NCBI RefSeq assembly: GCF_030068615.1
Contig: NZ_JASJOC010000002.1
Coordinates: 434,001 to 498,000 of the forward strand
Length of the DNA stretch: 64,000 nucleotides
Direction: 5' to 3'
From: Halostagnicola sp. A-GB9-2
GTDB taxonomy: Archaea; Halobacteriota; Halobacteria; Halobacteriales; Natrialbaceae
Shown: positions 1 through 64,000 of the stretch, in pieces
Layout of the letters: each line of letters starts with the position of its first letter
Position numbering within the stretch: position 1 is the stretch's first letter
Program-made: the position numbers and the translations under genes
The notes under the pieces: generated by a model
Database searches by the model: none
The model's input: the letters and a program-made list of their open reading frames with translations, nothing else
Told to the model about the DNA's origin: nothing

Positions 1-70
1 AATAGGCCGCCTCGAGCCTGCCATCACCCCAGCATTAATCAGTTCTCCTCACCGGCATCTACTCGAGAAC

Positions 71-943
71 GTGACGCGCTCTACGGCGTTCGAGCGGTTC
101 GGTTCGATCCTTTCCGAGCCGAAAGCACTCGCTCTCTTGCTGGTTCACAGCAACGTTCACATCTCGCTTTCTGCGACGAGCATCGCACTCGTTACGATGG
201 TCCTGTTGGACCTGCGGATCGATCCGATCCCGTTGTTCATCGTCTTCGCCGCGACCATGTTCGTCTACAGCCTGAATCGATTCACCGATCTCGAGGAGGA
301 CGAACGCAACGTCCCCGATCGCGCGGCGTTTACGAAACGGTACGGACGGCTCCTGCTGACGCTCGGGGTCGGACTCTACCTCGTCGCAATCGGCGTCGCG
401 GTCGTCCTCGATCTCCCGGGTGCCGGATACATGGTCATCCCGTTGCTCGTCGCGATCGCGTACTCGCACTTTCGGCTCAAGAAAGTCTTCCTCGTAAAAA
501 ACCTGACCGTCGGCCTCGCCTGGGGGCTCATTCCGCTCGGCGTTGGCGTCTACTACGAGGTCCTTGAGGAACCCGAACTTCTCTTTCTCGCCGGCTACGT
601 GACCGCTATGTTAACGGTCGCGGCCATCATCTTCGACATCAAGGATATCGAGGGCGATCGAGAGGAAGGGATCAGAACGGTTCCGGTCGTGTTCAACCCG
701 GAGCGAACTCGACTCATCTCACAGGGATTGAACATCGCTATCGCCTCGAGCGTTCTCGTCGCCGCGCTCGCCGCTTTGATCCCCTCGACGTTTCTCGTGT
801 TGTTGGCCTTTAACGCCTACGTGGGCGGCTACATTCCGTTTGCAACCCGCGATCGAGGGCCGCTCTTTTACGGGTTCGTCGTCGACGGCGAACAGATTGT
901 TCTCGTCTGTTGCGTGCTCGTTCTAGACATTCTGGTCTGGTGA
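71..943 (+). CDS. UbiA-family membrane prenyltransferase
   Basis: This is a 290-residue polytopic membrane protein of the UbiA superfamily, whose members transfer a prenyl chain to an aromatic or sugar-type acceptor within the membrane. Both aspartate-rich Mg-diphosphate motifs are visible: an N-R-F-T-D-L-E-E-D stretch at residues 69-77 (N69, D73, D77) and D189, D192, D196 in a D-I-K-D-I-E-G-D stretch. About eight hydrophobic segments fit the family. The start is a GTG. The acceptor cannot be read from sequence. It is monocistronic here, but EboC of the bacterial ebo cluster is also a UbiA protein, and TatD and isomerase genes lie a few kilobases away, so a link to that set is possible. Confidence 0.85.
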   Translation: MTRSTAFERFGSILSEPKALALLLVHSNVHISLSATSIALVTMVLLDLRIDPIPLFIVFAATMFVYSLNRFTDLEEDERNVPDRAAFTKRYGRLLLTLGVGLYLVAIGVAVVLDLPGAGYMVIPLLVAIAYSHFRLKKVFLVKNLTVGLAWGLIPLGVGVYYEVLEEPELLFLAGYVTAMLTVAAIIFDIKDIEGDREEGIRTVPVVFNPERTRLISQGLNIAIASSVLVAALAALIPSTFLVLLAFNAYVGGYIPFATRDRGPLFYGFVVDGEQIVLVCCVLVLDILVW

Positions 944-1011
944 GTGTTCCGTTCTACGAGTGCTACCTCGACGAGAGCGCCCGAGGTTAGTGTGTTCGAC
1001 AGTCGACTCGA

Positions 1012-1245
1012 TCAGTCCCTGTCGGTGTTGCTCCAGTCACACTCCTGGCACTTCCAGCCGGTCACGAACTCCGTGACCGAGGGCATGTAGCCGACTTTCA
1101 GGACGTTTTCCCCGCATTCCGGACAGGACCGGTCCGCCTCTTCGATGGAATCGGTTTCCATCACGGAGTCGTCCTCGATCAGTTCCGCCAGTTTTTGTGC
1201 GTTGACCATTCGTCCTTGAACGACTCGATTTGCAGCCATGCTCAC
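1012..1245 (-). CDS. small haloarchaeal zinc-ribbon protein (DUF5795-like)
   Basis: This 77-residue acidic protein has two CPEC/CQEC knuckles (residues about 41-44 and 66-69), a typical four-cysteine zinc ribbon. Its N-terminus (NRVVQGRMVNAQKLAELI) resembles a small conserved family that I associate with DUF5795 in haloarchaea. Function is unknown. It is convergent with the UbiA gene and divergent from the histidine kinase. Adapter or nucleic-acid binding roles are common for such ribbons, but nothing here decides that. Confidence 0.75.
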   Translation of the reverse strand: MSMAANRVVQGRMVNAQKLAELIEDDSVMETDSIEEADRSCPECGENVLKVGYMPSVTEFVTGWKCQECDWSNTDRD

Positions 1246-1391
1246 TCGTCTGTGTGCGAGGCCCGTAAGCTTTTCAACGCCCCGACCGATTCGTCAGAGA
1301 CACTAACTATACACTAATATCATCATTATAATTCTATGTATTATGTCCCCATATCGGAGTTCTTAAGCCAGCTACTGCTCGAGATTAGATA

Positions 1392-3413
1392 ATGGGCCCG
1401 GGTTCTTTCAATTCATATAACAGTTCTACAACCGGTCGTCCGAGCGACGTTATCGAAGGGCTTCTCTCGGATATCGATGTCGCCAGCTTCCAGTTGACAG
1501 AGCGCGGAACGATCGCAACGGTCAACCGTCAGTTCTGTTCGATGGTCGGGGAGACAGCGAGCGAACTGGTCGGGAATCCGTTCACCTCCCTCGTTAAAAA
1601 CGGCGATTTTACCGACCGGCGGACGATTGACGAACTCGTCTCCGAATTTCGGGAGTCGGTAACGACGACGGTTAGACTCGAGACGGTCGACGGTGTCTTT
1701 CCGTGTACCCTCTCTCTCCGTCGGGTAGATAGCACGTCCGAAGGCGGTCGCCCAGCGGTCCTCGGTGCAATCACGGAACGCCAGGGAAAGGCCGGTTCGC
1801 CGTCCCAGATCGAACTCGCGTCCGGCGAGACGTTCGCGGCGCTGGCGGAAGCCTTGCCCGACGGAATCATCGTCCTCGATTCGGACAGCGTGTTGCAGTA
1901 CGCGAACCCGGCTGTCGAACGGATTCTGGGGTACACACCCGAAGAGCTCGTCGGTGCCAGCAAGGTCGAGATCATTCCGGAACGTCTCCGCGAGAATCAC
2001 CTCACGGCGCTCAGTCGATACCTCGAGACCGGTGAAAAACACATCAACTGGACGTACGTCGAACTACCCGGCCAGCACAAAGACGACTACGAGATTCCGC
2101 TCGGTATCTCGCTAAACGACTTTATGTACGACGGGGATCGGTACTTCGTCGGCCTCTTTCGAGACGTTTCGGATCGCAAGCGGGCTGAACGCGAACTCTC
2201 GGCGAAAGCGGTCCAACAGGAAACGGTCGCCTTGCTCGGCCAGCGAGCCCTCGAGTCCTCGGAACTCGACCAGTTGTTCGAGAAAACCGTCGACCTCGTT
2301 ACGGCGGCACTCGACACGTCTCACTGTGAAGTCCTCGAGTTAGATACAGACAATGACACGCTGGTGCTTCGCGACGGAGCCGGCTGGGACGACGGCCTCG
2401 TCGGAACCGAAACGCTCTCCCCCCTTCCCGCCGATTCACAGGCGGGCTACACGCTGGATACTGCTCGGCCAATCATCGTCGAGGACCTCGAAGAGGAGGA
2501 TCGGTTCGATGACAACCCCTTGCTTTCCGATCACGACATTCGAAGCGGAATAACCGTCGTAATCGGCCCGTCTGACGATCCGTGGGGCGTCTTCGGCGTC
2601 CACGACACGGCACCTCGGAGGTTTACCCACCACGTCATTAATTTTGTCCAGAGCGTCGCGACGATTCTCGCGTCGGCAATCGAACGCGCCGAGTACGAGT
2701 ACCGGCTCAACGAAACCGTTGAGGAGCTCGCGGCGTCGAACGAGCGACTCGAGCAGTTCGCCTCCGTCGCGTCTCACGACCTTCAGGAGCCGCTTCGCAT
2801 GGTCTCGAGCTATCTCACGCTTCTCGAGTCGAGATACGAGAACGAACTGGACGAAGAGGCGCTCGAGTTCATCGAGTTCGCCGTCGACGGTGCGGAACGA
2901 ATGCAAGGCATGATCGACGGACTCCTCGAGTACTCCCGCGTGGAGACGCGCGGTGACCCGTTCGAAGCCGTCGATCTCGACGAGGTCATCGATCGGATTC
3001 GGACGAACCTCACGGTACAAATCGAAGAAACCGATGCGGAGATGGTCGTCGAACCGCTTCCGACGGTCGTCGGGGACGAAAAACAACTCGAGGCGCTCTT
3101 TCAGAACCTGCTCTCGAACGCCATGACCTATCAGGACGAACAGCCGGTCCGCATCGAGATCACGGCTTCGGAACGATCGACGGCGTGGCGGATATCGATC
3201 GACGATAACGGGATCGGTATTAGTGACGAACACGTCGATCAAGTGTTCGATATTTTCGAGCGACTTCACTCGCATGCGGAGTTTTCGGGAACGGGTATCG
3301 GCCTCTCGCTTTGTCAAAAGATCGCCGACCGCCACGGCGGGGACATTCGAGTCGAATCCGTTTCGGGAACCGGGTCAACGTTCTCCGTTACGATTCCAAA
3401 GCGGGACGACTGA
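1392..3413 (+). CDS. PAS-PAS-GAF sensor histidine kinase
   Basis: This is a 673-residue soluble multi-domain sensor kinase. The order is PAS at about 20-125, PAS at about 145-260 (with the typical ALPDGIIVLD and GYTPEELVG stretches), GAF at about 275-440, HisKA with phospho-acceptor H462 in ASHDLQEPLRM, and a HATPase domain with N, G1 and G2 boxes (NLLSNAM, DNGIGI, GTGIGLSLC). No membrane segment or receiver domain is seen, so it probably senses a cytoplasmic cue such as redox or light. No response regulator is adjacent, which is common in haloarchaea. Its kinase half is closely related to that of the kinase at 28939-30114. An AT-rich stretch at about 1305-1350 probably holds the promoter. 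Confidence 0.92.
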   Translation: MGPGSFNSYNSSTTGRPSDVIEGLLSDIDVASFQLTERGTIATVNRQFCSMVGETASELVGNPFTSLVKNGDFTDRRTIDELVSEFRESVTTTVRLETVDGVFPCTLSLRRVDSTSEGGRPAVLGAITERQGKAGSPSQIELASGETFAALAEALPDGIIVLDSDSVLQYANPAVERILGYTPEELVGASKVEIIPERLRENHLTALSRYLETGEKHINWTYVELPGQHKDDYEIPLGISLNDFMYDGDRYFVGLFRDVSDRKRAERELSAKAVQQETVALLGQRALESSELDQLFEKTVDLVTAALDTSHCEVLELDTDNDTLVLRDGAGWDDGLVGTETLSPLPADSQAGYTLDTARPIIVEDLEEEDRFDDNPLLSDHDIRSGITVVIGPSDDPWGVFGVHDTAPRRFTHHVINFVQSVATILASAIERAEYEYRLNETVEELAASNERLEQFASVASHDLQEPLRMVSSYLTLLESRYENELDEEALEFIEFAVDGAERMQGMIDGLLEYSRVETRGDPFEAVDLDEVIDRIRTNLTVQIEETDAEMVVEPLPTVVGDEKQLEALFQNLLSNAMTYQDEQPVRIEITASERSTAWRISIDDNGIGISDEHVDQVFDIFERLHSHAEFSGTGIGLSLCQKIADRHGGDIRVESVSGTGSTFSVTIPKRDD

Positions 3414-3541
3414 CGGAACGCATTCGTACAGGGTCGACTAGATTGGCACACCAGAGGATTCTCCAGAGACTCCACTCACTAACGGGACTACCGGTGGGAA
3501 GACCGATCGGCGAATGGGCTATCACCGACTGGAACGATCTC

Positions 3542-3811
3542 TCACATGAATTGTGATTCCCACTCGCGGCGCTCGGTTATCTCCTGTTCACCAGCGTCTG
3601 TAATGGCGTAGTAGTTCGTTCGCCTATCGAGTTGCCCTTTCTCGACGAGTTCTTTATTGACGATCGTGTCGAGATTCGGATACAGTCGACCATGATTAAT
3701 GTCTGAGCTGTAATACTTCTCGATTTCCTCTTTGATATCCTGACCTGACGGTTGATCGGCGCCGGCGATTACGTACAACAAGTCTCGTTGAAACCCGGTG
3801 AGATCGTTCAT
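3542..3811 (-). CDS. PadR-family winged-helix regulator
   Basis: This 89-residue protein begins MNDLTGFQRDLLYVIAG and continues with SGQDIKEEIEKYY, INHGRLYPNLDTIV and TNYYAITDAGEQEI. This is the single-domain haloarchaeal PadR-like wHTH layout (helix, recognition helix, beta wing). I start at 3811 because the 27 residues upstream in frame do not resemble the family. Ligand and targets are unknown. The gene stands alone beside a gene-poor stretch before the tRNA. It likely acts as a DNA-binding dimer that regulates itself or neighbours. Confidence 0.85.
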   Translation of the reverse strand: MNDLTGFQRDLLYVIAGADQPSGQDIKEEIEKYYSSDINHGRLYPNLDTIVNKELVEKGQLDRRTNYYAITDAGEQEITERREWESQFM

Positions 3812-4265
3812 TCCACGAATCCCTGCCACTGATCTAGTATTTGTTATTATTTTCGTACGGGATCGTAGGGAATCGTTCGAGTTGTTAAGCACAGCACATC
3901 AACGGGTAATCTACGCTGACAGTGACTGTGTGATTGGATCCCATCTCGGCGCATCCATATTATCGATCTGTGGGCAAGTTCGTTGCTTCCTCCATTACTG
4001 TCAACCCCGGTTAGGTACTCTTTACTCCGCAGGTGCGTTGGATAGCCCGTGCTTAGGGGCCGACGATTCGTGTCGTGGTCATACAGTCCGTTCAGAAACT
4101 GGTTCGAAGGAATAACGTAGGGGAATTGACCTGTACAATCAACACTGCAACGGGATGTAAGTCGTCTCGGAATCAGGTGGTTCGAGTTTCACCGCCTGCT
4201 CCGCGCGACTGGTCTCATTCAAACCCTGTGTCACAGTATCGGGTCACGAATTTGTTCGTCGAAAA
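3812..4265. other. gene-poor stretch between PadR gene and tRNA-Glu
   Basis: I find no convincing coding sequence in these 454 bases. Open frames here are short, start in poor context and lack haloarchaeal acidity. A degenerate T-arm-like segment (about 4172-4200, with an eight-base loop) is present but does not fold into a tRNA. The region lies on the 3' side of the tRNA, where integrated elements often leave debris. Confidence 0.5.
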
Positions 4266-4340
4266 TGCTCCGTCAGGGATTTGAACCCTGGTCATCGGCT
4301 CGAAAGGCCGAAATGATTGGCCGGACTACACCAACGGAGC
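4266..4340 (-). tRNA. tRNA-Glu (anticodon UUC)
   Basis: Read on the minus strand this folds as a complete 75-base tRNA including discriminator A at 4266. The acceptor stem GCTCCGT pairs with ACGGAGC. The T-arm carries GGTTCAAATCC. The anticodon stem TCGGC/GCCGA closes the seven-base loop CTTTCGA, giving anticodon UUC for glutamate. No intron is present and CCA is not encoded. It lies 160 bases beyond the 3' end of the broken inositol-phosphate synthase gene, on the same strand. Confidence 0.95.
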
Positions 4341-4500
4341 TCTGTCGCTTCGTCACCGTACCGTCGTTCGGTGCGGCCTCGTGAAGCTACACCCAATCGT
4401 TGCCGGGGCCTAGTAAAAAGCGTTCCGTTCCGCTCCTCCAATGGGAGGGAGTGACGCACCGGGAGTTCGTCCGAGGCCGAACGTCGCGAGTCACACACCA

Positions 4501-5868
4501 TCAGTCCTCGACGGAACGCGGGAGGGCGTCCTCCTCGAGCCCGAGCAACTTCGCGATCGTCGGCGCGACGGCGGTCACCGCCACCGTCTCGTCCGGGTCG
4601 ATCGTCGGTGCGGCCGGACCGCCGAACCCGTAACAGCCGTAGGCGGCTTCGTCGACCCGTCCGTGAGAGCCGCTGACTCTCGAGAGGTCGTGTTCGTCGT
4701 CGCCGAGAGGGGCTTTGAAGAACAAGGCGAGGTGGGGCTGGAGTCCCCCTTCGCCGTGCTCGTCGGCGAAGGCGATCAGCCGAACCAGATCGAGCACGAG
4801 CGGCGCCGCCAGCGCGGAGTCGGATCCCTCCCAGGTGAACTGCATCTTCATCTCCGTCTCGAGAAAGCCCTCGAAGTGGATGAAGTCCAGGCGGTTTTCC
4901 AGTCCGCGAGCGAGGGCGTGTAGTCGATCCGAACGCGGTTGTGCTCGATATCGGGGAGGATCGACTCGAGGACATCGCCCTTGCTCGCGAGTTTGCCGGC
5001 CTTGTTCGCCTCATCCTCGAGCACCAGGCCGTCTTCGTTGCCGAGAATGTTGTGGCCTTCCCAGGCGAGCATGCGGAGGTTCCGGCCGGCAAACATCGGT
5101 GCGAACGCGGATTTGACCAGCGTTTCGCCGGTCTTTGCGTCACGTCCCATGTGCGGGACGTCGGTTTCGGCCGCGAGTTCGCGAAGGCCGCCGAGCGCGC
5201 TCCCGGTGCTGGGCGTGAAGTTGACGTACGGGTGCCCGTCGACGAGCGCGGCGTACGCGTAGAGCATGCTGGCGGGCAAGTCGCGGTCGTCCGCGTCGAT
5301 CACCTCCTTCGAGCGCGGCTTGCGTTTCGTACGCGTCAGGGTCCTCGAGTTCCGGTTCCGTCGAGGCGACGTTGACGACGACCACTCGGTCGAGGTAGTG
5401 CCGATCCTCGAAAGCGACGTAGTCGGATCTCATCTGCTCGATTACTTCCTGGATCGCGAGCTGTTCATCCAGTTGCTCGCTCCCTTCGGAGACGGCCGCG
5501 CCGCAGTTGATCGCGGTTCCGACCGCCACCCGGTCGTCGATCGCCTCGAGGTCGGCTTCGACGGACTCGAGCGTCCCCGCGTCGGGAACGCCGTTTCGTT
5601 CGGACTGGCGGCGAGCGCGCTCGGGGAGCGAGTCGGTGCTAATGTCGTGGCCGCCGAAGACGAGTTCGTCAACTGGCGGAAGCTCGAGGTTGGACACAGG
5701 AGCTGTCTCAGTCACCATTCCCGTCGTTGCAGTTTCGCCGGAAGCGATAGCGCGTGCGCCGACGATCGACAACGTCGCGACGTTGCCTCGAGCGCCGACG
5801 AGCCAGACGCCGGTTCGGGTCCGATCCGCGGCATTCGAAGCGCCATCGGTCGCCGAGTGCCGTATCAT
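4501..5868 (-). pseudogene. myo-inositol-1-phosphate synthase, broken by two single-base indels
   Basis: The three consecutive frames together encode a full inositol-phosphate synthase, which cyclises glucose-6-phosphate to inositol phosphate using NAD. Frame 1 (from 5868) has the Rossmann motif GVWLVGARGNVAT. It is lost at about 5303, where an extra G in CTCGAAGGAGGTGATC should read as A-L-E-E-V-I-D. Frame 2 continues with MLAWEGHNILGNEDG and fails at about 4881, where GCCTGGACTTC lacks one G expected for A-W-D-F-I-H. Frame 3 (about 4851-4501) holds the C-terminus, MKMQFTWEGSDSALA through LEEDALPRSVED. No in-frame stop or deletion exists apart from these two indels. Either the gene is a recent pseudogene or both indels are G-run sequencing errors. 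Confidence 0.88.
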
Positions 5869-6118
5869 CGCAGATCACGAAGTGAATTCGAAGCGGTTCT
5901 CGAGGAGCATTCGACCGGTTTCTCCGGCCCCAATTCGGAGTAGCGACTGATCGTGGAGTGGCTACTGGGCATCTCGAGAAGGGTCGGGACCGAACGGATT
6001 CTGTTATGGCCGACATAGCGCGAGTAAAGTCGTTTTTCCCGCGAAAATCGCCGTGCAATTGCACGTTTTCGATCGAACGAAGGCACACCTCAAAGCGGGG
6101 CCGACAGCGAGTACGGAT

Positions 6119-6919
6119 ATGCGAATTATCGACCCACATATGCACATGGTATCGCGCTCGGCAGACGATTACGAGCGAGCGCGACAAGCGGGAATCGAGT
6201 GCTGCGTCGAACCGGCGTTCTGGAGCGGGCAGGACAAACACAACGCCGGCGCGTTCTTCGACTACTTCGAGCAGATCATCGAACACGAAACCGACCGGGC
6301 CGACCGAACCGCCGGAATGGACCACTACGTCACGATCGGCCTCGAGCCCAAGGAAGCGAACTACCGCGACATGGCGGAGGAGGTCCTCGAACGGGTGCCG
6401 GAGTATCTCGACCGCGACCCCGTCGTCGGCGTCGGCGAGATCGGTTTCGACCAGGTCACCGACGACGAGGAGTGGGCGTTCCGCCGACAGCTCGAGATGG
6501 CCGAGGAGCGCGAACTACCGGTCATCATCCACACGCCCCATACCGACAAGCCCGCGGGGACGGAACGAATCGTCGAGATCATCGACGAAATGGGGCTCAC
6601 CGAGGACAACATTATCATCGATCACAATACCGAACACACGATCGACATTTCGACGCGTTCGGACTGCTGGATCGGCTTTACCCTCTACCCCGGAAAGATC
6701 GAGGACGAGGCGGCGATCGATCTCCTCGAGGAGTACGGCACCGACAAGATGATCTTCAACAGCGCGGCCGACTGGGATCCCTCCGACCCGCTCGCCGTGC
6801 CGAAAGCTCGCGATAAGATGATCGACCGCGGTTGGGATCGCGAGGAGGTCCGAAAAGTCGTCTTCGAAAATCCCTACGAGTTCTTCGACCAGTCGCCGAA
6901 CTTCGAGTACGAACCATAA
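6119..6919 (+). CDS. TatD-family metal-dependent hydrolase
   Basis: This 266-residue TIM-barrel amidohydrolase is related to TatD DNases. It has the N-terminal metal ligands in IIDPHMHM, a mid-barrel VVGVGEIGFDQV strand (Glu ligand), VIIHTPHT (His ligand) and IIIDHNTEH. I chose the ATG at 6119 because MRIIDPHMH is the family start; the upstream extension is not conserved-looking. It is divergent from the broken inositol-phosphate synthase gene with a roughly 250-base spacer. EboB of the ebo cluster is a TatD protein, so a role in small-metabolite handling is as likely as nuclease activity. The gene looks intact although its neighbours are decayed. Confidence 0.85.
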   Translation: MRIIDPHMHMVSRSADDYERARQAGIECCVEPAFWSGQDKHNAGAFFDYFEQIIEHETDRADRTAGMDHYVTIGLEPKEANYRDMAEEVLERVPEYLDRDPVVGVGEIGFDQVTDDEEWAFRRQLEMAEERELPVIIHTPHTDKPAGTERIVEIIDEMGLTEDNIIIDHNTEHTIDISTRSDCWIGFTLYPGKIEDEAAIDLLEEYGTDKMIFNSAADWDPSDPLAVPKARDKMIDRGWDREEVRKVVFENPYEFFDQSPNFEYEP

Positions 6920-6921
6920 GG

Positions 6922-7032
6922 ATACAGTTCGGCTTTACTACGAACGCGTTTCGAGCGGACGCCCTCGGGGAAACGCCCGTCGAGACGGCCCGCGACGCGA
7001 TGTCGCCCCTCGAGGAACGCGGGTGGACATAG
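6922..7032 (+). pseudogene. N-terminal remnant of a sugar-isomerase-like TIM-barrel gene
   Basis: Starting three bases after the TatD stop, one frame reads I-Q-F-G-F-T-T-N-A-F-R-A-D-A-L-G-E-T and then stops after 36 codons. It resembles the start of xylose-isomerase-like or EboE proteins, and compares with LAFSTNAYTRFPLPEA in the intact isomerase at 10723. The first codon is ATA where ATG would be expected. I infer a 5' scrap of a gene once co-transcribed with tatD. The match is short, so chance similarity is possible. Confidence 0.35.
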
Positions 7033-7154
7033 CGTGGCCGGCGGCGGCCTCGAGACGGAGTCCGGCGAGGACGGCGACGAAGACGTCGGACTCGACACCA
7101 CAGCCGAGTTCGACACCGCAACCGGGCTCGAGAGAACGAGCTGATGCGGTCGCC

Positions 7155-7975
7155 GGCGAGTACGGCGTTTCGTTCCTCCCCCAAAGCGGTCCGCTCCAGA
7201 TAGTCGACCGCCTGGAACGCGTGTCCGTCGAGCCGGCCGGGAACGGGCGAATCTCGACCGGGTCTTTAGACGGCGACACTCGGCAGTGGGTCGAAACTGA
7301 ACCGCACGTGTTTCGTGATGTCGACGGACACGACGCCATCGCCTTCGAGGTCGGAGATGACGGTGTGACGGCGATGCACATGAGCAGCGAACCGGCCGGC
7401 GTCTACCAGCCGGTCCCGATCCACGAACGGCAGCTTGTCAGCGGCGTCGTTGTCGGTGTCTCCTTGGCCGGGTTCGCCCTCTCGCTCGTCGGCTGGGGTG
7501 TGACGGGAGCACGGCGAAGATGGGGCGGGCCCGTCGATGGCGACGAAAGCGGGACGGGGAGGTCCGAATGACGGACCGATCCGGCGTGGAAAACGCGGCA
7601 ACTCGAGCGATCGACTCGAGTTTTCGGAGGCTGATTATCGACGGGATTGAGCGCCGCATCACCAGCCTCTCGTGGATCGCGAGGGCGTCCGGGGTCGGGC
7701 TGTGTTTCGGGTCCATCGGATTCGTCCTCCTGTTCGTCTCCGTCATCGAACGAGGCGGTGAGCTCACGCTCATCACGCGACCGGTCCCGATGCGAATCGC
7801 GCTCGCGCTCCCGTCTCTGCTCGTCGTCTTCACTCTCTCGACCGCCGTCGGGGCGTTACTCGCTTGGAGATACCGGTACTGGTCGCTCCGCGCTCGTGTC
7901 CACCAGACGTTTTTGGCCGCCCTCGGCGTCGGCTTCGTCTGGCAACTCTACTCCCTCGGATTTATCGCAGCGTAG
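7155..7975 (+). pseudogene. C-terminal remnant of a membrane-anchored serine hydrolase (beta-lactamase/PBP-C family)
   Basis: Two overlapping frames (to 7571, then 7568-7975) together match the C-terminus of haloarchaeal class-C beta-lactamase-like serine hydrolases. They show a beta-rich segment ending in RQWVETEPHVFRDVDG and the HMSSEPAGVYQPVP stretch, then four membrane spans. The catalytic S-x-x-K domain is absent: upstream DNA is the isomerase scrap and low-complexity sequence. The frames meet in an ATGA overlap near 7568, which could be a frameshift or could allow the second half (135 residues, three spans) to be a separate small membrane protein. I favour a 5'-deleted, frameshifted pseudogene. 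Confidence 0.6.
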
Positions 7976-8133
7976 CATCGACGGTCGACCGGTTTGCCTT
8001 CTCGCTCGTTGGGCGCGTTGGTTCGAATACCGAAATGCGGAGTCGGGATCGTACTAACCGCTCGCGACACGGTGACGCACAAATACCTGGTTGGCGATTT
8101 CGGCGGGTTCCAAAAGAAAATGTGGCCGGGTAA

Positions 8134-10464
8134 TCAGGAACCGTTGTCCGATCCTTCCGTTTCGTCGTCTTCACCGGGAGCCTCGTCTGGGTCTTCGGGA
8201 TCCTCCTCAGGATCTATTTCATCGTCTTCCGGCGCTTCGGGTTCGTCGACCGGATCTTCGTCATCTGGTGCTTCGTCGACCGGTTCCGCTGGGTCTTCGT
8301 CGGCTGGAACGAGACGGTGGACTTCGCCGGTGCCGCCGCTCGGGAAGTTTTCCTCGGTGGTGAGGACGTATATCTCGCCCTCCGCGTCTCGGCCGAACGC
8401 GAGCACGAACCGGTCGAGTTCGTCCTCGTCGCGGACGAGGTCGTCGTCGGCGTCAATACGAAGTTGTTCGACAGGCCAGAGTTCCTCCCAGAGTTCCTCC
8501 TCGTACAGCGGATGGTCGGTGCCTTCGGGAACCTGATCGGCGAAGGACTCGGCTCCGGCGTCCGTCGGCCGGTCCCCGTCTTGCCATCCGTCGGGCGGGT
8601 GCGAGACGAAGAGTTTGCCCAGCGGTTCCTCGAAGCTCTCGCTCCAGTCGCCGAAGATGTATCCGTCCTGCAAGTCCTCGAGGCCGCCTTCGGTGTACAT
8701 TCGACCGCCGACGACGGCGCTACCGATGTTCTGGATGTCGTACTCTTGCGGGTAGTCGATCACGGGATCAAGCAACGGTTCGCCGCCGCGTACGTCCTCG
8801 GGCGTCTCGTCGGGACACTCTTCGGGCGGCTCGCCGGGGTTGTCGGTGCTGAAGCAGTGAACGCCTTCCTTGACGTTCCAGCCGTAGTTGCCGCCGCGCT
8901 CGACGTGGTTGATGATTTCGAACAGCAGCTGTCCGACGTCGGCGGCAAGCAGTTCGCCGTCGTCGGTGAACGACATTCCCCACGGATTGCGCATTCCCCA
9001 GGCGTAGTACTCCGCGTGACCAGGTTCGCCAGTTAGTTCGGGTTCGTCTTCGACCTCCTCGTCGTCTTCTTCTACTTCGTCTTCTCGACCGTTTTCGTCC
9101 ACCTCGATCTCCTCATCGGTCGTCTCTTCCTGGACTTCATCCCCGCGGCCGTTCTCGTCCACCTCGACTTCCTCGTCGTTCTCGTCTTCGAGACCGTTCC
9201 CGTTATCCTCGAGTTCGTCGTCATCCTCGAGTTCCTCATCAGCTTCGTCGACCTCCTCGTCTACGCCTTCTTCCTCTTCGGGTTCTTCGTCCTCCGTCTC
9301 CTCGAGGTCCATCTCGTAGAGCGGGTTGTCCTCGGGGATGCCGTAGGGCTTGTCGAACTCCTCGGTGTCGACGTCGATCCGGAGCATCCCGCCCAGGAGC
9401 GTGTCTCGAGTGTTCTGTCCGCTCCCGCCTTCGTTTTCGGTGTACCAGTCTTCCGGGTGGCCCGGTCCGGTATCGTCTCCGTCGCCGCCGTCGCCGATCG
9501 CGACGTAGAGATAGCCGTCGGGGCCGAACGCGAGCGGCCCGGCGTTGTGATTGAACTGTGGCTCGGGAACCTCCATCAGTCGGCGTTCGGAGTCGGAATC
9601 GGCCGACTCGAGGTCCTCGCCGGCCTGGAACTCGGAAACCACGAACGTGTGGCTGTAGGAAGCGGGCGTTACCGTCCCGCGGTGGCCACTATAGCGGAGG
9701 AAGAATCGCCCGTTCTCCTGAAACTCCGGGTGGAACGCGATGCCGAGCAAGCCGCGTTCGTCGAAATCGTCGACGTCGATCGAAACTCGATCCGCGATGT
9801 CGAGGAACGGTTCGTCCTCGAGGCCGTCTGGGCCGTGGACGTAGATCTGTCCGGGCTGGTCGACGATGAACCGCCGGTCGGCTTCCTCGTTCGCGACCTG
9901 AAAATCTATCGGGGAGTCGAGTCCCTCTGCAACGGTCTCGAGGCCGACCGTCGGCCCCTTCTCGATGAGAAGCTCATCGTCGGGTTCCTCGTCCGGGGTG
10001 GGTTCCTCGACGTCGGCCAGCTCGATGTCGCCGCGCATCTCGGCCGGGTGAACCGAGCAATAATACTCCGCCATCTCTTCGGTCGCCTCGAACTCGAAGG
10101 TGACGACCTCTCCTTGCTCCGTGACGATTTCGGTGCCGTCGATCGCGTCACCCTCCGCATTCAAGATGACGAAATCGTGCGGTGTTCCGTCAGCGTTCGT
10201 CCACTCGACGACGTAGGTCTGTCCCACCTCGAGCTGGAGTGTTGGGTTCTCCTCCTCGGCGATTTCGTCGGGAGCCTGGCCCACCCAGCCCTCGGAGAAT
10301 CCGTCGAGTTCGAACGTTTCGCCCTCCTGTGCCGTCCCGACGGTAGCCAAGGACGCGGCTACGCCCGTTGCCGCGGCGGATTTCAGCACCGTCCGCCGCG
10401 TCGGGGCGAACGGGACGCCGTCCCACGTGCTCTCACTGTTTGCATCGCTATTTCGTTGTGCCAT
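8134..10464 (-). CDS. Tat-exported cupredoxin-PQQ sugar dehydrogenase fusion with acidic insertion
   Basis: This is a 776-residue secreted protein. A Tat signal (T22-R23-R24 then a hydrophobic run ending near TAQEGE) is followed by a plastocyanin-like domain (about 50-150) with type 1 copper ligands H96, C136, H139 and M143. A six-bladed propeller of the soluble glucose/sorbosone dehydrogenase family follows (HPEFQENGRFFLRYS, NHNAGPLAFGPDGYLYVAIGDGGDG, RNPWGMSF). An acidic insertion (about 395-485) containing a duplicated V-D-E-N-G-R unit splits the NPLYEMD/AEYYAWGMRNPWG segment. The tail is also acidic. It likely oxidises sugars outside the cell and passes electrons to the fused copper domain. 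I start at MAQRNSD to place the twin arginine correctly. It is paralogous to 11616-13961. Confidence 0.9.
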   Translation of the reverse strand: MAQRNSDANSESTWDGVPFAPTRRTVLKSAAATGVAASLATVGTAQEGETFELDGFSEGWVGQAPDEIAEEENPTLQLEVGQTYVVEWTNADGTPHDFVILNAEGDAIDGTEIVTEQGEVVTFEFEATEEMAEYYCSVHPAEMRGDIELADVEEPTPDEEPDDELLIEKGPTVGLETVAEGLDSPIDFQVANEEADRRFIVDQPGQIYVHGPDGLEDEPFLDIADRVSIDVDDFDERGLLGIAFHPEFQENGRFFLRYSGHRGTVTPASYSHTFVVSEFQAGEDLESADSDSERRLMEVPEPQFNHNAGPLAFGPDGYLYVAIGDGGDGDDTGPGHPEDWYTENEGGSGQNTRDTLLGGMLRIDVDTEEFDKPYGIPEDNPLYEMDLEETEDEEPEEEEGVDEEVDEADEELEDDDELEDNGNGLEDENDEEVEVDENGRGDEVQEETTDEEIEVDENGREDEVEEDDEEVEDEPELTGEPGHAEYYAWGMRNPWGMSFTDDGELLAADVGQLLFEIINHVERGGNYGWNVKEGVHCFSTDNPGEPPEECPDETPEDVRGGEPLLDPVIDYPQEYDIQNIGSAVVGGRMYTEGGLEDLQDGYIFGDWSESFEEPLGKLFVSHPPDGWQDGDRPTDAGAESFADQVPEGTDHPLYEEELWEELWPVEQLRIDADDDLVRDEDELDRFVLAFGRDAEGEIYVLTTEENFPSGGTGEVHRLVPADEDPAEPVDEAPDDEDPVDEPEAPEDDEIDPEEDPEDPDEAPGEDDETEGSDNGS

Positions 10465-10722
10465 GATGCCAGTTAGCAATAGATAACTGGCAGAATAAGC
10501 GGAGCCATCGTTTTGGAACGAAAACGCAGACTTCCACAATCGGGAACCACTCGAACGGTATACATCGCTTATTACCGCTCGCTGTGCATTTTCGTTCGTT
10601 CGGACCACGGATCGGGCCCCAGTGGTGGGTTTGGCCACGTGTCGCCGGTCGGAACTGTCGTTCCACGACGAAATAGGCGATTTCGGGCCAACGAATTAGT
10701 ATCTCACCGTGGTACCGGTGAT

Positions 10723-11571
10723 ATGACCGACCTCGCTTTTTCGACGAACGCCTATACGCGATTTCCCCTCCCCGAAGCGGTTCGCCGCATCGGGGCGTAC
10801 GGCTACGATGGCGTCGAAATCCTCGGCGACGAGCCCCACGCCTACTTTCCACACTTTACCGACGCCGACCGGGAGTCGCTCCTCGAGACACTCGAGGAAA
10901 CCGACCTCGCGGTCTCGAATATCAACGCCAACACGGCGATGGGATACTACGACGACGCGCCGCCGTCGTCGTTTTTCGAACCGAGCGTCATCCGAGCCGA
11001 CGAGGAGGCGAGAACCTGGCGCATCGAGTACACCGAACGAGCGATCGACCTCGCGAGTACGGTAGACGCGCCGGCGGTCTGTCTCGCGACGGGTCGCCCG
11101 CTCCCCGGCACACTCCCAGAAGACGCTCGGGCATTACTCCTCGAGTCGCTCGAGGAAATACTCGAGTATGCAGAGGCTAACGGGGTCGAGGTAGGTATCG
11201 AGTTCGAACCGGAGCTGCTGATCGAGAACACGGCGGAAACGCTCGAGCTCATTGAGGAGGTCGGCCGCGAGTCCCTCGGCGTTAACCTCGACCTCGGCCA
11301 CGCCGCCGTCTACGGCGAAGACGTCGTCGAGAGCATCCACGACTGCGCCGGATCGATTACGGGAATTCACCTCGAGGACATCGTGGGCGGCAGACGAGGG
11401 AAACACTACCACCGGATCCCCGGGGAGGGCGACCTCGACTTTCGCGCGATTTTCGATGCGCTCGACGACGTCGGCTACGACGGGTTCGCCACCCTCGAGC
11501 TGTACACCTATCCCGACGAACCGGATCGGGCGGCTGAGGAGGCGTACGCGGCGCTCAAGGAGTACGTGTAG
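10723..11571 (+). CDS. sugar phosphate isomerase/epimerase (xylose-isomerase-like TIM barrel)
   Basis: This 282-residue protein begins LAFSTNAYTRFPLPEAVRRI and continues GYDGVEIL, VGIEFEPELL, LGVNLDLGHA, ITGIHLEDI and GYDGFATLELY, the strand order and acidic/His metal ligands of the AP-endonuclease-2/IolE-like TIM barrel. The ATG at 10723 is chosen because the upstream frame is not family-like. It sits between the two paralogous dehydrogenase genes (one divergent, one convergent), so its substrate may be a sugar or oxidised sugar made by them; that is inference. EboE is the comparable member of ebo clusters but is usually longer. Confidence 0.85.
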   Translation: MTDLAFSTNAYTRFPLPEAVRRIGAYGYDGVEILGDEPHAYFPHFTDADRESLLETLEETDLAVSNINANTAMGYYDDAPPSSFFEPSVIRADEEARTWRIEYTERAIDLASTVDAPAVCLATGRPLPGTLPEDARALLLESLEEILEYAEANGVEVGIEFEPELLIENTAETLELIEEVGRESLGVNLDLGHAAVYGEDVVESIHDCAGSITGIHLEDIVGGRRGKHYHRIPGEGDLDFRAIFDALDDVGYDGFATLELYTYPDEPDRAAEEAYAALKEYV

Positions 11572-11615
11572 CAACGTCGAACGGGACCGACAGCGGAACG
11601 GAGCGAGGCTGGCAG

Positions 11616-13961
11616 TTAGTAGTCGCTCTCGTTGCCGTCGTCTGCCTCGTAGTCGTCTTCGGCGTCGTCGTCCGGCTCGGCTACTTCTTCATCGTCGGGC
11701 ATCTCCTCGTCCTCGGGGGTCTCGTCGTCGGCTTCCTCGGGCGTTTCATCTTCGTCGGGCATCGCGTCCTCGTCGACCGTTTCGGCGTCTTCGGGTGCCG
11801 GAACATCTTCGCCCTCGTCCTCGGGAACGATTCTGTAGATCTCTCCGGTTTCGGCGTCCGGTCGGTAGTCCGAGTTCGTGAGGACGTACAACTCGCCGGC
11901 CTCGTCGCGCATGACGTTGTAGACGTACCGGTTGAGCGACTCGTTCTCGGCGTTTTCGATCACCAGCTCCTCGAGATCCCAGCGCTCCGGGAAGGGTTCG
12001 ACTTCTTCGGGTTCCTCGTCGCCCGGTGGCGTGACGGTCAACAGTTCGCCGTCCGCGGCGACGACGCCTTCGGCGCTCCAGTTGCCGAAGACGTACTTAC
12101 CCTGTAGTTCGGGGATGTCTTCGCCGTCGTAGCGGTAGCCGCCGACGACGACCGAACTGTCGATGAATGCCTCCGTGCCGCGCTGGTGTTGGTACTCCGC
12201 GATCGGGTTCCGAAGCGGTTCGCCGCCACGGACGTCCTCTGGCGTCTCATCGGGACACTCTGCGGGCGGGTCGATCGGCGTTTCGGGACTGAAACAGATC
12301 GATCCCTCCTTGACGTTCCAACTGTAGTTGCCGCCGTACTCGACGATGTAAACCGACTCGATCAGGTGCTGGCCGGCGTCGGCGACGAATATCGTGCCGT
12401 CGTCCTGGATCGTCATCCCCCACGGGTTCCGGAAGCCCCACGCGTAGTACTCGTCGAGCTGATCGTCGAGTTCGACGAGCGGGTTGTCGTCGGGGATGCC
12501 GTACGCACCGTCGTCCGGTCCGTTCGCTTCGGCCTCGGTCTCCGCGTCGACGTCGATACGGAGAATCCCGCCGAGGAGGTTCTCCTGGGTATCCTGTCCG
12601 TTGCCGCCCTCGTTTTCGGGGTACCAGTCCTCAACGTGGCCGAGTCCGATATCGTGGACGTTGCCGCCGTCGCCGATCGCGACGTAGAGGTAGCCGTCGG
12701 GGCCGAACGCGAGCGCGCCCCCGTTGTGGTTATCCTGGGGCTGTGGGATCTCCATCAGGATCCGCTCGGAGTCGGGGTCTGCCTCGCCGTCGTCGTTCAC
12801 CTGAAACTCCGCGAGGACGTCGGTGTGATTGTAGTCCTCCGGCGTTCCCTCGCGAAGTTCGCCGCTGTATCGGACGTAGAACTGGCCGTTCTCCTGAAAG
12901 TCGGGGTGGAACGCCAGCCCGAGGAGTCCGCGCTCGTCGTAGTCCTGTAGGTCGAGAATACCGAGGTCGACGATGCGGTCGCTGAGGTCGATGAACAGCT
13001 CCATGTCATCCGGCGTCGCGACCTCTGGATCCGTCTCGTCGTCGGTTTCGTCGTCCTCGTCGTCGATTTCAACGTCGGTATCTTCCTCAACTTCAACGTC
13101 GTCATCGTCGTCAATCGCAACGTCGTCGTCTTCGTCGATTTCGTCGTTCTCATCGTCTTCGAAGACCGGTTCTTCGTCCTCATCGGGATCTCGAGGTTCT
13201 TCGTCGGCGTCTTCCTCGAGATCGTCGTCCGTTTCGTACTCGTCTTCCTCGTCGTCCACCTCGACGTCGTCTTCCGCCTCGTCGTCAAGGTCGTCGTCGA
13301 CCGCCGCTTCGTCCTCGTAGTGGATATAGACCTGACCGGTCTGTGTGACGATGAAGTTCCGGTTTTCTTCGTCGCCCTCGATGTACTCCATGCCGGTCAA
13401 GCCGGGGAGATCCTCCGCGACCTTTTGGAGGCCGATGCGTTCGCCCTCGGGGAAATTGCCGGCGACGGGAATGTCCTCGAGCGGTTCCGGATCCTCGTCT
13501 TCCGGTTGTGCGTCACCGATGACGAGGTCGCCGCGCATCGTATCCGGATGCATCTCGCAGTAGTACTCGGCCATCTCTTCGGTGGCCTCGAACTCGACGG
13601 TCTGTACCTCGCCAGTCTCTTCGGTGATCTCGCTGCGAACGAGTTGTTCGCCGTCCGCCGAGAGGATGGCGAAGTTGTGGGGCAAGCCGTCGCTGTTCTC
13701 CCACGTCACCTCGTATGTCTGGCCCGCCTCTAGCTCGAGGGTCGGGTTCTCCTCATCCTCGATCTCGTCGGGTTCGACGCCGATCCATCCCGGCGTCGGC
13801 CCGAGAAGGACAATCTGTTCGGCCTCGGCTTCCTGCGCGCTGACGACGCTTCCGAGGCCGGCCGCGGCTCCGGAGGCTGCCAACGCCGAAAGAACTGTTC
13901 GTCGCGTCTGTGCCGTGCTCCTGGCGTGCTCGCTGTTGGTACGTTCGGTTGGTGGATTCAT
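11616..13961 (-). CDS. second Tat-exported cupredoxin-PQQ sugar dehydrogenase fusion
   Basis: This 781-residue paralogue of 8134-10464 has the same order: Tat signal (T19-R20-R21), cupredoxin domain with H95, C135, H138 and M142, six-bladed dehydrogenase propeller, acidic tail. Its acidic low-complexity insertion lies elsewhere, in the first blade between VYIHYED and MELFIDLSDRI (about residues 215-320). The segment expanded in the other paralogue is short here (NPLVELDDQLDEYYAWGFRNPWG). MNPPTER is taken as the start so that the twin arginine falls about 20 residues in. It is likely anchored or secreted across the cytoplasmic membrane, with sugar oxidation coupled to copper-mediated electron transfer. 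Confidence 0.9.
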   Translation of the reverse strand: MNPPTERTNSEHARSTAQTRRTVLSALAASGAAAGLGSVVSAQEAEAEQIVLLGPTPGWIGVEPDEIEDEENPTLELEAGQTYEVTWENSDGLPHNFAILSADGEQLVRSEITEETGEVQTVEFEATEEMAEYYCEMHPDTMRGDLVIGDAQPEDEDPEPLEDIPVAGNFPEGERIGLQKVAEDLPGLTGMEYIEGDEENRNFIVTQTGQVYIHYEDEAAVDDDLDDEAEDDVEVDDEEDEYETDDDLEEDADEEPRDPDEDEEPVFEDDENDEIDEDDDVAIDDDDDVEVEEDTDVEIDDEDDETDDETDPEVATPDDMELFIDLSDRIVDLGILDLQDYDERGLLGLAFHPDFQENGQFYVRYSGELREGTPEDYNHTDVLAEFQVNDDGEADPDSERILMEIPQPQDNHNGGALAFGPDGYLYVAIGDGGNVHDIGLGHVEDWYPENEGGNGQDTQENLLGGILRIDVDAETEAEANGPDDGAYGIPDDNPLVELDDQLDEYYAWGFRNPWGMTIQDDGTIFVADAGQHLIESVYIVEYGGNYSWNVKEGSICFSPETPIDPPAECPDETPEDVRGGEPLRNPIAEYQHQRGTEAFIDSSVVVGGYRYDGEDIPELQGKYVFGNWSAEGVVAADGELLTVTPPGDEEPEEVEPFPERWDLEELVIENAENESLNRYVYNVMRDEAGELYVLTNSDYRPDAETGEIYRIVPEDEGEDVPAPEDAETVDEDAMPDEDETPEEADDETPEDEEMPDDEEVAEPDDDAEDDYEADDGNESDY

Positions 13962-14624
13962 GGTCTCTCGTGAAGTGGTGGACGGGCGACGCAGACAACT
14001 GAAACAGCCGCGCGTCGAACTGGAATCGCGTTCGTGCAGTCGGATCCGGAGCAATCGTGAAATCGTTGTCTCGCCCTGATTCGATTGCCCGGCTCCCGCC
14101 GCGAGTCCACCCGTCCTACGCGCGCAGTCTCCGGGGAGGCCAATAAGATACGACAACGATTTCGCGAGTAACAGCGTCGCTGTGGATACTTCACCGATTT
14201 AACGGCTGGTTTTCGTCTCGCACGTCCGGATTGAGTGATCGTCAGGCGGTGCATACTCCCGGTCGATGAGGGATCTCACGCAGGTTCTCGAGGGGTATCG
14301 AAACTGCGTTCTGATCACTCGAGAGACCGCAATGATGACGAAAGTTCTCAGTTCGCTGTGGTGCCCAAGCAAGCGCCAGCGGGTTCGCCCGTTTTCCGCT
14401 AGGCCACACCACAACATCCAACGCAGGCCCGCCTCCTCGTTCGCGCGAGCGAAGCGAGTACGAGGTCGGAAGAGCGCGCTCTTCCGGTGGGTCGCACGTC
14501 TCGCGAGCGTTGCGAGACGTATCCTCGGCCCCTGCTCTGGCCCCGTCAATTACCACTCCGAATTGAGTCTCGACGAACGTCCGGCTTCTCAACGTTTTTC
14601 TATCCCTACGCCGAACCTCGGCGT
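13962..14624. other. long untranslated stretch with palindromes
   Basis: These 663 bases between a divergent dehydrogenase and the FAH gene lack a credible gene. An 18-base palindrome centred on GAGCGCGCTC lies at 14469-14486. A nine-base-pair hairpin (ACGTCTCGC at 14497-14505 pairing with GCGAGACGT at 14513-14521) follows it, and a CTCGTTCGCGCGAGCGAAGCGAG-like repeat precedes both. This could be a structured transcript or an intergenic repeat. I do not recognise RNase P RNA or 7S RNA in it. Confidence 0.45.
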
Positions 14625-15362
14625 ATGAAATACGTCCGATTCCGCGACCCGGCCGGTGCAGTTCGAAGAGGCGAACTCGAGAACGGAACCGTCCACTTCG
14701 CGAACGAGAGCTACGATTTTGACGCCAAGGAGATCGACATCCTCCCGCCGACCGACCCCTCGAAGATCGTCTGCATCGGACGCAACTACGCCGACCACGC
14801 CGACGAGATGGGATCGGATCTCCCGGATCGTCCGATGCTCTTCTTGAAGCCGCCGAACACGGTCTCGAGCCACGGCGACACCGTCACCGTCCCGGCGGGG
14901 AAAGACCGGATCGACCACGAGGCCGAACTGGGAGTCGTCATCGGCGAGCAGTGCCGGCACGTCCCGGTATCCGACGCCATGGATGTCGTCGCAGGGTTCA
15001 CCTGCGTCAACGATCTCTCGAACCGAGACGATCAGTCCGAAGAGCGCAACTGGGTCCGGGGCAAGGCCTTCGACGGAGCCGCCCCGATCGGCCCGGTTCT
15101 CGCGACGCCGGACGAGGTGCCCGACGACGCGTCGGTTCAATCGCGAGTCAACGGAGAGTTGAAACAGGACGGCTCGCTCGATCAGCTCATCTTCCCGATT
15201 CCGGAGCTAATCGCCGAAATCACGACCTACCAGACGCTCGAGGAAGGCGATGTGATCGCGACCGGAACACCGGAGGGCGTCGGCGCGCTCTCGGACGGCG
15301 ACGAGGTCGAAATCGAAGTCGAAGGCGTCGGAACGCTCTCGCACTCGGTTCGAATTCCCTAA
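14625..15362 (+). CDS. fumarylacetoacetate hydrolase (FAH)-family protein
   Basis: This 245-residue protein has the complete FAH fold signature: KIVCIGRNYADHADEMG, PMLFLKPPNTV, the metal-binding DHEAELGVVIG stretch and the later acidic NDLSNRDDQ loop, ending with GDVIATGTPEGVG. Family members hydrolyse or decarboxylate beta-diketo acids such as acylpyruvates, 2-keto-3-deoxy sugar acids or homoprotocatechuate intermediates. Its position near exported sugar dehydrogenases might suggest a sugar-acid intermediate. Length and motifs are normal. MKYVRFRDP is the obvious start. Confidence 0.9.
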   Translation: MKYVRFRDPAGAVRRGELENGTVHFANESYDFDAKEIDILPPTDPSKIVCIGRNYADHADEMGSDLPDRPMLFLKPPNTVSSHGDTVTVPAGKDRIDHEAELGVVIGEQCRHVPVSDAMDVVAGFTCVNDLSNRDDQSEERNWVRGKAFDGAAPIGPVLATPDEVPDDASVQSRVNGELKQDGSLDQLIFPIPELIAEITTYQTLEEGDVIATGTPEGVGALSDGDEVEIEVEGVGTLSHSVRIP

Positions 15363-15424
15363 CCCGGACGACGGAATACATTCGGAGACGAACGTTTTTC
15401 GACGCGTCGGCCGAACACCCGTTC

Positions 15425-16192
15425 ATGACCGTCAGCTACGGCGCGGTGACGATCGACTGGCTCGGCCACGCGACCGTGCGACTCGAGGGGCGGACGGGCG
15501 CGGTTATCTACGTCGACCCCGTTCGGGATGGCGCGCTCGAGGAGGCCGACCCGCGAGACGGCGATTTGATTCTGGTCACACACGAGCACCACTACGATCC
15601 GGACGCGATCCGGCGGGTCGCTCGCGACGACGCGATGGTCGTTATCCACGAGTCGATAGACGGCCAGGGGGACGACCGGTGCGAGGGCGAGAGACGCCGT
15701 GGGACCGTCGATCGCCCGGCGAAGCTCCCCTGTGACGTCGAACGGGTCCGCGCCGACGAATCGTTCGTCCTTGGACCTCTCGATCTGTTTACGACGCCTG
15801 CTTACAACGAACCGGACGGCCCTCACACGCTCGAAGACGGGTCGCCGCCCCATCCGGAGGGAGAAGGCTGTGGCTACGCGGTCACCATCGACGGCGTGCA
15901 AGCGTTCGTTCCGGGCGATACTGACGCCCTCGAGTACCACGAGGAACTGGAGGTCGACGTTTTTTTCCCGCCGATCGGCGGCGGTGTCACGATGGATAGA
16001 CGCGAGGCCGCGGCGCTCGCCGAGCGGATGAGCCCACGGCTCGTCTGTCCGATTCACTACGATACGTTCGATTCGATCGAGACGGACGAGGAGGCCTTCG
16101 TCGTCGACGTGGCGACTCGCAACGTTCCCGTGGTTCTCGAGGATCCTGAGCGGTCGGCTGTCGCGCTCGAGGAACCGCAACCGATCGACTGA
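15425..16192 (+). CDS. metallo-beta-lactamase-fold hydrolase (UlaG/COG2220-like)
   Basis: This 255-residue MBL-fold protein starts VTIDWLGHATVRLEG and has VTHEHHYDPD in place of the usual H-x-H-x-D-H metal motif. I recall a similar THxHHYDPD form in haloarchaeal members. Later ligands lie in VPGDTDALEYHEELEVDVFFPPIGGG and VCPIHYDTF. Activity is probably hydrolysis of a phosphodiester or lactone. The 62-base gap from the FAH gene and shared strand suggest co-transcription. The start at 15425 excludes a long upstream frame that overlaps the FAH gene. Confidence 0.85.
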   Translation: MTVSYGAVTIDWLGHATVRLEGRTGAVIYVDPVRDGALEEADPRDGDLILVTHEHHYDPDAIRRVARDDAMVVIHESIDGQGDDRCEGERRRGTVDRPAKLPCDVERVRADESFVLGPLDLFTTPAYNEPDGPHTLEDGSPPHPEGEGCGYAVTIDGVQAFVPGDTDALEYHEELEVDVFFPPIGGGVTMDRREAAALAERMSPRLVCPIHYDTFDSIETDEEAFVVDVATRNVPVVLEDPERSAVALEEPQPID

Positions 16193-16253
16193 GGGACTCC
16201 GGATTCCTGTTCCGGACGTCCGTTTCAGGTAGTTGCTCCGGATTCAACACCGA

Positions 16254-16688
16254 CTACAGCGACGTGTTCGGAGTCGAGCTAACGCTCGAGGTGAGAAACT
16301 GTTGGGTCTGGAGCCCTGTCTGGAACCGTTGCATGATCTTCGATTGGTGTTCGGGACACGCCATGACGATGACTGCCCCATCTTGAACCGGTATCATGGG
16401 TTGGGCCGCGTTGTGCGGTGCGAGACGACAGCCGGGACAACGGATTCCGCCGGCTGGGTGGTGATGCAGGAGATCGATCGACCCGTCGGTTGTCAACCCA
16501 CAGACCGAACTGAACCGTTCGACGTGGTCGTCACAGCTGATAACGGGAATCGTGAGTTGGTCCAAGAGGAGAAACGAGATGGCCCGTTGACTATCAGATT
16601 CGAAGGCGGACCGACACGCATCACACTGGACGGGCGGATGGCCTTCGTCAGCACCCGGCTCCGGGTACTGTAAATCTGCTGCTGGCAT
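16254..16688 (-). CDS. conserved-looking Cys/His-rich protein of unknown function
   Basis: This 144-residue protein has several potential zinc ligands: CDAC (about 22-25), C-D-D-H (about 52-55), an H-H-H run, CPGC (about 84-87) and C-P-E-H (about 110-113). Proteins of this kind occur in haloarchaea without assigned function. No catalytic motif or membrane span is present. It is convergent with the MBL gene and divergent from the deacetylase, so nothing nearby explains it. Confidence 0.6.
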   Translation of the reverse strand: MPAADLQYPEPGADEGHPPVQCDACRSAFESDSQRAISFLLLDQLTIPVISCDDHVERFSSVCGLTTDGSIDLLHHHPAGGIRCPGCRLAPHNAAQPMIPVQDGAVIVMACPEHQSKIMQRFQTGLQTQQFLTSSVSSTPNTSL

Positions 16689-16782
16689 TCGTGTCTATCG
16701 GCGGGTCGCCATGCAGGTAAGTGATTGGATGTCGGAGACTCGCGCGCTATCGCGAACGCCTGCGTTCATCTGCGGGACGTGA

Positions 16783-16863
16783 TATACTGCCGGCTGTACC
16801 TCTGTGAAGATTCTCGAACCCCCGGGCGGCGTGAATCCCGAACGACGTACAGCCGGCAGTATA
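16783..16863. promoter_or_regulatory. 17-base perfect inverted repeat upstream of deacetylase
   Basis: The arms TATACTGCCGGCTGTAC (16783-16799) and its exact reverse complement (16847-16863) are separated by 47 bases and end 31 bases before the deacetylase start at 16895. The right arm runs into an AT-rich TATAGCTATAT stretch that could be the TATA region. Paired operators for a dimeric regulator or a cruciform are both plausible. Confidence 0.6.
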
Positions 16864-16894
16864 GCTATATTCTCTTCCAGGTCGACGGTCGGAC

Positions 16895-17749
16895 ATGACC
16901 AACGCAACGGTCTGTGTCTCGTATCACTTCGATGCCGTCTCGACGTGGCTCTGGGCGTTCGACGCCTGGGACATGCCGACCCGACACTCTCGAGGAGTCT
17001 ACGGCGCGGATGTCGGAACACCTCGACTGCTCGGCCTCCACGATGACTACGATCTGCCCTCGACGTGGTGCATTCCGGGGCACACGATCGAGAGCTTCCC
17101 GGCGGCCTGCGAGGCGGTCGCCGACGCGGGTCACGGAATCCAGCACCACGGCTGGACCCACCGCGGTCCCTCGAGCTACGAGAGCAGGGAGGCCGAGAAG
17201 GCGGACATCGAACGCGGCATCGAGAGCATCGTCGCGCTGACGGGAGAACGCCCGACCGGGTACGCCTCACCCGCGTGGGACTTTTCGGAACACACGCTCG
17301 ACATCCTGCTCGAACTCGGCTTCGAGTGGGACTCGAGCGTGATGGCCGCGGACTTCGAACCGCACTACCTCCGCCGGGGCTGGCGAGCGCCCGAGGACGC
17401 ACCGTACGAACGCGGCGAGCCGACCGATATAGTTGAACTCCCACCGTCGTGGGAGCGCGACGACTTCCCGCCGTTTACCTACACGTGGGCGAGCCCCCAC
17501 CGGATGGGCTACACCGACGAAGAGATGATCTTCCGGAAGTGGCGCGACCAGTTCGACTGGATGGTCGAAAACGTCGATAACGGAGTCTACGTTCTCACGC
17601 TCCACCCGCAAGTGATCGGACAGGCCCATCGGATTTCGCGCCTTGAGAACCTGTTCGAGCACATGCTCTCTCGAGACGGTGTCGAGTTCGAGCGAATGCA
17701 AACGGTCGCGGATGACTTTCGAGAACGAAATCCGTCCCCGACCCCGTGA
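16895..17749 (+). CDS. polysaccharide deacetylase-family protein (NodB-like, PuuE/allantoinase type)
   Basis: This 284-residue NodB-fold hydrolase has VSYHFDAVSTW as the first, modified metal motif, GHGIQHHGWTH with the H-x(3)-H metal pair, RPTGYASPAWDFSEHTLDIL and YVLTLHPQVIGQ near the end. The layout matches the PuuE/HpuA-like subgroup that removes acyl or cyclic amide groups from small N-compounds or sugars. No signal peptide is visible, so a cytoplasmic small-molecule substrate is likelier than cell-wall polysaccharide. An inverted repeat lies just upstream and may regulate it. Confidence 0.85.
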   Translation: MTNATVCVSYHFDAVSTWLWAFDAWDMPTRHSRGVYGADVGTPRLLGLHDDYDLPSTWCIPGHTIESFPAACEAVADAGHGIQHHGWTHRGPSSYESREAEKADIERGIESIVALTGERPTGYASPAWDFSEHTLDILLELGFEWDSSVMAADFEPHYLRRGWRAPEDAPYERGEPTDIVELPPSWERDDFPPFTYTWASPHRMGYTDEEMIFRKWRDQFDWMVENVDNGVYVLTLHPQVIGQAHRISRLENLFEHMLSRDGVEFERMQTVADDFRERNPSPTP

Positions 17750-18036
17750 TGCCTCGAATCAATGTCGTCTGGTATACGTCCGGCGCGTACTCGTTTCACT
17801 ACACGAAATTAGCTGACGTGAACTGGCGATTCGATCGCCATCCAAACCCGCATGCGCCCGCAAAACAGTCCACGCGCCTCCAGACTCACAATCCCACGTC
17901 GGCGAGCGATCGTGCATTACCGTCGAAGAACCGCGATTGGTCGCACGAGCGGTTTTGAAACGCTGGCGACGAGCGGACGAGGCCGATTCGCTGTCCGAGA
18001 TCAATACGGCAGAAAACCCGCCGTGAGTACGACGGC

Positions 18037-19128
18037 CTAGATGACGTCCATCGCCTCGAGTCGCTCCGGCAAGTACGTCTCCGTCACGAAGTCCAGTCCG
18101 CGAGCGGCGAGTGACTGCTGTTCGGCCTTCTTCCCGATCTCGAGTTGGAGCTCGATCTGTTCTTCCCAGTAGTCGGTCTGGAACCGGGGATCGGAGAGTT
18201 CGCTTTCGAGGGCGTTGATATCCGAATCCGAGAGCGGGTCGGTCGGCAGGTCGTACTCGACGATGTCGGCGGGCTGGATCCCGATGTACTGGGCTTCCGG
18301 TGTCGCGAGGTACTCCGAGAGATGGGCGGACTTGATCGAGCCGTAGGCGATCGAACCGAAGATCCGGTAGGACCACGGGTCGCCGTCAGCGAAGACCACC
18401 ACGGGGAGACCGAGCTCGTCGTGGAACCGCTTCGTCAGTCGGCGAGTGGCCCGAGCGGGCTGGCCGCCGAGGTGGACGACAATCGCGTCGTACTCGTCGT
18501 CGAAGCCGTTCTCGACGAGTCGATCGCGCATACCACCGGTCTCCACGCAGAGGACGAACTCGGCGTCGTTGTCGAGAAACTCGATCATGTCCGGGTTGTT
18601 CGGAATCTGGTACCCGCCCTGTCCCACATCGAGCTGACAGTGGATGTCTCGATCGCCGCGTTTCGTCTGCTCGCGGATGTGAATCGGTCCCATCACCTTT
18701 GCGCCGGATTCCTCCGGACGCATGTGGAAGTCTTCGCGGGTGACCCCCGAGACGATCTCTAGGTCCTCGACCAGACCGTTCGACTCGTCCTGATCGTTGA
18801 ACTGGGCGTTGTCGTTGTCCCAACTTTCGGAGAGGTAGTACAACTCACGCAGGGTCGAGGAGCGGTCTTCCTCGAGTTGATCCGCGAGGAACTCGATCGT
18901 GTACGTCGCCTTGAGGAGCTTCCGCGCGCCTCGAACGGAGTTCGCCGATCGCGTCGAGGTGCGGTCGCCGTAGACCCACACCCCCTTCTCTTCGTCGTAC
19001 TCGATGTTGCTCTTCGTCCGCGTCGGGAGAGACATACTCGGAATCTCCCCCGTCTCGAACTGATCGTAAAACTCCGCGGCGAGGTCGATCAACTGTTCTC
19101 TTGCTTCCTGATTGGTGTCCGTACTCAT
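18037..19128 (-). CDS. top6A: DNA topoisomerase VI subunit A
   Basis: This 363-residue Spo11-like catalytic subunit cleaves both DNA strands. It has the catalytic tyrosine region [12 protein letters not shown] and the Toprim-like metal segment [22 protein letters not shown]. The ATG overlaps the stop of top6B by four bases (ATGA), so translation is probably coupled. The start at 19128 replaces a longer frame running into top6B. With subunit B it relaxes and decatenates DNA. No gyrase genes are next to the pair within this window. Confidence 0.97.
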
Positions 19129-21593
19129 TGGTCTGTCACGGTGAGTTTCTCGCTTTCTACGCCACTGACGTCGAGATCGAACGAGGCGTCGGTGTCGACC
19201 TCGTACTCGAGAACCGCTTCGTCCCCACTCGAGACGTCGCCGTCCCACTTGACGAACCACTCGCCGTCCATTTCGACGACGGTCGCGCCGTCGGAGAGCC
19301 CGCGCGGCTCGGCCGAAACGATATCAGTTAACTCGAACGACTCGGTCGTACTCGTGTGGTTCTCGACGATGACGGAGACCGCCTGACCGTCGCCGTTCTC
19401 CTCGAGTTCGCGCTCGACGAGGACGTTGTTCATGATCCGAGCGACGGCGTCGTCGATGTCCGGTTCGGGGTTGCCCGTCACTTCGGCGACCTTTTCGGCC
19501 ATCTCTGGGAGGATCTGCCCGAGAACGTTCTGTTTGCGCCGGCGTTTTTCCATCGAACGGCGCTTGTTGAGATAGCTCTTGAGTTCTCGAGACGCTTCGC
19601 GAATTGCGAGTTCGATCTCGTCTTCGATTTCGGGAACGTTCGCCACGGCGTCTTTCGATTCGCTCGTGAACGGCACGTTCGTCGATGCCACGTGGACCAT
19701 GATCACGACGGGACCGTTCGGAATGCCGGAGCCGCCAGGCTGTTCGAGCCCGTAGTTTCGCCAGCCGATCTGTTTGACCACGTCGGTCGTCGCACAGGCC
19801 CCGCGCTGGTAGACCAGCGGCACGCGGTTCGCAAAGCGGAGCACGTCTCCGCTCCCTTCGGCTTGCAGGTCGCCACCGTAGGCGATCCCCGCTTCGACGA
19901 TAAACGGATCGCCGCCCGAAACTTCCGCGTCGCGGGTCGCCGCCGCGTAGAAGTCAGCGTCGAACTCCTTTCGCAGACCGGCTTCGATGAGTTCGTCGGT
20001 GATCGGCGAGAGACACCGCGTCGGCGGTGCCATGATGTCGGTTGCACGCATTCCGTCGACCAGCTGGCTCGAGGCGTCCCGGCTCTCCGCCAGTTCCCGA
20101 ACCAGCGGCGGATCGTCCGGAACCGTTCGCATGGCGGCCCAGATTTTCTCGACGACGTTCTCTCGAGCGGTGTCGCCGAACGCGGCCTCGTCGTACTCCT
20201 CGGTCAGCTCCGCGGCGCGGTCGACGGCCGATTGGAGCTCCCCGTGGGTGAATCGATGGCGCACGTCTTCGGCGTCCTCGAACTTGCCAGCCAGCCGCTC
20301 GGCGAAGGCGTGAATCACTTCGTCGTCCTTTCGCGTACTCGTCGCGTCGTCGGCGAGTGCGTGAATATTGGCCGTGATCCGAGAGTCGGCGTCCGATTCA
20401 GTGTCCGCCGATGAGGTGCCGTCGTCGTCGATTTCGTTCGACAGTCCGACGATCTCGCGCCACGCCGCCTCGACGGCGTTCTCACACACCGTGTCGCCGA
20501 AGGTCGTTCCGTGGTCGTCTTCGGTCGCTTCGGCCGCGGATTCGACGATATCAACCAGCTTGTGGTGGGAGATTCGTTCGCGGTTACTGACCGTCGTCGC
20601 GATGGTCTCTGCGAAGTCGGCCGTCGCGGTCGCACCTTTGTTCGCCGTCGCAGACTCGATTGCACCGGCAACGTCGGCGCTTTCGGTTGCCTCCGGCGGC
20701 TCCCACGACATTTCCCGACCGAAGTGTCGGTCGCGGAATTCGTCGATAACCGAGGTTGCGGTCTTCTTGCCGACTCGAGTGAATTCCTCCTGGAGAAATC
20801 CGGAGATGCTGTGGGAGTCGGTCGCCGAGAGCATCTTCATCACGGTGCCGAGTTCGACGCCGTGTGGGTGGGGACGGATTTCTTCGGTCTCTTCGGGGAG
20901 CTCGTCGGTCGCCCGTTCGGATTTGAAGTGCGCGCTTGGCTCTTTGAGCTCGAGACGGGCGTGCGGGTTGACGACCGCCGTGTGTTTGATGTAATCGTGG
21001 AGTTGGTTTCGCGCCCGCATGTTCGCTTCCATCTCGAGTTCGATGCGAGTACCGTGGGGACGGTCCCACGAAGCGGTTTCTTCGACGCTGATCTCGGGTT
21101 CGTTGTCGTCGGTGTCGATGATCAGTTCGAAGTACTCCGCCTCGCTCGAGCCCTGCGTTCGGCTCGTGATCTTGGCGGGTTTCCCGCTGGTCAGCTGGGA
21201 GTAAAGCACCGCCGCTGAGATACCGATTCCCTGCTGTCCGCGCGATTGCTCCCGAGCGTGGAATCGGGAGCCATAGAGCAGTTTTCCGAAGACCTTCGGT
21301 AACGATTCCTTGGTTAATCCCGGTCCGTTATCCTCGACGATGAGCCGGTAGTAATCTCCATCCTCCTGAATTTCGACGTAGATATCTGGAAGGATACCGG
21401 CTTCTTCCGCGGCGTCGAGTGCGTTGTCAACGGCCTCCTTGACGGCCGTCACAAGGCCCCGAGCACCGCTGTCGAAGCCGAGCATATGCTTGTTCTTCTC
21501 GAAGAACTCGGCGATGGAGATCGCGCGCTGGTTTTCAGCCAGCTCTTCGGCGATCCCCTCCTCCTCGCCGAGTGTCGACTGGAACGACGTCAT
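19125..21593 (-). CDS. top6B: DNA topoisomerase VI subunit B
   Basis: This 822-residue ATPase subunit has a Bergerat GHKL fold: [13 protein letters not shown] (N box), [24 protein letters not shown] (G1 box and lid) and [11 protein letters not shown] (G2). The H2TH and transducer regions follow, with a hydrophilic acidic middle rich in Asp/Thr (about residues 310-470) that makes it longer than methanogen or Sulfolobus homologues, as I would expect in haloarchaea. ATP binding dimerises it and gates strand passage by subunit A. It is the first gene of the two-gene operon. Confidence 0.97.
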
Positions 21594-21838
21594 CGTTTCC
21601 TCTTATTAGCGGCGGGGCTAAAAGCTGTGCGCTACCGCGGTGAAAGTGATTCGCTCGATTTGTTTCGGGACGGAGTTGCTTTTTGATGGATCTGTTCGAC
21701 GCTCTTAGCGACTGCGTTCGAGGATTTCAGAACTGCGACGAGCGGTTGCTACCGGTTATAGTGCAACTTGGGTTACTCTACTGATGAGTTACTAGTCGCA
21801 CTTGAGGACGCGGCGCGTTCGACCTCGCCGTTATCTCC

Positions 21839-22333
21839 TCACTCGACGGTCGCCTGAGCCTCGGTCGCCGACGACTCCTGTTCGTCCGCATCGAGGCGAA
21901 CGGTCAGGACGGGGACCGGACACTGGCGGACAACGCGCTCGGTAACGCTCCCGAGTAATAATCGATCGATGCCGCCGCGGCCGTGGGTCCCCATCACGAC
22001 GAGATCGCACTGCTCGGGTGCGGCTTCGTCGACGATAACCCGACTGGGCGACCCCTCGAGCACGATCGTTTCCACGGGGACATCCTCCGGTGCGAGCTCT
22101 CTCACCCGCCGGACGGCCGTCTCCCCCTCTTCCCGAAGGGCGTCACTGATGCCGTCCCACGCGGTCTCCATCGGCAGCCCCCCGTAGCTCGCGGCGTTAA
22201 CGACGTACACCGCACGAATCGCCGCGTCGTGCGTTCGCGCGAGCTCGATGGCGTACTCGAGTGCGTGCTCACCCTCCGCCGAGCCATCGGTCGGGACGAG
22301 GATTCGATCGTACATCGTGGTATATGATGACAT
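21839..22333 (-). CDS. universal stress protein (UspA family)
   Basis: This 164-residue single-domain Usp begins YDRILVPTDGSAEGEHALEYAI and has the ATP-binding G-x2-G-x9-G-S/T motif in GTHGRGGIDRLLLGSVTERV. A short acidic tail follows the fold. Translation could start at MSSY or at the internal MYDRIL. Such proteins bind ATP and dimerise during stress, often without a known partner. It precedes the ABC operon on the same strand but is separated by 44 bases and could be independent. Confidence 0.93.
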   Translation of the reverse strand: MSSYTTMYDRILVPTDGSAEGEHALEYAIELARTHDAAIRAVYVVNAASYGGLPMETAWDGISDALREEGETAVRRVRELAPEDVPVETIVLEGSPSRVIVDEAAPEQCDLVVMGTHGRGGIDRLLLGSVTERVVRQCPVPVLTVRLDADEQESSATEAQATVE

Positions 22334-22377
22334 ACTACGTCCGACAGTAATAACGTTGTCGAGTGGGTGGCGGAGTT

Positions 22378-23202
22378 TCAGACGTCGATCTCCTCGAGAA
22401 CGTCACCGTCGAGTTGCTTCGCATCGGTGAAGACGCGGCGGCTGATCAGGATCGTGTTTATCACGACCGTCAAACCCCCGGCGGCGAAGATCATCAGCAT
22501 GATCACGAACTGGTACTGGGCCGCGTAGATCGGGTTCGAGCCGGCGATGATCATTCCCGCCATCAATCCCGGGATCTGGACGATTCCGAGGCTCTTGATG
22601 CTGTCGAGGATCGGGATGATCGAAGCGTAGACGCTTGTCGACACGTACTGGTTGATCGCCTGTTCGGGCGACCCGCCGACGCTCAGCATCGCTTCGATCT
22701 CCGCCCGGTTCGAGGCCAATTCCCCCGTGAAGCGATCTAAAACCAATGAGTTCGTCTTCATCGCGTTGGCGATGATCATACTTCCGATGACGATCAGGTC
22801 GCGCATCGTCGTCTCAATGGCACCCGCGAGCGTCATCATTACGATCACGAGTCCGGCACCGAATCCGATCGAAATAACGGACGTACGGAACACGCCGGGG
22901 ATCGCACCGCCGCGCTTGTGAGAGATCCAGCCGCCGACGCAGATCATGAACGCGAGCACGACTGTCGCCCACGCGAGGTGGGCCGCCAGTAAGACGCCGA
23001 TAACCGCCCCTGCCGCGACGACCTGTATCAACCCGCGACCCGATGTCGTCACGGCTTCGCGGCCGAAATCGAGGTTCCGGGCGTACACGACGCCCAATAC
23101 GATCGCGGCGAGCGCGGTTGCGACGATAATCTGCACGAAGCCCGTGAGGATAACCGGGTCCGTAGCCTGCTCGACGAACGTCTCGAGGGCTGCGTCGGTC
23201 AT
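22378..23202 (-). CDS. UPF0014-family ABC permease (FetB-like metal exporter)
   Basis: This 274-residue protein has about seven membrane spans and the UPF0014 signatures GRGLIQVVAAGAVIG, MIIANAMKTNSLVLDRF, EAMLSVGGSPEQA and SIKSLGIVQIPGLMAGMIIAGSNP. E. coli FetB of this family exports iron with FetA, and YbbM-type members act in metal or oxidative stress; the substrate here is inferred from family only. Its ATG overlaps the ATPase stop by four bases (ATGA), marking a two-gene operon. Confidence 0.88.
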   Translation of the reverse strand: MTDAALETFVEQATDPVILTGFVQIIVATALAAIVLGVVYARNLDFGREAVTTSGRGLIQVVAAGAVIGVLLAAHLAWATVVLAFMICVGGWISHKRGGAIPGVFRTSVISIGFGAGLVIVMMTLAGAIETTMRDLIVIGSMIIANAMKTNSLVLDRFTGELASNRAEIEAMLSVGGSPEQAINQYVSTSVYASIIPILDSIKSLGIVQIPGLMAGMIIAGSNPIYAAQYQFVIMLMIFAAGGLTVVINTILISRRVFTDAKQLDGDVLEEIDV

Positions 23203-23870
23203 TCGAGTACCTCCTCGGGCGTCCCCTCCGCGACGATCCGCCCGTCGTCAAACTCGACGATACGCTGTCCGAGTCGTCTCGCCTGTGCGGTGTCGTGTGT
23301 GACGAGCACGCATGTAAGCGATTCCTCACGTATCAGTTCGGCCAGCAGATCCTCGATTTGGGCCTCGATCGCCGTATCGAGGTGCGCGGTCGGTTCGTCC
23401 AGCAAGAGCACCTCGGGCTCGACGTAGAGCGTTCGCGCGATGGAGACGCGTTGGCGCTCCCCGCCGGAAAGTTCCTCGACGGGACGATCCTCGTACCCCT
23501 CGAGCCCCATCCGCTCGAGGAGCGCCCCCACGCGGACGCCGTCGATCGGCTCGTCCCGCATTCGTGCACCGAGCGAGACGTTTTCGAAGACCGTTCCGCG
23601 GCTGAGTGCGGCATCCTGCGGTATCAGCCCGATTCGACGGCGCACCGTTTGCGGATCGATCTCCCGGTAATCGGTTCCGTCGAGGTACACCGTTCCGGCA
23701 GTCGGTTCGTCGAGCCGGTTGAGCAATCGGAGAAACGAGGACTTGCCGGACCCCGACGAACCGACGATGGCAACGACGGTAGATTCCCGAACGCGCAGCG
23801 ATACCGAATTGACGATCGGATCGCCGTCGACGATTCGAGTGAGCGAATCGGCTTCGAGTTTTGGCCCCAT
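23199..23870 (-). CDS. ABC transporter ATPase (FetA-like)
   Basis: This 223-residue ATPase has Walker A GSSGSGKSS, a Q-loop (IGLIPQDAAL), signature LSGGERQRVSIART, Walker B VLLLDEPTAHLD and an H-loop (CVLVTHDTAQA). It pairs with the downstream UPF0014 permease and probably energises metal export. It is divergent from the Dna2-like gene with a 128-base spacer. Confidence 0.92.
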   Translation of the reverse strand: MGPKLEADSLTRIVDGDPIVNSVSLRVRESTVVAIVGSSGSGKSSFLRLLNRLDEPTAGTVYLDGTDYREIDPQTVRRRIGLIPQDAALSRGTVFENVSLGARMRDEPIDGVRVGALLERMGLEGYEDRPVEELSGGERQRVSIARTLYVEPEVLLLDEPTAHLDTAIEAQIEDLLAELIREESLTCVLVTHDTAQARRLGQRIVEFDDGRIVAEGTPEEVLE

Positions 23871-23998
23871 TGTGCGTTGCTAACTCGTCGTTCAGTCAAA
23901 AACGACGTGTTCGGGATCCAGATATCTTACCCGCCGGACCCCGTGTAAGACGAACCCCGACCGACAGCATTTTTCACCGCCACCCCCTTCACGAATCC

Positions 23999-26734
23999 GT
24001 GAACGTACGCGGTACCGTCGCGGGCGAGGTCGACGTGCAAACGGTGACGACGAGCTACGGCGAGAGCGAGCTCGCGGAGGTTCCGCTCCGGTTCGATCGC
24101 CTCGAGCAGTCGTCGAACCCGCTCGAGGGCCAACGCTCCGGTGATCTCGAGGATCAGGACCCCGGCTCGTTCGAGGGCTCCGACGCGACGACGGTCACCC
24201 TCTGGGGCAAGTGGACCGAGTCGGCGGAGCTGCTCGAGCAGGGGATGGAACTGCTCGTGACGAACGCCGAGGAAGACGAATATCAGGGCGAAACCCAGTA
24301 CTCGACGACGGGCAACTCCTACGTCGTCGTCGAGCCGAGCTTTCTGGTGAACGTGACGGATGTTCGCAATTGGGTCGAGTGTCCGCGTCTCTATTATCTC
24401 AATAAACTCTCCGGGGTTCCGTTGAACTACCCCGTTTTGAAGGGGACCATCGTCCACGAGGTCTTCGGCGACCTGCTCCGCGGGAGGGACCTCGAGGCCG
24501 CAATCGACGAGCGAATCGACGAGCGCGGGCTCGAGCTCGGATTACTCGGCGAAACGCCGGAGGCGGTCGCGGAGGACGTTCGGGACAACGCCGCCGCGAT
24601 CGAAGGCTGGCTCGAGCAAGGCCGATTGACCGAAACGGATAGTTGGCGCTCCGAACAGTTGCTCATCAGCGAGACGTTCGGCATCCGCGGCCGAGCCGAC
24701 GCAGTCCGTCGAGGTGCACCGGTCGAGCTCAAGACCGGCAAGAACCTGCGCAAGGACCCGCGATTCAAGGACAAGGTGCAGGCCGCCTGCTATGCGCTCT
24801 TGCTCGAGGAACACGGCGGCGATATCGACATGGGAACGCTCCTGTACACGAAAAACTCCGCACTCGACCGAAACGAGGAAACCGGCGATCTGACGCCCGC
24901 AAAGGAGTTCACGATGGGCGACGGCCTGCTGAAGTTCGTCGTTCGCGTGCGAAACGAGATCGCGGCGATGGAGGTTTCCGGGGACGTACCAACCGGATAC
25001 GAGGCTGATGCAAAGTGCGAGTACTGCTTCGAACAGGACACCTGCATGGTCGTCTCGGGTCGCCTCGACCAGGAGTCGAAAGCCGGGCAGATCGGACAGT
25101 CGCTCCCCCAGGACGAACTCGAGTACTTCGATCGGCTCTACCGCGCGATCGAGGAGGAACGCCGGGAAGTCCACAAGGAGTACGCCAAGCTCTGGGAACA
25201 GAGCGCGCAGGAACGGGCCGACGACGACCGAGCGATTATCGATCTCGAGTTCGTAGAGCGCCGCGAACTCGAGGGCGGGCGGTGGGAGCTTCGGGCCCGA
25301 CAGCAGGGTGCGGTCACCTCCAAGCTTCGGGAGGGGGATCTCGTGTTGGCGAGCGACGGCCATCCCGTGGGCGGCAATTCGGAGCTTGCCCGAATAGAGC
25401 GTCTCGACGACGAGATCGTCCTCTCGACCGACGAGCCGGTCGAAGTCACGCGACTGGACGTCTATCCCTCCGAGATCACGACCGACCGACTCCTCGTAGC
25501 GCTGCACGACGCGCTGCTGAAAGGAAGCGATCGACGGAAGGACGTTCTCTTCGGGCGAGCCGAACCCGAGTTCGAAGATCCCGAAGAGACGTTCATCGAC
25601 AACAACGAGGCCCAGGACGAAGCCGTTCGAAAAGCAGTGGGCGCACAGGATTGTGCGCTGATCCACGGCCCGCCCGGGACGGGCAAGACCTACACCATCG
25701 CTCGAGCGATCCGCGCGATGGTCGAGCGCGGCGAGCGGGTGCTTCTCTCGGCGTTTACGAACCGAGCGGTCGACAACGCGCTCGAGGCGCTTCTCGAGCA
25801 GGGGATCGACACGACCGACGTAGTTCGAGTCGGCTCCGAGAGCGGCGTCCGCGAGGACATGCAGGCGTACCGACTCGACTACGCGGGTGATCCCGAGGAG
25901 CGCGTCGCCGAGTTACAGAACGCGCAGGTCGTGGCGGCGACGACGGCGACCTGCGGGTCGCGGGTCATGAAAGAACAAGCCTTCGACGTGGCACTGGTCG
26001 ACGAAGCCGCGCAGTTGACCGAGCCCGGAACCTACGCCGCGGCGAATTTAGCGGATCGGTTCGTCCTCGTCGGCGACCACGAACAGCTTCCGCCGGTCGT
26101 CCGAGCGGAGAACGACCTCACCGAATCGCTGTTCGAACGCCTTGTCGAGGAACACCCCGACGCGGGCATCATGCTCGATCGGCAGTACCGGATGAACCAG
26201 CGGATTCAGGCCTTCGCTTCTCGAGAGTTCTACGATGGCGAACTTCGCCCCGCAGAGCCCGAGGTCGCGACGCGAACGCTCGACGACCTCGAGGGCGTTT
26301 CCCGCGAGAAACTTCTTTCCCAGCTTCGGGACCCAGTTAGCTTCGTTGCCGTCGAGGGCGACGACGGTCAGTATACCGACGACGAGGAAGCCGTTCGGAT
26401 CGCGGAGTTGATCGAACGCTACGAAGAAGCCGGCCTCGAGCGGTCGGATATCGGCGTCATCGCGCCATTTCGGGCACAGGTTTCGAACATTTCGAATCAC
26501 GTCCCCGACGAGGTCGCCGTCGATACCGTGGACCGATTCCAGGGCTCGAGCCAGGAGGTCATCATCGTTTCGTTCACCGCGACAGACACGCTCGAGGGAC
26601 CGATCTTCGAGGACTACCGCCGGATCAACGTCGCGCTGACGCGACCAAAACGGGCGCTCGTGCTCGTGGGCGATTCGAACGCGCTCGAAACCGACCCAGT
26701 GTATCGGCGGATGCTCGAGTGGGCCAGTCAGTGA
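23999..26734 (+). CDS. Dna2-like Fe-S nuclease / superfamily 1 helicase
   Basis: This is a 911-residue protein from a GTG start. An N-terminal OB-like region (VRGTVAGEVDVQTVTT) is followed by a Cas4/RecB-type PD-(D/E)xK nuclease with GTIVHEVFGDLL, RGRADAV and VELKTGK. Four cysteines (C128, C340, C343, C349) probably bind a 4Fe-4S cluster. The C-terminal SF1 helicase has Walker A GPPGTGKT (557-564), VALVDEAAQL, GDHEQLPPV, DRQYRM and VDRFQGSSQEVIIVS. This is the eukaryal Dna2 architecture for flap processing and end resection. The start at 23999 leaves the divergent fetA-like promoter free. Confidence 0.92.
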   Translation: MNVRGTVAGEVDVQTVTTSYGESELAEVPLRFDRLEQSSNPLEGQRSGDLEDQDPGSFEGSDATTVTLWGKWTESAELLEQGMELLVTNAEEDEYQGETQYSTTGNSYVVVEPSFLVNVTDVRNWVECPRLYYLNKLSGVPLNYPVLKGTIVHEVFGDLLRGRDLEAAIDERIDERGLELGLLGETPEAVAEDVRDNAAAIEGWLEQGRLTETDSWRSEQLLISETFGIRGRADAVRRGAPVELKTGKNLRKDPRFKDKVQAACYALLLEEHGGDIDMGTLLYTKNSALDRNEETGDLTPAKEFTMGDGLLKFVVRVRNEIAAMEVSGDVPTGYEADAKCEYCFEQDTCMVVSGRLDQESKAGQIGQSLPQDELEYFDRLYRAIEEERREVHKEYAKLWEQSAQERADDDRAIIDLEFVERRELEGGRWELRARQQGAVTSKLREGDLVLASDGHPVGGNSELARIERLDDEIVLSTDEPVEVTRLDVYPSEITTDRLLVALHDALLKGSDRRKDVLFGRAEPEFEDPEETFIDNNEAQDEAVRKAVGAQDCALIHGPPGTGKTYTIARAIRAMVERGERVLLSAFTNRAVDNALEALLEQGIDTTDVVRVGSESGVREDMQAYRLDYAGDPEERVAELQNAQVVAATTATCGSRVMKEQAFDVALVDEAAQLTEPGTYAAANLADRFVLVGDHEQLPPVVRAENDLTESLFERLVEEHPDAGIMLDRQYRMNQRIQAFASREFYDGELRPAEPEVATRTLDDLEGVSREKLLSQLRDPVSFVAVEGDDGQYTDDEEAVRIAELIERYEEAGLERSDIGVIAPFRAQVSNISNHVPDEVAVDTVDRFQGSSQEVIIVSFTATDTLEGPIFEDYRRINVALTRPKRALVLVGDSNALETDPVYRRMLEWASQ

Positions 26735-26905
26735 TAACTCGAATTGCGATACTGGTTTTCGGGAAATATGGTCCCGAAAGCCCCCGCCCCGCCATGTTCG
26801 GGTAGGTGACGCGGAGGGACGCGTTGGCCGCGACCGCTACGGCGGAGCATATCGTATCCGACCGAACTCGCCAGCCGTTCAGCCATCCGTTACATCTATT
26901 GCGTA

Positions 26906-26928
26906 TCGTAACGTAGTACTTCGTAACG
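26906..26928. promoter_or_regulatory. TCGTAACG direct repeat at antitoxin start
   Basis: TCGTAACG occurs at 26906-26913 and again at 26921-26928, directly abutting the antitoxin ATG at 26929. No ribosome binding site is present, so the transcript may be leaderless. Repeats on one DNA face at this spot suit an autoregulating ribbon-helix-helix antitoxin, which is inference. Confidence 0.45.
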
Positions 26929-27222
26929 ATGAAAACTGTTACCACACGCATTCCGGAAACTGATGAGGATGTCCTCTCCGAACTCGAGGAGGAAATGAGT
27001 GCGGACAGATCCGAAGTGCTTCGTCGACTCATCAAACAAGGGTTGACAGACTGGCGGAAAGAAAAAGCGCTCGAGGAGTTCCGAGAACATAACGTAACGC
27101 TCCGTAAGGCAGCTGAAATAGCCGACGTAACGTACGTCGAGATGCTCTCGCTCGTCGCCGAGGAAGGCATCGATGTCGGGTACACGACCGAAGACCTCGA
27201 ACGCGATCTCGATCGAATCTGA
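26929..27222 (+). CDS. UPF0175-type ribbon-helix-helix antitoxin
   Basis: This 97-residue protein starts with a ribbon-helix-helix fold (TVTTRIPETDEDVLSELEEEMSADRSEVLRRLI) and continues with the UPF0175 signature KALEEFREHNVTLRKAAEIADVTYVEMLSLV. Its stop overlaps the start of the PIN-like toxin gene by one base (TGATG). Members of this family bind their own promoter and neutralise a partner PIN toxin. Confidence 0.82.
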   Translation: MKTVTTRIPETDEDVLSELEEEMSADRSEVLRRLIKQGLTDWRKEKALEEFREHNVTLRKAAEIADVTYVEMLSLVAEEGIDVGYTTEDLERDLDRI

Positions 27223-27710
27223 TGGCAGTAGTCGATTCATCCGCGTTAATACCGCTCGCGTGGGTCGGTCGTCTCGATCTCCTATCGACAACGTTCGACG
27301 AGTTGCGGACAACCGAAGCCGTTCGGACGGAAGTCCTGACAGAAGGAAAACGCGGCACAACGGCACTCGATGCGTTCCTCGAAGAAGTCGCTATCTGTGA
27401 AACCCCAACCGAAGCTACTGAAGTAGCAACGCTCGAGGGGATAGCGATTGCAGATGCATCAGTAATTTTACTCGCCGAGGACAACGATCACGCCCTCGTC
27501 GCTAACGATAAGGGACTCATAGAAGTCGCCCAAAGCCACGGAGTCGACTGTTTGTGGGTGACAACATTGTTATTGAAGTGTACGAAGGAGGGGACGTTAG
27601 ATTCCGAAACGGCAACCGACCTTCTCTACGATCTGGTAAACGAAGGTATGAATCTCCACCCGAAAGTTTACACACAGATACAAAAGAAACTCCGAGAGTT
27701 CGACAATTGA
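27222..27710 (+). CDS. PIN-like toxin (DUF3368/VapC type)
   Basis: This 162-residue PIN-fold protein has the first acidic residue in MAVVDSSALIPLAW, an EV motif in AVRTEVLTEG, D in IAIADASVILLAE and the last acid in ALVANDKGLIEVA. PIN domains cleave RNA with a four-acid Mg site; the acids appear present. The C-terminal 50 residues (DSETATDLLYDLVNEGMNL) form a helical tail common in DUF3368 proteins. Its codon use is slightly more AT-rich than neighbours, fitting a mobile toxin-antitoxin pair. Confidence 0.8.
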   Translation: MAVVDSSALIPLAWVGRLDLLSTTFDELRTTEAVRTEVLTEGKRGTTALDAFLEEVAICETPTEATEVATLEGIAIADASVILLAEDNDHALVANDKGLIEVAQSHGVDCLWVTTLLLKCTKEGTLDSETATDLLYDLVNEGMNLHPKVYTQIQKKLREFDN

Positions 27711-27791
27711 TACGCGGCCGCTCGCATCGACATCTGGCGTCGATCGAGGAGGCGCGATATGGGTGCGTATTCGGGTGTCGCGGGTCCCGAG

Positions 27792-27965
27792 TCAGTTCCA
27801 CTGCTGAAGAGAAACCACCGCACTGCACCGAATGGAGAGCCACGCGTCGTCTTCGGTCAGTTCGTCGAGTCGAAATCGCGGGGTGGAATGCCCGTGATCG
27901 ACCGTCGCCTCGACGCGGTGGCCCGTCTCCGGAGCTTCCGAATTTCGATCGTCATCCTGAACCAT
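27792..27965 (-). CDS. small acidic haloarchaeal protein (candidate)
   Basis: This 57-residue frame runs from an ATG at 27965 to a TGA at 27792. It reads M-V-Q-D-D-D-R-N then HRVEATVDHG, DELTEDDAWLSIRC and ends SLQQWN. Acidity, GC-rich third positions and the W-L-S-I-R ending resemble the many 55-65 residue haloarchaeal orphan proteins. No function can be assigned. It lies convergent to the toxin gene, in a region otherwise empty to 28146. Confidence 0.5.
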   Translation of the reverse strand: MVQDDDRNSEAPETGHRVEATVDHGHSTPRFRLDELTEDDAWLSIRCSAVVSLQQWN

Positions 27966-28146
27966 GGGTGGTATACAGTAGCATGGATTATAAGCCCTCT
28001 GCGTACGTTCGGCGCGGACTCGCTCGCTACGCGGGCCGTCGTCTCGGTAATTTCGCCCGAAAAGGAGCTACCCAATCCCACTCTCGCAGATACATGACGA
28101 ATCAGGGTACTGTCGAACGAGCGAATGCGGATTCGGTGAACGCCGA

Positions 28147-28722
28147 TCAGTTGGAGGGCGAGTTGGACTGCTCGGTCACCTCGGCATTGGGGGCGTTCCG
28201 AAGTACGCTTCGAATGCCCTTTTTGGCATTTTGCTTGGTCGTATACCCTTCCCCACTGGTCGCGATGATGTTTCCGTTTCGATGAACCAGCCGCCAGCGC
28301 CACTCGCCTGCACGGTCCTCAAACAACTGGAACGTTCCCAGACTCTCGCTAGCCTGCCGTGTCTGTTCATCGTCGGAGACGGTCCCAGCCTCTCGATTCG
28401 CCGTTTCTTCCGATTCGGAATCTCGTTCCCGTTCATCCGCCGAAGGGGTATCGGTACGATCCTCGAGGTTGTGTGGCTCTCGCCACTCGATTTCGATTTC
28501 GATCTCGATTTCGTCCGCGGAATCGTCCTCGTGGTCGCCCGGTTCGCGTTCGATCTCGAACTCGAGTGAGTACGACTCGGCCGCGGCGAGGGATACCGAT
28601 TGATCGCCGAGGCTCACCCGAAGCGTCTCACCGTCGTCGAATTCGTCGGCGATGGCGTGTAACATCGATGCAACGTCCGCTCGCGAACTGGTCGTTTCGA
28701 ACGAAAGGAGTTCGTCGGCCAT
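28147..28722 (-). CDS. amphi-Trp domain fused to HVO_2922/DUF1508-type domain
   Basis: This 191-residue protein has two modules. The N-terminal amphi-Trp-like domain (ELLSFETTSSRADVASMLHAIADEFDDGETLRV, about 1-85) is joined by an acidic linker to a DUF1508/YegP-like beta domain (FQLFEDRAGEWRWRLVHRNGNIIATSGEGYTTKQNAKKGI, about 130-180). The start MADELL at 28722 is the family start; the longer upstream frame is unlikely. YegP-like domains are small dimeric folds of unclear role. The fusion is encoded by one uninterrupted frame. Confidence 0.85.
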   Translation of the reverse strand: MADELLSFETTSSRADVASMLHAIADEFDDGETLRVSLGDQSVSLAAAESYSLEFEIEREPGDHEDDSADEIEIEIEIEWREPHNLEDRTDTPSADERERDSESEETANREAGTVSDDEQTRQASESLGTFQLFEDRAGEWRWRLVHRNGNIIATSGEGYTTKQNAKKGIRSVLRNAPNAEVTEQSNSPSN

Positions 28723-28938
28723 AGGGAGTGTTCTCCGAACCAGCCCAAATAGGCCAGTTGCGCCGCAGCCTGAACGTTCACGGTCGGTACGTGTTCTGCC
28801 CACGTCTCCGCACTATCCAACCGGAGCGGAGGGGGTTTCGGTGGGGCATGAAACCCGAATAGTCGCTCCCCGACAATAGTTGATATTTCATTTTTGGCTA
28901 GAAAAACCCCTATAATAGCACCCTTCCGAGTAGCGACA

Positions 28939-30114
28939 ATGGGTTCTGGGACTTCCGTCATCTCGAAAGTCGGAGGTCGACGAACCATCATGGCCCTCGG
29001 CGTACTATACGTCGTCCTCGCGGTCGGATGGGGGCTCATCCAAACTATCGACGGCGGCCCCCTCCAGAACGTATTGCTCGTTTCTCTGTTTGTTGCTATC
29101 CCTGGGTTCGGCCTGTTCTGGGGTGGATATCGACTGCCACGGACTGATATCGATCCGGAATTCTACCTGGTGATCGGTCGATGGTGTCTCGGGACAATCG
29201 GGATCATGTTCGGAATTCTCGCGATCTACCACGTTCAACCCGCCGACAGCCTCAACAACCCGGATAGAAGTATCCTGATCCTCTCGGCACTCAGCAGCGT
29301 CGCCGGATTCAGCGTCGGCTCTCACGACGCACGAGCGAAAACGCGAGCGCGCGAGGTCGCCCGCCGAAATCAGGAGCTTCGGAAGACACGAACCCAGCTC
29401 TCCGAGTCGAACGAGCGACTCGAGCAGTTCGCCTACGCCGCGTCCCACGACCTCGAAGAGCCCCTCCGGATGATCACGAGCTACCTCCGACTGCTCGAGC
29501 GCCGATACGGCGACGACCTCGACGAGGACGGCGAGGAGTTCATCGAATACGCGGTCGACGGCGCGGAGCGAATGAAAGAGATGATTGACGCGTTGCTCGA
29601 GTATTCCCGCATCGAAACGCGAGGCGAGCCGCTGGAACCCGTCGATCTCGAGGAGGTGCTTGGTACCGTCCTGAAGAACCTCGAGCTTCGGATCGACGAA
29701 CGCAATGCCACGGTCGAACTGGGGAAGCTCCCCCGCGTGATGGGTGATCGACGACAACTGCGACACGTGTTCCAGAACCTGCTGAGCAACGCCATCGAAT
29801 ACACTGATGACAAGCCGCCGCATGTTCGCGTCTCGGTCCAGCCGACGGGTTCGAAATGGCGGGTGTCCGTGAGCGACAACGGTATCGGGGTTCCGTCCGA
29901 CAAGCACGAAGCGATTTTCGACGTCTTTCAGCGTCTTCACACCCACGAGGAACACGCCGGGACCGGAATCGGGCTCGCCCTCTGTAAACGGATCGTCGAG
30001 CGCCACGGCGGGGAGATCTGGGTCGACTCCGAATACAACGAGGGGGCCACGTTTTCGTTGACACTCCCCGCGGTCGCCGCCGATCAGGACGACTCTCGAG
30101 ACGGAAGCGCCTGA
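28939..30114 (+). CDS. membrane sensor histidine kinase
   Basis: This 391-residue kinase (start at 28939, MGSGTSV) has four N-terminal membrane spans (about 15-130), a short coiled coil (RAREVARRNQELRKTRTQL), HisKA with phospho-acceptor H170 in AASHDLEEPLRM and a HATPase domain (NLLSNAIEY, DNGIGV, GTGIGLALC). It lacks PAS and GAF domains, so the membrane segment itself may sense. From the coiled coil onward it is strikingly like the kinase at 1392-3413 (SNERLEQFA..., EFIE-AVDGAERM), indicating shared ancestry of the catalytic half with different input domains. Confidence 0.92.
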   Translation: MGSGTSVISKVGGRRTIMALGVLYVVLAVGWGLIQTIDGGPLQNVLLVSLFVAIPGFGLFWGGYRLPRTDIDPEFYLVIGRWCLGTIGIMFGILAIYHVQPADSLNNPDRSILILSALSSVAGFSVGSHDARAKTRAREVARRNQELRKTRTQLSESNERLEQFAYAASHDLEEPLRMITSYLRLLERRYGDDLDEDGEEFIEYAVDGAERMKEMIDALLEYSRIETRGEPLEPVDLEEVLGTVLKNLELRIDERNATVELGKLPRVMGDRRQLRHVFQNLLSNAIEYTDDKPPHVRVSVQPTGSKWRVSVSDNGIGVPSDKHEAIFDVFQRLHTHEEHAGTGIGLALCKRIVERHGGEIWVDSEYNEGATFSLTLPAVAADQDDSRDGSA

Positions 30115-30174
30115 ACGGGAACGGCTGTCCCTGCAAGCACCAGCTACTCACCACAGATAGCCATCCGTCCGGAC

Positions 30175-30513
30175 ATGCAGACCGTCGTTCACCTCCTCTC
30201 TGGAGACGAAGCCGAACAGGAGACCGCGCTCGCAATCGCACGAAACCTTCTCGAGGACGAAACCGACAGTATCGACGACGTCGCGATCGTCGTCCAGTCC
30301 AAGGGAATCGCGACCGTCACGGCCGACGGGGATTCCGTCGAAGACGTGGAAGCGTTACTCGAGGACGGCGTTTCCGTCCGCGCCTGTTCGAACACGCTCG
30401 AAATGATGGATCTCGAGGAGTCGGATCTCCTCGAGGGCGTCGAAACCGTTCCCGAAGGGGCCGTCGAGGTGACCCGACTGCAAGAAGAAGGATACGGCTA
30501 CCTTCGGCCGTAG
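30175..30513 (+). CDS. DsrE-family protein
   Basis: This 112-residue DsrE/F-fold protein begins QTVVHLLSGDEAEQETALAIARNLL and has GVSVRACSNTLEMMDLEESDLLEGVETVPEGAVEVTRLQEEGYGYLRP, the usual ending with the conserved cysteine in the ACxNTL motif. DsrE relatives relay sulfur or bind small ligands; a single Cys suggests sulfur trafficking is possible. It follows the kinase gene by 60 bases on the same strand. Confidence 0.88.
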   Translation: MQTVVHLLSGDEAEQETALAIARNLLEDETDSIDDVAIVVQSKGIATVTADGDSVEDVEALLEDGVSVRACSNTLEMMDLEESDLLEGVETVPEGAVEVTRLQEEGYGYLRP

Positions 30514-30741
30514 CCGTTCGACACTCGGAGTCCAGTGGAATGGCCGGCCGAGTCGGCGACGCTCGAGAACCCGATCTTCGCGCGGCGACCTCGGGAGATA
30601 CGGGCGGTTTGCTCGAGATATAGGAGTCCCAGACGTATTTTTGGAACCGTCTCGAGGGCGGAACTCCGGATAGTATCAACTATTTGTCTCGTGCGTTCCT
30701 CGAAACTTATCATTATAGTTGCTGACTCTCTTGCCTACGGT

Positions 30742-31509
30742 ATGGAGCAAGGCGACTTCGTGTCAGGGGTGCGTGATGTTGCGCCCGCTCTGCCGCCAAA
30801 TATCCCGTTCGGACTGCTGTTCGGCGCGACGGCCATCGAGGTCGGTATCGGGCCGGGACAGGCGACGGCCATGTCGCTGTTCGTCTTCGCCGGGGCCGCA
30901 CAGATGGCCGCGGTCGATCTATTGCGGGCGGACGCGGCGTTGTCGGTCGTCCTGACGACTGTTCTGGTGCTCAACCTTCGGTACATGATGTACGGCGCGT
31001 CGCTCGCTCCGACGGTTCGCGAACTCCCCGCTCGCTGGCGAGCAACCATGGGATACGCGCTGTCGGATGTCAATTACGCCCTCGCTATCGCAAAGTTCAG
31101 CGACGACCCCGCCGATGACTCGAGCGCCAATCCTGCCGATGACGAAGCCGACGACCCCGCCGATGGCTCGGCCGGCGACCGCGCGACCGTCCATCAGGGG
31201 TGGTACTACCTCGGGCTGACGGTCCCGTTCGTTATCTCGTTCGTCGGTGCGACCGCTGTCGGTGCGGTAGCGGGAATGTCCATCGGCGACGGACTGAACA
31301 TCGACTTCGCTATTCCGCTCATTTTTATCGCGTTGCTCGCACCGGCGCTCAAACGGCGCGGCCCCGTCCTCGTCGCGGTAACCTCCGGGATGGTGGCGGT
31401 GCCCGCCGCCGGGATTCCGTTCAACCTCGGGCTGTTCGTCGCCGCGGGAGCCGGCATCGCCGCTGGAACGCTATTCGACCGACTACGTACCGGACCGGGT
31501 GGGGCGTAA
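30742..31509 (+). CDS. azlC: AzlC-family branched-chain amino acid exporter subunit
   Basis: This 255-residue membrane protein has about six spans and the AzlC features NIPFGLLFGATAIEVGIGPGQATAMSLFVFAGAAQMAAVDLL and LNLRYMMYGASLAP. An Asp/Ala-rich hydrophilic loop (about residues 118-150) is inserted between spans, typical of haloarchaeal loops. AzlC with AzlD forms the LIV-E exporter for branched-chain amino acids. The start at 30742 excludes an upstream extension lacking homology. azlD begins six bases after its stop. Confidence 0.92.
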   Translation: MEQGDFVSGVRDVAPALPPNIPFGLLFGATAIEVGIGPGQATAMSLFVFAGAAQMAAVDLLRADAALSVVLTTVLVLNLRYMMYGASLAPTVRELPARWRATMGYALSDVNYALAIAKFSDDPADDSSANPADDEADDPADGSAGDRATVHQGWYYLGLTVPFVISFVGATAVGAVAGMSIGDGLNIDFAIPLIFIALLAPALKRRGPVLVAVTSGMVAVPAAGIPFNLGLFVAAGAGIAAGTLFDRLRTGPGGA

Positions 31510-31514
31510 CTCCG

Positions 31515-31841
31515 ATGGCGAACGTAGACTCGACCATCATTTGGATCGCCATTGTCGGCATCGCCATCGGAACGTACGTCCTTCGAAGCGTGTTTTTGCT
31601 CGGCATCCAACGGTTGGGGGACATCCCACCCGCGATCAGTACCGTACTGCCGTTCGTTCCGATCGCCGTCTTCGCCGCGTTGATCACCCCCGATCTGGCC
31701 TACCTCGATGGACTTCTGGTCCTCTCGCCGAGAAACGAGCAGCTGATGGCCGGGCTGGTTGCGTTCGTCGTTGCCTGGTACACGGAAAACATGCTCCTGA
31801 CCGTCGGCGTCGGAATGGCCATCCTCTGGTTCCTCCAGTGA
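31515..31841 (+). CDS. azlD: AzlD-family small exporter subunit
   Basis: This 108-residue protein has four spans, starting WIAIVGIAIGTYVLRSVFLLG and containing LPFVPIAVFAALITPDL, as usual for AzlD. It is the partner of AzlC, in the same operon with a five-base gap. Together they probably export branched-chain amino acids or analogues. Confidence 0.92.
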   Translation: MANVDSTIIWIAIVGIAIGTYVLRSVFLLGIQRLGDIPPAISTVLPFVPIAVFAALITPDLAYLDGLLVLSPRNEQLMAGLVAFVVAWYTENMLLTVGVGMAILWFLQ

Positions 31842-31949
31842 ATATAACGGATGCGGACTCGGTTCTCGAAATTAGTTTGGACGAGGGAAGTCGTCGAAAT
31901 TCGCGAAACGGCCCTGTCGATTAAGCGACTTCGCTTTGAACAACACCAC

Positions 31950-32399
31950 ATGTGCGCTCGAGTCACCGACGTGATGACCGAGGACGTCATCACCTGCGGG
32001 GCCGACACGTCCCTCGAGGCGGTTGCAGAACGGATGCTCCGGAACGGGATCGGAAGCGTCGTCATCACGACTGACGGAAACTCCTACGGTATCGTCACGG
32101 AGACGGACATCGTCCTCGCGACGTACAAAACGGGTAAGCCGCTCGCGGAGATCCCGACGCGAGCAGTCGCGAGCCATCCGGTCGTGACCGTCGAACCGAC
32201 GCAGACGCTTCGTCTCGCCACAAAGCGAATGCGAGACGAGGAGATCAAGAAACTCGTCGTGGTTTCGGGCCTCGAAATCGAGGGAATCCTCACGACGCAG
32301 GATTTGATCGACCACTACGGAGAGTTGACGAAAGACATCCAACAGATCAGACAGCGAAGCCAGCCCCGACGCGAGAAATGGCCACGAGAGGACTTCTAA
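31950..32399 (+). CDS. CBS-pair domain protein
   Basis: This 149-residue protein consists of two CBS motifs: VTDVMTEDVITCGADTSLEAVAERMLRNGIGSVVI...GIVTETDIV and VASHPVVTVEPTQTLRLATKRMRDEEIKKLVVV...GILTTQDLI. CBS pairs bind adenosine nucleotides and act as energy sensors or regulators. The initiator at 31950 (MCARVTDVM) is chosen because the 33 upstream codons are not family-like. It lies 108 bases after azlD and could be co-transcribed. Confidence 0.9.
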   Translation: MCARVTDVMTEDVITCGADTSLEAVAERMLRNGIGSVVITTDGNSYGIVTETDIVLATYKTGKPLAEIPTRAVASHPVVTVEPTQTLRLATKRMRDEEIKKLVVVSGLEIEGILTTQDLIDHYGELTKDIQQIRQRSQPRREKWPREDF

Positions 32400-32509
32400 T
32401 AGGGTCGTTCGCAACTATTTTCAGCCAGTCTGAGCAGAGAACGAGGTTCGGGGGATGAAACCGGCGATAGAGTATCTACGCTGGGAGAGAATTACGAACG
32501 ACCCAATAA

Positions 32510-35080
32510 TTACTGCTCGAGGATGTGGATGCCGTCCGGCTCGAGGCGAACCCCGACGCCGTTTGGTTTCTCCTGGAAGACTTCCGCGTGAGAGTCGATA
32601 TCGTCGACGCCCGCGCCGACCTCGAACCCGCCGTTATCGGGAAGGCAATTGAACTCGCGCTGTTCCCCGTCGGCGAGGTTGACATCCTCGAGGAACACGA
32701 CCTCGTCCGAGTCCCGTACCCGGAGCCGGACCGTCGCATCGCGCGAGAGTCCGTTCTCGATCACGACCGTGTCGCCCCCGCCGATGACCTTCTGTGCGCG
32801 ACGATGTGCTCTGGCCGTCAGCGCGGCGGCGCGCGCCTGAAACGCCTCCGGATCGTCCTGATATTTGAGGAGAAGACCAAGGACTGCAAGTAGTCCGATC
32901 ACGAGCAGTCCGAACTGTACCGGCGAGATCCGATCGAGCAGCGACTGATCGGGTTGATTTTCGATCGTCGCCGTCCGTTCCGCGGCTGTGGAGGCGTTCA
33001 GCGACTCGTTGTTGGTCGTAATTCCGTAGGTGTACTCGCCGCTTTCTTCCGGCGAGTCAACCGCGGCTGTGACCAATTCTGTCTGTTCGGGCTCGAGTGT
33101 CAGTTCTTCTTCGGCCGCCGTCTCACCGTCAAACACGAACTGGACGGTTTGCGTATCCGATAGCTCTCCCGTGTTCGTCACGTTCCCGGCGATAGAGAGC
33201 TCCGAATCGGGGTCATCAGCGCCGCGTAACTCGACGTCGGCGGCCTCGAAGACCGATCTGTTCGTCGTCACCGTCTCGGAGACGGTGCTCGTATTCGCGG
33301 TGAGTTCGACGCCCGACGACGCGTCGGCGGTCAACTGAAACTCAAACGAGTGCTCGACGGTTTCGGAGGCGTTGAGCAGGAACTCCTCGCTCTGGGTGGC
33401 ATCCGATTCGACGGTATTCGAATCCTCGACTCCGACGGTGAGGTTCTGGAACTCGGGTACTTCGCCATCGTTTTCGACGCTCACCGTCGTCGACAGCGGC
33501 TCGCTCGAGGAGAACGTCTCGTCGAGGTCGCTGAACTCGAGGGTCACGTTTCGGTCGAACTCCGTGACGTTGGAGCCGCCAGGCGTCTCGAGCGAGACGT
33601 TCTCTATGGGGAGTTTGCTCTCGGTGAGATCGTACGTGAACGTTTCCTCGTGCGGCGATTCGTCGATAGTCACGTCGCGTTCTTCGACGACGGTTCCGTT
33701 GACGAGGAACTCCGTCGGGATGTCCATTTCGCCGTTCGGTATATCATCGTCATATTCGAACTCACCGGTTATCTTGAGTTCTTCACTGAGGTTTCCGATT
33801 TCAATTTCTGGAACTTCGACTCCCATATTGTTTTCGTGGTCGTCGGCATCAAGAACGGTCGCTTCGGTCTCCGCGGATTCGCCTATCTCCGGAATTTCGA
33901 CTGCGACATCGATCTCCGGAACGTCGCTAGAACTCGTTTCGTAGGAAATCTCCCCTTCCGTCGTATCGCCGGGGTCGATCTCGAGGTCGTCCGTTTCGAC
34001 GGTTTCGTTCTCGACGATGAACTCGACGGTCATATCGTCCACCGGAACGTCTCCGATGCGTTCAATTTCGACGCCGATATCCAGTTCCTCACCCGCAATG
34101 GCCGTGGTGGTGCCGATTTCGTTGATGACGACTTCGGCTTCGGCGATATCGATATCTCGAGTGTCGTCTACTCCATCGATCTCGAGTTCCACCTCAGTAA
34201 TCGAGCTATCACCTTCCTCCGTTTCAATGACGAACGGTTCGTTGATATAGTTGCCAGGGTTTACGTTCACGACCTGGCTGTCAGACTCGTCCCCCCAAGA
34301 GAGAGTTCGGTCGCCGACGTAGTTGCTATAGCCGTGATTGGTGATCGTCGTGTCAACGATGAGATCCTCCCCTTCAGCGGGTTCGTTAACGTTGGTGATT
34401 TCGGGCTCGAGAACGGCTTCGTCGTGATTATCGTAAATGATCGGATCACCTTCGCCGCGGGTGACAATGGGTGCGGATTGGTCATCGTCAGTCCGTACTG
34501 TTCCGTCTTCGGGGTCGATTTCGATGCCGATCGAGCTATCCACTACCTGCAAGTCCGGCGAAGCGTCTTCATTACGTTCGATATGGCTACCATCCTTGTC
34601 GTCGTGTTCCTCACCAACTTCGACTGGCTCGCTGCCCAGTTGGAGAACTGGGTTATCGTCGTCCCACGTAGAGAGCACGAGGTAGTCGTCATTATGCGTG
34701 ATAAAAGCCTGCTCAGGGGTGTTATTCGTTGCCTGCCCACTTACGACAGTGTTGTTCTCGAATTGAACGACGGCGAAGTCATCCTGCGGGTCTGATGCGC
34801 TCGCGAGCGTAGCCGTCGTTTCGTCCGTCGGCCCGTCGAATGCCTCTCCGGACCCCTCAAGCGAGGACTCATCGTCGCTATCTGCAGCCCCCATCCCGAT
34901 GCCAGTCCCGGCACCAAGCACCGCCCCGACCACCACGAGACTCACGATCAATCCAACGAGAGCGTGTTCCGCAAACTGGGACGCACGACGCAACCGAATA
35001 GAACGGGACCAGACGTTCGTGGGCATAGTGGTGACTCTGGAGAGGGTGGCTTGCAGGGTGGATGGCGGATTCGCATTCAT
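32510..35080 (-). CDS. large surface protein with CARDB-like repeats and C-terminal cytoplasmic domain
   Basis: This 856-residue protein has an N-terminal membrane segment (LVGLIVSLVVVGAVLGAGTG) and a very acidic ectodomain of repeated beta-sandwich units of CARDB type (for example VNEPAEGEDLIVDTTITNHG, ISVENDGEVPEFQNLTV-like, VTNTGELSDTQTVQFVFDGE). Many N-x-S/T sequons occur, and a second span (PVQFGLLVIGLLAVLGLLL) lies near residue 745. The last 110 residues (TVVIENGLSRDATVRLRVRD...) should be cytoplasmic. It probably mediates surface adhesion or sensing, and the sequons make it a candidate glycosylation target; both are inference. Confidence 0.75.
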   Translation of the reverse strand: MNANPPSTLQATLSRVTTMPTNVWSRSIRLRRASQFAEHALVGLIVSLVVVGAVLGAGTGIGMGAADSDDESSLEGSGEAFDGPTDETTATLASASDPQDDFAVVQFENNTVVSGQATNNTPEQAFITHNDDYLVLSTWDDDNPVLQLGSEPVEVGEEHDDKDGSHIERNEDASPDLQVVDSSIGIEIDPEDGTVRTDDDQSAPIVTRGEGDPIIYDNHDEAVLEPEITNVNEPAEGEDLIVDTTITNHGYSNYVGDRTLSWGDESDSQVVNVNPGNYINEPFVIETEEGDSSITEVELEIDGVDDTRDIDIAEAEVVINEIGTTTAIAGEELDIGVEIERIGDVPVDDMTVEFIVENETVETDDLEIDPGDTTEGEISYETSSSDVPEIDVAVEIPEIGESAETEATVLDADDHENNMGVEVPEIEIGNLSEELKITGEFEYDDDIPNGEMDIPTEFLVNGTVVEERDVTIDESPHEETFTYDLTESKLPIENVSLETPGGSNVTEFDRNVTLEFSDLDETFSSSEPLSTTVSVENDGEVPEFQNLTVGVEDSNTVESDATQSEEFLLNASETVEHSFEFQLTADASSGVELTANTSTVSETVTTNRSVFEAADVELRGADDPDSELSIAGNVTNTGELSDTQTVQFVFDGETAAEEELTLEPEQTELVTAAVDSPEESGEYTYGITTNNESLNASTAAERTATIENQPDQSLLDRISPVQFGLLVIGLLAVLGLLLKYQDDPEAFQARAAALTARAHRRAQKVIGGGDTVVIENGLSRDATVRLRVRDSDEVVFLEDVNLADGEQREFNCLPDNGGFEVGAGVDDIDSHAEVFQEKPNGVGVRLEPDGIHILEQ

Positions 35081-35348
35081 CGAAACGACACCGATACTAT
35101 GGTTCGACCTATTTCGATGGCTTATTGAAATACTCTCTGGGCGATTATTATAATATATCTTCACTGTGTTCGCTTATTAGATATGTGCGGGATTTGGAAT
35201 ATATTGCTGTCGTTGCGCTCGAGCGATCTACTGCTCGAACGCTGTTTTAGATGGCTGCCGTTTCGGCTGTGACAGCCCCTCGCTTACCCGAGGGAGGCCA
35301 CGATGCAGTTCAAGCACCTATTTCCCCGGGCTTTCGAAACACCACCGT

Positions 35349-35966
35349 ATGTCACAGGAGGGATTGAGCGAGACCGAGCTACCGAACGAGTACGAAATCG
35401 GCGACGTTCTGGACCAACTCGAGGAACTCGAGGAGTCCGTCTCCAGCCCGGCCGAGCGACGGGACGTTCGGTCGGTCAAACGCATGCTCGAGGGAGTTCC
35501 CGGTTCGGAACGGATCAAGAAGTACACGACTCGAGACGTGGCTGAAGGATTCGTCGGCGGGATAATCTTCTCGCTCCCGCTGCTCGTCGAGGACGGCGTC
35601 TTCGAAATCGCCGAGTGGTTCGTGTCGACGGCGGTCGGACCGGTCCCCGTCTTCTTGCTGGTGAATATCCTCTGTACCGTCCTGCTGGTCGCCGGGTTGT
35701 TACACTACACGGACATCCGACAGGTCAAACCCAGACTACTGTTCGGAGTGCTTCCAAAGCGATTGACCGGCATCCTGCTGATTTCGTTCGCCGTCGCGCT
35801 GGGTTCGATGTTCCTCTGGGGGCGACTCCACGCCGAGGACCCGACACGGCTCGAGGCGTTCGCTCGGGTCGCCGTCATCTGGACGGCTGCTGCGGTCGGG
35901 GCCACGCTCGGCGATATCCTGCCCGGGGAAAGCCGCGGGGACGATCTCATCGAACAGCGCTCGTGA
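35349..35966 (+). CDS. DUF2391-family membrane protein
   Basis: This 205-residue protein has a soluble helical N-terminus (EYEIGDVLDQLEELEESV...SVKRMLEGVPG) and four membrane spans, starting YTTRDVAEGFVGGIIFSLPLLVEDGVFEIAEWF, which I recognise as DUF2391/TIGR02587-like. Function is unknown. A conserved DVAEG/FSLPLL stretch precedes the first span. It stands alone between oppositely oriented genes. Confidence 0.8.
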   Translation: MSQEGLSETELPNEYEIGDVLDQLEELEESVSSPAERRDVRSVKRMLEGVPGSERIKKYTTRDVAEGFVGGIIFSLPLLVEDGVFEIAEWFVSTAVGPVPVFLLVNILCTVLLVAGLLHYTDIRQVKPRLLFGVLPKRLTGILLISFAVALGSMFLWGRLHAEDPTRLEAFARVAVIWTAAAVGATLGDILPGESRGDDLIEQRS

Positions 35967-36043
35967 GGGAGCAACGAATCCGTTTGCGTAGATAGTTGCC
36001 CCCTTTCGTAGGTGGTTGTACCCGCTCATCTTCGAGACCAGAG

Positions 36044-36415
36044 TCAGTTATAGTCGCGCTCGAGTTCCCTCGAATCGGCGTCCATGATATCCTCGAGTTC
36101 CGATTCGAACTCCTCGTCGGATAACGCGTCGTCGGTGTAGGCCGCTTTGGCGTCGTCGACGGAGTCGAAAGTGCTGGTTGCAGTCGACTTCGAGGTGGTC
36201 GATTCTCGAGTGCGGCGAGGGTGTTCGTCATCGCCGCCGGCCGTCCAGCCGGACCAGATTTCGTACGCGCCGTAGGCCATCGCGAGGAGAATCGCCATCG
36301 TCAGCCCCCACGTCAGCATCCAGGTGAGCCGACGGAGGACCTGTCCGGCGATCAGGGCCACGAGAAGGAAGCCGAAAACGACGACCGCGAGCTTCACCGC
36401 CCGGAGGTTGACCAT
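36044..36415 (-). CDS. two-span membrane protein with SHOCT-like tail
   Basis: This 123-residue protein has two hydrophobic spans (residues about 6-27 and 30-52), an Arg/Thr/Ser-rich linker and a C-terminal SHOCT-like segment (AAYTDDALSDEEFESELEDIMD). Such arrangements are very common in haloarchaea. SHOCT motifs are thought to mediate oligomerisation. No partner is obvious here. Confidence 0.75.
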   Translation of the reverse strand: MVNLRAVKLAVVVFGFLLVALIAGQVLRRLTWMLTWGLTMAILLAMAYGAYEIWSGWTAGGDDEHPRRTRESTTSKSTATSTFDSVDDAKAAYTDDALSDEEFESELEDIMDADSRELERDYN

Positions 36416-36477
36416 AGCAGAATGTGTCGAACCAATCCTATAGAACGTTTGGATGCGTAATTGTTGAATTTAAGCCA

Positions 36478-36519
36478 GCGTACCGCTTGAGGGGCGAGTC
36501 GAAAGCTCGACCGGTACGC
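36478..36519. other. two-tier stem-loop
   Basis: GCGTACCG (36478-36485) pairs with CGGTACGC (36512-36519), enclosing CGAG (36495-36498) that pairs with CTCG (36506-36509). It lies in the 200-base gap between two minus-strand genes. It could be a 3'-end structure of the gene at 36627-37130 or a small structured RNA. Confidence 0.4.
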
Positions 36520-36626
36520 CTGCGCTCTTTGCAGTCGTTCGTCTCATTCGGATCCTTCCCACGCGCTTTGTGTCTCGTTCCGCGTAGCCCTTCCAAGCGT
36601 GATGAAGATCGACCGGGAAGAACGGG

Positions 36627-37130
36627 CTACATCTCTTTCTCGCGGACGATCCGCTCCGTCTGTTGATCCGATTCGATTACGGTCGTGATGGTGACCCGAC
36701 CATCGTTCTCCCGAACAGCGAGGAGATCGCTGAAACCGAGGTCGACGCGTTCCGTCCGGGTAATCGAAGCCCCGGCTTCGAACTGATCGATGGTTTCGTC
36801 GGTCTCCCACAGGAGAGCGCCATCGGCGGAGAGTTGTACGGTCACACGGACGCCAGTCGCGTCCGTGTTTCCCGTGTGGGTGACGGTCGTAGTCGCTTCG
36901 CCGCAGGTGGTGCCACACCGGCTCAATTCGTAGGGGGCCAACTCGAAGCTCACGTCCGATTCCGCGGTGTCGTCGTCGCGCTCAGCCGCAATGTTAGGAT
37001 CACCTCGAGAGAGGTCCGAGGGGGGATTACTGGGCTCGATTACCTGCTCATCGTTCCTGTCGACGTTGCTCCCTGTGAGGGCTGTGAGACCCGTGCCTGT
37101 GATCACGCCGATGGCCGTTCGTCGATGCAT
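36627..37130 (-). CDS. exported haloarchaeal protein of unknown function
   Basis: This 167-residue protein begins MHRRTAIGVITGTGLTALTG, a short Arg-Arg hydrophobic leader resembling a Tat signal. It continues with an acidic spacer and a beta-rich domain containing two close cysteines (SRCGTTCGEATTTV) and VTVQLSADGALLWETDETIDQFEAGAS. The domain resembles immunoglobulin-like CARDB units of surface proteins. The cysteines may form a disulfide outside the cell. The start at 37130 places the twin arginine at residues 3-4. Confidence 0.65.
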   Translation of the reverse strand: MHRRTAIGVITGTGLTALTGSNVDRNDEQVIEPSNPPSDLSRGDPNIAAERDDDTAESDVSFELAPYELSRCGTTCGEATTTVTHTGNTDATGVRVTVQLSADGALLWETDETIDQFEAGASITRTERVDLGFSDLLAVRENDGRVTITTVIESDQQTERIVREKEM

Positions 37131-37328
37131 GTGAGTCACCTGTTCTACCGGTGGTTCGCGCGCTCGATGCGAGACGCCGTCGAGTCCTATTCGTCTGGGT
37201 TCGGGTATCCTGCTGTTCTCCGACGAGAGCATGCGCCATATTACTTGGGCTATCTTTCATCAGCCCTAACTACCATAGGCGTACTTCGTCGCCTGAACGG
37301 AGGATGCTCCGAATAGTGGCCGACAAGC

Positions 37329-37344
37329 GGCTCTGTTGAAATCC
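37329..37344. mobile_element. possible insertion-sequence end (remnant)
   Basis: The string GGCTCTGTTGAAATCC looks like a terminal inverted repeat of haloarchaeal insertion sequences as I remember them. It sits where composition turns AT-rich, just before the nickel/cobalt permease gene. No inverted second copy and no transposase gene are seen in this window, so this would be a solo end or a coincidence. Confidence 0.25.
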
Positions 37345-37417
37345 AATTCAGCAGGCATAGTGACAAACAGAAACAGACTGATATTAAAGAGAGTATCTCG
37401 GTCAGGAACGGGATTCC

Positions 37418-38188
37418 TTAGAAGATTCCAATAATGAACGCCAGTCCCATGCCCACTAGTACCGTCGCTGTCAGCAACGGCAGGTATGGCGTATATCGTT
37501 CAACTGTTTCCTGGTGGCGTTCATAGCCAGCGATCAGGAAGAGCGTCGGAATGAGGATTGCAATGATAACTACTAACGAGTAAACGAGCATCAGCTCCAA
37601 GCAGTAGACCGTCCCCGCACAGATCGCCAGAATTTGAATCGGTTCTTCGTGGGCAAATCCCAAAAGGAGAGCAGTCGCCCCGAGGGCCATCAATCCCCGT
37701 TCAGCGTCTTCTTCGCTCAAATGACGGTGCCCTCCGCTGAACAGTCGCTCCCGAATCCGAGTCACCGTCCCAGGCTGGGAGGGTTCTCCCGAATGGCTGT
37801 GGTCGGGCGAATGGGTGTGATCATGATCGTGAGTGTGAGCATGGGCGTGGTCGCGGTGAGACTCGTCGGGGGTGTGATCGTGTGCCGCCCCGTGTCCGCC
37901 ATTCCGATATTCGTGAATACCCAGTAGAATAAGCATGGTCCCCGCGAGATACCCCATCCACGGGCCTTCAGCGAATTCACCGAAGCGACTGAACCAAAAG
38001 TATGCCAGTACCAGAACGACGCTACTAATCAGATGCCCAACCCCGAGAATGAGCGCTGCTGCTGTCCCATAGAGCCACGTCCGCGACCGATTCAACCCGT
38101 AGGTCGCAGCAATCGGCCACCCGTGATCCGGGAGCACACCGTGAATAAACCCTATCGCAACGACACCTGCAATGAGACCGACATCCAT
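37418..38188 (-). CDS. nickel/cobalt-type permease with His-rich loop
   Basis: This 256-residue membrane protein of about six spans has an N-terminal GFIHGVLPDHGWPIAATYGL motif like the H-x(4)-D-H of NiCoT/RcnA-type transporters. A long central loop of His/Asp (AHDHTPDESHRDHAHAHTHD and following) is typical of metal binding, and LLLGFAHEEPIQILAICAG follows it. Import or export cannot be decided. The start at 38188 drops 31 upstream codons without family similarity. The gene and its flanks are visibly AT-richer than neighbours, which together with a possible IS end suggests horizontal acquisition. Confidence 0.8.
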   Translation of the reverse strand: MDVGLIAGVVAIGFIHGVLPDHGWPIAATYGLNRSRTWLYGTAAALILGVGHLISSVVLVLAYFWFSRFGEFAEGPWMGYLAGTMLILLGIHEYRNGGHGAAHDHTPDESHRDHAHAHTHDHDHTHSPDHSHSGEPSQPGTVTRIRERLFSGGHRHLSEEDAERGLMALGATALLLGFAHEEPIQILAICAGTVYCLELMLVYSLVVIIAILIPTLFLIAGYERHQETVERYTPYLPLLTATVLVGMGLAFIIGIF

Positions 38189-38535
38189 ACAGTACTCTCG
38201 GTAGAGACGGCACAAATATGCTGTTAGCACCGAGAGGAGGGGATCGTAATACCAGTCAGCGTGAGAAAACCACAACCCCATTCGTTCTCACCGCTAGTTC
38301 CAGTGTAGACAGATGCATACCAGTTTCAATATTCCAGATGATCTCTCGTAGAATTTGATCAGGCGTGACAGGCTGAAGGAACCCAACCGAAGTGAAACTG
38401 GATCGATTTGAAACTGATTCGAGCCCAAAGCGAGTGTTCTCTTTCTTTGCAATTCGACGCTAAAATGCTCAGATCGTCGGAGAAAGCAATTTTCCGGAGG
38501 ATTTGTTTATCGTATCTCGGCGCGTTTTATCGTGT
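38189..38535. other. AT-richer non-coding stretch
   Basis: I see no coding sequence in these 347 bases. Composition matches the adjoining permease gene more than the rest of the window. The segment just before 38536 carries a T-rich GTTTATCGTATC stretch that could serve as the promoter of the next small gene. Confidence 0.45.
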
Positions 38536-38775
38536 ATGGACAGCATGGTACTGCGCTACGACGTCCTCTTGCTCGTTCAGGTTCTCGGAGCCGTGATCCT
38601 GGTCGGCAGTCTGTTCTACGGCGGACTCTCCGTCATAACGGTATTCGGTGGAGCACTCGTCCTCGTCGCGATCGCCGGACTCGCACTCGCGGCGGTGTTC
38701 GATCAGGAAGAGTCCGTCGAGCTATCGACTCGAGACGGCGACCAGTCGGTCCTAGAGCGTGATACCAAGCGGTGA
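38536..38775 (+). CDS. small two-span membrane protein
   Basis: This 79-residue protein has two adjacent hydrophobic segments (LLLVQVLGAVILVGSLFYGG and SVITVFGGALVLVAIAGLALAAVF) and a charged acidic tail. It is of a common haloarchaeal orphan type with no assigned function. The ATG at 38536 follows a putative TATA region (TTTTAT) at about 38525. Confidence 0.6.
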   Translation: MDSMVLRYDVLLLVQVLGAVILVGSLFYGGLSVITVFGGALVLVAIAGLALAAVFDQEESVELSTRDGDQSVLERDTKR

Positions 38776-38890
38776 GTTGGCGGCGGTGAGTCGACGGCGG
38801 CGAGTTACTGAACCCGGAACAGCGCGCTGATTCTGTTAATGGGGCAGATCCAATAAAACACGCCTCGAGCAACGGTGCGGCAGTTCTCCA

Positions 38891-39439
38891 TCAGGCAAGT
38901 TGGCGACTCTCTCGACGGAACTCCGCGAGCGGGACAAATGTCACCCGACGCTCGAGGCCGTACCAGCTCAGCGCGGCCGTCGCTCCGAGCGCGTTGATTA
39001 CCACGTCCGCGAGCGAGGCGACGCGGTCGGGCTGGAACAGTTGGCCGACTTCCATAGCGATCCCGTAGCCAGTCGCGAGGACGAAGGCGATGGCAACCAT
39101 GCGGGCCATCGACCCCCCGCGACCGACGAGCGCGTACACGAGACAGAGCGCGAGCGTTGCGTAGGCGACGGCATGGCGGGCCGCGCCTCGAGAGATCCAC
39201 TCCGACGAGACGGAAAAGCCGCTCGCTGTCGCGGCCCTGGTACCGGCTGTGGGTCCCCCTTCGAGCGGCTGGCCAGCGGTGGTCATCGTCTCGAACGGTA
39301 TATGTTCGAGGGACGCCATCTCGAGTGCCAGACTGGCCGGCGGCGCAGTCACGAGCGACCAGTACCAGATCAACCCGGCGACGACACCAGCTGGAAGCCA
39401 GCGGATCGGTTCGGGGAGGAGCGGAACGCGCAGTGACAC
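38891..39439 (-). CDS. VanZ-family membrane protein
   Basis: This 182-residue protein has four spans and the VanZ-like ending RHAVAYATLALCLVYAL...GYGIAMEVGQLFQPDRVASLADVVINALGATAAL, in which E-x-x-Q-x-x-x-P-x-R and D-x-x-x-N are the conserved family motif. VanZ proteins influence cell-surface antibiotic or lipid handling by an unknown mechanism. It lies just before the glycan locus, where haloarchaeal VanZ-like genes are often seen, but is divergent from it. Confidence 0.85.
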   Translation of the reverse strand: MSLRVPLLPEPIRWLPAGVVAGLIWYWSLVTAPPASLALEMASLEHIPFETMTTAGQPLEGGPTAGTRAATASGFSVSSEWISRGAARHAVAYATLALCLVYALVGRGGSMARMVAIAFVLATGYGIAMEVGQLFQPDRVASLADVVINALGATAALSWYGLERRVTFVPLAEFRRESRQLA

Positions 39440-39803
39440 GGTAGCGCCGCGTTCGCTCGAGCGAGGTTTAGTTACGAGTTCGTTGGCAGAAACCTGACTG
39501 TCTCGGCCGCGTGGTAGTTCGTCCGTAGAAGTCGGTAGTCGGGCGTTTCGATACAGTCGCGGTGGTCCAATTCATCCCGTGAGCAGTCGTCGCGATCTCG
39601 ATCCGATCTCGCTCGACGGGGAGAACCGATTCCTATTGATGTCTCTCTCGAAGTGGTATCCAAATCGCCAATCGACAGTGTTACGCTTCAGGATGGGGCT
39701 CCTCCTGAGTTTCAGAATTCTAAAAATACGACCGGATTTTTATACTCCGCTACGGGAGTAAACAGTACCCCGTCCCGCGAGTTCGCCCGGGTTGCTCTCT
39801 TCA
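39440..39803. other. intergenic region at the left border of the glycan locus
   Basis: These 364 bases hold no gene. A strong TATA-like TTTTTATA lies at 39737-39744, followed by a short CTCCGCTACGGGAG imperfect dyad, and transcription would begin about 25 bases on, giving a roughly 35-base leader for the flippase gene. Confidence 0.5.
39737..39744 (+). promoter_or_regulatory. TATA-like element of the flippase gene
   Basis: TTTTTATA stands in an AT-rich island 60 bases before the ATG at 39804. Spacing allows initiation near 39768. It is the best archaeal promoter candidate at the left end of the glycan locus and may drive the first genes. Confidence 0.45.
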
Positions 39804-41618
39804 ATGTCAGAAACTGATACCCCTCCCGTAGATCTCACCTGGCGCGAGAAAGGTCAGGCGTTGTATCGAGTGGCGACGTTCCAGCCAGTGTTTGCAACTG
39901 GCATCGTCGTTCTCGCCGTAATTGCAGCCTTGCTCGAGGGGATCGGTCTCAGCTTTCTCATGCCGATCGTCGAGATCGCACAGGCCGAAACGCCGGCCGA
40001 GGATGCGGATGGGATCCTCGGGGCGTTCCTCGGTTTCTACGAGTTCCTCGGCGTTCCGTTCTCGCTGGGCTATCTCGTTGCAGGTGTCGCGGTGGTGATG
40101 TCCGTCAGGTACACAACATCGTTTGTAGTGGGCTGGCTTCAGGCGGCGATCGAGACGAAATACGTCCGACACCTGCAGGAGGTATCCTTCGACCACGCGC
40201 TCGATGCGGAAATCGCGTACTTCGACGAGGAGGGATCCGATGACATCCTCAACGCGATCGTCACACAGGCTGAGTACGCAGGAAGAGTCATTCGATACGC
40301 GATCAACGTCCTCGAACAGGGCCTACTGGCAGCGATGTACCTCACGATCGCGATGATCCTCTCTCCCGCGCTGACTGTTCTGACGGTGGTGTTGCTCGGC
40401 GGCGTTACGTTGCTGTTCCGCACCGTCCTCGACACCGGGTATTCGTTGGGTGACAAGGTGGCCGATGCGAAAGAGGGGATCCAGTCGAACGCCCAGGCCG
40501 GGACGCAGGGAGTGCGCGAAGTGAAGCTGTTCGGCATGGTCGACGAGCTTCGAGCCGGGTTTTCAAACGCCGCAGAGCAATTCGAGACGAACCGAATCAA
40601 GCTCCAACGAAACAGCGAGGCGATCACCAATTTTTACCAACTGACGACCGCGATTACCGTCTTCGTCTTGATCTATCTCGCGCTGACTTTTTCGTCGATG
40701 AATCTCAGCCAACTCGGCGTCTTCCTCTTTGCGATGTTCCAGCTCGGACCGAAGGTGAGTAACCTAAACAAGTACGTATACCGGGTTGAAAGCGAACTAC
40801 CGCACCTGGTGCGAACGCAAAATTTCATCGACGAACTCGAGCGGAATAGCGAACCGGATACGGACGCGGAGCCGGTGCCGAGCCCGATCGAGCGAACCGA
40901 GTTCGATGACGTCCGATTTCGTTACGGTTCCGAGGACGAACTTGTCCTCCGAGAAGTCTCGTTCGGGTTCGACCAGGGCGAGTTCGTCGCGTTCGTCGGG
41001 CCATCGGGTGCCGGCAAGTCAACGGTTGCCTCGCTGCTCGGTCGACTGTACGAGCCCGACAGCGGGGAGATCACCGCGAACGGCATCTCGATCGACGAGT
41101 TCGATATCCGCGAGTGGCGTTCTCGAGTAACGGTCGTCAGGCAAGATCCGCACGTGTTCAACGACACGCTTCGGCGAAACGTGACTGTCGGCAATCGAGA
41201 CGCCTCGTGGGAGGCGATTCGTTCGGCCTGCGAGATCGCACAGGTGACCGAATTCCTCGATGATCTTCCGGACGGATACGACACGGTGCTCGGTGACCAG
41301 GGGGTGAAACTGTCCGGCGGTCAACGACAACGAGTCGCCATTGCTCGAGCGCTGCTCAAAGACGCAGACTTACTGATCTTGGATGAGGCGACCAGCGATC
41401 TGGATACGTCCCTGGAGAAGACCGTCCACGAGGGCATCGAACGGATGGATCGGGAGTACGCGATGCTCGTGATCGCCCACCGGCTCTCGACGGTAACGAA
41501 CGCCGACCGGATCTACGCCATGGAAGACGGGACAATTCGCGAATCAGGATCCCATGAGGAACTGCTTTCGAACGCTGGTACCTACGCCTCGCTCTATTCG
41601 GTACAGGTCGGCAGATAA
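39804..41618 (+). CDS. ABC exporter/flippase, half-transporter (PglK/MsbA-like)
   Basis: This 604-residue half-transporter has six N-terminal spans (about 25-320) followed by an ATPase with Walker A GPSGAGKST near residue 400, Q-loop (VVRQDPHVFNDTLRRNV), signature LSGGQRQRVAIARALL, Walker B LLILDEATSDLD and H-loop (MLVIAHRLSTV). It should work as a homodimer. Its place at the head of a glycan locus, with a polyprenyl-phosphate sugar transferase and an STT3-like gene further on, points to flipping a lipid-linked oligosaccharide, as PglK does. MSETDTP at 39804 is preferred over a TTG twelve bases earlier. Confidence 0.88.
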   Translation: MSETDTPPVDLTWREKGQALYRVATFQPVFATGIVVLAVIAALLEGIGLSFLMPIVEIAQAETPAEDADGILGAFLGFYEFLGVPFSLGYLVAGVAVVMSVRYTTSFVVGWLQAAIETKYVRHLQEVSFDHALDAEIAYFDEEGSDDILNAIVTQAEYAGRVIRYAINVLEQGLLAAMYLTIAMILSPALTVLTVVLLGGVTLLFRTVLDTGYSLGDKVADAKEGIQSNAQAGTQGVREVKLFGMVDELRAGFSNAAEQFETNRIKLQRNSEAITNFYQLTTAITVFVLIYLALTFSSMNLSQLGVFLFAMFQLGPKVSNLNKYVYRVESELPHLVRTQNFIDELERNSEPDTDAEPVPSPIERTEFDDVRFRYGSEDELVLREVSFGFDQGEFVAFVGPSGAGKSTVASLLGRLYEPDSGEITANGISIDEFDIREWRSRVTVVRQDPHVFNDTLRRNVTVGNRDASWEAIRSACEIAQVTEFLDDLPDGYDTVLGDQGVKLSGGQRQRVAIARALLKDADLLILDEATSDLDTSLEKTVHEGIERMDREYAMLVIAHRLSTVTNADRIYAMEDGTIRESGSHEELLSNAGTYASLYSVQVGR

Positions 41619-41863
41619 TCCACTGCTATCGACGAGAGCGTTTCCTTCGGTCGAGTGAATCTAACGGTCCGTAATTGGGACCACCGGTCCGTTCGGGAGC
41701 ACTACTACACGAGTGACTTGGCAAGGATTCCAAACACGGCTACGTCACGCGGTTCGTAGAATAACTGTAGGACGATATTTCTCCCCGTAACTGCGCTGTA
41801 TTCCTCGAGGGGGACGAGTAGTATCACGTAAATATCAACTTTCGACGATCACACGATACGGGG

Positions 41864-41872
41864 TATTATTAT
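41864..41872 (+). promoter_or_regulatory. TATA-like element of the sugar-transferase gene
   Basis: TATTATTAT lies 27 bases upstream of the ATG at 41899, the spacing expected for a leaderless or near-leaderless archaeal transcript. The 280 bases between the flippase and this gene are otherwise empty. Confidence 0.5.
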
Positions 41873-41898
41873 CCGTTTTTATCCAGTATCCAAGGTGA

Positions 41899-43347
41899 AT
41901 GCTGACCGGGTGGCACTATCGAGTGACGAGCGCCGTTGGTGTGATTCTCCTCTCGAGCACCGCTGTCCTCCTCGCTAACCACTCATTTGCACAGCACCTC
42001 TTTGCGACGTACGTTCCGGTGTTTAATCGATTAGACGTGGTGACGCTGACCGGAGGGTCGCTGGTGTGGGCCGTTCTGTTTTGCTCTGCTGTCATGTTCT
42101 GCTGTCTTATTCCGCTGTACAAACCTCGACCACGCCGAGCCCTCGAAACAATTTTTCTCACCCACAAACGCGTGATAACTGGTGGACTGGTGATGGCGAC
42201 GTTCGGGTTTTTCAACTGGTCTCACAGGTTGCCTCGAGCGACGCTCGTGATGACCGTCGGGTTGCTAACGTTATTGCTGCCGATCTGGTTCGTTCGGACG
42301 CGTAACCGCCCGAACGGGCATCCGGGTCGAACGCTCGTGGTCGGTGACGACCCAGACCAGATCAAACAAATCACACCGCAACTCGATACCCCGGTGCTCG
42401 GGTATCTCTGTCCGACTAACGTCCTCGCATCGCGGCTGACCGATAGTGGGGAACGCGAACGGCTAGCGATGGCCTCCGATGGTGGCGTGCGAGGGGTTGA
42501 CAATTCCGCCGGCGAGTCCGGTACGCTGGACGATCTTCGTCATATCGGCGGCCTCTCGAGAACTGAGGACGTATTGGTCGACTACGACATCGATACGGTC
42601 ATACTGGCGTTTCACCAGCCCGATCGGGCGGAGTTCTTCGGGGCGCTTGACACCTGTTTCGAGCATGGGGTCGATGCGAAAGTTCACCGCGAATACGTCG
42701 ACAGCGTGTTGGTTTCGGACGGCGACATCGGCGAGTTAGTGGACGTGGACCTCGAGCCGTGGGATCCGCAGGATTACCTGTTCAAACGGATCTTCGACGT
42801 GACGTTCGCTGTCGTCGGAATCGTCCTCTTCGCCCCGCTGATGGCGATCATCGCACTCGCGGTCGCGCTGGACAGTCGCGGACCGGTGTTGTACACGCAA
42901 GATCGGACGGCTGGCTTCGGCGAGACGTTCACGGTGACGAAGTTTCGGACGATGGAACTGGCCGGGGAAGCCGTGACACCTTCTGCGGACGGAGAGAACG
43001 ATCGAATCACTCGAATCGGACGGGTTCTCCGGAAGACGCACCTGGACGAACTGCCACAGCTGGTGGCGATTTTATTGGGGCGAATGAGCGTCGTCGGGCC
43101 GAGGGCGACCTGGACCGACGAGGAAAAAGTTCTCGAGCAGCAGACGGCTTCCTGGCGCAAACGCTGGTTCGTCAAACCCGGATTGACGGGATTGGCACAA
43201 ATAAACGACGCGAAGAGCACGGAGCCGGACAAGAAGCTCCGCTACGACCTCGAGTACATTCGCCGCCAGTCGTTCAGATTCGATCTGCAGATAGTTATCC
43301 GACAGGTATGGAAAGTCTTCGTCGATACGCTGCAGACGATTCGATAG
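41899..43347 (+). CDS. polyprenyl-phosphate sugar-1-phosphate transferase (WbaP/WcaJ type)
   Basis: This 482-residue bacterial-type initiating transferase has four or five N-terminal spans (about 5-135), a nucleotide-binding-like middle (GRTLVVGDDPDQI) and a C-terminal catalytic domain. That domain has KRIFDVTFAVVGIVLFAPLM, the GPVLYTQDRTAGFGETFTVTKFRTM stretch, the LDELPQL motif, MSVVGPR and KPGLTGLAQI. It should attach a sugar-phosphate to dolichyl or similar phosphate and so begin lipid-linked glycan assembly. Full-length and intact. Confidence 0.9.
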   Translation: MLTGWHYRVTSAVGVILLSSTAVLLANHSFAQHLFATYVPVFNRLDVVTLTGGSLVWAVLFCSAVMFCCLIPLYKPRPRRALETIFLTHKRVITGGLVMATFGFFNWSHRLPRATLVMTVGLLTLLLPIWFVRTRNRPNGHPGRTLVVGDDPDQIKQITPQLDTPVLGYLCPTNVLASRLTDSGERERLAMASDGGVRGVDNSAGESGTLDDLRHIGGLSRTEDVLVDYDIDTVILAFHQPDRAEFFGALDTCFEHGVDAKVHREYVDSVLVSDGDIGELVDVDLEPWDPQDYLFKRIFDVTFAVVGIVLFAPLMAIIALAVALDSRGPVLYTQDRTAGFGETFTVTKFRTMELAGEAVTPSADGENDRITRIGRVLRKTHLDELPQLVAILLGRMSVVGPRATWTDEEKVLEQQTASWRKRWFVKPGLTGLAQINDAKSTEPDKKLRYDLEYIRRQSFRFDLQIVIRQVWKVFVDTLQTIR

Positions 43348-43485
43348 GCCGTGCCCGTCGACGGCGCTCGAACCCGCAGTAACAGACGTTTACGGAGACC
43401 CGTAACGGTCTCCGGGAACACGGACAGATCGTCTGATAGCTGTTTCGGACTGAATAACATAATACCGACTCGGGAATACCTACTC

Positions 43486-43992
43486 ATGCGGATTTTGCGC
43501 GTGGCGCAGAAGAGTTATCCCGACGCGAACGGTGGCGGTCCCTACCACGCCCACGCGATGAGTCGAGACCAGGCGAAGATGGGTCACGACGTAACCGTGG
43601 TGACGGCTCGGACGGATCCCGAGCGACAAGCCGCCGAGTTGGGTATCGACGACGACGTGAATTTTCTCGGTCACGTGCCGTACGACGAGATGCAGGCGGT
43701 GTACCGGAGCGGCAAGGTTCTGGTGTTACCGAGTCGGTCCGAGGGGGTTCCACGATCGGTCCTCGCGGCGATCGCATCGGGTGTCCCGGCCGTGTGCTCT
43801 CGGCTCACCCAGCTTCGTGAACTCCTGGAGGGGCGAGAAGCGTTAGTCGGCACGGAATCCGGATCAGCTTTCGCGGAGAGTCTCGAGGAGTGGATCGCGT
43901 TCGATCGGCCCGTCGAACCGGTGGACGAACGGTACGCGTGGGACAGCACGGTCGATCAAGCGACTGATCACCTGAAGGTGATCGCTCACTAA
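43486..43992 (+). pseudogene. family 4 glycosyltransferase with large in-frame internal deletion
   Basis: This 168-residue frame begins like a complete GT4 (MRILRVAQKSYPDANGGGPYHAHAM...GHDVTVVTA) but passes directly from about residue 52 into the C-terminal UDP-sugar domain (GIDDDVNFLGHVPYDEMQAVYRSGKVLVLPSRSEGVPRSVLAAIASGVP). Roughly 180-200 residues of the N- and inter-domain region, including much of the acceptor site, are missing compared with usual 360-400-residue members. No stop or frameshift is present, so a short protein might still be made. I infer a non-functional deletion derivative. Confidence 0.75.
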
Positions 43993-43999
43993 CGCGACC

Positions 44000-45205
44000 A
44001 TGAACTACTCTTCCCTACTCGCTCGGTTTCGGTCGCACTGGTTCGGTTCTGGGTCACAAAACCGCACGTCTGCTCGTACTCAACGGGTCGGCGAAGGCGA
44101 CAGCACGACGCCGTCGACCCTCCCATCGCGGTCGCGAGATGAAACGAATAAAACGTCGTTGGTGTATATAATCAACGCCCTTCACACGGGCGGTGCAGAG
44201 GTCGGCATGTGCCGGTTGCTCAACGGGCTAAGCGAAGACAAATACGAAATAACGGTTGTGACTCTCATCGGGTACGAGGAGGCGTTCGTCCGGCAACGGA
44301 TCCCCGAGGCGACGATACTCGATTGTAAACAGATCCGGAGTCTGGACGATATTTCGCGGCTGGTATCGACCATCGCTAACGCGAACGTTATCATCGGGTC
44401 GCTCTATCATTCCGTGCTCGTCGCTCGACTCGCCGGAATCGTCAACCGGCAGGCGACGGTCGCTACCTGGCAGCACAACGAACGGTTCAAGACGCCGTTG
44501 CGAAAACGAATCGTCGGGACGACGAGTCTCTTGAGCGACGTGGCACTCGCAGACTCCGAACCCGTCGCGGAGATGCTTTGCGAAGAGTTGGACCTCCCCT
44601 CTGAAACCGTTAAAACGCTCCCGATCGCCGGCATCTCGTTGAGCGAGTTCCAGGCCAGAACTCACCACAACAGCGATGACATAGTCGTCGGGAGCGTCGG
44701 CGTCCTCTCCGGGCAAAAGAATTACGCTACCTTGCTCACCGTCGCCGACGAACTCGCTGGCGAGGATATCACGTTCCAAATCGCCGGTGACGGTCCGAAG
44801 CGGAGCGAACTCGAGCGTCAAATAGAATCACTGGGTATCGATAATGTCGAACTGCTCGGTCGAGTCGATGATCTGCCCGAGTTCCTTCAGTCGATCGACG
44901 TTTACGTCCAACCTTCTCACTACGAGGGGCTCTGTATAACCGTCGTCGAAGCGATGGCCGCAGGCCTTCCGGTCGTTGCGAGCGCGGTCGGGGGAATCAA
45001 CTACACCGTAACTGAGCGCAAGAACGGGTTCCTGCACGACCCAACCGATATCGCGGGCTTTTGCGACTCAATTCGAGAACTGGCCGAAGACCCCTCGAAG
45101 CGGGAACGGTTTGGCAAACGAGGCCGAAACATCGTCGAAAACCGCTATACGCAGGACGTGTTCGTCGAACGGTTCGAACGAGCGATCCACGAGGGAGTCG
45201 TATGA
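44000..45205 (+). CDS. family 4 glycosyltransferase
   Basis: This 401-residue GT-B enzyme has an N-domain from about residue 53 (LVYIINALHTGGAEVGMCRLLNGL) and a C-domain with VGSVGVLSGQKNYATLL, QIAGDGPKRSELE, VELLGRVDDLPEFLQSIDVYVQPSHYEGLCITVVEAMAAGLPVVAS. The last holds the E-x7-E nucleotide-sugar motif. The first 50 residues are low-complexity, and translation could start later. It lies eight bases after the deleted GT4, so they share a transcript. Donor sugar unknown. Confidence 0.9.
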   Translation: MNYSSLLARFRSHWFGSGSQNRTSARTQRVGEGDSTTPSTLPSRSRDETNKTSLVYIINALHTGGAEVGMCRLLNGLSEDKYEITVVTLIGYEEAFVRQRIPEATILDCKQIRSLDDISRLVSTIANANVIIGSLYHSVLVARLAGIVNRQATVATWQHNERFKTPLRKRIVGTTSLLSDVALADSEPVAEMLCEELDLPSETVKTLPIAGISLSEFQARTHHNSDDIVVGSVGVLSGQKNYATLLTVADELAGEDITFQIAGDGPKRSELERQIESLGIDNVELLGRVDDLPEFLQSIDVYVQPSHYEGLCITVVEAMAAGLPVVASAVGGINYTVTERKNGFLHDPTDIAGFCDSIRELAEDPSKRERFGKRGRNIVENRYTQDVFVERFERAIHEGVV

Positions 45206-45339
45206 ATTTGGTATCGGCCGCGGCGATAACTCACCCTTTCGACCGATTGTCGATTGACCATGCGAACTTTTGATAGTGATTGGGGTTTCGTCACGCGCCA
45301 GCGACGCCCGGAGTTACACCGACGCGGCATGGAACCGTG

Positions 45340-46608
45340 ATGTTGCTCGCATCGATAGTAACAGCGTTTCTGTTACTGGTCGTGGTGGTGGTGGTCTACG
45401 ACGATCCGCTGTACAGACGAGTTGCACCAATTGCCTTTTTCGTGCATCTGGGTATCGGTCTACTGATCGTTCCGCTCGTTTCCTACCAATGGGATATCAT
45501 CGACTTTCATTCGACGGCGGTCGATCTCCTCGAGGGAACTCCCACTGACGCCTCCGAAAAAGTCGTCGCGTTCTCGACGTTTCAGGCGTTCTTGTACCTC
45601 CTCTTCGAACCGTCCGTCGAGATTTTGATCGTATTCAACAGTCTCCTCGCGGTACTCGTCGCAATTCCGGCGTCCTCCCTCACAAACCACCTCTATCCGT
45701 CGGTAAACGGGACGAACGCCGTAACCATCTTCGTCCTGTTCTTGCCGTTGCCCGCCTTCTTTACCTCCGTTCCCATGCGAGACGCTTTCGTATTAGTACT
45801 GACATTCACCGCGCTCGCTCTCGTCGTTCGATGCGTTCTCGAGACGTCGATCCGCTCGGCCACACTGGCGGTCCCGTTGGTCGGGTTGATTTACCTGGTT
45901 CGGACTGAAATCGCGTTACTTCTCGTCCTTGCGGCGCTCGGAGGCGTCGGGACTCGACTGCTGGCCCGGACTGTGGACCGTCGGTTCGATTGGAGGGACG
46001 CATCCGTGGCACTTCTGTGTGCTACTCTGGGATCCGTCCTGTTCGGTCGGTACTTCCCGCTCGAAACGCTGAACGACCAGCGCGAAATTCGAAGCGGGGG
46101 AAACGCGGTGTATCTCGAGGGTCTCGCGTACGATTCGTGGCTCGACGTCGCGCTTTCGATTCCGATAACGTCGATCCACTTCCAATTTGCACCGTTCCCG
46201 TTACACGTCGACTCACCGATCCACTTCGCCGCCGGCGCGTACAACGTGATCGTGATGGTGTTGTTCGTGAGCGCTGTTCGTTCGCTTCATCGGCGAGAGA
46301 CAAAGACGGTCGTCACGTCGATTCTCGTCTTCACGTATGTCGGTGGGATCGTCGGCTACGGACTCTTTAGCAGCAATTTCGGGACGACGACGAGACATCG
46401 TGTCCTGTTCGATTTTCTCCTTGTCATCGTTGCCGCACCCGTTCTCACGCGGTGGTATCGCTCACTCCTCGAGCGGATCGGTGATCGGCCACATGAGCAA
46501 AACGACGAGCACGAACAGAACAACGAAGCTGGCGAACTGAACGCTCGCCTCGAGATCGGATCGCAACACCCAGACGACGCTCACCACGGTGAACGAAAAG
46601 ACGAATAA
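45340..46608 (+). CDS. polytopic membrane protein, probable glycan polymerase or GT-C-like enzyme
   Basis: This 422-residue protein has about ten spans and a periplasm-facing-size loop containing YLEGLAYDSWLDVALSIPITSI. M-R-D-A-F-V-L-V-L-T after PLPAFFTSVP resembles Wzy-like polymerases of haloarchaeal glycan loci, but I cannot assign a family firmly. The last 45 residues are abruptly hydrophilic (EQNDEHEQNNEAGE...) and run antisense to a small hydrophobic frame at 46462-46695, so the original C-terminus may have been shorter. I use the ATG at 45340. Confidence 0.65.
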   Translation: MLLASIVTAFLLLVVVVVVYDDPLYRRVAPIAFFVHLGIGLLIVPLVSYQWDIIDFHSTAVDLLEGTPTDASEKVVAFSTFQAFLYLLFEPSVEILIVFNSLLAVLVAIPASSLTNHLYPSVNGTNAVTIFVLFLPLPAFFTSVPMRDAFVLVLTFTALALVVRCVLETSIRSATLAVPLVGLIYLVRTEIALLLVLAALGGVGTRLLARTVDRRFDWRDASVALLCATLGSVLFGRYFPLETLNDQREIRSGGNAVYLEGLAYDSWLDVALSIPITSIHFQFAPFPLHVDSPIHFAAGAYNVIVMVLFVSAVRSLHRRETKTVVTSILVFTYVGGIVGYGLFSSNFGTTTRHRVLFDFLLVIVAAPVLTRWYRSLLERIGDRPHEQNDEHEQNNEAGELNARLEIGSQHPDDAHHGERKDE

Positions 46609-46695
46609 CTGGACCGACACGCCGGGACGTACCCACATTTTGTGGGCTTCAACGGCCCCTCGTAAGTAGACTTCGCCAGGTTGGATTGCTTTCAC
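46462..46695 (-). CDS. candidate small two-span membrane protein overlapping the polymerase-like gene
   Basis: A 77-residue frame from a GTG reads V-K-A-I-Q-P-G-E-V-Y-L then two spans (SVQLFVFSFTVVSVVWVL and SVQFASFVVLFVLVVLLMWPI) and ends in DPLEE. Codon use is haloarchaeal (mostly C/G in third positions). It overlaps the 3' 147 bases of the opposite-strand gene at 45340-46608. Only one of the two reading frames may be real in the overlap. Confidence 0.4.
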   Translation of the reverse strand: MKAIQPGEVYLRGAVEAHKMWVRPGVSVQLFVFSFTVVSVVWVLRSDLEASVQFASFVVLFVLVVLLMWPITDPLEE

Positions 46696-46936
46696 CCGGC
46701 TGGACCCGCCCAGATCACGGCAAACAGATGCGACAGATGGCGTACAACGAGTCGATTTCGGCCCATCGATCGATTTGTGACCGTTTGATCGGGAGTACTT
46801 GCGGCATATTTCGAACCGCGATATAAGTGCGAGTTACTCAGCGAACCCCGGGATAGAAAGCAGAGAACGGTAATCCCGTCCGAAAGACGAGAAATGATTC
46901 CCATAACAAAGGGAGTGTACAATCGTAGTCGACTCG

Positions 46937-47884
46937 ATGAGCAAAGCGGAACTGGTCACCGTCGTCGTTCCGACGTACGATCGACCGAAACTGCTCCGCC
47001 GAGCTGTACAGACCGTCGCCGAGCAGACGTACGATCGAATCGAACTCGTAATCGTCGACGACTGTTCACCGGTTCCCGCTTCCGACGTGCTCTCCGAATT
47101 CGACCCGTCGCTCGAGGCAGTCACAATCGTCCGTCACGATGCGAATCGGGGTGCGAACGTGGCGCGCAATACCGGACTTCACAAAGCACGTGGCGAGTAC
47201 GTCGCGTTCCTCGACGATGATGACTGCTGGGACGAACGAAAAATCGAGAAGCAGGCAAACGCCTTCGGAAGAGCACCGGAATCCGTCGGCGTCGTCTACA
47301 CGGGCGTCGAACACGTCGACGAAAACATGCAGACGAACGCCGTCCTCACTCCACAAGTCGAGGGAGCGGTGACGAAACGATTGTTGTACGGGAACTTCCT
47401 CGAGACGTTTTCGGTCGCGATGATCGAGCGTGAACTCTGTGAACGCGTCGGTGGGCTGGACGAGCGATTTCCGAGCTGGCAGGACTGGGAATTTTTCCTC
47501 CGGCTGTCGTTGTGGTGTCGTTTTCTCGCCGTTCCCGAACCGCTCGTCGTTCGTCACAACCGACCGAACGGACAGCTCAGTCACGATTACGACCGAAAAA
47601 CCGAGGTGACGGCCCCGCTATTTCGAGAGGTGGTTCGACCGATCGCAGCGGAGCTCGACGACATCGACTGGACGACGGTAGACGCCTCCCTCGAGTACCA
47701 CCTCGGCCGGGCCGCGATGCGAAATGGTCGGTACAGCGCTGCCCGACGCCATTTCGGGCGAGCGATCCGTCAGCACCCGCTCGAAGTACCGTACTACGTC
47801 TACCTGGTAGCCGCCTTTGGGGGAAAGCGAACCCATCGGCCGATTCAGCGGATAAAACGGCGACTGGTACGGTACGGTCAATAA
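46937..47884 (+). CDS. family 2 glycosyltransferase
   Basis: This 315-residue GT-A enzyme begins ELVTVVVPTYDRPKLLRRAVQTV and has VIVDDCSP, the metal-binding DDDD near EYVAFLDDDDCWDERKI, and later SWQDWEFFLRLSLWCRF with the typical (Q/E)DW motif. It adds a nucleotide-activated sugar to a growing lipid-linked glycan. The final 80 residues are Arg-rich and may bind membrane or partners. Confidence 0.9.
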   Translation: MSKAELVTVVVPTYDRPKLLRRAVQTVAEQTYDRIELVIVDDCSPVPASDVLSEFDPSLEAVTIVRHDANRGANVARNTGLHKARGEYVAFLDDDDCWDERKIEKQANAFGRAPESVGVVYTGVEHVDENMQTNAVLTPQVEGAVTKRLLYGNFLETFSVAMIERELCERVGGLDERFPSWQDWEFFLRLSLWCRFLAVPEPLVVRHNRPNGQLSHDYDRKTEVTAPLFREVVRPIAAELDDIDWTTVDASLEYHLGRAAMRNGRYSAARRHFGRAIRQHPLEVPYYVYLVAAFGGKRTHRPIQRIKRRLVRYGQ

Positions 47885-48106
47885 TCAGTACCGGTGGATC
47901 CCCGCTTTATCACTGCACTAAAATCATATTATCTGGTAGATTCGTACTACCACAGCTCGAAGTGCGGTGTGAAATATGCGCTCTCTCCCCACATGAGTTC
48001 GGTTCTGGCAGCTTGAACAACCGAGTGAGATTTTTTCCGTCATTCAGACAGATCCAGCGCTGTTACCACCCACTACTTAATTACCTCCACATGGAACGAC
48101 CGGACC

Positions 48107-49270
48107 ATGTCCAGAACAGTCGGCCACTTTGTCGGATCTTACCTCCCCCTGACGGAGACATTCATCTATCAGTATCTGTCGAATTACGAACGATACGAAC
48201 CGTTCGTTTGTGGGAAGGATGCCCGGAATCTGGATCTGTTTCCGTTCGAACCGCGGTACCTCTTCTTCGAGTTGCCCCAGTGGAGTCCCCGGTTTTGGCT
48301 GTACGGTGGCCTTGCAAAACTCAACCTCCGCGGACTCACCCAGACGTACTATCGACACGTGGCCAAAAAAACCGACCCCGATATCATCCACGCGAACTTC
48401 GGCCCGAATGCGGTGGGACTCCTCCAGCACCGATCACCGGAACGCCCTCTGGTTACAACCTTCCACGGCTACGACATTTCTGAACTGGTCCATCGGAACG
48501 ACTCGATGAGACGCCAGTACGAGCGCCTCTTCGAGACGGGCGATCTCTTTCTCGTCGAGGGGCCATCCATGCGCGAGAAACTGCTCTCGTTGGGGTGTCC
48601 GAAGGAAAAAATCGGTCTCCAGCGCATCGCGATCGATACGGACCGAATCACTCCCGACTATCCCGAGCCAAACGGCGAGTGGCGAATTCTCACCGCCGGG
48701 AGATTCACCGAGAAGAAGGGAATTCCCGACGGTATCGAAGCGTTCGCCGACGCGTTCGCTCGAGAGTCGGGTGCCGAACTTCGGATCGTCGGCGGGGAAT
48801 CCGATGATGCGGAAACGAACTCGGGTGAATGTACGCAAGCGGAACTCGAGGAAATCGCGAGCCGGAGAGGAGTTCGCGATCAGGTCACGTTCACCGGCTT
48901 TCTCGAGTACGAGGAGTATCTCGCGGAGATTCAACACTGCGATCTGGTGTTGGCTCCCAGTAAACGGGCAGAATCCGGCGACTCCGAGGGTGGAGCGCCG
49001 ACCGTCCTGTTGGAAGCACAGGCCAGCGGCAAGCCCGTCGTGTCCACGACTCACGCTGATATTCCCTACATCGTCGAAGACGGCGCTGCTGGGCGACTCG
49101 TGACACCGGGTGCCGTCGACGAACTCGCCGACGCCCTCCAGTGGTGTCGAGCCAACGAGGACGAACTCGAGGAGATGGGGCGTGTCGGTCGCGATAACGT
49201 GGCTCGCGATCACGATATCCAGAAGTTGATCGACCAGCTCGAACGCCGATACGACGAACTGTTAGCGTAG
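48107..49270 (+). CDS. family 4 glycosyltransferase (WcaL-like)
   Basis: This 387-residue protein begins TVGHFVGSYLPLTETFIYQYLSNY, the family start in colanic-acid WcaL-type enzymes. It has IIHANFGPNAVG, TTFHGYDIS, WRILTAGRFTEKKGI, VTFTGFLEYEEY, LAPSKRAESGDSEGGAPTVLLEAQASGKPVVST with the E-x7-E type nucleotide-sugar motif. Full-length. The next gene starts three bases after its stop, implying coupled expression with the first member of the GDWD family described next. Confidence 0.9.
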   Translation: MSRTVGHFVGSYLPLTETFIYQYLSNYERYEPFVCGKDARNLDLFPFEPRYLFFELPQWSPRFWLYGGLAKLNLRGLTQTYYRHVAKKTDPDIIHANFGPNAVGLLQHRSPERPLVTTFHGYDISELVHRNDSMRRQYERLFETGDLFLVEGPSMREKLLSLGCPKEKIGLQRIAIDTDRITPDYPEPNGEWRILTAGRFTEKKGIPDGIEAFADAFARESGAELRIVGGESDDAETNSGECTQAELEEIASRRGVRDQVTFTGFLEYEEYLAEIQHCDLVLAPSKRAESGDSEGGAPTVLLEAQASGKPVVSTTHADIPYIVEDGAAGRLVTPGAVDELADALQWCRANEDELEEMGRVGRDNVARDHDIQKLIDQLERRYDELLA

Positions 49271-49272
49271 AG

Positions 49273-50133
49273 ATGCTCGGCACTATCGACAGAGCGTACG
49301 AAAAATTACAGAACGACGGATCGATCCCGCTACTACACTCAGTCGCGAACCATCTGCAGGATGCTGGACGGATGTACGCCCGCGACACGTATCAACGGGT
49401 ACGGTTTAGAGCCCGCTACGGATCGGCTGCACCCGAACCGTATCGCTTGATTCACGTCGATCCGGCTACCGTCGAACACATACTATCCCCGAGGTTTTAT
49501 TCGAATATCGGGACGTACGGGACGTACGTGCTGGGCGGGGACTGGGATATCGCTCGAGTCGACGACTATCTGCCGTTCTACGAGGACGTCGAAGCTGTAT
49601 ACGGTCACCGAGCTGTTTTCAGACTCGAGAACTACGAACTTTACCACCTCCTGGTCGAACGGTTCGAGAACCGCACGCCGTGGGAGGAGACCGAATTCTA
49701 CGCCAGATACGCATCATTGGCTGAGGAAGAGCGCTGGGACTCACAACGATACGGTCCGGAGAACATCCACGAGCGGTTCCAGTACCTCGATGACCTGTAC
49801 GAACGCATGAGCGACGGAGGCTACCGCACTCAAAGGGAGTTAGTGAGCCACCCAACGGGTCTCAAACCGCCAGAGGTCGACGAAGTGATACTTTGCATCG
49901 GAAGGGACGGGACGCTTATCCAGGGCGGCGCAGGTCAACATCGGCTAATGCTGTCGAAAATTTTAGATATCCCTCGAATACCCGTTCGGGTGTTCGTCAG
50001 GCACGAAAAATGGCAACGTCTACGCAAGAAGGTCGCTGATCACGACGCGAGTGAGAGAAGCGCCGAAATCGAGCGCTATTCCTCGCACCCCGACGTCCGT
50101 CACCTGAATGGGTCCTGTAGCGATGGTCGGTAG
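49273..50133 (+). CDS. GDWD-family protein, copy A (unrecognised family)
   Basis: This 286-residue soluble protein is one of three paralogues here. Conserved blocks are G-D-W-D (89-92), WEETEFY (137-143), a Y-L-D-D-L-Y segment with a following G-G-Y-R-T-Q (171-187), IGRDG (209-213), GQHRL (221-225), a hydrophobic IPVRV strand, VRHEKWQRLR (242-251) and HPD (272-274). The block IGRDG...GQHRL...IPVRV resembles the ParB/sulfiredoxin-like fold signature (D-G-x-H-R, then a V-P-V strand), which includes kinases and nucleases. No signal peptide or span is present. Its translation is tied to the WcaL-like gene, so a glycan-related role is inferred. Confidence 0.75.
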   Translation: MLGTIDRAYEKLQNDGSIPLLHSVANHLQDAGRMYARDTYQRVRFRARYGSAAPEPYRLIHVDPATVEHILSPRFYSNIGTYGTYVLGGDWDIARVDDYLPFYEDVEAVYGHRAVFRLENYELYHLLVERFENRTPWEETEFYARYASLAEEERWDSQRYGPENIHERFQYLDDLYERMSDGGYRTQRELVSHPTGLKPPEVDEVILCIGRDGTLIQGGAGQHRLMLSKILDIPRIPVRVFVRHEKWQRLRKKVADHDASERSAEIERYSSHPDVRHLNGSCSDGR

Positions 50134-50235
50134 GTGTATAGTGGGCCGGTATTAGCTTGTTGGCGGGTTGTATCGGATCGTTAGTGGATCGTTTAGAGAG
50201 AATAGCTTTCAACGAAGAGGTACCACACCCTCGAT

Positions 50236-50997
50236 ATGGCGCTCCGATTGGTGGCGAGGGCGAGGAAGATTCTCAGAGAGGAGGGTCCAATTCCGTTGAT
50301 ACGTTCCTCGAGTCGATACACGATGTCCCGAATCACCAGAGAGATTCTCAGGGCCAAATACGCGATGCGGTACAAAGCGCTAGCGCCCACGCCGACCGAA
50401 ACAGTGTCTATCGATCCGAAACGAATCGATTACAGTCTCGGATCGAGACACGTTCCCAAGGGATCACCACAGTTCGGTGTCTTGTCGGGTGATTGGGACC
50501 TTCAAAAAACGCACTGGCGGGAAGGGAATTCGAGTTGGGAAGAATTGAGAGAACGGTTCGAAGCCGGAAAAGCGTGGGAAGAGACGGAATATTACCGAAC
50601 TGCCGTCCGGAAGTTACGATCGGGACAGTCCCTCGGACGACTAGACGGACCACAAACTGTCGACAACTTCCGTACCTATCTCGAGGAGTTAGACGCCTTA
50701 TATGAAAACGTCGCGGCTAACGGGTACGACGATTCTTCAGTTATCACCGTGAGTATAGGGAGAAGGGGGGAGTGGATGGTGAACCACGGAAATCACCGAC
50801 GAACGGTCGCGCGACTCTTAGATGTCGAATCAGTCCCCGTCCGAATACGGTATCGACATCGGCGGTGGCAGCACATCAGAGAGCAATTTTATCGCACCGA
50901 TTCGCTCGACAGTCTGAACGTACCGGAACGGTACATCGACCACCCAGACATTCCTCGAGACGAGCCGAAAATAGGTGACAAAGTTGAGGTCGAGTAA
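50236..50997 (+). CDS. GDWD-family protein, copy B
   Basis: This 253-residue paralogue of copies A and C has G-D-W-D (85-88), WEETEYY (114-120), L-D-A-L-Y with A-N-G-Y (152-164), IGRRG (174-178), GNHRR (185-189), V-P-V-R-I (200-204), YRHRRWQHIR (206-215) and HPD (236-238). It is about 30 residues shorter in the section between GDWD and WEETE. The catalytic-looking His of G-N-H-R is kept. The Arg-rich N-terminus (KILREEGPIPLIRS) aligns with KLQNDGSIPLLHS in copy A. It is 100 bases downstream of copy A. Confidence 0.75.
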   Translation: MALRLVARARKILREEGPIPLIRSSSRYTMSRITREILRAKYAMRYKALAPTPTETVSIDPKRIDYSLGSRHVPKGSPQFGVLSGDWDLQKTHWREGNSSWEELRERFEAGKAWEETEYYRTAVRKLRSGQSLGRLDGPQTVDNFRTYLEELDALYENVAANGYDDSSVITVSIGRRGEWMVNHGNHRRTVARLLDVESVPVRIRYRHRRWQHIREQFYRTDSLDSLNVPERYIDHPDIPRDEPKIGDKVEVE

Positions 50998-51199
50998 CGA
51001 AGGTGAGCTTTCGCACTTCCTAACGCCGAAGATTCACCGCTCTTCGGATTTTCCAACCGCGGACGCTGTACGAATAAGTCGAGCCGGTTGACGGTGGTCG
51101 TTGCGTACTTTCAAAGCCGCTTCGCGTGCCGTTCGACTTGAGGGTAAGCGGGTTCGAACGGCTATCAGTACGTTACTTTTTCGAAATGGTGAAAAATGA

Positions 51200-51207
51200 T
51201 TTATGTA
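51200..51207 (+). promoter_or_regulatory. TATA-like element of copy C
   Basis: TTTATGTA at 51200-51207 sits 24 bases before the ATG at 51231, in an AT-rich island that contrasts with GC-rich surroundings. The spacing suits a leaderless transcript, which supports the start at 51231 and shows that copy C may have its own promoter. Confidence 0.5.
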
Positions 51208-51230
51208 TTACGTTGATCTCTGGCAGAGTA

Positions 51231-52091
51231 ATGCCGACGCCGCCAGCTCGATTACCACGTCGCGCCTTCACTATTTTCCGTTCGAAGGGAGCTCTTTCTC
51301 TCGTACATTCTGGCCTCAGATACGCGAACAGCGCACTCGAGATACCCGCGACAAAATTGCGTCACGTCCGATACGACCTCCGCTGGAACGACAGTTCACC
51401 CGAACCGTATCGGCTGCTGTGGATCGACCCGGATGAAATCGAGTACCTGATCGTCCCGTCGATCAAGGACGATCTGATAAACAGGGGGACACACGTCATC
51501 GACGGGGACTGGGACGGGACGATCGTCGATACGTCGTTCGCGACTTACAAGGAATTAGTCGACCGAATGGACGGCGACCTACCCGTTCTGGCCCCCTTCT
51601 CGAGGTACGGCTTCTATCGAGCGATACGCTCGTACCTTCTCGAGGGAGAAGACTGGACCGAAACCGAGTACTACCAGTCTCAGCGGACATCGGGCGTATC
51701 GGCGTCGAAGTTAGAGCGCTACCGGCGCTCGGTCGACGACCTCTACGACTCGATCGTCACCAACGGGTACAAAACCCAGGCTGAGCTTCCGGAATCGGCG
51801 CGAGTGATGAAAGAAGGGCCGCCTGAGTACGATGAAATTCGGGTAAACATCGCTCGGGACGGCACCTTCGTGTTGGACGATTGTAGAAATAGACTCTCGA
51901 TAGCGAAACTACTGGAACTGGACGAGGTCCCCGTTCGCGTCCTCGTTCGTCACAAACGCTGGCAAGAGATCCGAGAAACCGTAGCGACCGTCGATCACGC
52001 GGACGAATTGTCGGACGAGATGACGCGGTTACTCGATCATCCCGATTTACAGGACGTCATTAGCGAGTCCGCGACAGCCACCGGTAAGTGA
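51231..52091 (+). CDS. GDWD-family protein, copy C (His changed to Asn)
   Basis: This 286-residue paralogue has G-D-W-D (92-95), WTETEYY (142-148), V-D-D-L-Y with T-N-G-Y-K-T-Q (168-183), IARDG (207-211), CRNRL (218-222), VPVRVLVRHKRWQEIR (233-248) and HPD (270-272). Where copies A and B have G-Q/N-H-R, it has C-R-N-R, so the central His is replaced by Asn and it may be catalytically altered. I start at 51231 (MPTPPARLPRRAF) because from there it aligns with copy A over its whole length; a longer frame from 51126 would place the start before the TATA element. The three copies are diverged, not a recent duplication. Confidence 0.75.
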   Translation: MPTPPARLPRRAFTIFRSKGALSLVHSGLRYANSALEIPATKLRHVRYDLRWNDSSPEPYRLLWIDPDEIEYLIVPSIKDDLINRGTHVIDGDWDGTIVDTSFATYKELVDRMDGDLPVLAPFSRYGFYRAIRSYLLEGEDWTETEYYQSQRTSGVSASKLERYRRSVDDLYDSIVTNGYKTQAELPESARVMKEGPPEYDEIRVNIARDGTFVLDDCRNRLSIAKLLELDEVPVRVLVRHKRWQEIRETVATVDHADELSDEMTRLLDHPDLQDVISESATATGK

Positions 52092-52360
52092 CCACCGGCA
52101 GTTGGTGAGCGACCAGCGACTGATGAGCGAGCCGTCCGCGAATTTACAACGGTTTGAAGCGAGTACTCGAGGAAAGCTGTGTGGCTCGGTTCCGGGCTGA
52201 AACCGGAACCGACCGGACCGAGGGGGGGGTTGTAAGCTTCCGATACGAGCAACACCCGCGGACGATCGACGTTGTTCGACGGATCGTCGATTCAGACCAG
52301 TGAAAAACGGTAGAACCCTTTTGTACTTTGCAGTGGCCGTATGGGTATGAGTGATGCGAA

Positions 52361-53311
52361 ATGACCGTTCTCGTCACGGGTGGCGTCGGCTATCTCGGAT
52401 CGCGGCTGATTAGGGAACTCCCGGATCATCCAGCGTTCGCCGGCGATCGGATCCGGATTCTCGATAACCTTCGCCAACCGCGATATCACTCCCTCTGGGA
52501 CCTGCCCGCCCACGCTGAGTACGAGTTCGTCGAAGGCGATGTCCGCGACCTCGAGACGGTCGAATCGATCATGGAAGGGGTCGACACTGTTTTCCATCTC
52601 GCCGCTATCACGAACGCCACGGAAACGTTCGACATCCCGGAAAAGACGTGGGAGGTCAACTACGATGCAACGATGGACATCTACCGAACGGCTCGAGACG
52701 CGGGCGTCGACGATTTCGTGAACGTCTCGTCGTGTTCGGTCTACGGGCCGACCGACGAGGAAATCGAGGAGGACTTCGACTGCGAACCGGAATCCCCGTA
52801 CGGAAAGGCGAAATTGGCGGCGGAACAAGAACTGCTAGAACAGTACGAGGGGGAGCTGTCGGTGACCGCACTTCGCCTCGGAACGGTATACGGCTGGTCG
52901 ACCGGGATGCGGTTCGACACCGTCGTCGACAAATTCTCGTATCTCGCGGCGACGGGCCAACCCCTGACGGTGTACGAGGGGGCGGAAAACCAGAAACGAC
53001 CGTACCTTCACGTCGGAGACGCCGTCGAGTCGATGCTGTTCGCTTCAACGAACCTCGGCGACGGAGAGGCGTACAACGTCGTGGGACAGAACGGGAGGCT
53101 TCGCGATATCGTCGACGCGATAGAACGATACTTTCCGGGCGTCGAAATCGGCTACACCGAAGCCGAACAGCTCAACCAACTCTCCTACGTCGTTTCGGAC
53201 CAAAAGATTCGAGAGGAGGGCTTCGAGACGACGTATTCGATCGACCAGGGAGTCAGGGAACTCGCTGATCGGTTTCGGGTGCTCGCTCGTACGCAGATGA
53301 CGAGTGATTGA
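52361..53311 (+). CDS. NAD-dependent epimerase/dehydratase (extended SDR)
   Basis: This 316-residue protein has the Rossmann motif VTGGVGYLGSRL at the start, NVSSCSVYG and catalytic Y147-x3-K151 in SPYGKAKLAAEQ. The usual sugar-nucleotide domain follows, with the conserved R in ENQKRPYLHVGD. It probably epimerises or dehydrates an NDP-hexose for the glycan locus. The last codons (R-T-Q-M-T-S-D-stop) lie inside the first unit of a 24-base tandem repeat, so the present C-terminus may be set by the repeat expansion. Confidence 0.9.
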   Translation: MTVLVTGGVGYLGSRLIRELPDHPAFAGDRIRILDNLRQPRYHSLWDLPAHAEYEFVEGDVRDLETVESIMEGVDTVFHLAAITNATETFDIPEKTWEVNYDATMDIYRTARDAGVDDFVNVSSCSVYGPTDEEIEEDFDCEPESPYGKAKLAAEQELLEQYEGELSVTALRLGTVYGWSTGMRFDTVVDKFSYLAATGQPLTVYEGAENQKRPYLHVGDAVESMLFASTNLGDGEAYNVVGQNGRLRDIVDAIERYFPGVEIGYTEAEQLNQLSYVVSDQKIREEGFETTYSIDQGVRELADRFRVLARTQMTSD

Positions 53312-53384
53312 TGTGCGAAGATGACGAGTGATTGACGTACGCAGGTGAGGAGCGATTGACGGACACAGACGAGGAGCGATCGGC
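53289..53384. repeat. four tandem 24-base repeats
   Basis: Four imperfect copies of a 24-base unit with core ACGAGTGATTGA run from 53289 to 53384 (units begin at 53289, 53313, 53337 and 53361). The first two are nearly identical; later ones drift (GAGGAGCGATTGA, then GAGGAGCGATCGG). The first unit contains the stop codon of the epimerase gene, and each of the first three carries an ATTGA. Confidence 0.8.
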
Positions 53385-53540
53385 ATTCTCCCCCCGCTAC
53401 GGGGGCAGGATTCCTCACGTCGGGGTCGGTTTCCTCCGCCCGAACACCAACGGGCGCGAGACAGACACGTCGGGAATGTAATGCGGTCTCCGTTCATTCA
53501 CAGTCCGAGGGCGTTTTCGGTGAGAACGGATCTATCGTCT
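53385..53540. mobile_element. structured non-coding segment, possible IS200/IS605-type remnant
   Basis: CCCCC (53391-53395), loop GCTAC, GGGGG (53401-53405) forms a perfect hairpin, directly followed by a CAGGATTCCTCACG stretch and TTCCTCCGCCCG. I associate this style of hairpin-plus-flank with the ends of haloarchaeal IS200/IS605-like elements, but no tnpA or tnpB sequence is present and the resemblance is from memory. It may equally be a terminator for the epimerase transcript. Confidence 0.3.
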
Positions 53541-53589
53541 CCTGAAGCACGAGGCTAGGTTTATCACAGGAGCTGTGGACAGCCAGACC

Positions 53590-54663
53590 ATGAAAGGCGT
53601 GCTGTTAGCGGGAGGGAGAGGGACGAGGCTGCGTCCGATCACGAATACCAGACCGAAGCAGCTCGTCCCGGTCGCTAACTCCCCGGTGATTCAGTACGGC
53701 ATAGAGGCGTTTCGGGAGGCGGGAATTACCGAAATCGGCGTCGTTCTGGGCAACAAAGGCCGTGAGCGCATACAGCGGTTTCTGGGCGACGGTTCGGAGT
53801 TCGGTGTCGACATCACCTACATCGTCCAGGGCAATCCGCTCGGCCTCTCCCACGCCGTGGGCTGTGCGAGAGCGTTCGTCGGGAGCGACGACTTTGTCCT
53901 GTACCTCGGCGACAACATCTTCGAGGACGATCTCTCCGAACTCGTAACGGGGTTTGCGAACAGCGAGGCGGTTGCAAGCGTCGCACTCGGGAACGTCGAC
54001 AACCCACAACGGTTCGGCGTCGCGGACGTGGACGACCAGCGGAACGTGACTCGAGTGGTCGAGAAACCCGACGACCCGCCGAGTTCCCTGGCCGTACTCG
54101 GCGTGTACGCGTTCTCGCGGGAGGTTTTCGATGCAATAGAACGCCTGGAACCGTCCTGGCGCGGCGAACTCGAAATAACGGACGCCATCCAGCTTCTGCT
54201 CGAGGACGGACTCACGATCCGGTCACACGTCGTCGACGGATGGTGGATGGACGTCGGGAAACCAGAAGACGTCCTCGAAGCGAATCGTCACCTCCTCGAA
54301 ACGAACGGACCCGCTCGGGCCGACGAACGAGTCGACGAATCCGAAATACCGGACGGCGTCGAGGTTCACGAATCAGCGACTGTCGAAGACGGCACCGTCC
54401 TTCGAGGCCCAATTTCGATCGCCGGTGACACCACAATCGGCGATGGTGCATCCATCGGCCCCTATACCTCGATCGGCCCGGGAACGACCGTTCGGAACGC
54501 CCACATCGAGAACAGCGTGATCATCGGGGACTCGAAAATCACGACCGAAAACGAGGTCGTTAACAGCCTGCTCGGGCGCGGGTCAACGGTGAAAAGTGCG
54601 AACGGTATGCCCGCCGACAGTCCACGATTGACCGTCGGGGAGAACTCGATCATCACACTCTGA
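53590..54663 (+). CDS. glucose-1-phosphate thymidylyltransferase-like nucleotidyltransferase with hexapeptide domain
   Basis: This 357-residue protein begins KGVLLAGGRGTRLRPITNTRPKQLVPVANSPVIQYGIEAF, the nucleotidyltransferase signature. It has LGDNIFEDDL (metal Asp) and VEKPDDPPSSLAVLGVYAF, then a C-terminal left-handed beta-helix of hexapeptide repeats (VHESATVEDGTVLRGPISIAGDTTIGDGASIGPYTSIGPGT). This is the archaeal RmlA-like long form that makes dTDP- or UDP-glucose. It supplies nucleotide sugars for the epimerase and transferases. Start MKGVLL at 53590. Confidence 0.92.
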   Translation: MKGVLLAGGRGTRLRPITNTRPKQLVPVANSPVIQYGIEAFREAGITEIGVVLGNKGRERIQRFLGDGSEFGVDITYIVQGNPLGLSHAVGCARAFVGSDDFVLYLGDNIFEDDLSELVTGFANSEAVASVALGNVDNPQRFGVADVDDQRNVTRVVEKPDDPPSSLAVLGVYAFSREVFDAIERLEPSWRGELEITDAIQLLLEDGLTIRSHVVDGWWMDVGKPEDVLEANRHLLETNGPARADERVDESEIPDGVEVHESATVEDGTVLRGPISIAGDTTIGDGASIGPYTSIGPGTTVRNAHIENSVIIGDSKITTENEVVNSLLGRGSTVKSANGMPADSPRLTVGENSIITL

Positions 54664-54665
54664 CC

Positions 54666-54845
54666 ATGCGAATCATCGCTCTCACCTGTCCCAGTTGTGG
54701 AACGATCGTGGCGGCAAACGAACTCGAGGAAGCGGTGTTGATGACCTGTCCGGGCCTCGAGTGCGAGGAAACGCTCGGATTCGAGCAGTTGTCAGAGGCT
54801 GACCGCAAACACTTCATCGAACACCTCGATCAGTATCGGCTGTGA
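54666..54845 (+). CDS. small zinc-ribbon protein
   Basis: This 59-residue frame starts two bases after the nucleotidyltransferase stop. It reads M-R-I-I-A-L-T-C-P-S-C-G-T-I and later T-C-P-G-L-E-C-E-E-T, giving two cysteine pairs (C8/C11 and C28/C33) for one zinc ion, and ends in an acidic helix (SEADRKHFIEHLDQYRL). It is too short for an enzyme and is probably translated from the same transcript. Role unknown; its tight linkage suggests a regulator or accessory of the glycan genes. Confidence 0.7.
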   Translation: MRIIALTCPSCGTIVAANELEEAVLMTCPGLECEETLGFEQLSEADRKHFIEHLDQYRL

Positions 54846-55012
54846 TCTCCGGGGTATTCAAGTGCTACTCCGGACGGCCGCCAATTCACGCCTCGAGCAT
54901 CCGGCCGAAACAACGTATTACCGTCCCATTGGGCCGTCGGAGAGCGTGTAATGTCGGAACTACCGTTGCAGTCACGACATAGCTTTTTTAGTGCTGATAT
55001 GGTGGCTGGGGT

Positions 55013-55750
55013 ATGTCCGATTCGAGGCAGACGTGGAGGGGCAACGTGGACGAGTATTACTCTCACGACGGCGCTCTCGACAAATACGCCGCCCTCGCGG
55101 AGGAAGGGTTGTTCGATCAGGAAAAGACGGTCGTCGATCGGTATTTCACCGGGGACGGTGCGAGCGTGTTGGACCTCGGATGCGGCGCGGGGAGAACGAC
55201 GCAGGCACTCGTGAGCCGCGGATTCGACGTCGTCGGCGTCGACGTTAGCGAACCGATGATCCGAAAATCCAGCTCGCTGTTTCCCGACCTCGAGGTTCGA
55301 GTGGGCGACGCCACCGACCTCTCCTTCGAGACCTCCACGTTCGATTACGTTCTCTTTTCGTTCAACGGCCTCGACGACATCACGCCGGAGACGGGGCGGT
55401 ACGCGGCGCTGGCAGAAATTCGTCGCGTGTTGAAACCGGGCGGGACGTTCGCGTTTAGTTCCCGAAATTCGTTGTACTATACTCTCCTTCGAGCGCGGCC
55501 GTTTTCCCCGGGGACATGGGTCGAGTTGGCGAATTTCTGGGCGAAAAACCGTTCTACGAAGAACGCTCTGTCGAACTACAAATCGGACGACCACGAGTTC
55601 GGGAGCGGCGACGCCTACTACAGTACTCCGCTCCATCAGAAACGCCAACTCATCAACTGCGATTACGAGCCCGTCGACGTTATCAAGAAAGAGGACAGCT
55701 TTTCGGTCTATACCGATCCGTGGCCGTACTACGTGGCGAAAACGCTCTAG
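55013..55750 (+). CDS. class I SAM-dependent methyltransferase
   Basis: This 245-residue enzyme has motif I VLDLGCGAGRTTQAL, motif II VVGVDVSEPMI, VGDATDLSFETSTFDYVLFSFNGLDDI and motif IV/V region VLKPGGTFAFSSRNSLYYTLL. Substrate is unknown; in this locus methylation of a glycan sugar is plausible. It is the last plus-strand gene before the convergent minus-strand glycan genes. Confidence 0.9.
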   Translation: MSDSRQTWRGNVDEYYSHDGALDKYAALAEEGLFDQEKTVVDRYFTGDGASVLDLGCGAGRTTQALVSRGFDVVGVDVSEPMIRKSSSLFPDLEVRVGDATDLSFETSTFDYVLFSFNGLDDITPETGRYAALAEIRRVLKPGGTFAFSSRNSLYYTLLRARPFSPGTWVELANFWAKNRSTKNALSNYKSDDHEFGSGDAYYSTPLHQKRQLINCDYEPVDVIKKEDSFSVYTDPWPYYVAKTL

Positions 55751-55901
55751 GGATTCATCGTGATGTTTCGAACGGGGTTGTCGACATCTGCGCGACTGGT
55801 CTGTAATTTGATGTTTCTTTCATCTCTCTGAGACGAGATGCCTGTTTGATACAGTACTCCGATTGTGGCCCTCGAATCGTTTCTCGGTACCGCCACGAAG
55901 C

Positions 55902-56903
55902 CTACCGGATCGTCTCGAACACTTTCTTTGCGTAGCGTAATTTCGCCGCGGTGTGTTGCCAACGCGTGACATCACGCCTCCTGGTCGCAAACTTACTCTT
56001 GTACGATACGACCCCCTCGTGTCCCCCGCTCGGGTTGAAATCGTACCAGTCGTAGCCGCGCTCGATGGCGTCTTTGATAACTTCCACGTCGAGTAGATCC
56101 GACGGGTTGTACGCAAAATAGTCGCTGTTCGAGGCGGCGTGCCACGGGACGACGTGGTCGTTCCAGTAAAACGTGAGTTGGCCGTACGCGAGGTCACCGT
56201 CCACCACCGTCCCCCAGAGCTTGACGTTCTCGCCGTGTCGCTGGGCGTAGTCGCACACGGTTTCGAATAACTCCCACGGGTACTCGTTCGTCGCATCCTC
56301 GCCCCACCGCTCGAGCGAATCTTGGTATACGGCAAAATACTCCCGATATCTCGCTTTCTCCGTCACGGGTTGTACCGAAGCACCCATCTCGCGTGCTTTG
56401 TGGCTGTTCTCTCTCACGTCGCTCTGAAACTCCTCGAACAACGTCTCGAAGTCGGTCCGTAGATCCGTAACCTGGGTGAAATCGTCCGTTTTTTCGACCA
56501 CGTCGCCGAGTTCTGTTCCGATATTCGACCGGTCGTTCGCGAACGGGTTGTCCACGACGGTCAGCGTGTCACCCTTCGAAAGGGCCGCGTCGTACACGTC
56601 GGTCCACTCCGGGGTCAACGGGCCGTCTGCGATAATATCGCCGTAACACCCCGCGAACGTCGAATCGAGGTGGGAAATCTCTCGAGAGACGCCGTACTTG
56701 GTCGCGACTCGGCTTTTTTTTACGAGGGGTAATATAACGCGAGTCCCGTTGTCCAACTCTGCTCCGATCGGCGCACTCGAGTACTCGTCGAACGTCTCCG
56801 AGACGATGTTCCCCCAGATCGGGGTGTGAAAAAACGTCGCATAATCGCACTGTTCGGCGACCGATCTCCACGTCGAATCGGCGAGAGACTCGAGAATCTG
56901 CAT
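55902..56903 (-). CDS. FemAB/GNAT-type acyltransferase
   Basis: This 333-residue protein begins SVAEQCDYATFFHTPIWGNIVSETF, the double-GNAT entry seen in FemAB-like and PEP-CTERM-associated acyltransferases. It has HKAREMG, FAVYQDSLERWG, YWNDHVVPWHAASNSDYFAYNPSDLLDVEVIKDAIERGYDWYDFNPSGGHEGVVSYKSKFATRRR, the typical second-domain signature. Such enzymes attach aminoacyl or acyl groups to cell-surface glycans. It is last in the minus-strand series 62022 to 55902. Confidence 0.85.
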   Translation of the reverse strand: MQILESLADSTWRSVAEQCDYATFFHTPIWGNIVSETFDEYSSAPIGAELDNGTRVILPLVKKSRVATKYGVSREISHLDSTFAGCYGDIIADGPLTPEWTDVYDAALSKGDTLTVVDNPFANDRSNIGTELGDVVEKTDDFTQVTDLRTDFETLFEEFQSDVRENSHKAREMGASVQPVTEKARYREYFAVYQDSLERWGEDATNEYPWELFETVCDYAQRHGENVKLWGTVVDGDLAYGQLTFYWNDHVVPWHAASNSDYFAYNPSDLLDVEVIKDAIERGYDWYDFNPSGGHEGVVSYKSKFATRRRDVTRWQHTAAKLRYAKKVFETIR

Positions 56904-57152
56904 ACGAGCCCCTCCAGACGGCCGCTAATAAAACCTGTATACCATGAACGAGGATATTCGTCTACAGGAGAACGTTGCTCGCGGTGGCGAATACGGCGAC
57001 TAGAGTAGCGGGATCGATTGCGCTCGTAACCACTTCATTCCGACGGATCTGTGACCGCCTACCACAAAGCGATACAGAGCTCCCGTCGCGATTTGTGGGT
57101 CCGAATCGGAAAGCGATGCGACGGAATCTGGGAGTTACCCACCCTGCTCGCT

Positions 57153-57965
57153 TTACGAGTCGGATCGGCGGAACACACGAACAGTGTCTTCGGGGACCGA
57201 AACCTGTTCGACCACGGTGTTCGAATCGAACCCGTACTCGGAGAAAATATCGCTCCACCGTCTTCGAAAGACGGGGAACCCGTCGGTTTCTCGAACCGGA
57301 CGGTTCTGAATGGGGCGTCCGGTCGGATTCGCCGGCTCTTCTTCGACCGTTATCAGCGCGTCGTCGGTGATTCGTGCTATCTCGCCGAAGACCCAATCGT
57401 TCTTCGGCGGAATTATCTCGAGCGTTTCTACGGAGTAGACGACATCGAATTCACCGTCTTCGAACGACTCTACGATGTCTTCGACCGCACGAGTGTGAAT
57501 CCGAGCGTCGGAGGACAGTTGCGGGAAATGTTCGCCCATGACCTCGACCGATCTCTCGTTTATTTCGATCCCCGATAGATTTTCGTAACCGTTGTGATAG
57601 AGGTGGGCGAGGTGCCGTCCCGAGCTGCACCCGATTTCTAAAATGTGGTCGTCCGGCTCGGCGGCGGACTCGATGACGTCTAAAACGAGTTCGCTCGTCT
57701 CGTCGATTCCCTTCGATGCGTAGTACTCCGGCGAGTACTTGCCTTCCTTCGATACCCAGATTTCTCGAATCTCCTCCGAATCAACGAACATCGCTTTGAT
57801 ATCGCGGAAAACGGTGCCCGCAAAGGATCGTACCGTCGGCGGGATCTTCTTGAGCACCGCTCGGAGCCCTTCTTCCTGATAGACATCGCCTCCCCTCCTC
57901 ACCAGGGACGTACCCGTTTTGATAACCGAAATCCAATATGTCAACAGAGTGTGTACTTTTACCAT
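57153..57965 (-). CDS. SAM-dependent methyltransferase with N-terminal extension
   Basis: This 270-residue protein has a methyltransferase core with HILEIGCSSGRHLAHLYHNG (motif I), LSGIEINERSVEVM and EDGEFDVVYSVETLEIIPP, preceded by about 100 residues beginning with a possible membrane-proximal hydrophobic stretch. The start MVKVHTLLTYWISVIKTG at 57965 fits a gene of normal length; a far longer frame from 58487 overlaps the aminotransferase gene and is rejected. It shows features of glycan-locus methyltransferases. Substrate unknown. Confidence 0.88.
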   Translation of the reverse strand: MVKVHTLLTYWISVIKTGTSLVRRGGDVYQEEGLRAVLKKIPPTVRSFAGTVFRDIKAMFVDSEEIREIWVSKEGKYSPEYYASKGIDETSELVLDVIESAAEPDDHILEIGCSSGRHLAHLYHNGYENLSGIEINERSVEVMGEHFPQLSSDARIHTRAVEDIVESFEDGEFDVVYSVETLEIIPPKNDWVFGEIARITDDALITVEEEPANPTGRPIQNRPVRETDGFPVFRRRWSDIFSEYGFDSNTVVEQVSVPEDTVRVFRRSDS

Positions 57966-58198
57966 GAAACGACGTACCATAACAACCGGTAAAAAAGTAC
58001 CCCGGGGACCACGAAAACTGATATATTTCCTCGCCGTGGCGACGCTATCAGAGCGATTTTCCTGAAAATTTTTCGTATTAGTCCCACCTTTCGCCCACCT
58101 TTCGTAGCCACACGTTCTGCCGGTCGAGTTTCTACGATGTCCCGGCCGACTCGACTCGTCGCGGACACCGGGTGCCGATCCGTTCCGTCGCGAACGAG

Positions 58199-59320
58199 TC
58201 AGACTGCTTCGAGCGCCTGAACTACCCGCTGTTGGGTATCCTCGCTCATATCCGGATACATCGGGACCGAAAGGATTCGCTCCGCGAACCGTTCGGCGTT
58301 TCCGTACTCGCCTTCGACCGCCGAGTACGACGACAGTGCGGGGATCGGTGGGTAATGGACGCCGGTCGTGATTCCGGCGTCTGAGAGGCGGTCGTACACC
58401 TGATCTCTGTCCAACGGATGGTCCTCGAGCACCTGAACGACGAACAAGTGGAACACGTGCGTTTTTTCGGGCGTTCCGCCGTTCCACGTTATCCCCGGAA
58501 TCTCCTCTATCGCATCGATATAGGCGTTCGCAACGGTTCGACGGCTTTCGTTCATCGACTCCAGGCGGTCCAACTGACCGAGACCGATCGCCGCCTCTAT
58601 TTCGCTCATCCTGAAATTGAGCCCGATCCCATCGACGTCGTACCCCCAGGTTTCTCGTTTCTCTGCCGGCGACTTCGTCTGATAGTGATTTCTGATTCGT
58701 TTCGCCTCGTTGGCAACTTCCTCGTCGTCCGTCACGATCATTCCTCCCTCACCGGTCGTCATATTCTTCGTCGCGTAGAAGCTGAAACAGCCCGCCTTCC
58801 CGAACGACCCCGCCGCCTTTCCATCGAATTCGGCACCCGGAACGTGCGCACAGTCCTCGATCACCGTCGCGTCGTGTTCCCTCGCCAGCGCGACGATTTC
58901 GTGCATGTCACAGGGAAGTCCGTAGAGGTGGACGGGAACGATCGCGGAAACGTCGTATCGCTCGAGCAGGTCACCGAGTACGGCGGGGTCGATATTTCCG
59001 TTGTCTTTGACGTCGCAAACGATCACTTCCGCACCCAGGTGCCGGACGACGTTCGCGGTTGCGGCGAAGGTGATCGCGGGAACGATCACGTTGTCACCGG
59101 GACCGATGCCTCCCGCGCGCAGGCTGGCGTAAAGCGCCGAGGTACACGAGTTGACGGCGACCCCGTGGGCCGCGTCGTGACGGGCCGCAAAGCGCTTCTC
59201 GAATTTCTCCGTCCAGGGCCCAAGCGTCAGCCAACCCGATTGCAACACCTCTCCGATCGGCTCGAGGACTTCGTCTCCGATTACGTTCTCGACTTTGTAG
59301 AGCGGCACGCGGGAACTCAT
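58199..59320 (-). CDS. DegT/DnrJ/EryC1/StrS-type sugar aminotransferase
   Basis: This 373-residue PLP enzyme has SCTSALYASLRAGGIGPGDNVIVPAITFAATAN, VIEDCAHVPGAEFDGKAAGSFG (D156) and the PLP lysine K185 in SFYATKNMTTGEGGM. It should transfer an amino group to a keto-sugar nucleotide, making amino sugars for the glycan. The start MSSRVPLYKVENVIG at 59320 is clear. It lies 233 bases after the STT3-like gene on the same strand. Confidence 0.94.
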   Translation of the reverse strand: MSSRVPLYKVENVIGDEVLEPIGEVLQSGWLTLGPWTEKFEKRFAARHDAAHGVAVNSCTSALYASLRAGGIGPGDNVIVPAITFAATANVVRHLGAEVIVCDVKDNGNIDPAVLGDLLERYDVSAIVPVHLYGLPCDMHEIVALAREHDATVIEDCAHVPGAEFDGKAAGSFGKAGCFSFYATKNMTTGEGGMIVTDDEEVANEAKRIRNHYQTKSPAEKRETWGYDVDGIGLNFRMSEIEAAIGLGQLDRLESMNESRRTVANAYIDAIEEIPGITWNGGTPEKTHVFHLFVVQVLEDHPLDRDQVYDRLSDAGITTGVHYPPIPALSSYSAVEGEYGNAERFAERILSVPMYPDMSEDTQQRVVQALEAV

Positions 59321-59553
59321 ATTCAAGAAGATTGTCAGAGACGGGCTTAACCCTAATTCACGAAGTGTTATGTGTCGACCGACGAGACTCAGGCCACCCC
59401 TCCGAGTTCGGGTTGCCGTTGGCACGAAGCGTACCAGGGACAGGGCGTGGTCGCGGTGTATCCACTCTGGCTTGGCTCGCCGTCGATCCCCTGGGAGAAC
59501 GCCGCGCTCGATTGGTCGGTTCCCCGCCGTTCCGTACGGTTCGTCGGCCCGTC

Positions 59554-62022
59554 TCATTCAAATTCGACGACTTCCCCGTCGAGAACGGCAGTTTCATCCA
59601 CGGTCACTTCCGTCCCGTCGACCGCGTAGTCGCCAGCGTACGGGACGACGACCTCGAGTTCCCCGTCGTCTCCGACGTCGACTTCCCGCTCGTACTCGAC
59701 GGTTTCCCCGTCGACCTCCACTTCGGTACTCACCGTGACGTGGTCGGTCGCCTCGACGGGTCCTTCGAGCGTCGCACCCGGAACGATCGCGAACGCCGTC
59801 GCGTCGTCGTCAGCGTAGAGTAGTTTGTAGTGTTCGAGCCCGTCATTTTCGTGGCCGCCTGCGCCGAGTTCCTCGTGCAGTGTTGCCTGTGCGGAACCGT
59901 CCGGAGACTCCCCAGCAGAATCGGTCAAGACGACGTAACCGACATCGTCGTCCTCGAACTGGTCGTACCAGCCGTCCGGATCGTCGTCGGTTCGGAACTC
60001 CTGGAAGTTTCTGTCGGCGTAGCTGTACCCGTCAGCGTGTCCGTTGACGAAGTAGTTGTGCATCCGATTGTCGCCCCACTGACTCAGCACGTAACTCTCG
60101 GGATACTCTCGGTCGACGTCCTCGGCGTGCTCGGCGATCGCGATCGTCGCCTCGACTTGCGCGTCGTCGTAGGCCGTCTGTGCGGCAAACGACGGCGCGA
60201 AGACCAGGCTCATCCCGCAGATAATCAGCCCGATCAGGGCCAGGTGAGCTACCGTCGAGAGGTCACGCGGCAGGACGATAGACGGTTTTTTCGTTCCACC
60301 GTCGGCGGTGAGGTCGCGCCTTCTCCGTTCGGTCGTTTCATCACGCTCGCGAAACGGCGCCGGGAGGCGACCGACATCGAGCCACGCGATCAGATACACG
60401 AGTCCGAAGCCGCCGAGCACGGAGAGCGGTACCGCCAACTGCGCCGCGAATCGAACCTGGAACGTAGCCATCGCAAGCCAGAACGCGACGTACGTCGAAA
60501 GCAACAACCAGGCCGGCTCGTACCGTCGATACGCGATCCAACAGGCCCACCCCAACACGACGACTGCGACGTAAAATTGAACGCCGAGTTGCGCCAACGG
60601 CCCCTGAACCACCGCTTGATCCAACGCGAACAGCGACGCCGTTTCAGTCGCACCCTCCCTGAAAACGACGTCGTCGGCACGGGCCCGAAGGGTCGCCCAG
60701 TTCTCCGGGCGCAGATAACTGAACGCGAGTACACTACCAGCAACCAACACGCCCTCGAGGCCGACTAATCTTCCGACAGGCCACTCGAGACGCCGCCAGA
60801 GTTCGCCGAGCCCGATCACGCCGAGGGCTCCGGCGAAGACGAGCATCGGAATAATCGCGATGAACGAGTCGTGCCAGCCCCAGCGAACGTGTAAGCTGGC
60901 GGAACACACGCCCGCGATAAGAAGCCCAAGCACCACCGGCGCGTTCGCGAGCGCGGGCGAGAGATCCGCTCGCGCATCCATGGCGACTTTGAAGCCGACG
61001 TAGGCTGCGGCCGGGATGAACAGCAACACCGAGCCACCCCACGTGTGTGCGGAGACGGTCAGCGCGATCCCCAGGACGACCGCCGCGACCCACGTCCAGG
61101 GCGACCGGAGGTGAGCGCGGATCGCAGGAGAGAGGCCCGGGATCCGCGAGGAAGTCCGTTGTTCCGTCCGAGACTCTCGACAAGACTCGAGATCGACGGC
61201 GAGCCAAGCCAGAGTGACCAGAGTCACCCCGAGCCAGAGATACTGATGCGGGCGATGCTCGAGGAAGCCGATTCCGGAGTAGACAGCGTGAATCGGGGTC
61301 AGTGCAAGCAAGATGACTGACGCGACGCCGACGCGAACGTCGTCGGTGACGACGATCGCGAGCCAGTACACGACGACCCCGAGGACGAGTGCCATCGCGA
61401 CCGGTAACCAGGCGGCGACTACGTCCGCCGCCCACTGACCGCCGCCCCCCAGTTCCGCAAAAAACCAGTTCGCGGCGTGCGTGAACGGTCGCGTGTCTGC
61501 GGCCCGGTCTGGCATGTCAGCGATCACGCCGAAATCCGTTACGCCGTCAGACTCGCTCAACAACTCCTCCATCCAGTGGCGATAGTAGTAGGGATCGTTC
61601 TCCGGCGAGACGACCTCTCCACCTTGAAACACGGATTGGTAGTTCACGATCCGCATGAAGAACAGAACCACGAGCGCGCCGCCCAGGGCCAGCGCGGCCC
61701 GCGGATCGAACGCGATCGGGGCCCGCAGTTCGAATCCATTGTCGTTTTCGCTACCGTCGCCGACCACCTCCTCCCCCTCGAGTCCAGCTCGAACCCCCGT
61801 GCGATTCGAAACCCGGTACTCGCCGTCGATCTTGGTCACGAGGCCTCGAGAGACCAGTTCGCCGAAGGTCCCCGAATCGACGGGCAGGTCGTCGAACACC
61901 CACGTCTCGTGCTCGTCGTCGACGGTGAGGAGCGTCTCGAGCGTCTCTTCGCCGTCGACGCGCTCCTCACGGAAGGTGGCTGCCGCGGTGGCAACCTCGG
62001 CGGGGCCCGGATCCTCGGCCAT
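59554..62022 (-). CDS. STT3/AglB-like oligosaccharyltransferase with N-terminal winged-helix-like extension
   Basis: This 822-residue protein has about 12 spans and a large C-terminal outside domain. The N-terminal STT3 acidic/Tyr motif ENDPYYYRHW occurs at 141-150. The usual WWDYG is replaced by Q-W-G-D-N (648-652) in VLSQWGDNRMHNYFVNG, and the tail is a beta-domain. Residues 1-100 precede the first span and look like a small winged-helix-type soluble domain (ETLLTVDDEHETWVFDDL, GTFGELVSRGLVTKIDGEYRV). It should transfer lipid-linked glycan to protein Asn. I remember a similar variant motif in other haloarchaeal AglB-like proteins but did not check it. Confidence 0.85.
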   Translation of the reverse strand: MAEDPGPAEVATAAATFREERVDGEETLETLLTVDDEHETWVFDDLPVDSGTFGELVSRGLVTKIDGEYRVSNRTGVRAGLEGEEVVGDGSENDNGFELRAPIAFDPRAALALGGALVVLFFMRIVNYQSVFQGGEVVSPENDPYYYRHWMEELLSESDGVTDFGVIADMPDRAADTRPFTHAANWFFAELGGGGQWAADVVAAWLPVAMALVLGVVVYWLAIVVTDDVRVGVASVILLALTPIHAVYSGIGFLEHRPHQYLWLGVTLVTLAWLAVDLESCRESRTEQRTSSRIPGLSPAIRAHLRSPWTWVAAVVLGIALTVSAHTWGGSVLLFIPAAAYVGFKVAMDARADLSPALANAPVVLGLLIAGVCSASLHVRWGWHDSFIAIIPMLVFAGALGVIGLGELWRRLEWPVGRLVGLEGVLVAGSVLAFSYLRPENWATLRARADDVVFREGATETASLFALDQAVVQGPLAQLGVQFYVAVVVLGWACWIAYRRYEPAWLLLSTYVAFWLAMATFQVRFAAQLAVPLSVLGGFGLVYLIAWLDVGRLPAPFRERDETTERRRRDLTADGGTKKPSIVLPRDLSTVAHLALIGLIICGMSLVFAPSFAAQTAYDDAQVEATIAIAEHAEDVDREYPESYVLSQWGDNRMHNYFVNGHADGYSYADRNFQEFRTDDDPDGWYDQFEDDDVGYVVLTDSAGESPDGSAQATLHEELGAGGHENDGLEHYKLLYADDDATAFAIVPGATLEGPVEATDHVTVSTEVEVDGETVEYEREVDVGDDGELEVVVPYAGDYAVDGTEVTVDETAVLDGEVVEFE

Positions 62023-62334
62023 TACGCCTACGACCTGACGCGGCGTGATTATGCTTTCCCCGCAGTTAGCATTCTGAGATTCGAGAGGGGCTCGAGGCGG
62101 TAACAGTCACGTCTTCGAGAACGCGACGTGATTTACAGATCTTCAAGGCGAATGCTACGGGGCTTGACCTCGAGGCACTTCACCAGTCGGCCCTCCATCC
62201 GGCATCGAGAGAGAGGCGTTTCTCAGACCGATGGCGAGACGATTTGAGGCCGACGATAGCGCACGCATGGCATGATCGGACGGGACTCCCGAGCGGCAGG
62301 GAGACGAATAAAGGACCGCGTTGGTGGCGAAATC
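62023..62334. other. intergenic region between STT3-like and DUF4330 genes
   Basis: These 312 bases contain no gene I can support. They probably carry the promoter of the STT3-like gene and the 3' end of the DUF4330 gene's transcript. No clear TATA element or repeat stands out. Confidence 0.4.
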
Positions 62335-63489
62335 TCACTCGAATTCGGTAACCGTCCCGTTCACATCGATCCGGTTGAACTCGAGGGTGATCGATTCGTT
62401 CTCTCGAAGTTGGTCGCCGTGGAACCTGACGCCCGTGTCGGTCTCGAGGGTCCGAAGTTCGACCTCGAGGGTCACGTCTCGGTTCGTTGGATGCTCGCGG
62501 AGGTGGATGTTCCCGTCGTCGCTCTCGAGGACGACTTCGGCGGGTTCGCTTCGAACGGACTCGACCGTCGCGAAGGTTTCCCCGCGGACCGTTTCGGTCT
62601 GTCCGACCTCGAGGCTTTCGTCGACGTTCGGGCTGACTGAGTCGAGTTCGATCGTGGCCCGAGTCGTCGTCGGCTCGCCGGCCTGCTCGTCGGTTCCTCG
62701 CTGGCGGATTTCGCCCTCGAGGTCGTAGGCGTCGGTCTGGAGCGTGAGTTGGGTTCCGATGGTTACCGGTTGGGTGCCGTATGTCGGCGTGGTGCCCTCG
62801 GTGAGTGTCTCGAGTTCGGCTCCGACGAACGCCCGGTACTGATCGCCGCCTGTTGGATAGAGATCGACGGCGGTTACGGTGGCAGTTTCGTGCGGCCCGA
62901 GCGCGACCGTGTCGCCGGACTCGAGTTCGGCCGCAGTTCGGTCGTCTACCGTCGTTTCGAGAAGGACCGGGGTTGTGTCGGTCTCGAGGGCCGGGTTGTC
63001 GAAGTCGACGTCCGTCACTTCTCCTTGCGTGGTGTACTCGGCCGTGGCTAGTTGGAGGTCGGTTCCGACGCGGAGTTCCTCGCCGGCGTACTGGATGTTC
63101 GAGGAGTCGTCGTCGGAGTCTGTCAGTTCGCCGTTGATTTCGGTTCGTATCGTAACGGTGGGTTCGACGTTGTTCGACAGGTTCGGCGTGACGTAGACAT
63201 CCGTAATCGTGAGGTTGTGTGGGCTGTCTTCATGCGTGACGGTATCGCCCTCGTTGATTCGATCGACGACGTACTCGGATTGGTCGCCCAGGTCGATCGT
63301 GACGTGTCTGGTCTCGAGGTCTTCGTCGGGGTCGATCGAGGATTCATCGGGCTCGCTCGAGTCGCCGATTCCGAGGACGCCGACGACCGCGACGCCTGCG
63401 ACGAGGACCGCGAGTACGAGGACGATGGCGAGGGCGTCGACGACGTTGACGACACCGAAGAGATTCCCGTCTTCGTCGATGACAGTCAC
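62335..63489 (-). CDS. DUF4330-family membrane-anchored protein
   Basis: This 384-residue protein begins TVIDEDGNLFGVVNVVDALAIVLVLAVLVAGVAVVGVLG, the DUF4330 N-terminus (an I-D-x-x-G-x-L-F-G-x-x-N motif before one span). The rest is an extracellular acidic, beta-rich domain with repeated metal-like patterns (VRGETFATVES, VALGPHETATVTAV) and N-x-S/T sequons. Function is unknown. The link with surface polysaccharide genes fits its location next to the glycan locus. Confidence 0.85.
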   Translation of the reverse strand: MTVIDEDGNLFGVVNVVDALAIVLVLAVLVAGVAVVGVLGIGDSSEPDESSIDPDEDLETRHVTIDLGDQSEYVVDRINEGDTVTHEDSPHNLTITDVYVTPNLSNNVEPTVTIRTEINGELTDSDDDSSNIQYAGEELRVGTDLQLATAEYTTQGEVTDVDFDNPALETDTTPVLLETTVDDRTAAELESGDTVALGPHETATVTAVDLYPTGGDQYRAFVGAELETLTEGTTPTYGTQPVTIGTQLTLQTDAYDLEGEIRQRGTDEQAGEPTTTRATIELDSVSPNVDESLEVGQTETVRGETFATVESVRSEPAEVVLESDDGNIHLREHPTNRDVTLEVELRTLETDTGVRFHGDQLRENESITLEFNRIDVNGTVTEFE

Positions 63490-64000
63490 GTTTCCTCACT
63501 GTTCATTGGAATTTATTCACGAGTGAGTGTAGATAACTCCTGTGGCTTTTTGTCTCGGAGCTGTCTGGATGCTTGACAGATGGTTTGGTTCGGTATGTTT
63601 CCGTTGGTAGTAGGAACGGTTCGATTCTGGTTGGGCGGAATAATTTAGCGATCTCGGTACCACTGAGGTCCAGATCTCTAGACGTGGGAAAGGCCGAGTC
63701 TCGTACGTCCCCCTCGTTATCCGAGATGCGAACGAAGTGAGGGTGTCGCGCTCGCTTCGCGTGGTGCAGTGAAATCTAACGGCTAGCCTTCCAGGTTGGG
63801 GGACACTTCGTTCCAACTGTATTCTGGAGGGGGATGGACACACCCCAGTCCAACTGTATCCGCTCGAGTAGAAGTGGGAGGAGAGGTCGTGTAGACGCTG
63901 TGCGTTGTCTCACTATTGTCGACACTCGCTATCGGTACCGGAAGATCACTCTCCTCGAGTGCTTTCAGAGTTGTTCCTCAAAGTCAAACGGTAGCCTCAC
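63490..64000. other. non-coding right end with repeated TCCAACTGTAT motif
   Basis: I find no gene in the last 511 bases; open frames here are non-acidic and lack good starts. TCCAACTGTAT occurs at 63812-63822 and 63849-63859, each preceded by GGACAC five or seven bases earlier. Reverse-complemented, the first reads CAGTTGGAACGAAGTGTCCCCC, loosely similar to the haloarchaeal origin recognition box (a ...GGAAACGAAGGGG...-type consensus as I recall). A true origin would place an orc1/cdc6 gene beyond the right edge. Confidence 0.35.

Follow-up and report, generated by a model that had tools for sequence, protein, structure and literature searches.

A ParB/sulfiredoxin-like protein family of surface-glycan loci, with fusions to a WbdD-like methyltransferase and a possible role in glycan phosphorylation

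Introduction

The ParB fold is known chiefly for chromosome partition, and a few enzymes of this fold have been described (SerK, SbnI, and sulfiredoxin, Srx). The G-C-H-R loop of Srx contains the cysteine that this enzyme uses. SerK is an archaeal ADP-dependent kinase of free serine (PMC5120207), and SbnI is also a ParB-fold free-serine kinase (PMC12704722). The Box II P motif of the fold has been defined, and other proteins of this fold no longer bound nucleotide when its Arg was replaced by Ala (PMC12704722). WbdD, which acts on a surface glycan, phosphorylates the glycan end and then methylates that phosphate, and its C-terminal region recruits a glycosyltransferase. Y16, H132, H133, and R203 of WbdD are each essential for phosphate methylation, and the substrate of the methyltransferase is the glycan-attached phosphate, not sugar monophosphates (PMC3482155). 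The DNA analyzed here (the window) is a 64,000-nucleotide stretch of Halostagnicola sp. A-GB9-2, in which three tandem genes, copies A, B, and C, lie within a glycan locus.

Results

Three diverged paralogues in one locus

The features of the locus are listed in Table 1. The first-pass annotation had described copies A–C as tandem genes of one family that are too different to be recent duplicates. The three reading frames are intact; for copy C, an alternative GTG start at 51126 is possible and would add 35 aa. Because copy A begins 2 bp past the stop codon of the preceding GT4 gene, it is very probably cotranslated with it. The pairwise similarities in BLASTP are far above chance (A versus C, 33% identity, E 2e-43; B versus C, 28%, E 4e-28; A versus B, 27%, E 1e-25), and copy B is shorter by about 33 residues, spread over two stretches. 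A tree of 151 members places A and C together in a clade of 11 rows and B in a different clade of 9 rows; the sequences closest to A and to B are distinct genes in one genome of the same genus (G020). This tree agrees with the divergence that had been claimed and speaks against a recent tandem triplication; the three copies are old paralogues retained in one locus.

The shared motifs reported earlier were found in the copies with two exceptions: the G-Q/N-H-R motif is CRNR in copy C, and VPVR is IPVR in copy A. In an alignment of 82 family members, W91 and D92 of the GDWD motif (copy A numbering) are each present in 80, H244 in all 82, and the Gly and Arg of the P motif in 80 and 82, respectively. 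The family thus carries a G-x-x-R sequence of the Box II type, which is predicted to bind phosphate. D92 is only a candidate for the counterpart of Glu30, the catalytic glutamate of SerK.

Table 1. Features of the glycan locus in the window
Feature	Coordinates	Strand	Remarks
Bac_transf (PF02397) polyprenyl-phosphate sugar transferase	41899..43347	+	
GT4 glycosyltransferase	44000..45205	+	
GT2 glycosyltransferase	46937..47884	+	
GT4 glycosyltransferase	48107..49270	+	Stop 2 bp ahead of copy A
Copy A	49273..50133	+	286 aa; ParB/Srx-like glycan-locus protein
GDWD motif, copy A	49537..49548	+	Residues 89-92
P motif (Box II, GxxR), copy A, GQHR	49933..49944	+	Residues 221-224; predicted phosphate-binding loop
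Copy B	50236..50997	+	253 aa; same family as A, different subclade
GDWD motif, copy B	50488..50499	+	
P motif, copy B, GNHR	50788..50799	+	
Copy C	51231..52091	+	286 aa; subclade shared with A; P motif altered to CRNR
GDWD motif, copy C	51504..51515	+	
P motif position, copy C, CRNR	51882..51893	+	Gly to Cys, Arg retained
NAD-dependent sugar epimerase/dehydratase	52361..53311	+	
Sugar-1-phosphate nucleotidyltransferase	53575..54663	+	
Class I SAM methyltransferase	55013..55750	+	Without the WbdD phosphate-methylation signature
AglB-type oligosaccharyltransferase	59554..62022	-	Ends the glycan locus; identified by reading, phmmer homologues in other loci

A family with a predicted ParB/Srx-like core

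The first-pass annotation recognized no family for copies A–C. They match no Pfam or NCBIfam model, and family members are annotated as "hypothetical protein". PF02195 (ParBc) gave no match to A–C at E values up to 10 and none to 32 members up to E 1. Neither the HTH nor the C-terminal dimerization domain of canonical ParB (ParABS) was matched by Pfam or NCBIfam in A–C or the 32 members, among which the models of SerK and SbnI (NCBIfam NF053625 and NF033589) did not reach their cut-offs (best E 0.15). Profiles of kinase families matched neither A–C nor the fusions described below. A back-translation search with a single protein (P0001) had no match, whereas an alignment of closer relatives used as the query succeeded. 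The family is present in 109 of 292 sampled Halobacteria genomes, with up to eight copies per genome, and has scattered members among bacteria and Asgard archaea. No match was found in a phage collection, and a phage origin is disfavored.

The AlphaFold2 model of copy A (pLDDT 90.3, pTM 0.87) was compared with the PDB using Foldseek, and nearly all matches were ParB, Noc, KorB, Srx, SbnI, or SerK (best E 0.046). The majority of the named matches in a viral structure library were also ParB/sulfiredoxin. In HHalign, an alignment spanning the GxHR motif linked the family to a profile of SerK-like ParB-CBS proteins with 95% probability. Plain phmmer against the PDB was uninformative, and the family profile reached SbnI only at E 0.76. 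The best Z score in structural alignment was 4.8, and the fold scores are individually weak, none being significant singly; it is the convergence of the model, Foldseek, HHalign, and the GxxR loop that favors the ParB/Srx-like fold already proposed for these genes. We regard this fold of the family core as supported but not proven.

Fusions to a WbdD-like methyltransferase

The majority of family members have no methyltransferase, but eight members from bacteria and Asgard archaea bear a C-terminal class I methyltransferase. The hypothesis of a relation to WbdD was recorded ahead of the structural search. WbdD was the top match of the fused domain both in the profile search (E 5.5e-7) and in the structure search (Z 18.9, 190 residues, 21% identity), and the fusion of members of this family to a WbdD-like methyltransferase is new here. 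Y16, H132, H133, and R203 are retained in 8/8 fusions used to define the set and in 7/7 found afterwards, outside the defining set; the joint signature occurs in 0/8 distinct unrelated methyltransferases, some of which aligned poorly. The fused domains are therefore predicted to be WbdD-type phosphate methyltransferases, a domain that is absent from copies A–C. Among the neighbors of haloarchaeal members, there was no convincing case of a separate methyltransferase of the fusion type; the one candidate, L045:3166-3978, was not counted because it lacks H132 and is only 17% identical.

Six Asgard fusions (L229-L234) have lost GxxR and keep the full methyltransferase signature and the RH..W residues, suggesting that the methyltransferase does not depend on a partner domain that binds nucleotide or that the phosphate comes from elsewhere. 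Three of them apparently have a gene of an AP-superfamily phosphodiesterase/phosphotransferase beside them (read by eye), and sulfatase/AP-type genes are repeated neighbors of haloarchaeal members. These observations would suit a noncatalytic module that binds a glycan or phosphoglycan, phosphorylated by another enzyme, and presents it to a methyltransferase or transporter. Such a module would not need GxxR, which is nearly invariant among the other members (Arg in 82/82), and most family loci contain no obvious other glycan kinase; we consider this role distinctly unlikely.

Genomic context of the family

Glycan genes lie within 9 kb of 31/40 family loci, as compared with 1/34 regions drawn at random from these genomes (p = 1.4e-11). 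Glycan neighbors, including the glycosyltransferases expected from the window, thus recur above background, and all five family copies in the genome of the window sit in glycan loci. Flippases, ABC exporters, and glycosyltransferases are frequent immediate neighbors, and bacterial members adjoin genes of GT2, GT4, GT8, GT9-like, and Kdo/WaaP kinase type. AglB genes were found at 3/40 family loci and 0/34 controls, which is not significant, and a specific tie to N-glycosylation through AglB was not upheld.

PADLOC gave weak or methyltransferase-driven scores only (PD-Lambda-5_A, 0.004; mad2, which matched the methyltransferase of the Nealsonbacteria fusion L116:3810-5105). These weak scores and the ParB/Srx fold could indicate a DNA-related ParB-like protein (nuclease, partition, or defense) that lies in glycan islands by coincidence or is carried there as cargo, and glycan loci are recombination hot spots. 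Given that the glycan context (31/40 versus 1/34) is also seen in Asgard archaea and in several phyla of bacteria, that a WbdD-type methyltransferase is fused to some members, and that an HTH domain was not recognized, this explanation is disfavored and very improbable.

Nucleotidyltransferase genes were found near 10/40 family loci and 0/34 control regions. At L068, L070, L072, and L113, the family gene forms an overlapping conserved operon with a CDP-alcohol phosphatidyltransferase. A small gene beside this transferase was considered as a cytidylyltransferase and rejected, as it is DUF7475. Both associations, together with the precedent of SerK (PMC5120207) and SbnI (PMC12704722) as ParB-fold kinases of free serine, would suit a kinase that phosphorylates not the glycan but a small precursor (a polyol, a sugar, or an amino acid, for example serine). 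A nucleotidyltransferase would then activate the phosphorylated precursor, and a CDP-alcohol or sugar-phosphate transferase would transfer it. The CDP-alcohol link is, however, limited to one subclade of the family, and the substrate of the WbdD-type methyltransferase is a glycan-linked phosphate (PMC3482155). A precursor kinase is thus quite improbable.

Discussion

Proposed function

Glycan loci, a putative nucleotide-binding ParB/Srx fold, and the WbdD-like fusions together suggest that the family may represent a new type of sugar kinase. Phosphotransfer is also in line with the precedent of SerK as a small-molecule kinase of the ParB fold and with the conserved four-locus operon that includes the CDP-alcohol transferase. 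Here, we propose that copies A–C are cytoplasmic NTP-binding ParB/Srx-fold glycan phosphotransferases (kinases) that take part in surface-glycan assembly, a reading to which we give a probability of roughly 0.45. We infer nucleotide binding, phosphotransfer, the acceptor, the capping role, and the status as enzymes. A nucleotide would be bound through the GxxR loop, and its phosphate would be transferred to a hydroxyl group on either a lipid-linked sugar chain or a precursor of the glycan, with paralogues within one locus serving different acceptors. In the bacterial and Asgard fusions, the ParB/Srx domain would take the place of the protein-kinase-like domain of WbdD, and the WbdD-type methyltransferase would then methylate the phosphate to form a methyl-phosphate cap, as in the E. 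coli O9a O antigen. Since haloarchaeal members have no methyltransferase, they would yield a glycan that bears phosphate, or a separate enzyme would methylate their product. More tentatively, the whole family may consist of glycan-capping kinases of a further, unrelated fold, which act unfused and in several acceptor-specific copies in haloarchaea and are fused to WbdD-type methyltransferases in bacteria and Asgard archaea, as an independent invention of the WbdD system. The loss of GxxR in L229-L234, with an apparent AP-superfamily gene beside three of them, the CxxR of copy C, and the weak individual fold scores speak against a kinase, as does the lack of a methyltransferase in most members and of a convincing separate one near haloarchaeal members.

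Alternatively, the ParB/Srx domain may not be an enzyme but may sense nucleotides, or be gated by them, and regulate or clamp the glycan machinery: it would bind NTP, contact glycosyltransferases or exporters, and control chain length. In its best-known role, the fold acts as an NTP switch (PMC12704722), the frequent flippase, ABC exporter, and glycosyltransferase neighbors would be its partners, and the C-terminal region of WbdD offers a precedent in recruiting a glycosyltransferase. Still, no HTH or dimerization domain was recognized, and a substrate site is suggested both by the invariant RH and by the large insertion with its GDWD and W-x-E-T motifs. The presence of several diverged paralogues at one locus is better explained by enzymes with different acceptors, and the WbdD-type fusions imply phosphate chemistry. 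We therefore consider a regulator unlikely.

A large ParB-fold family devoted to cell-surface glycans would broaden the known roles of the fold; it has been missed so far because no profile detects it. A function would be given to hypothetical proteins in more than one-third of the sampled haloarchaeal genomes. If the proteins are glycan kinases, phosphate is predicted on archaeal and bacterial glycans and methyl-phosphate in species bearing the fusions, and the family would solve the problem of chain capping in a second way, unrelated to that of WbdD. Capping kinases would further imply undescribed phosphorylated glycans on archaeal cells.

Comparison with known systems

The family resembles SerK and SbnI in its predicted ParB/Srx fold, a GxHR-type P motif, and the absence of an HTH domain; HHalign related it to SerK-like ParB-CBS proteins at 95%, and the hits to the SerK and SbnI models were subthreshold. 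In contrast to SerK, its scores are far under the SerK cut-off, a large insertion is present (approximately residues 93-160), GDWD, RH, and HPD motifs occur, and the gene context is glycan rather than amino acid metabolism. Srx ranked among the top matches by structure (Z 4.8, 85 residues, rmsd 4.5) and has a G-x-H-R loop, but the loop of the family is G-R/Q/N-H/N-R, and no peroxiredoxin context was seen. The literature that was searched contained nothing relevant on a link between ParB and inositol kinases. The ParB-CTPase-fold methyltransferase fusions of Kaljevic et al. 2025 (PMC12704722) also combine a ParB-like domain with a SAM methyltransferase, and some bind ATP. Their survey was based on PF02195, which misses the present family, and the word "polysaccharide" does not occur in the portion of its text that was available. 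WbdD of E. coli O9/O9a is resembled by the fusions in the WbdD-type methyltransferase with Y16, R36, H132, H133, and R203, which adjoins a domain predicted to bind NTP and is encoded in glycan loci. Copies A–C of the window differ from WbdD in having no methyltransferase domain; and whereas the kinase of WbdD has a eukaryotic protein-kinase fold, the fusions have a ParB/Srx-like domain in its place, on the N-terminal side of the methyltransferase.

Sequence relationships and distribution

The first-pass annotation had described three diverged tandem genes of one family, and the three open reading frames (copies A–C) lie where it placed them and align as clear homologues of each other. Among the motifs that it listed as shared, GDWD, W-E/T-E-T-E, I-G/A-R-x-G, and R-H-x-x-W-Q are aligned, but GxHR is CRNR in copy C and VPVR is IPVR in copy A. 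Copies A–C and 32 relatives were covered by no Pfam or NCBIfam family, and members on annotated plasmids are labeled "hypothetical protein." SerK and SbnI, free-serine kinases of the ParB fold, are among the best subthreshold NCBIfam matches.

A profile of A, B, and C (E ≤ 1e-5) found hits in 109 of the 292 Halobacteria genomes, spread over 43 of 77 genera, with up to eight copies per genome. The source genome has two more copies, and the reading frame of that on contig C34 is intact. Beyond Halobacteria, the family is sporadic (8/349 genomes in the phylum of Catenovulum, 9/148 in that of a Lokiarchaeon, and 1/240 in that of a Nealsonbacterium). Named family loci include Halorubrum, Natronorubrum, Haloferax profundi, Nanohaloarchaea, Lokiarchaeota, Desulfobacterales, Azospirillum, and Catenovulum, among others.

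A 151-member tree puts A and C in one clade of 11 and B in another of 9 (SH-aLRT 97 each). In G020, a genome of the same genus, two different genes are the tree partners of A and of B; its AglB locus (L038) holds A-, B-, and C-like copies and a broken fourth. In agreement with the first-pass annotation, the copies are not recent duplicates but old paralogues retained together in one locus. Adjacent family pairs occur in further genomes (L051, L052, L056, L057, L076, L133, and L148). The Fuchsiella pair (L148) comes after a gene for a Kdo/WaaP-type lipopolysaccharide kinase and another upstream gene that looks similar.

Coordinates of family genes and neighboring features
Feature	Location	Remark
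Copy A	window 49273-50133	GQHR
Copy B	window 50236-50997	GNHR
Copy C	window 51231-52091	CRNR
Apparent internally deleted glycosyltransferase	window 43351-43992	213-aa ORF; GT4 N-terminus seemingly joined straight to C-terminal third
Further copy, source genome	C1:533138	
Further copy, source genome	L037:9411-10208	contig C34
Broken copy, G020	L038:10714-11498	adjoins three intact copies
Fuchsiella family gene	L148:8861-9727	
Stealth-type-like gene	L241:12165-13232	near Pseudomonadota fusion

Predicted fold

The AlphaFold2 model, built from an 82-sequence alignment, had a pLDDT of 90.3 and a pTM of 0.87. Foldseek against the PDB returned Noc, Srx (sulfiredoxin), KorB, ParB, PadC, and SbnI, and almost nothing else to rank 39 (best E 0.046). 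VIA-align gave Z scores of 4.8 for Srx and 4.7 for Noc and ParB, with SerK and SbnI lower, and named matches in a viral structure library were mostly ParB/sulfiredoxin entries. HHalign against archaeal SerK-like ParB-CBS proteins reached a probability of 95% over the GxHR motif. Every single score is weak, but because independent methods agree and GxxR is near-invariant, the ParB/sulfiredoxin-like fold suggested at first reading is favored. A 2025 survey of the ParB-CTPase fold searched with PF02195 (PMC12704722), which misses the present family, and the word "polysaccharide" does not occur in its searched text. The literature searched was open-access, so a description elsewhere is possible.

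Genomic context

The preceding gene, for a GT4 glycosyltransferase, has its stop codon 2 bp before the start of copy A. On the 5′ side of A–C, the window contains genes for a sugar transferase and for glycosyltransferases of families GT4 (two) and GT2 (one), along with a truncated glycosyltransferase; the 3′ side holds epimerase, nucleotidyltransferase, methyltransferase, and FemAB-type genes, plus two assigned by reading, one DegT-like and one for an AglB-type oligosaccharyltransferase. The expected recurrence of glycan neighbors was borne out: a GT4, GT2, sugar transferase, flippase, or nucleotidyltransferase gene was found within 9 kb of the family gene at 31 of 40 family loci versus 1 of 34 random regions of the same genomes (Fisher p = 1.4e-11), and within 4 kb at 24 versus 0. 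Counted individually, the figures were 16 versus 0 for GT2, 18 versus 0 for flippase, and 17 versus 0 for epimerase. The window supplied all neighbor queries but that for the flippase, whose source was family locus L151 (on one plasmid with test locus L063).

Clustered neighbors assigned by Pfam were GT4, GT2, flippase, epimerase, nucleotidyltransferase, ABC transporter, sulfatase, ATP-grasp, and GlmS. In annotated Halobaculum records, a Gfo/Idh/MocA oxidoreductase is immediately upstream of the family gene. Bacterial members adjoin GT2, GT4, GT8, GT9-like, and Kdo/WaaP kinase genes, and Asgard members sit in sugar-nucleotide and GT4 loci (assigned by reading only). One subclade has an overlapping operon of DUF7475, the family gene, and a CDP-alcohol phosphatidyltransferase. 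This haloarchaeal cluster (L068, L070, L072, and L113, around 9–15 kb, with parts in L127) also holds zinc alcohol dehydrogenase, 6-pyruvoyl-tetrahydropterin-synthase-like, glycosyltransferase-like, and methyltransferase genes, and is possibly an unrecognized glycolipid pathway.

Fusion to a WbdD-type methyltransferase

Eight members, of bacterial and Lokiarchaeal origin, carry a class I SAM methyltransferase after the family domain. WbdD, which puts phosphate on the terminal mannose and then methylates that phosphate (PMC3482155), was named as an analogue prior to the structural search. For the methyltransferase part of the Nealsonbacteria fusion L116 (model pLDDT 92.6), WbdD was the best VIA match (Z 18.7–18.9, 190 residues, 21% identity, against 17.8 and 15% for the runner-up protein) and held Foldseek ranks 2, 4, 5, 6, and 10. 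A profile of the eight fused domains against the PDB also placed WbdD first (E 5.5e-7; next 2e-5).

Each of the WbdD mutations Y16F, H132A, H133A, and R203A abolishes methylation, and the O8 homologue, a hydroxyl methylation enzyme, is without H132, H133, and R203 (PMC3482155). Compared with the WbdD gene of E. coli HS (L236), Tyr16, Arg36, His132, His133, and Arg203 are identical in 8/8 fusions (HHalign 96.9%), and the position of Asp82 is Glu in all eight. The five residues are retained in 7/7 fusions outside the profile (L220 and L229–L234), and the set occurred in 0/8 distinct unrelated methyltransferases, some of which aligned poorly. In stand-alone members, the HPD(L) tail (residues 272–274 in copy A) corresponds to the fusion linker LYQPxxHPDL, which aligns with Y16-Q and with the HPEW stretch of WbdD; these proteins may descend from fusions, or the element may be a substrate-contacting one common to both. 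Near a Pseudomonadota fusion, a gene reads like a Stealth-type sugar-phosphate transferase, a hint of phosphate in that glycan.

Proposed function

Homology, the P motif (GxxR), context, fusion, and the active-site residues of the fused domain are direct observations. Because a predicted nucleotide-binding domain is fused to a methyltransferase that has the residues for methylating a glycan phosphate, in glycan loci, the family domain would most simply be an enzyme supplying phosphate to the glycan. Copies A–C would bind NTP and transfer phosphate to a putative glycan acceptor, with the stand-alone haloarchaeal members presumably acting as the fused ones do.

In the six Asgard fusions L229–L234, GxxR is lost (L230–L234 are without the P-motif arginine), whereas the WbdD-type methyltransferase residues are intact, so that in these at least, the phosphate comes from elsewhere or the domain is only substrate-binding; in three loci, an adjacent gene appears to encode an AP-superfamily phosphodiesterase. 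The loop glycine is also gone in copy C. Given these losses, the domain may instead be a regulator acting through NTP, or may bind the glycan.

For the phosphate-supplying reading, a ParB-fold kinase acting on a small molecule is known in SerK (PMC5120207). Compared with ParB and Srx, the family has two extra N-terminal helices, an insertion of ~70 residues bearing GDWD and W-x-E-T, and an added C-terminal RH..W..HPD stretch.
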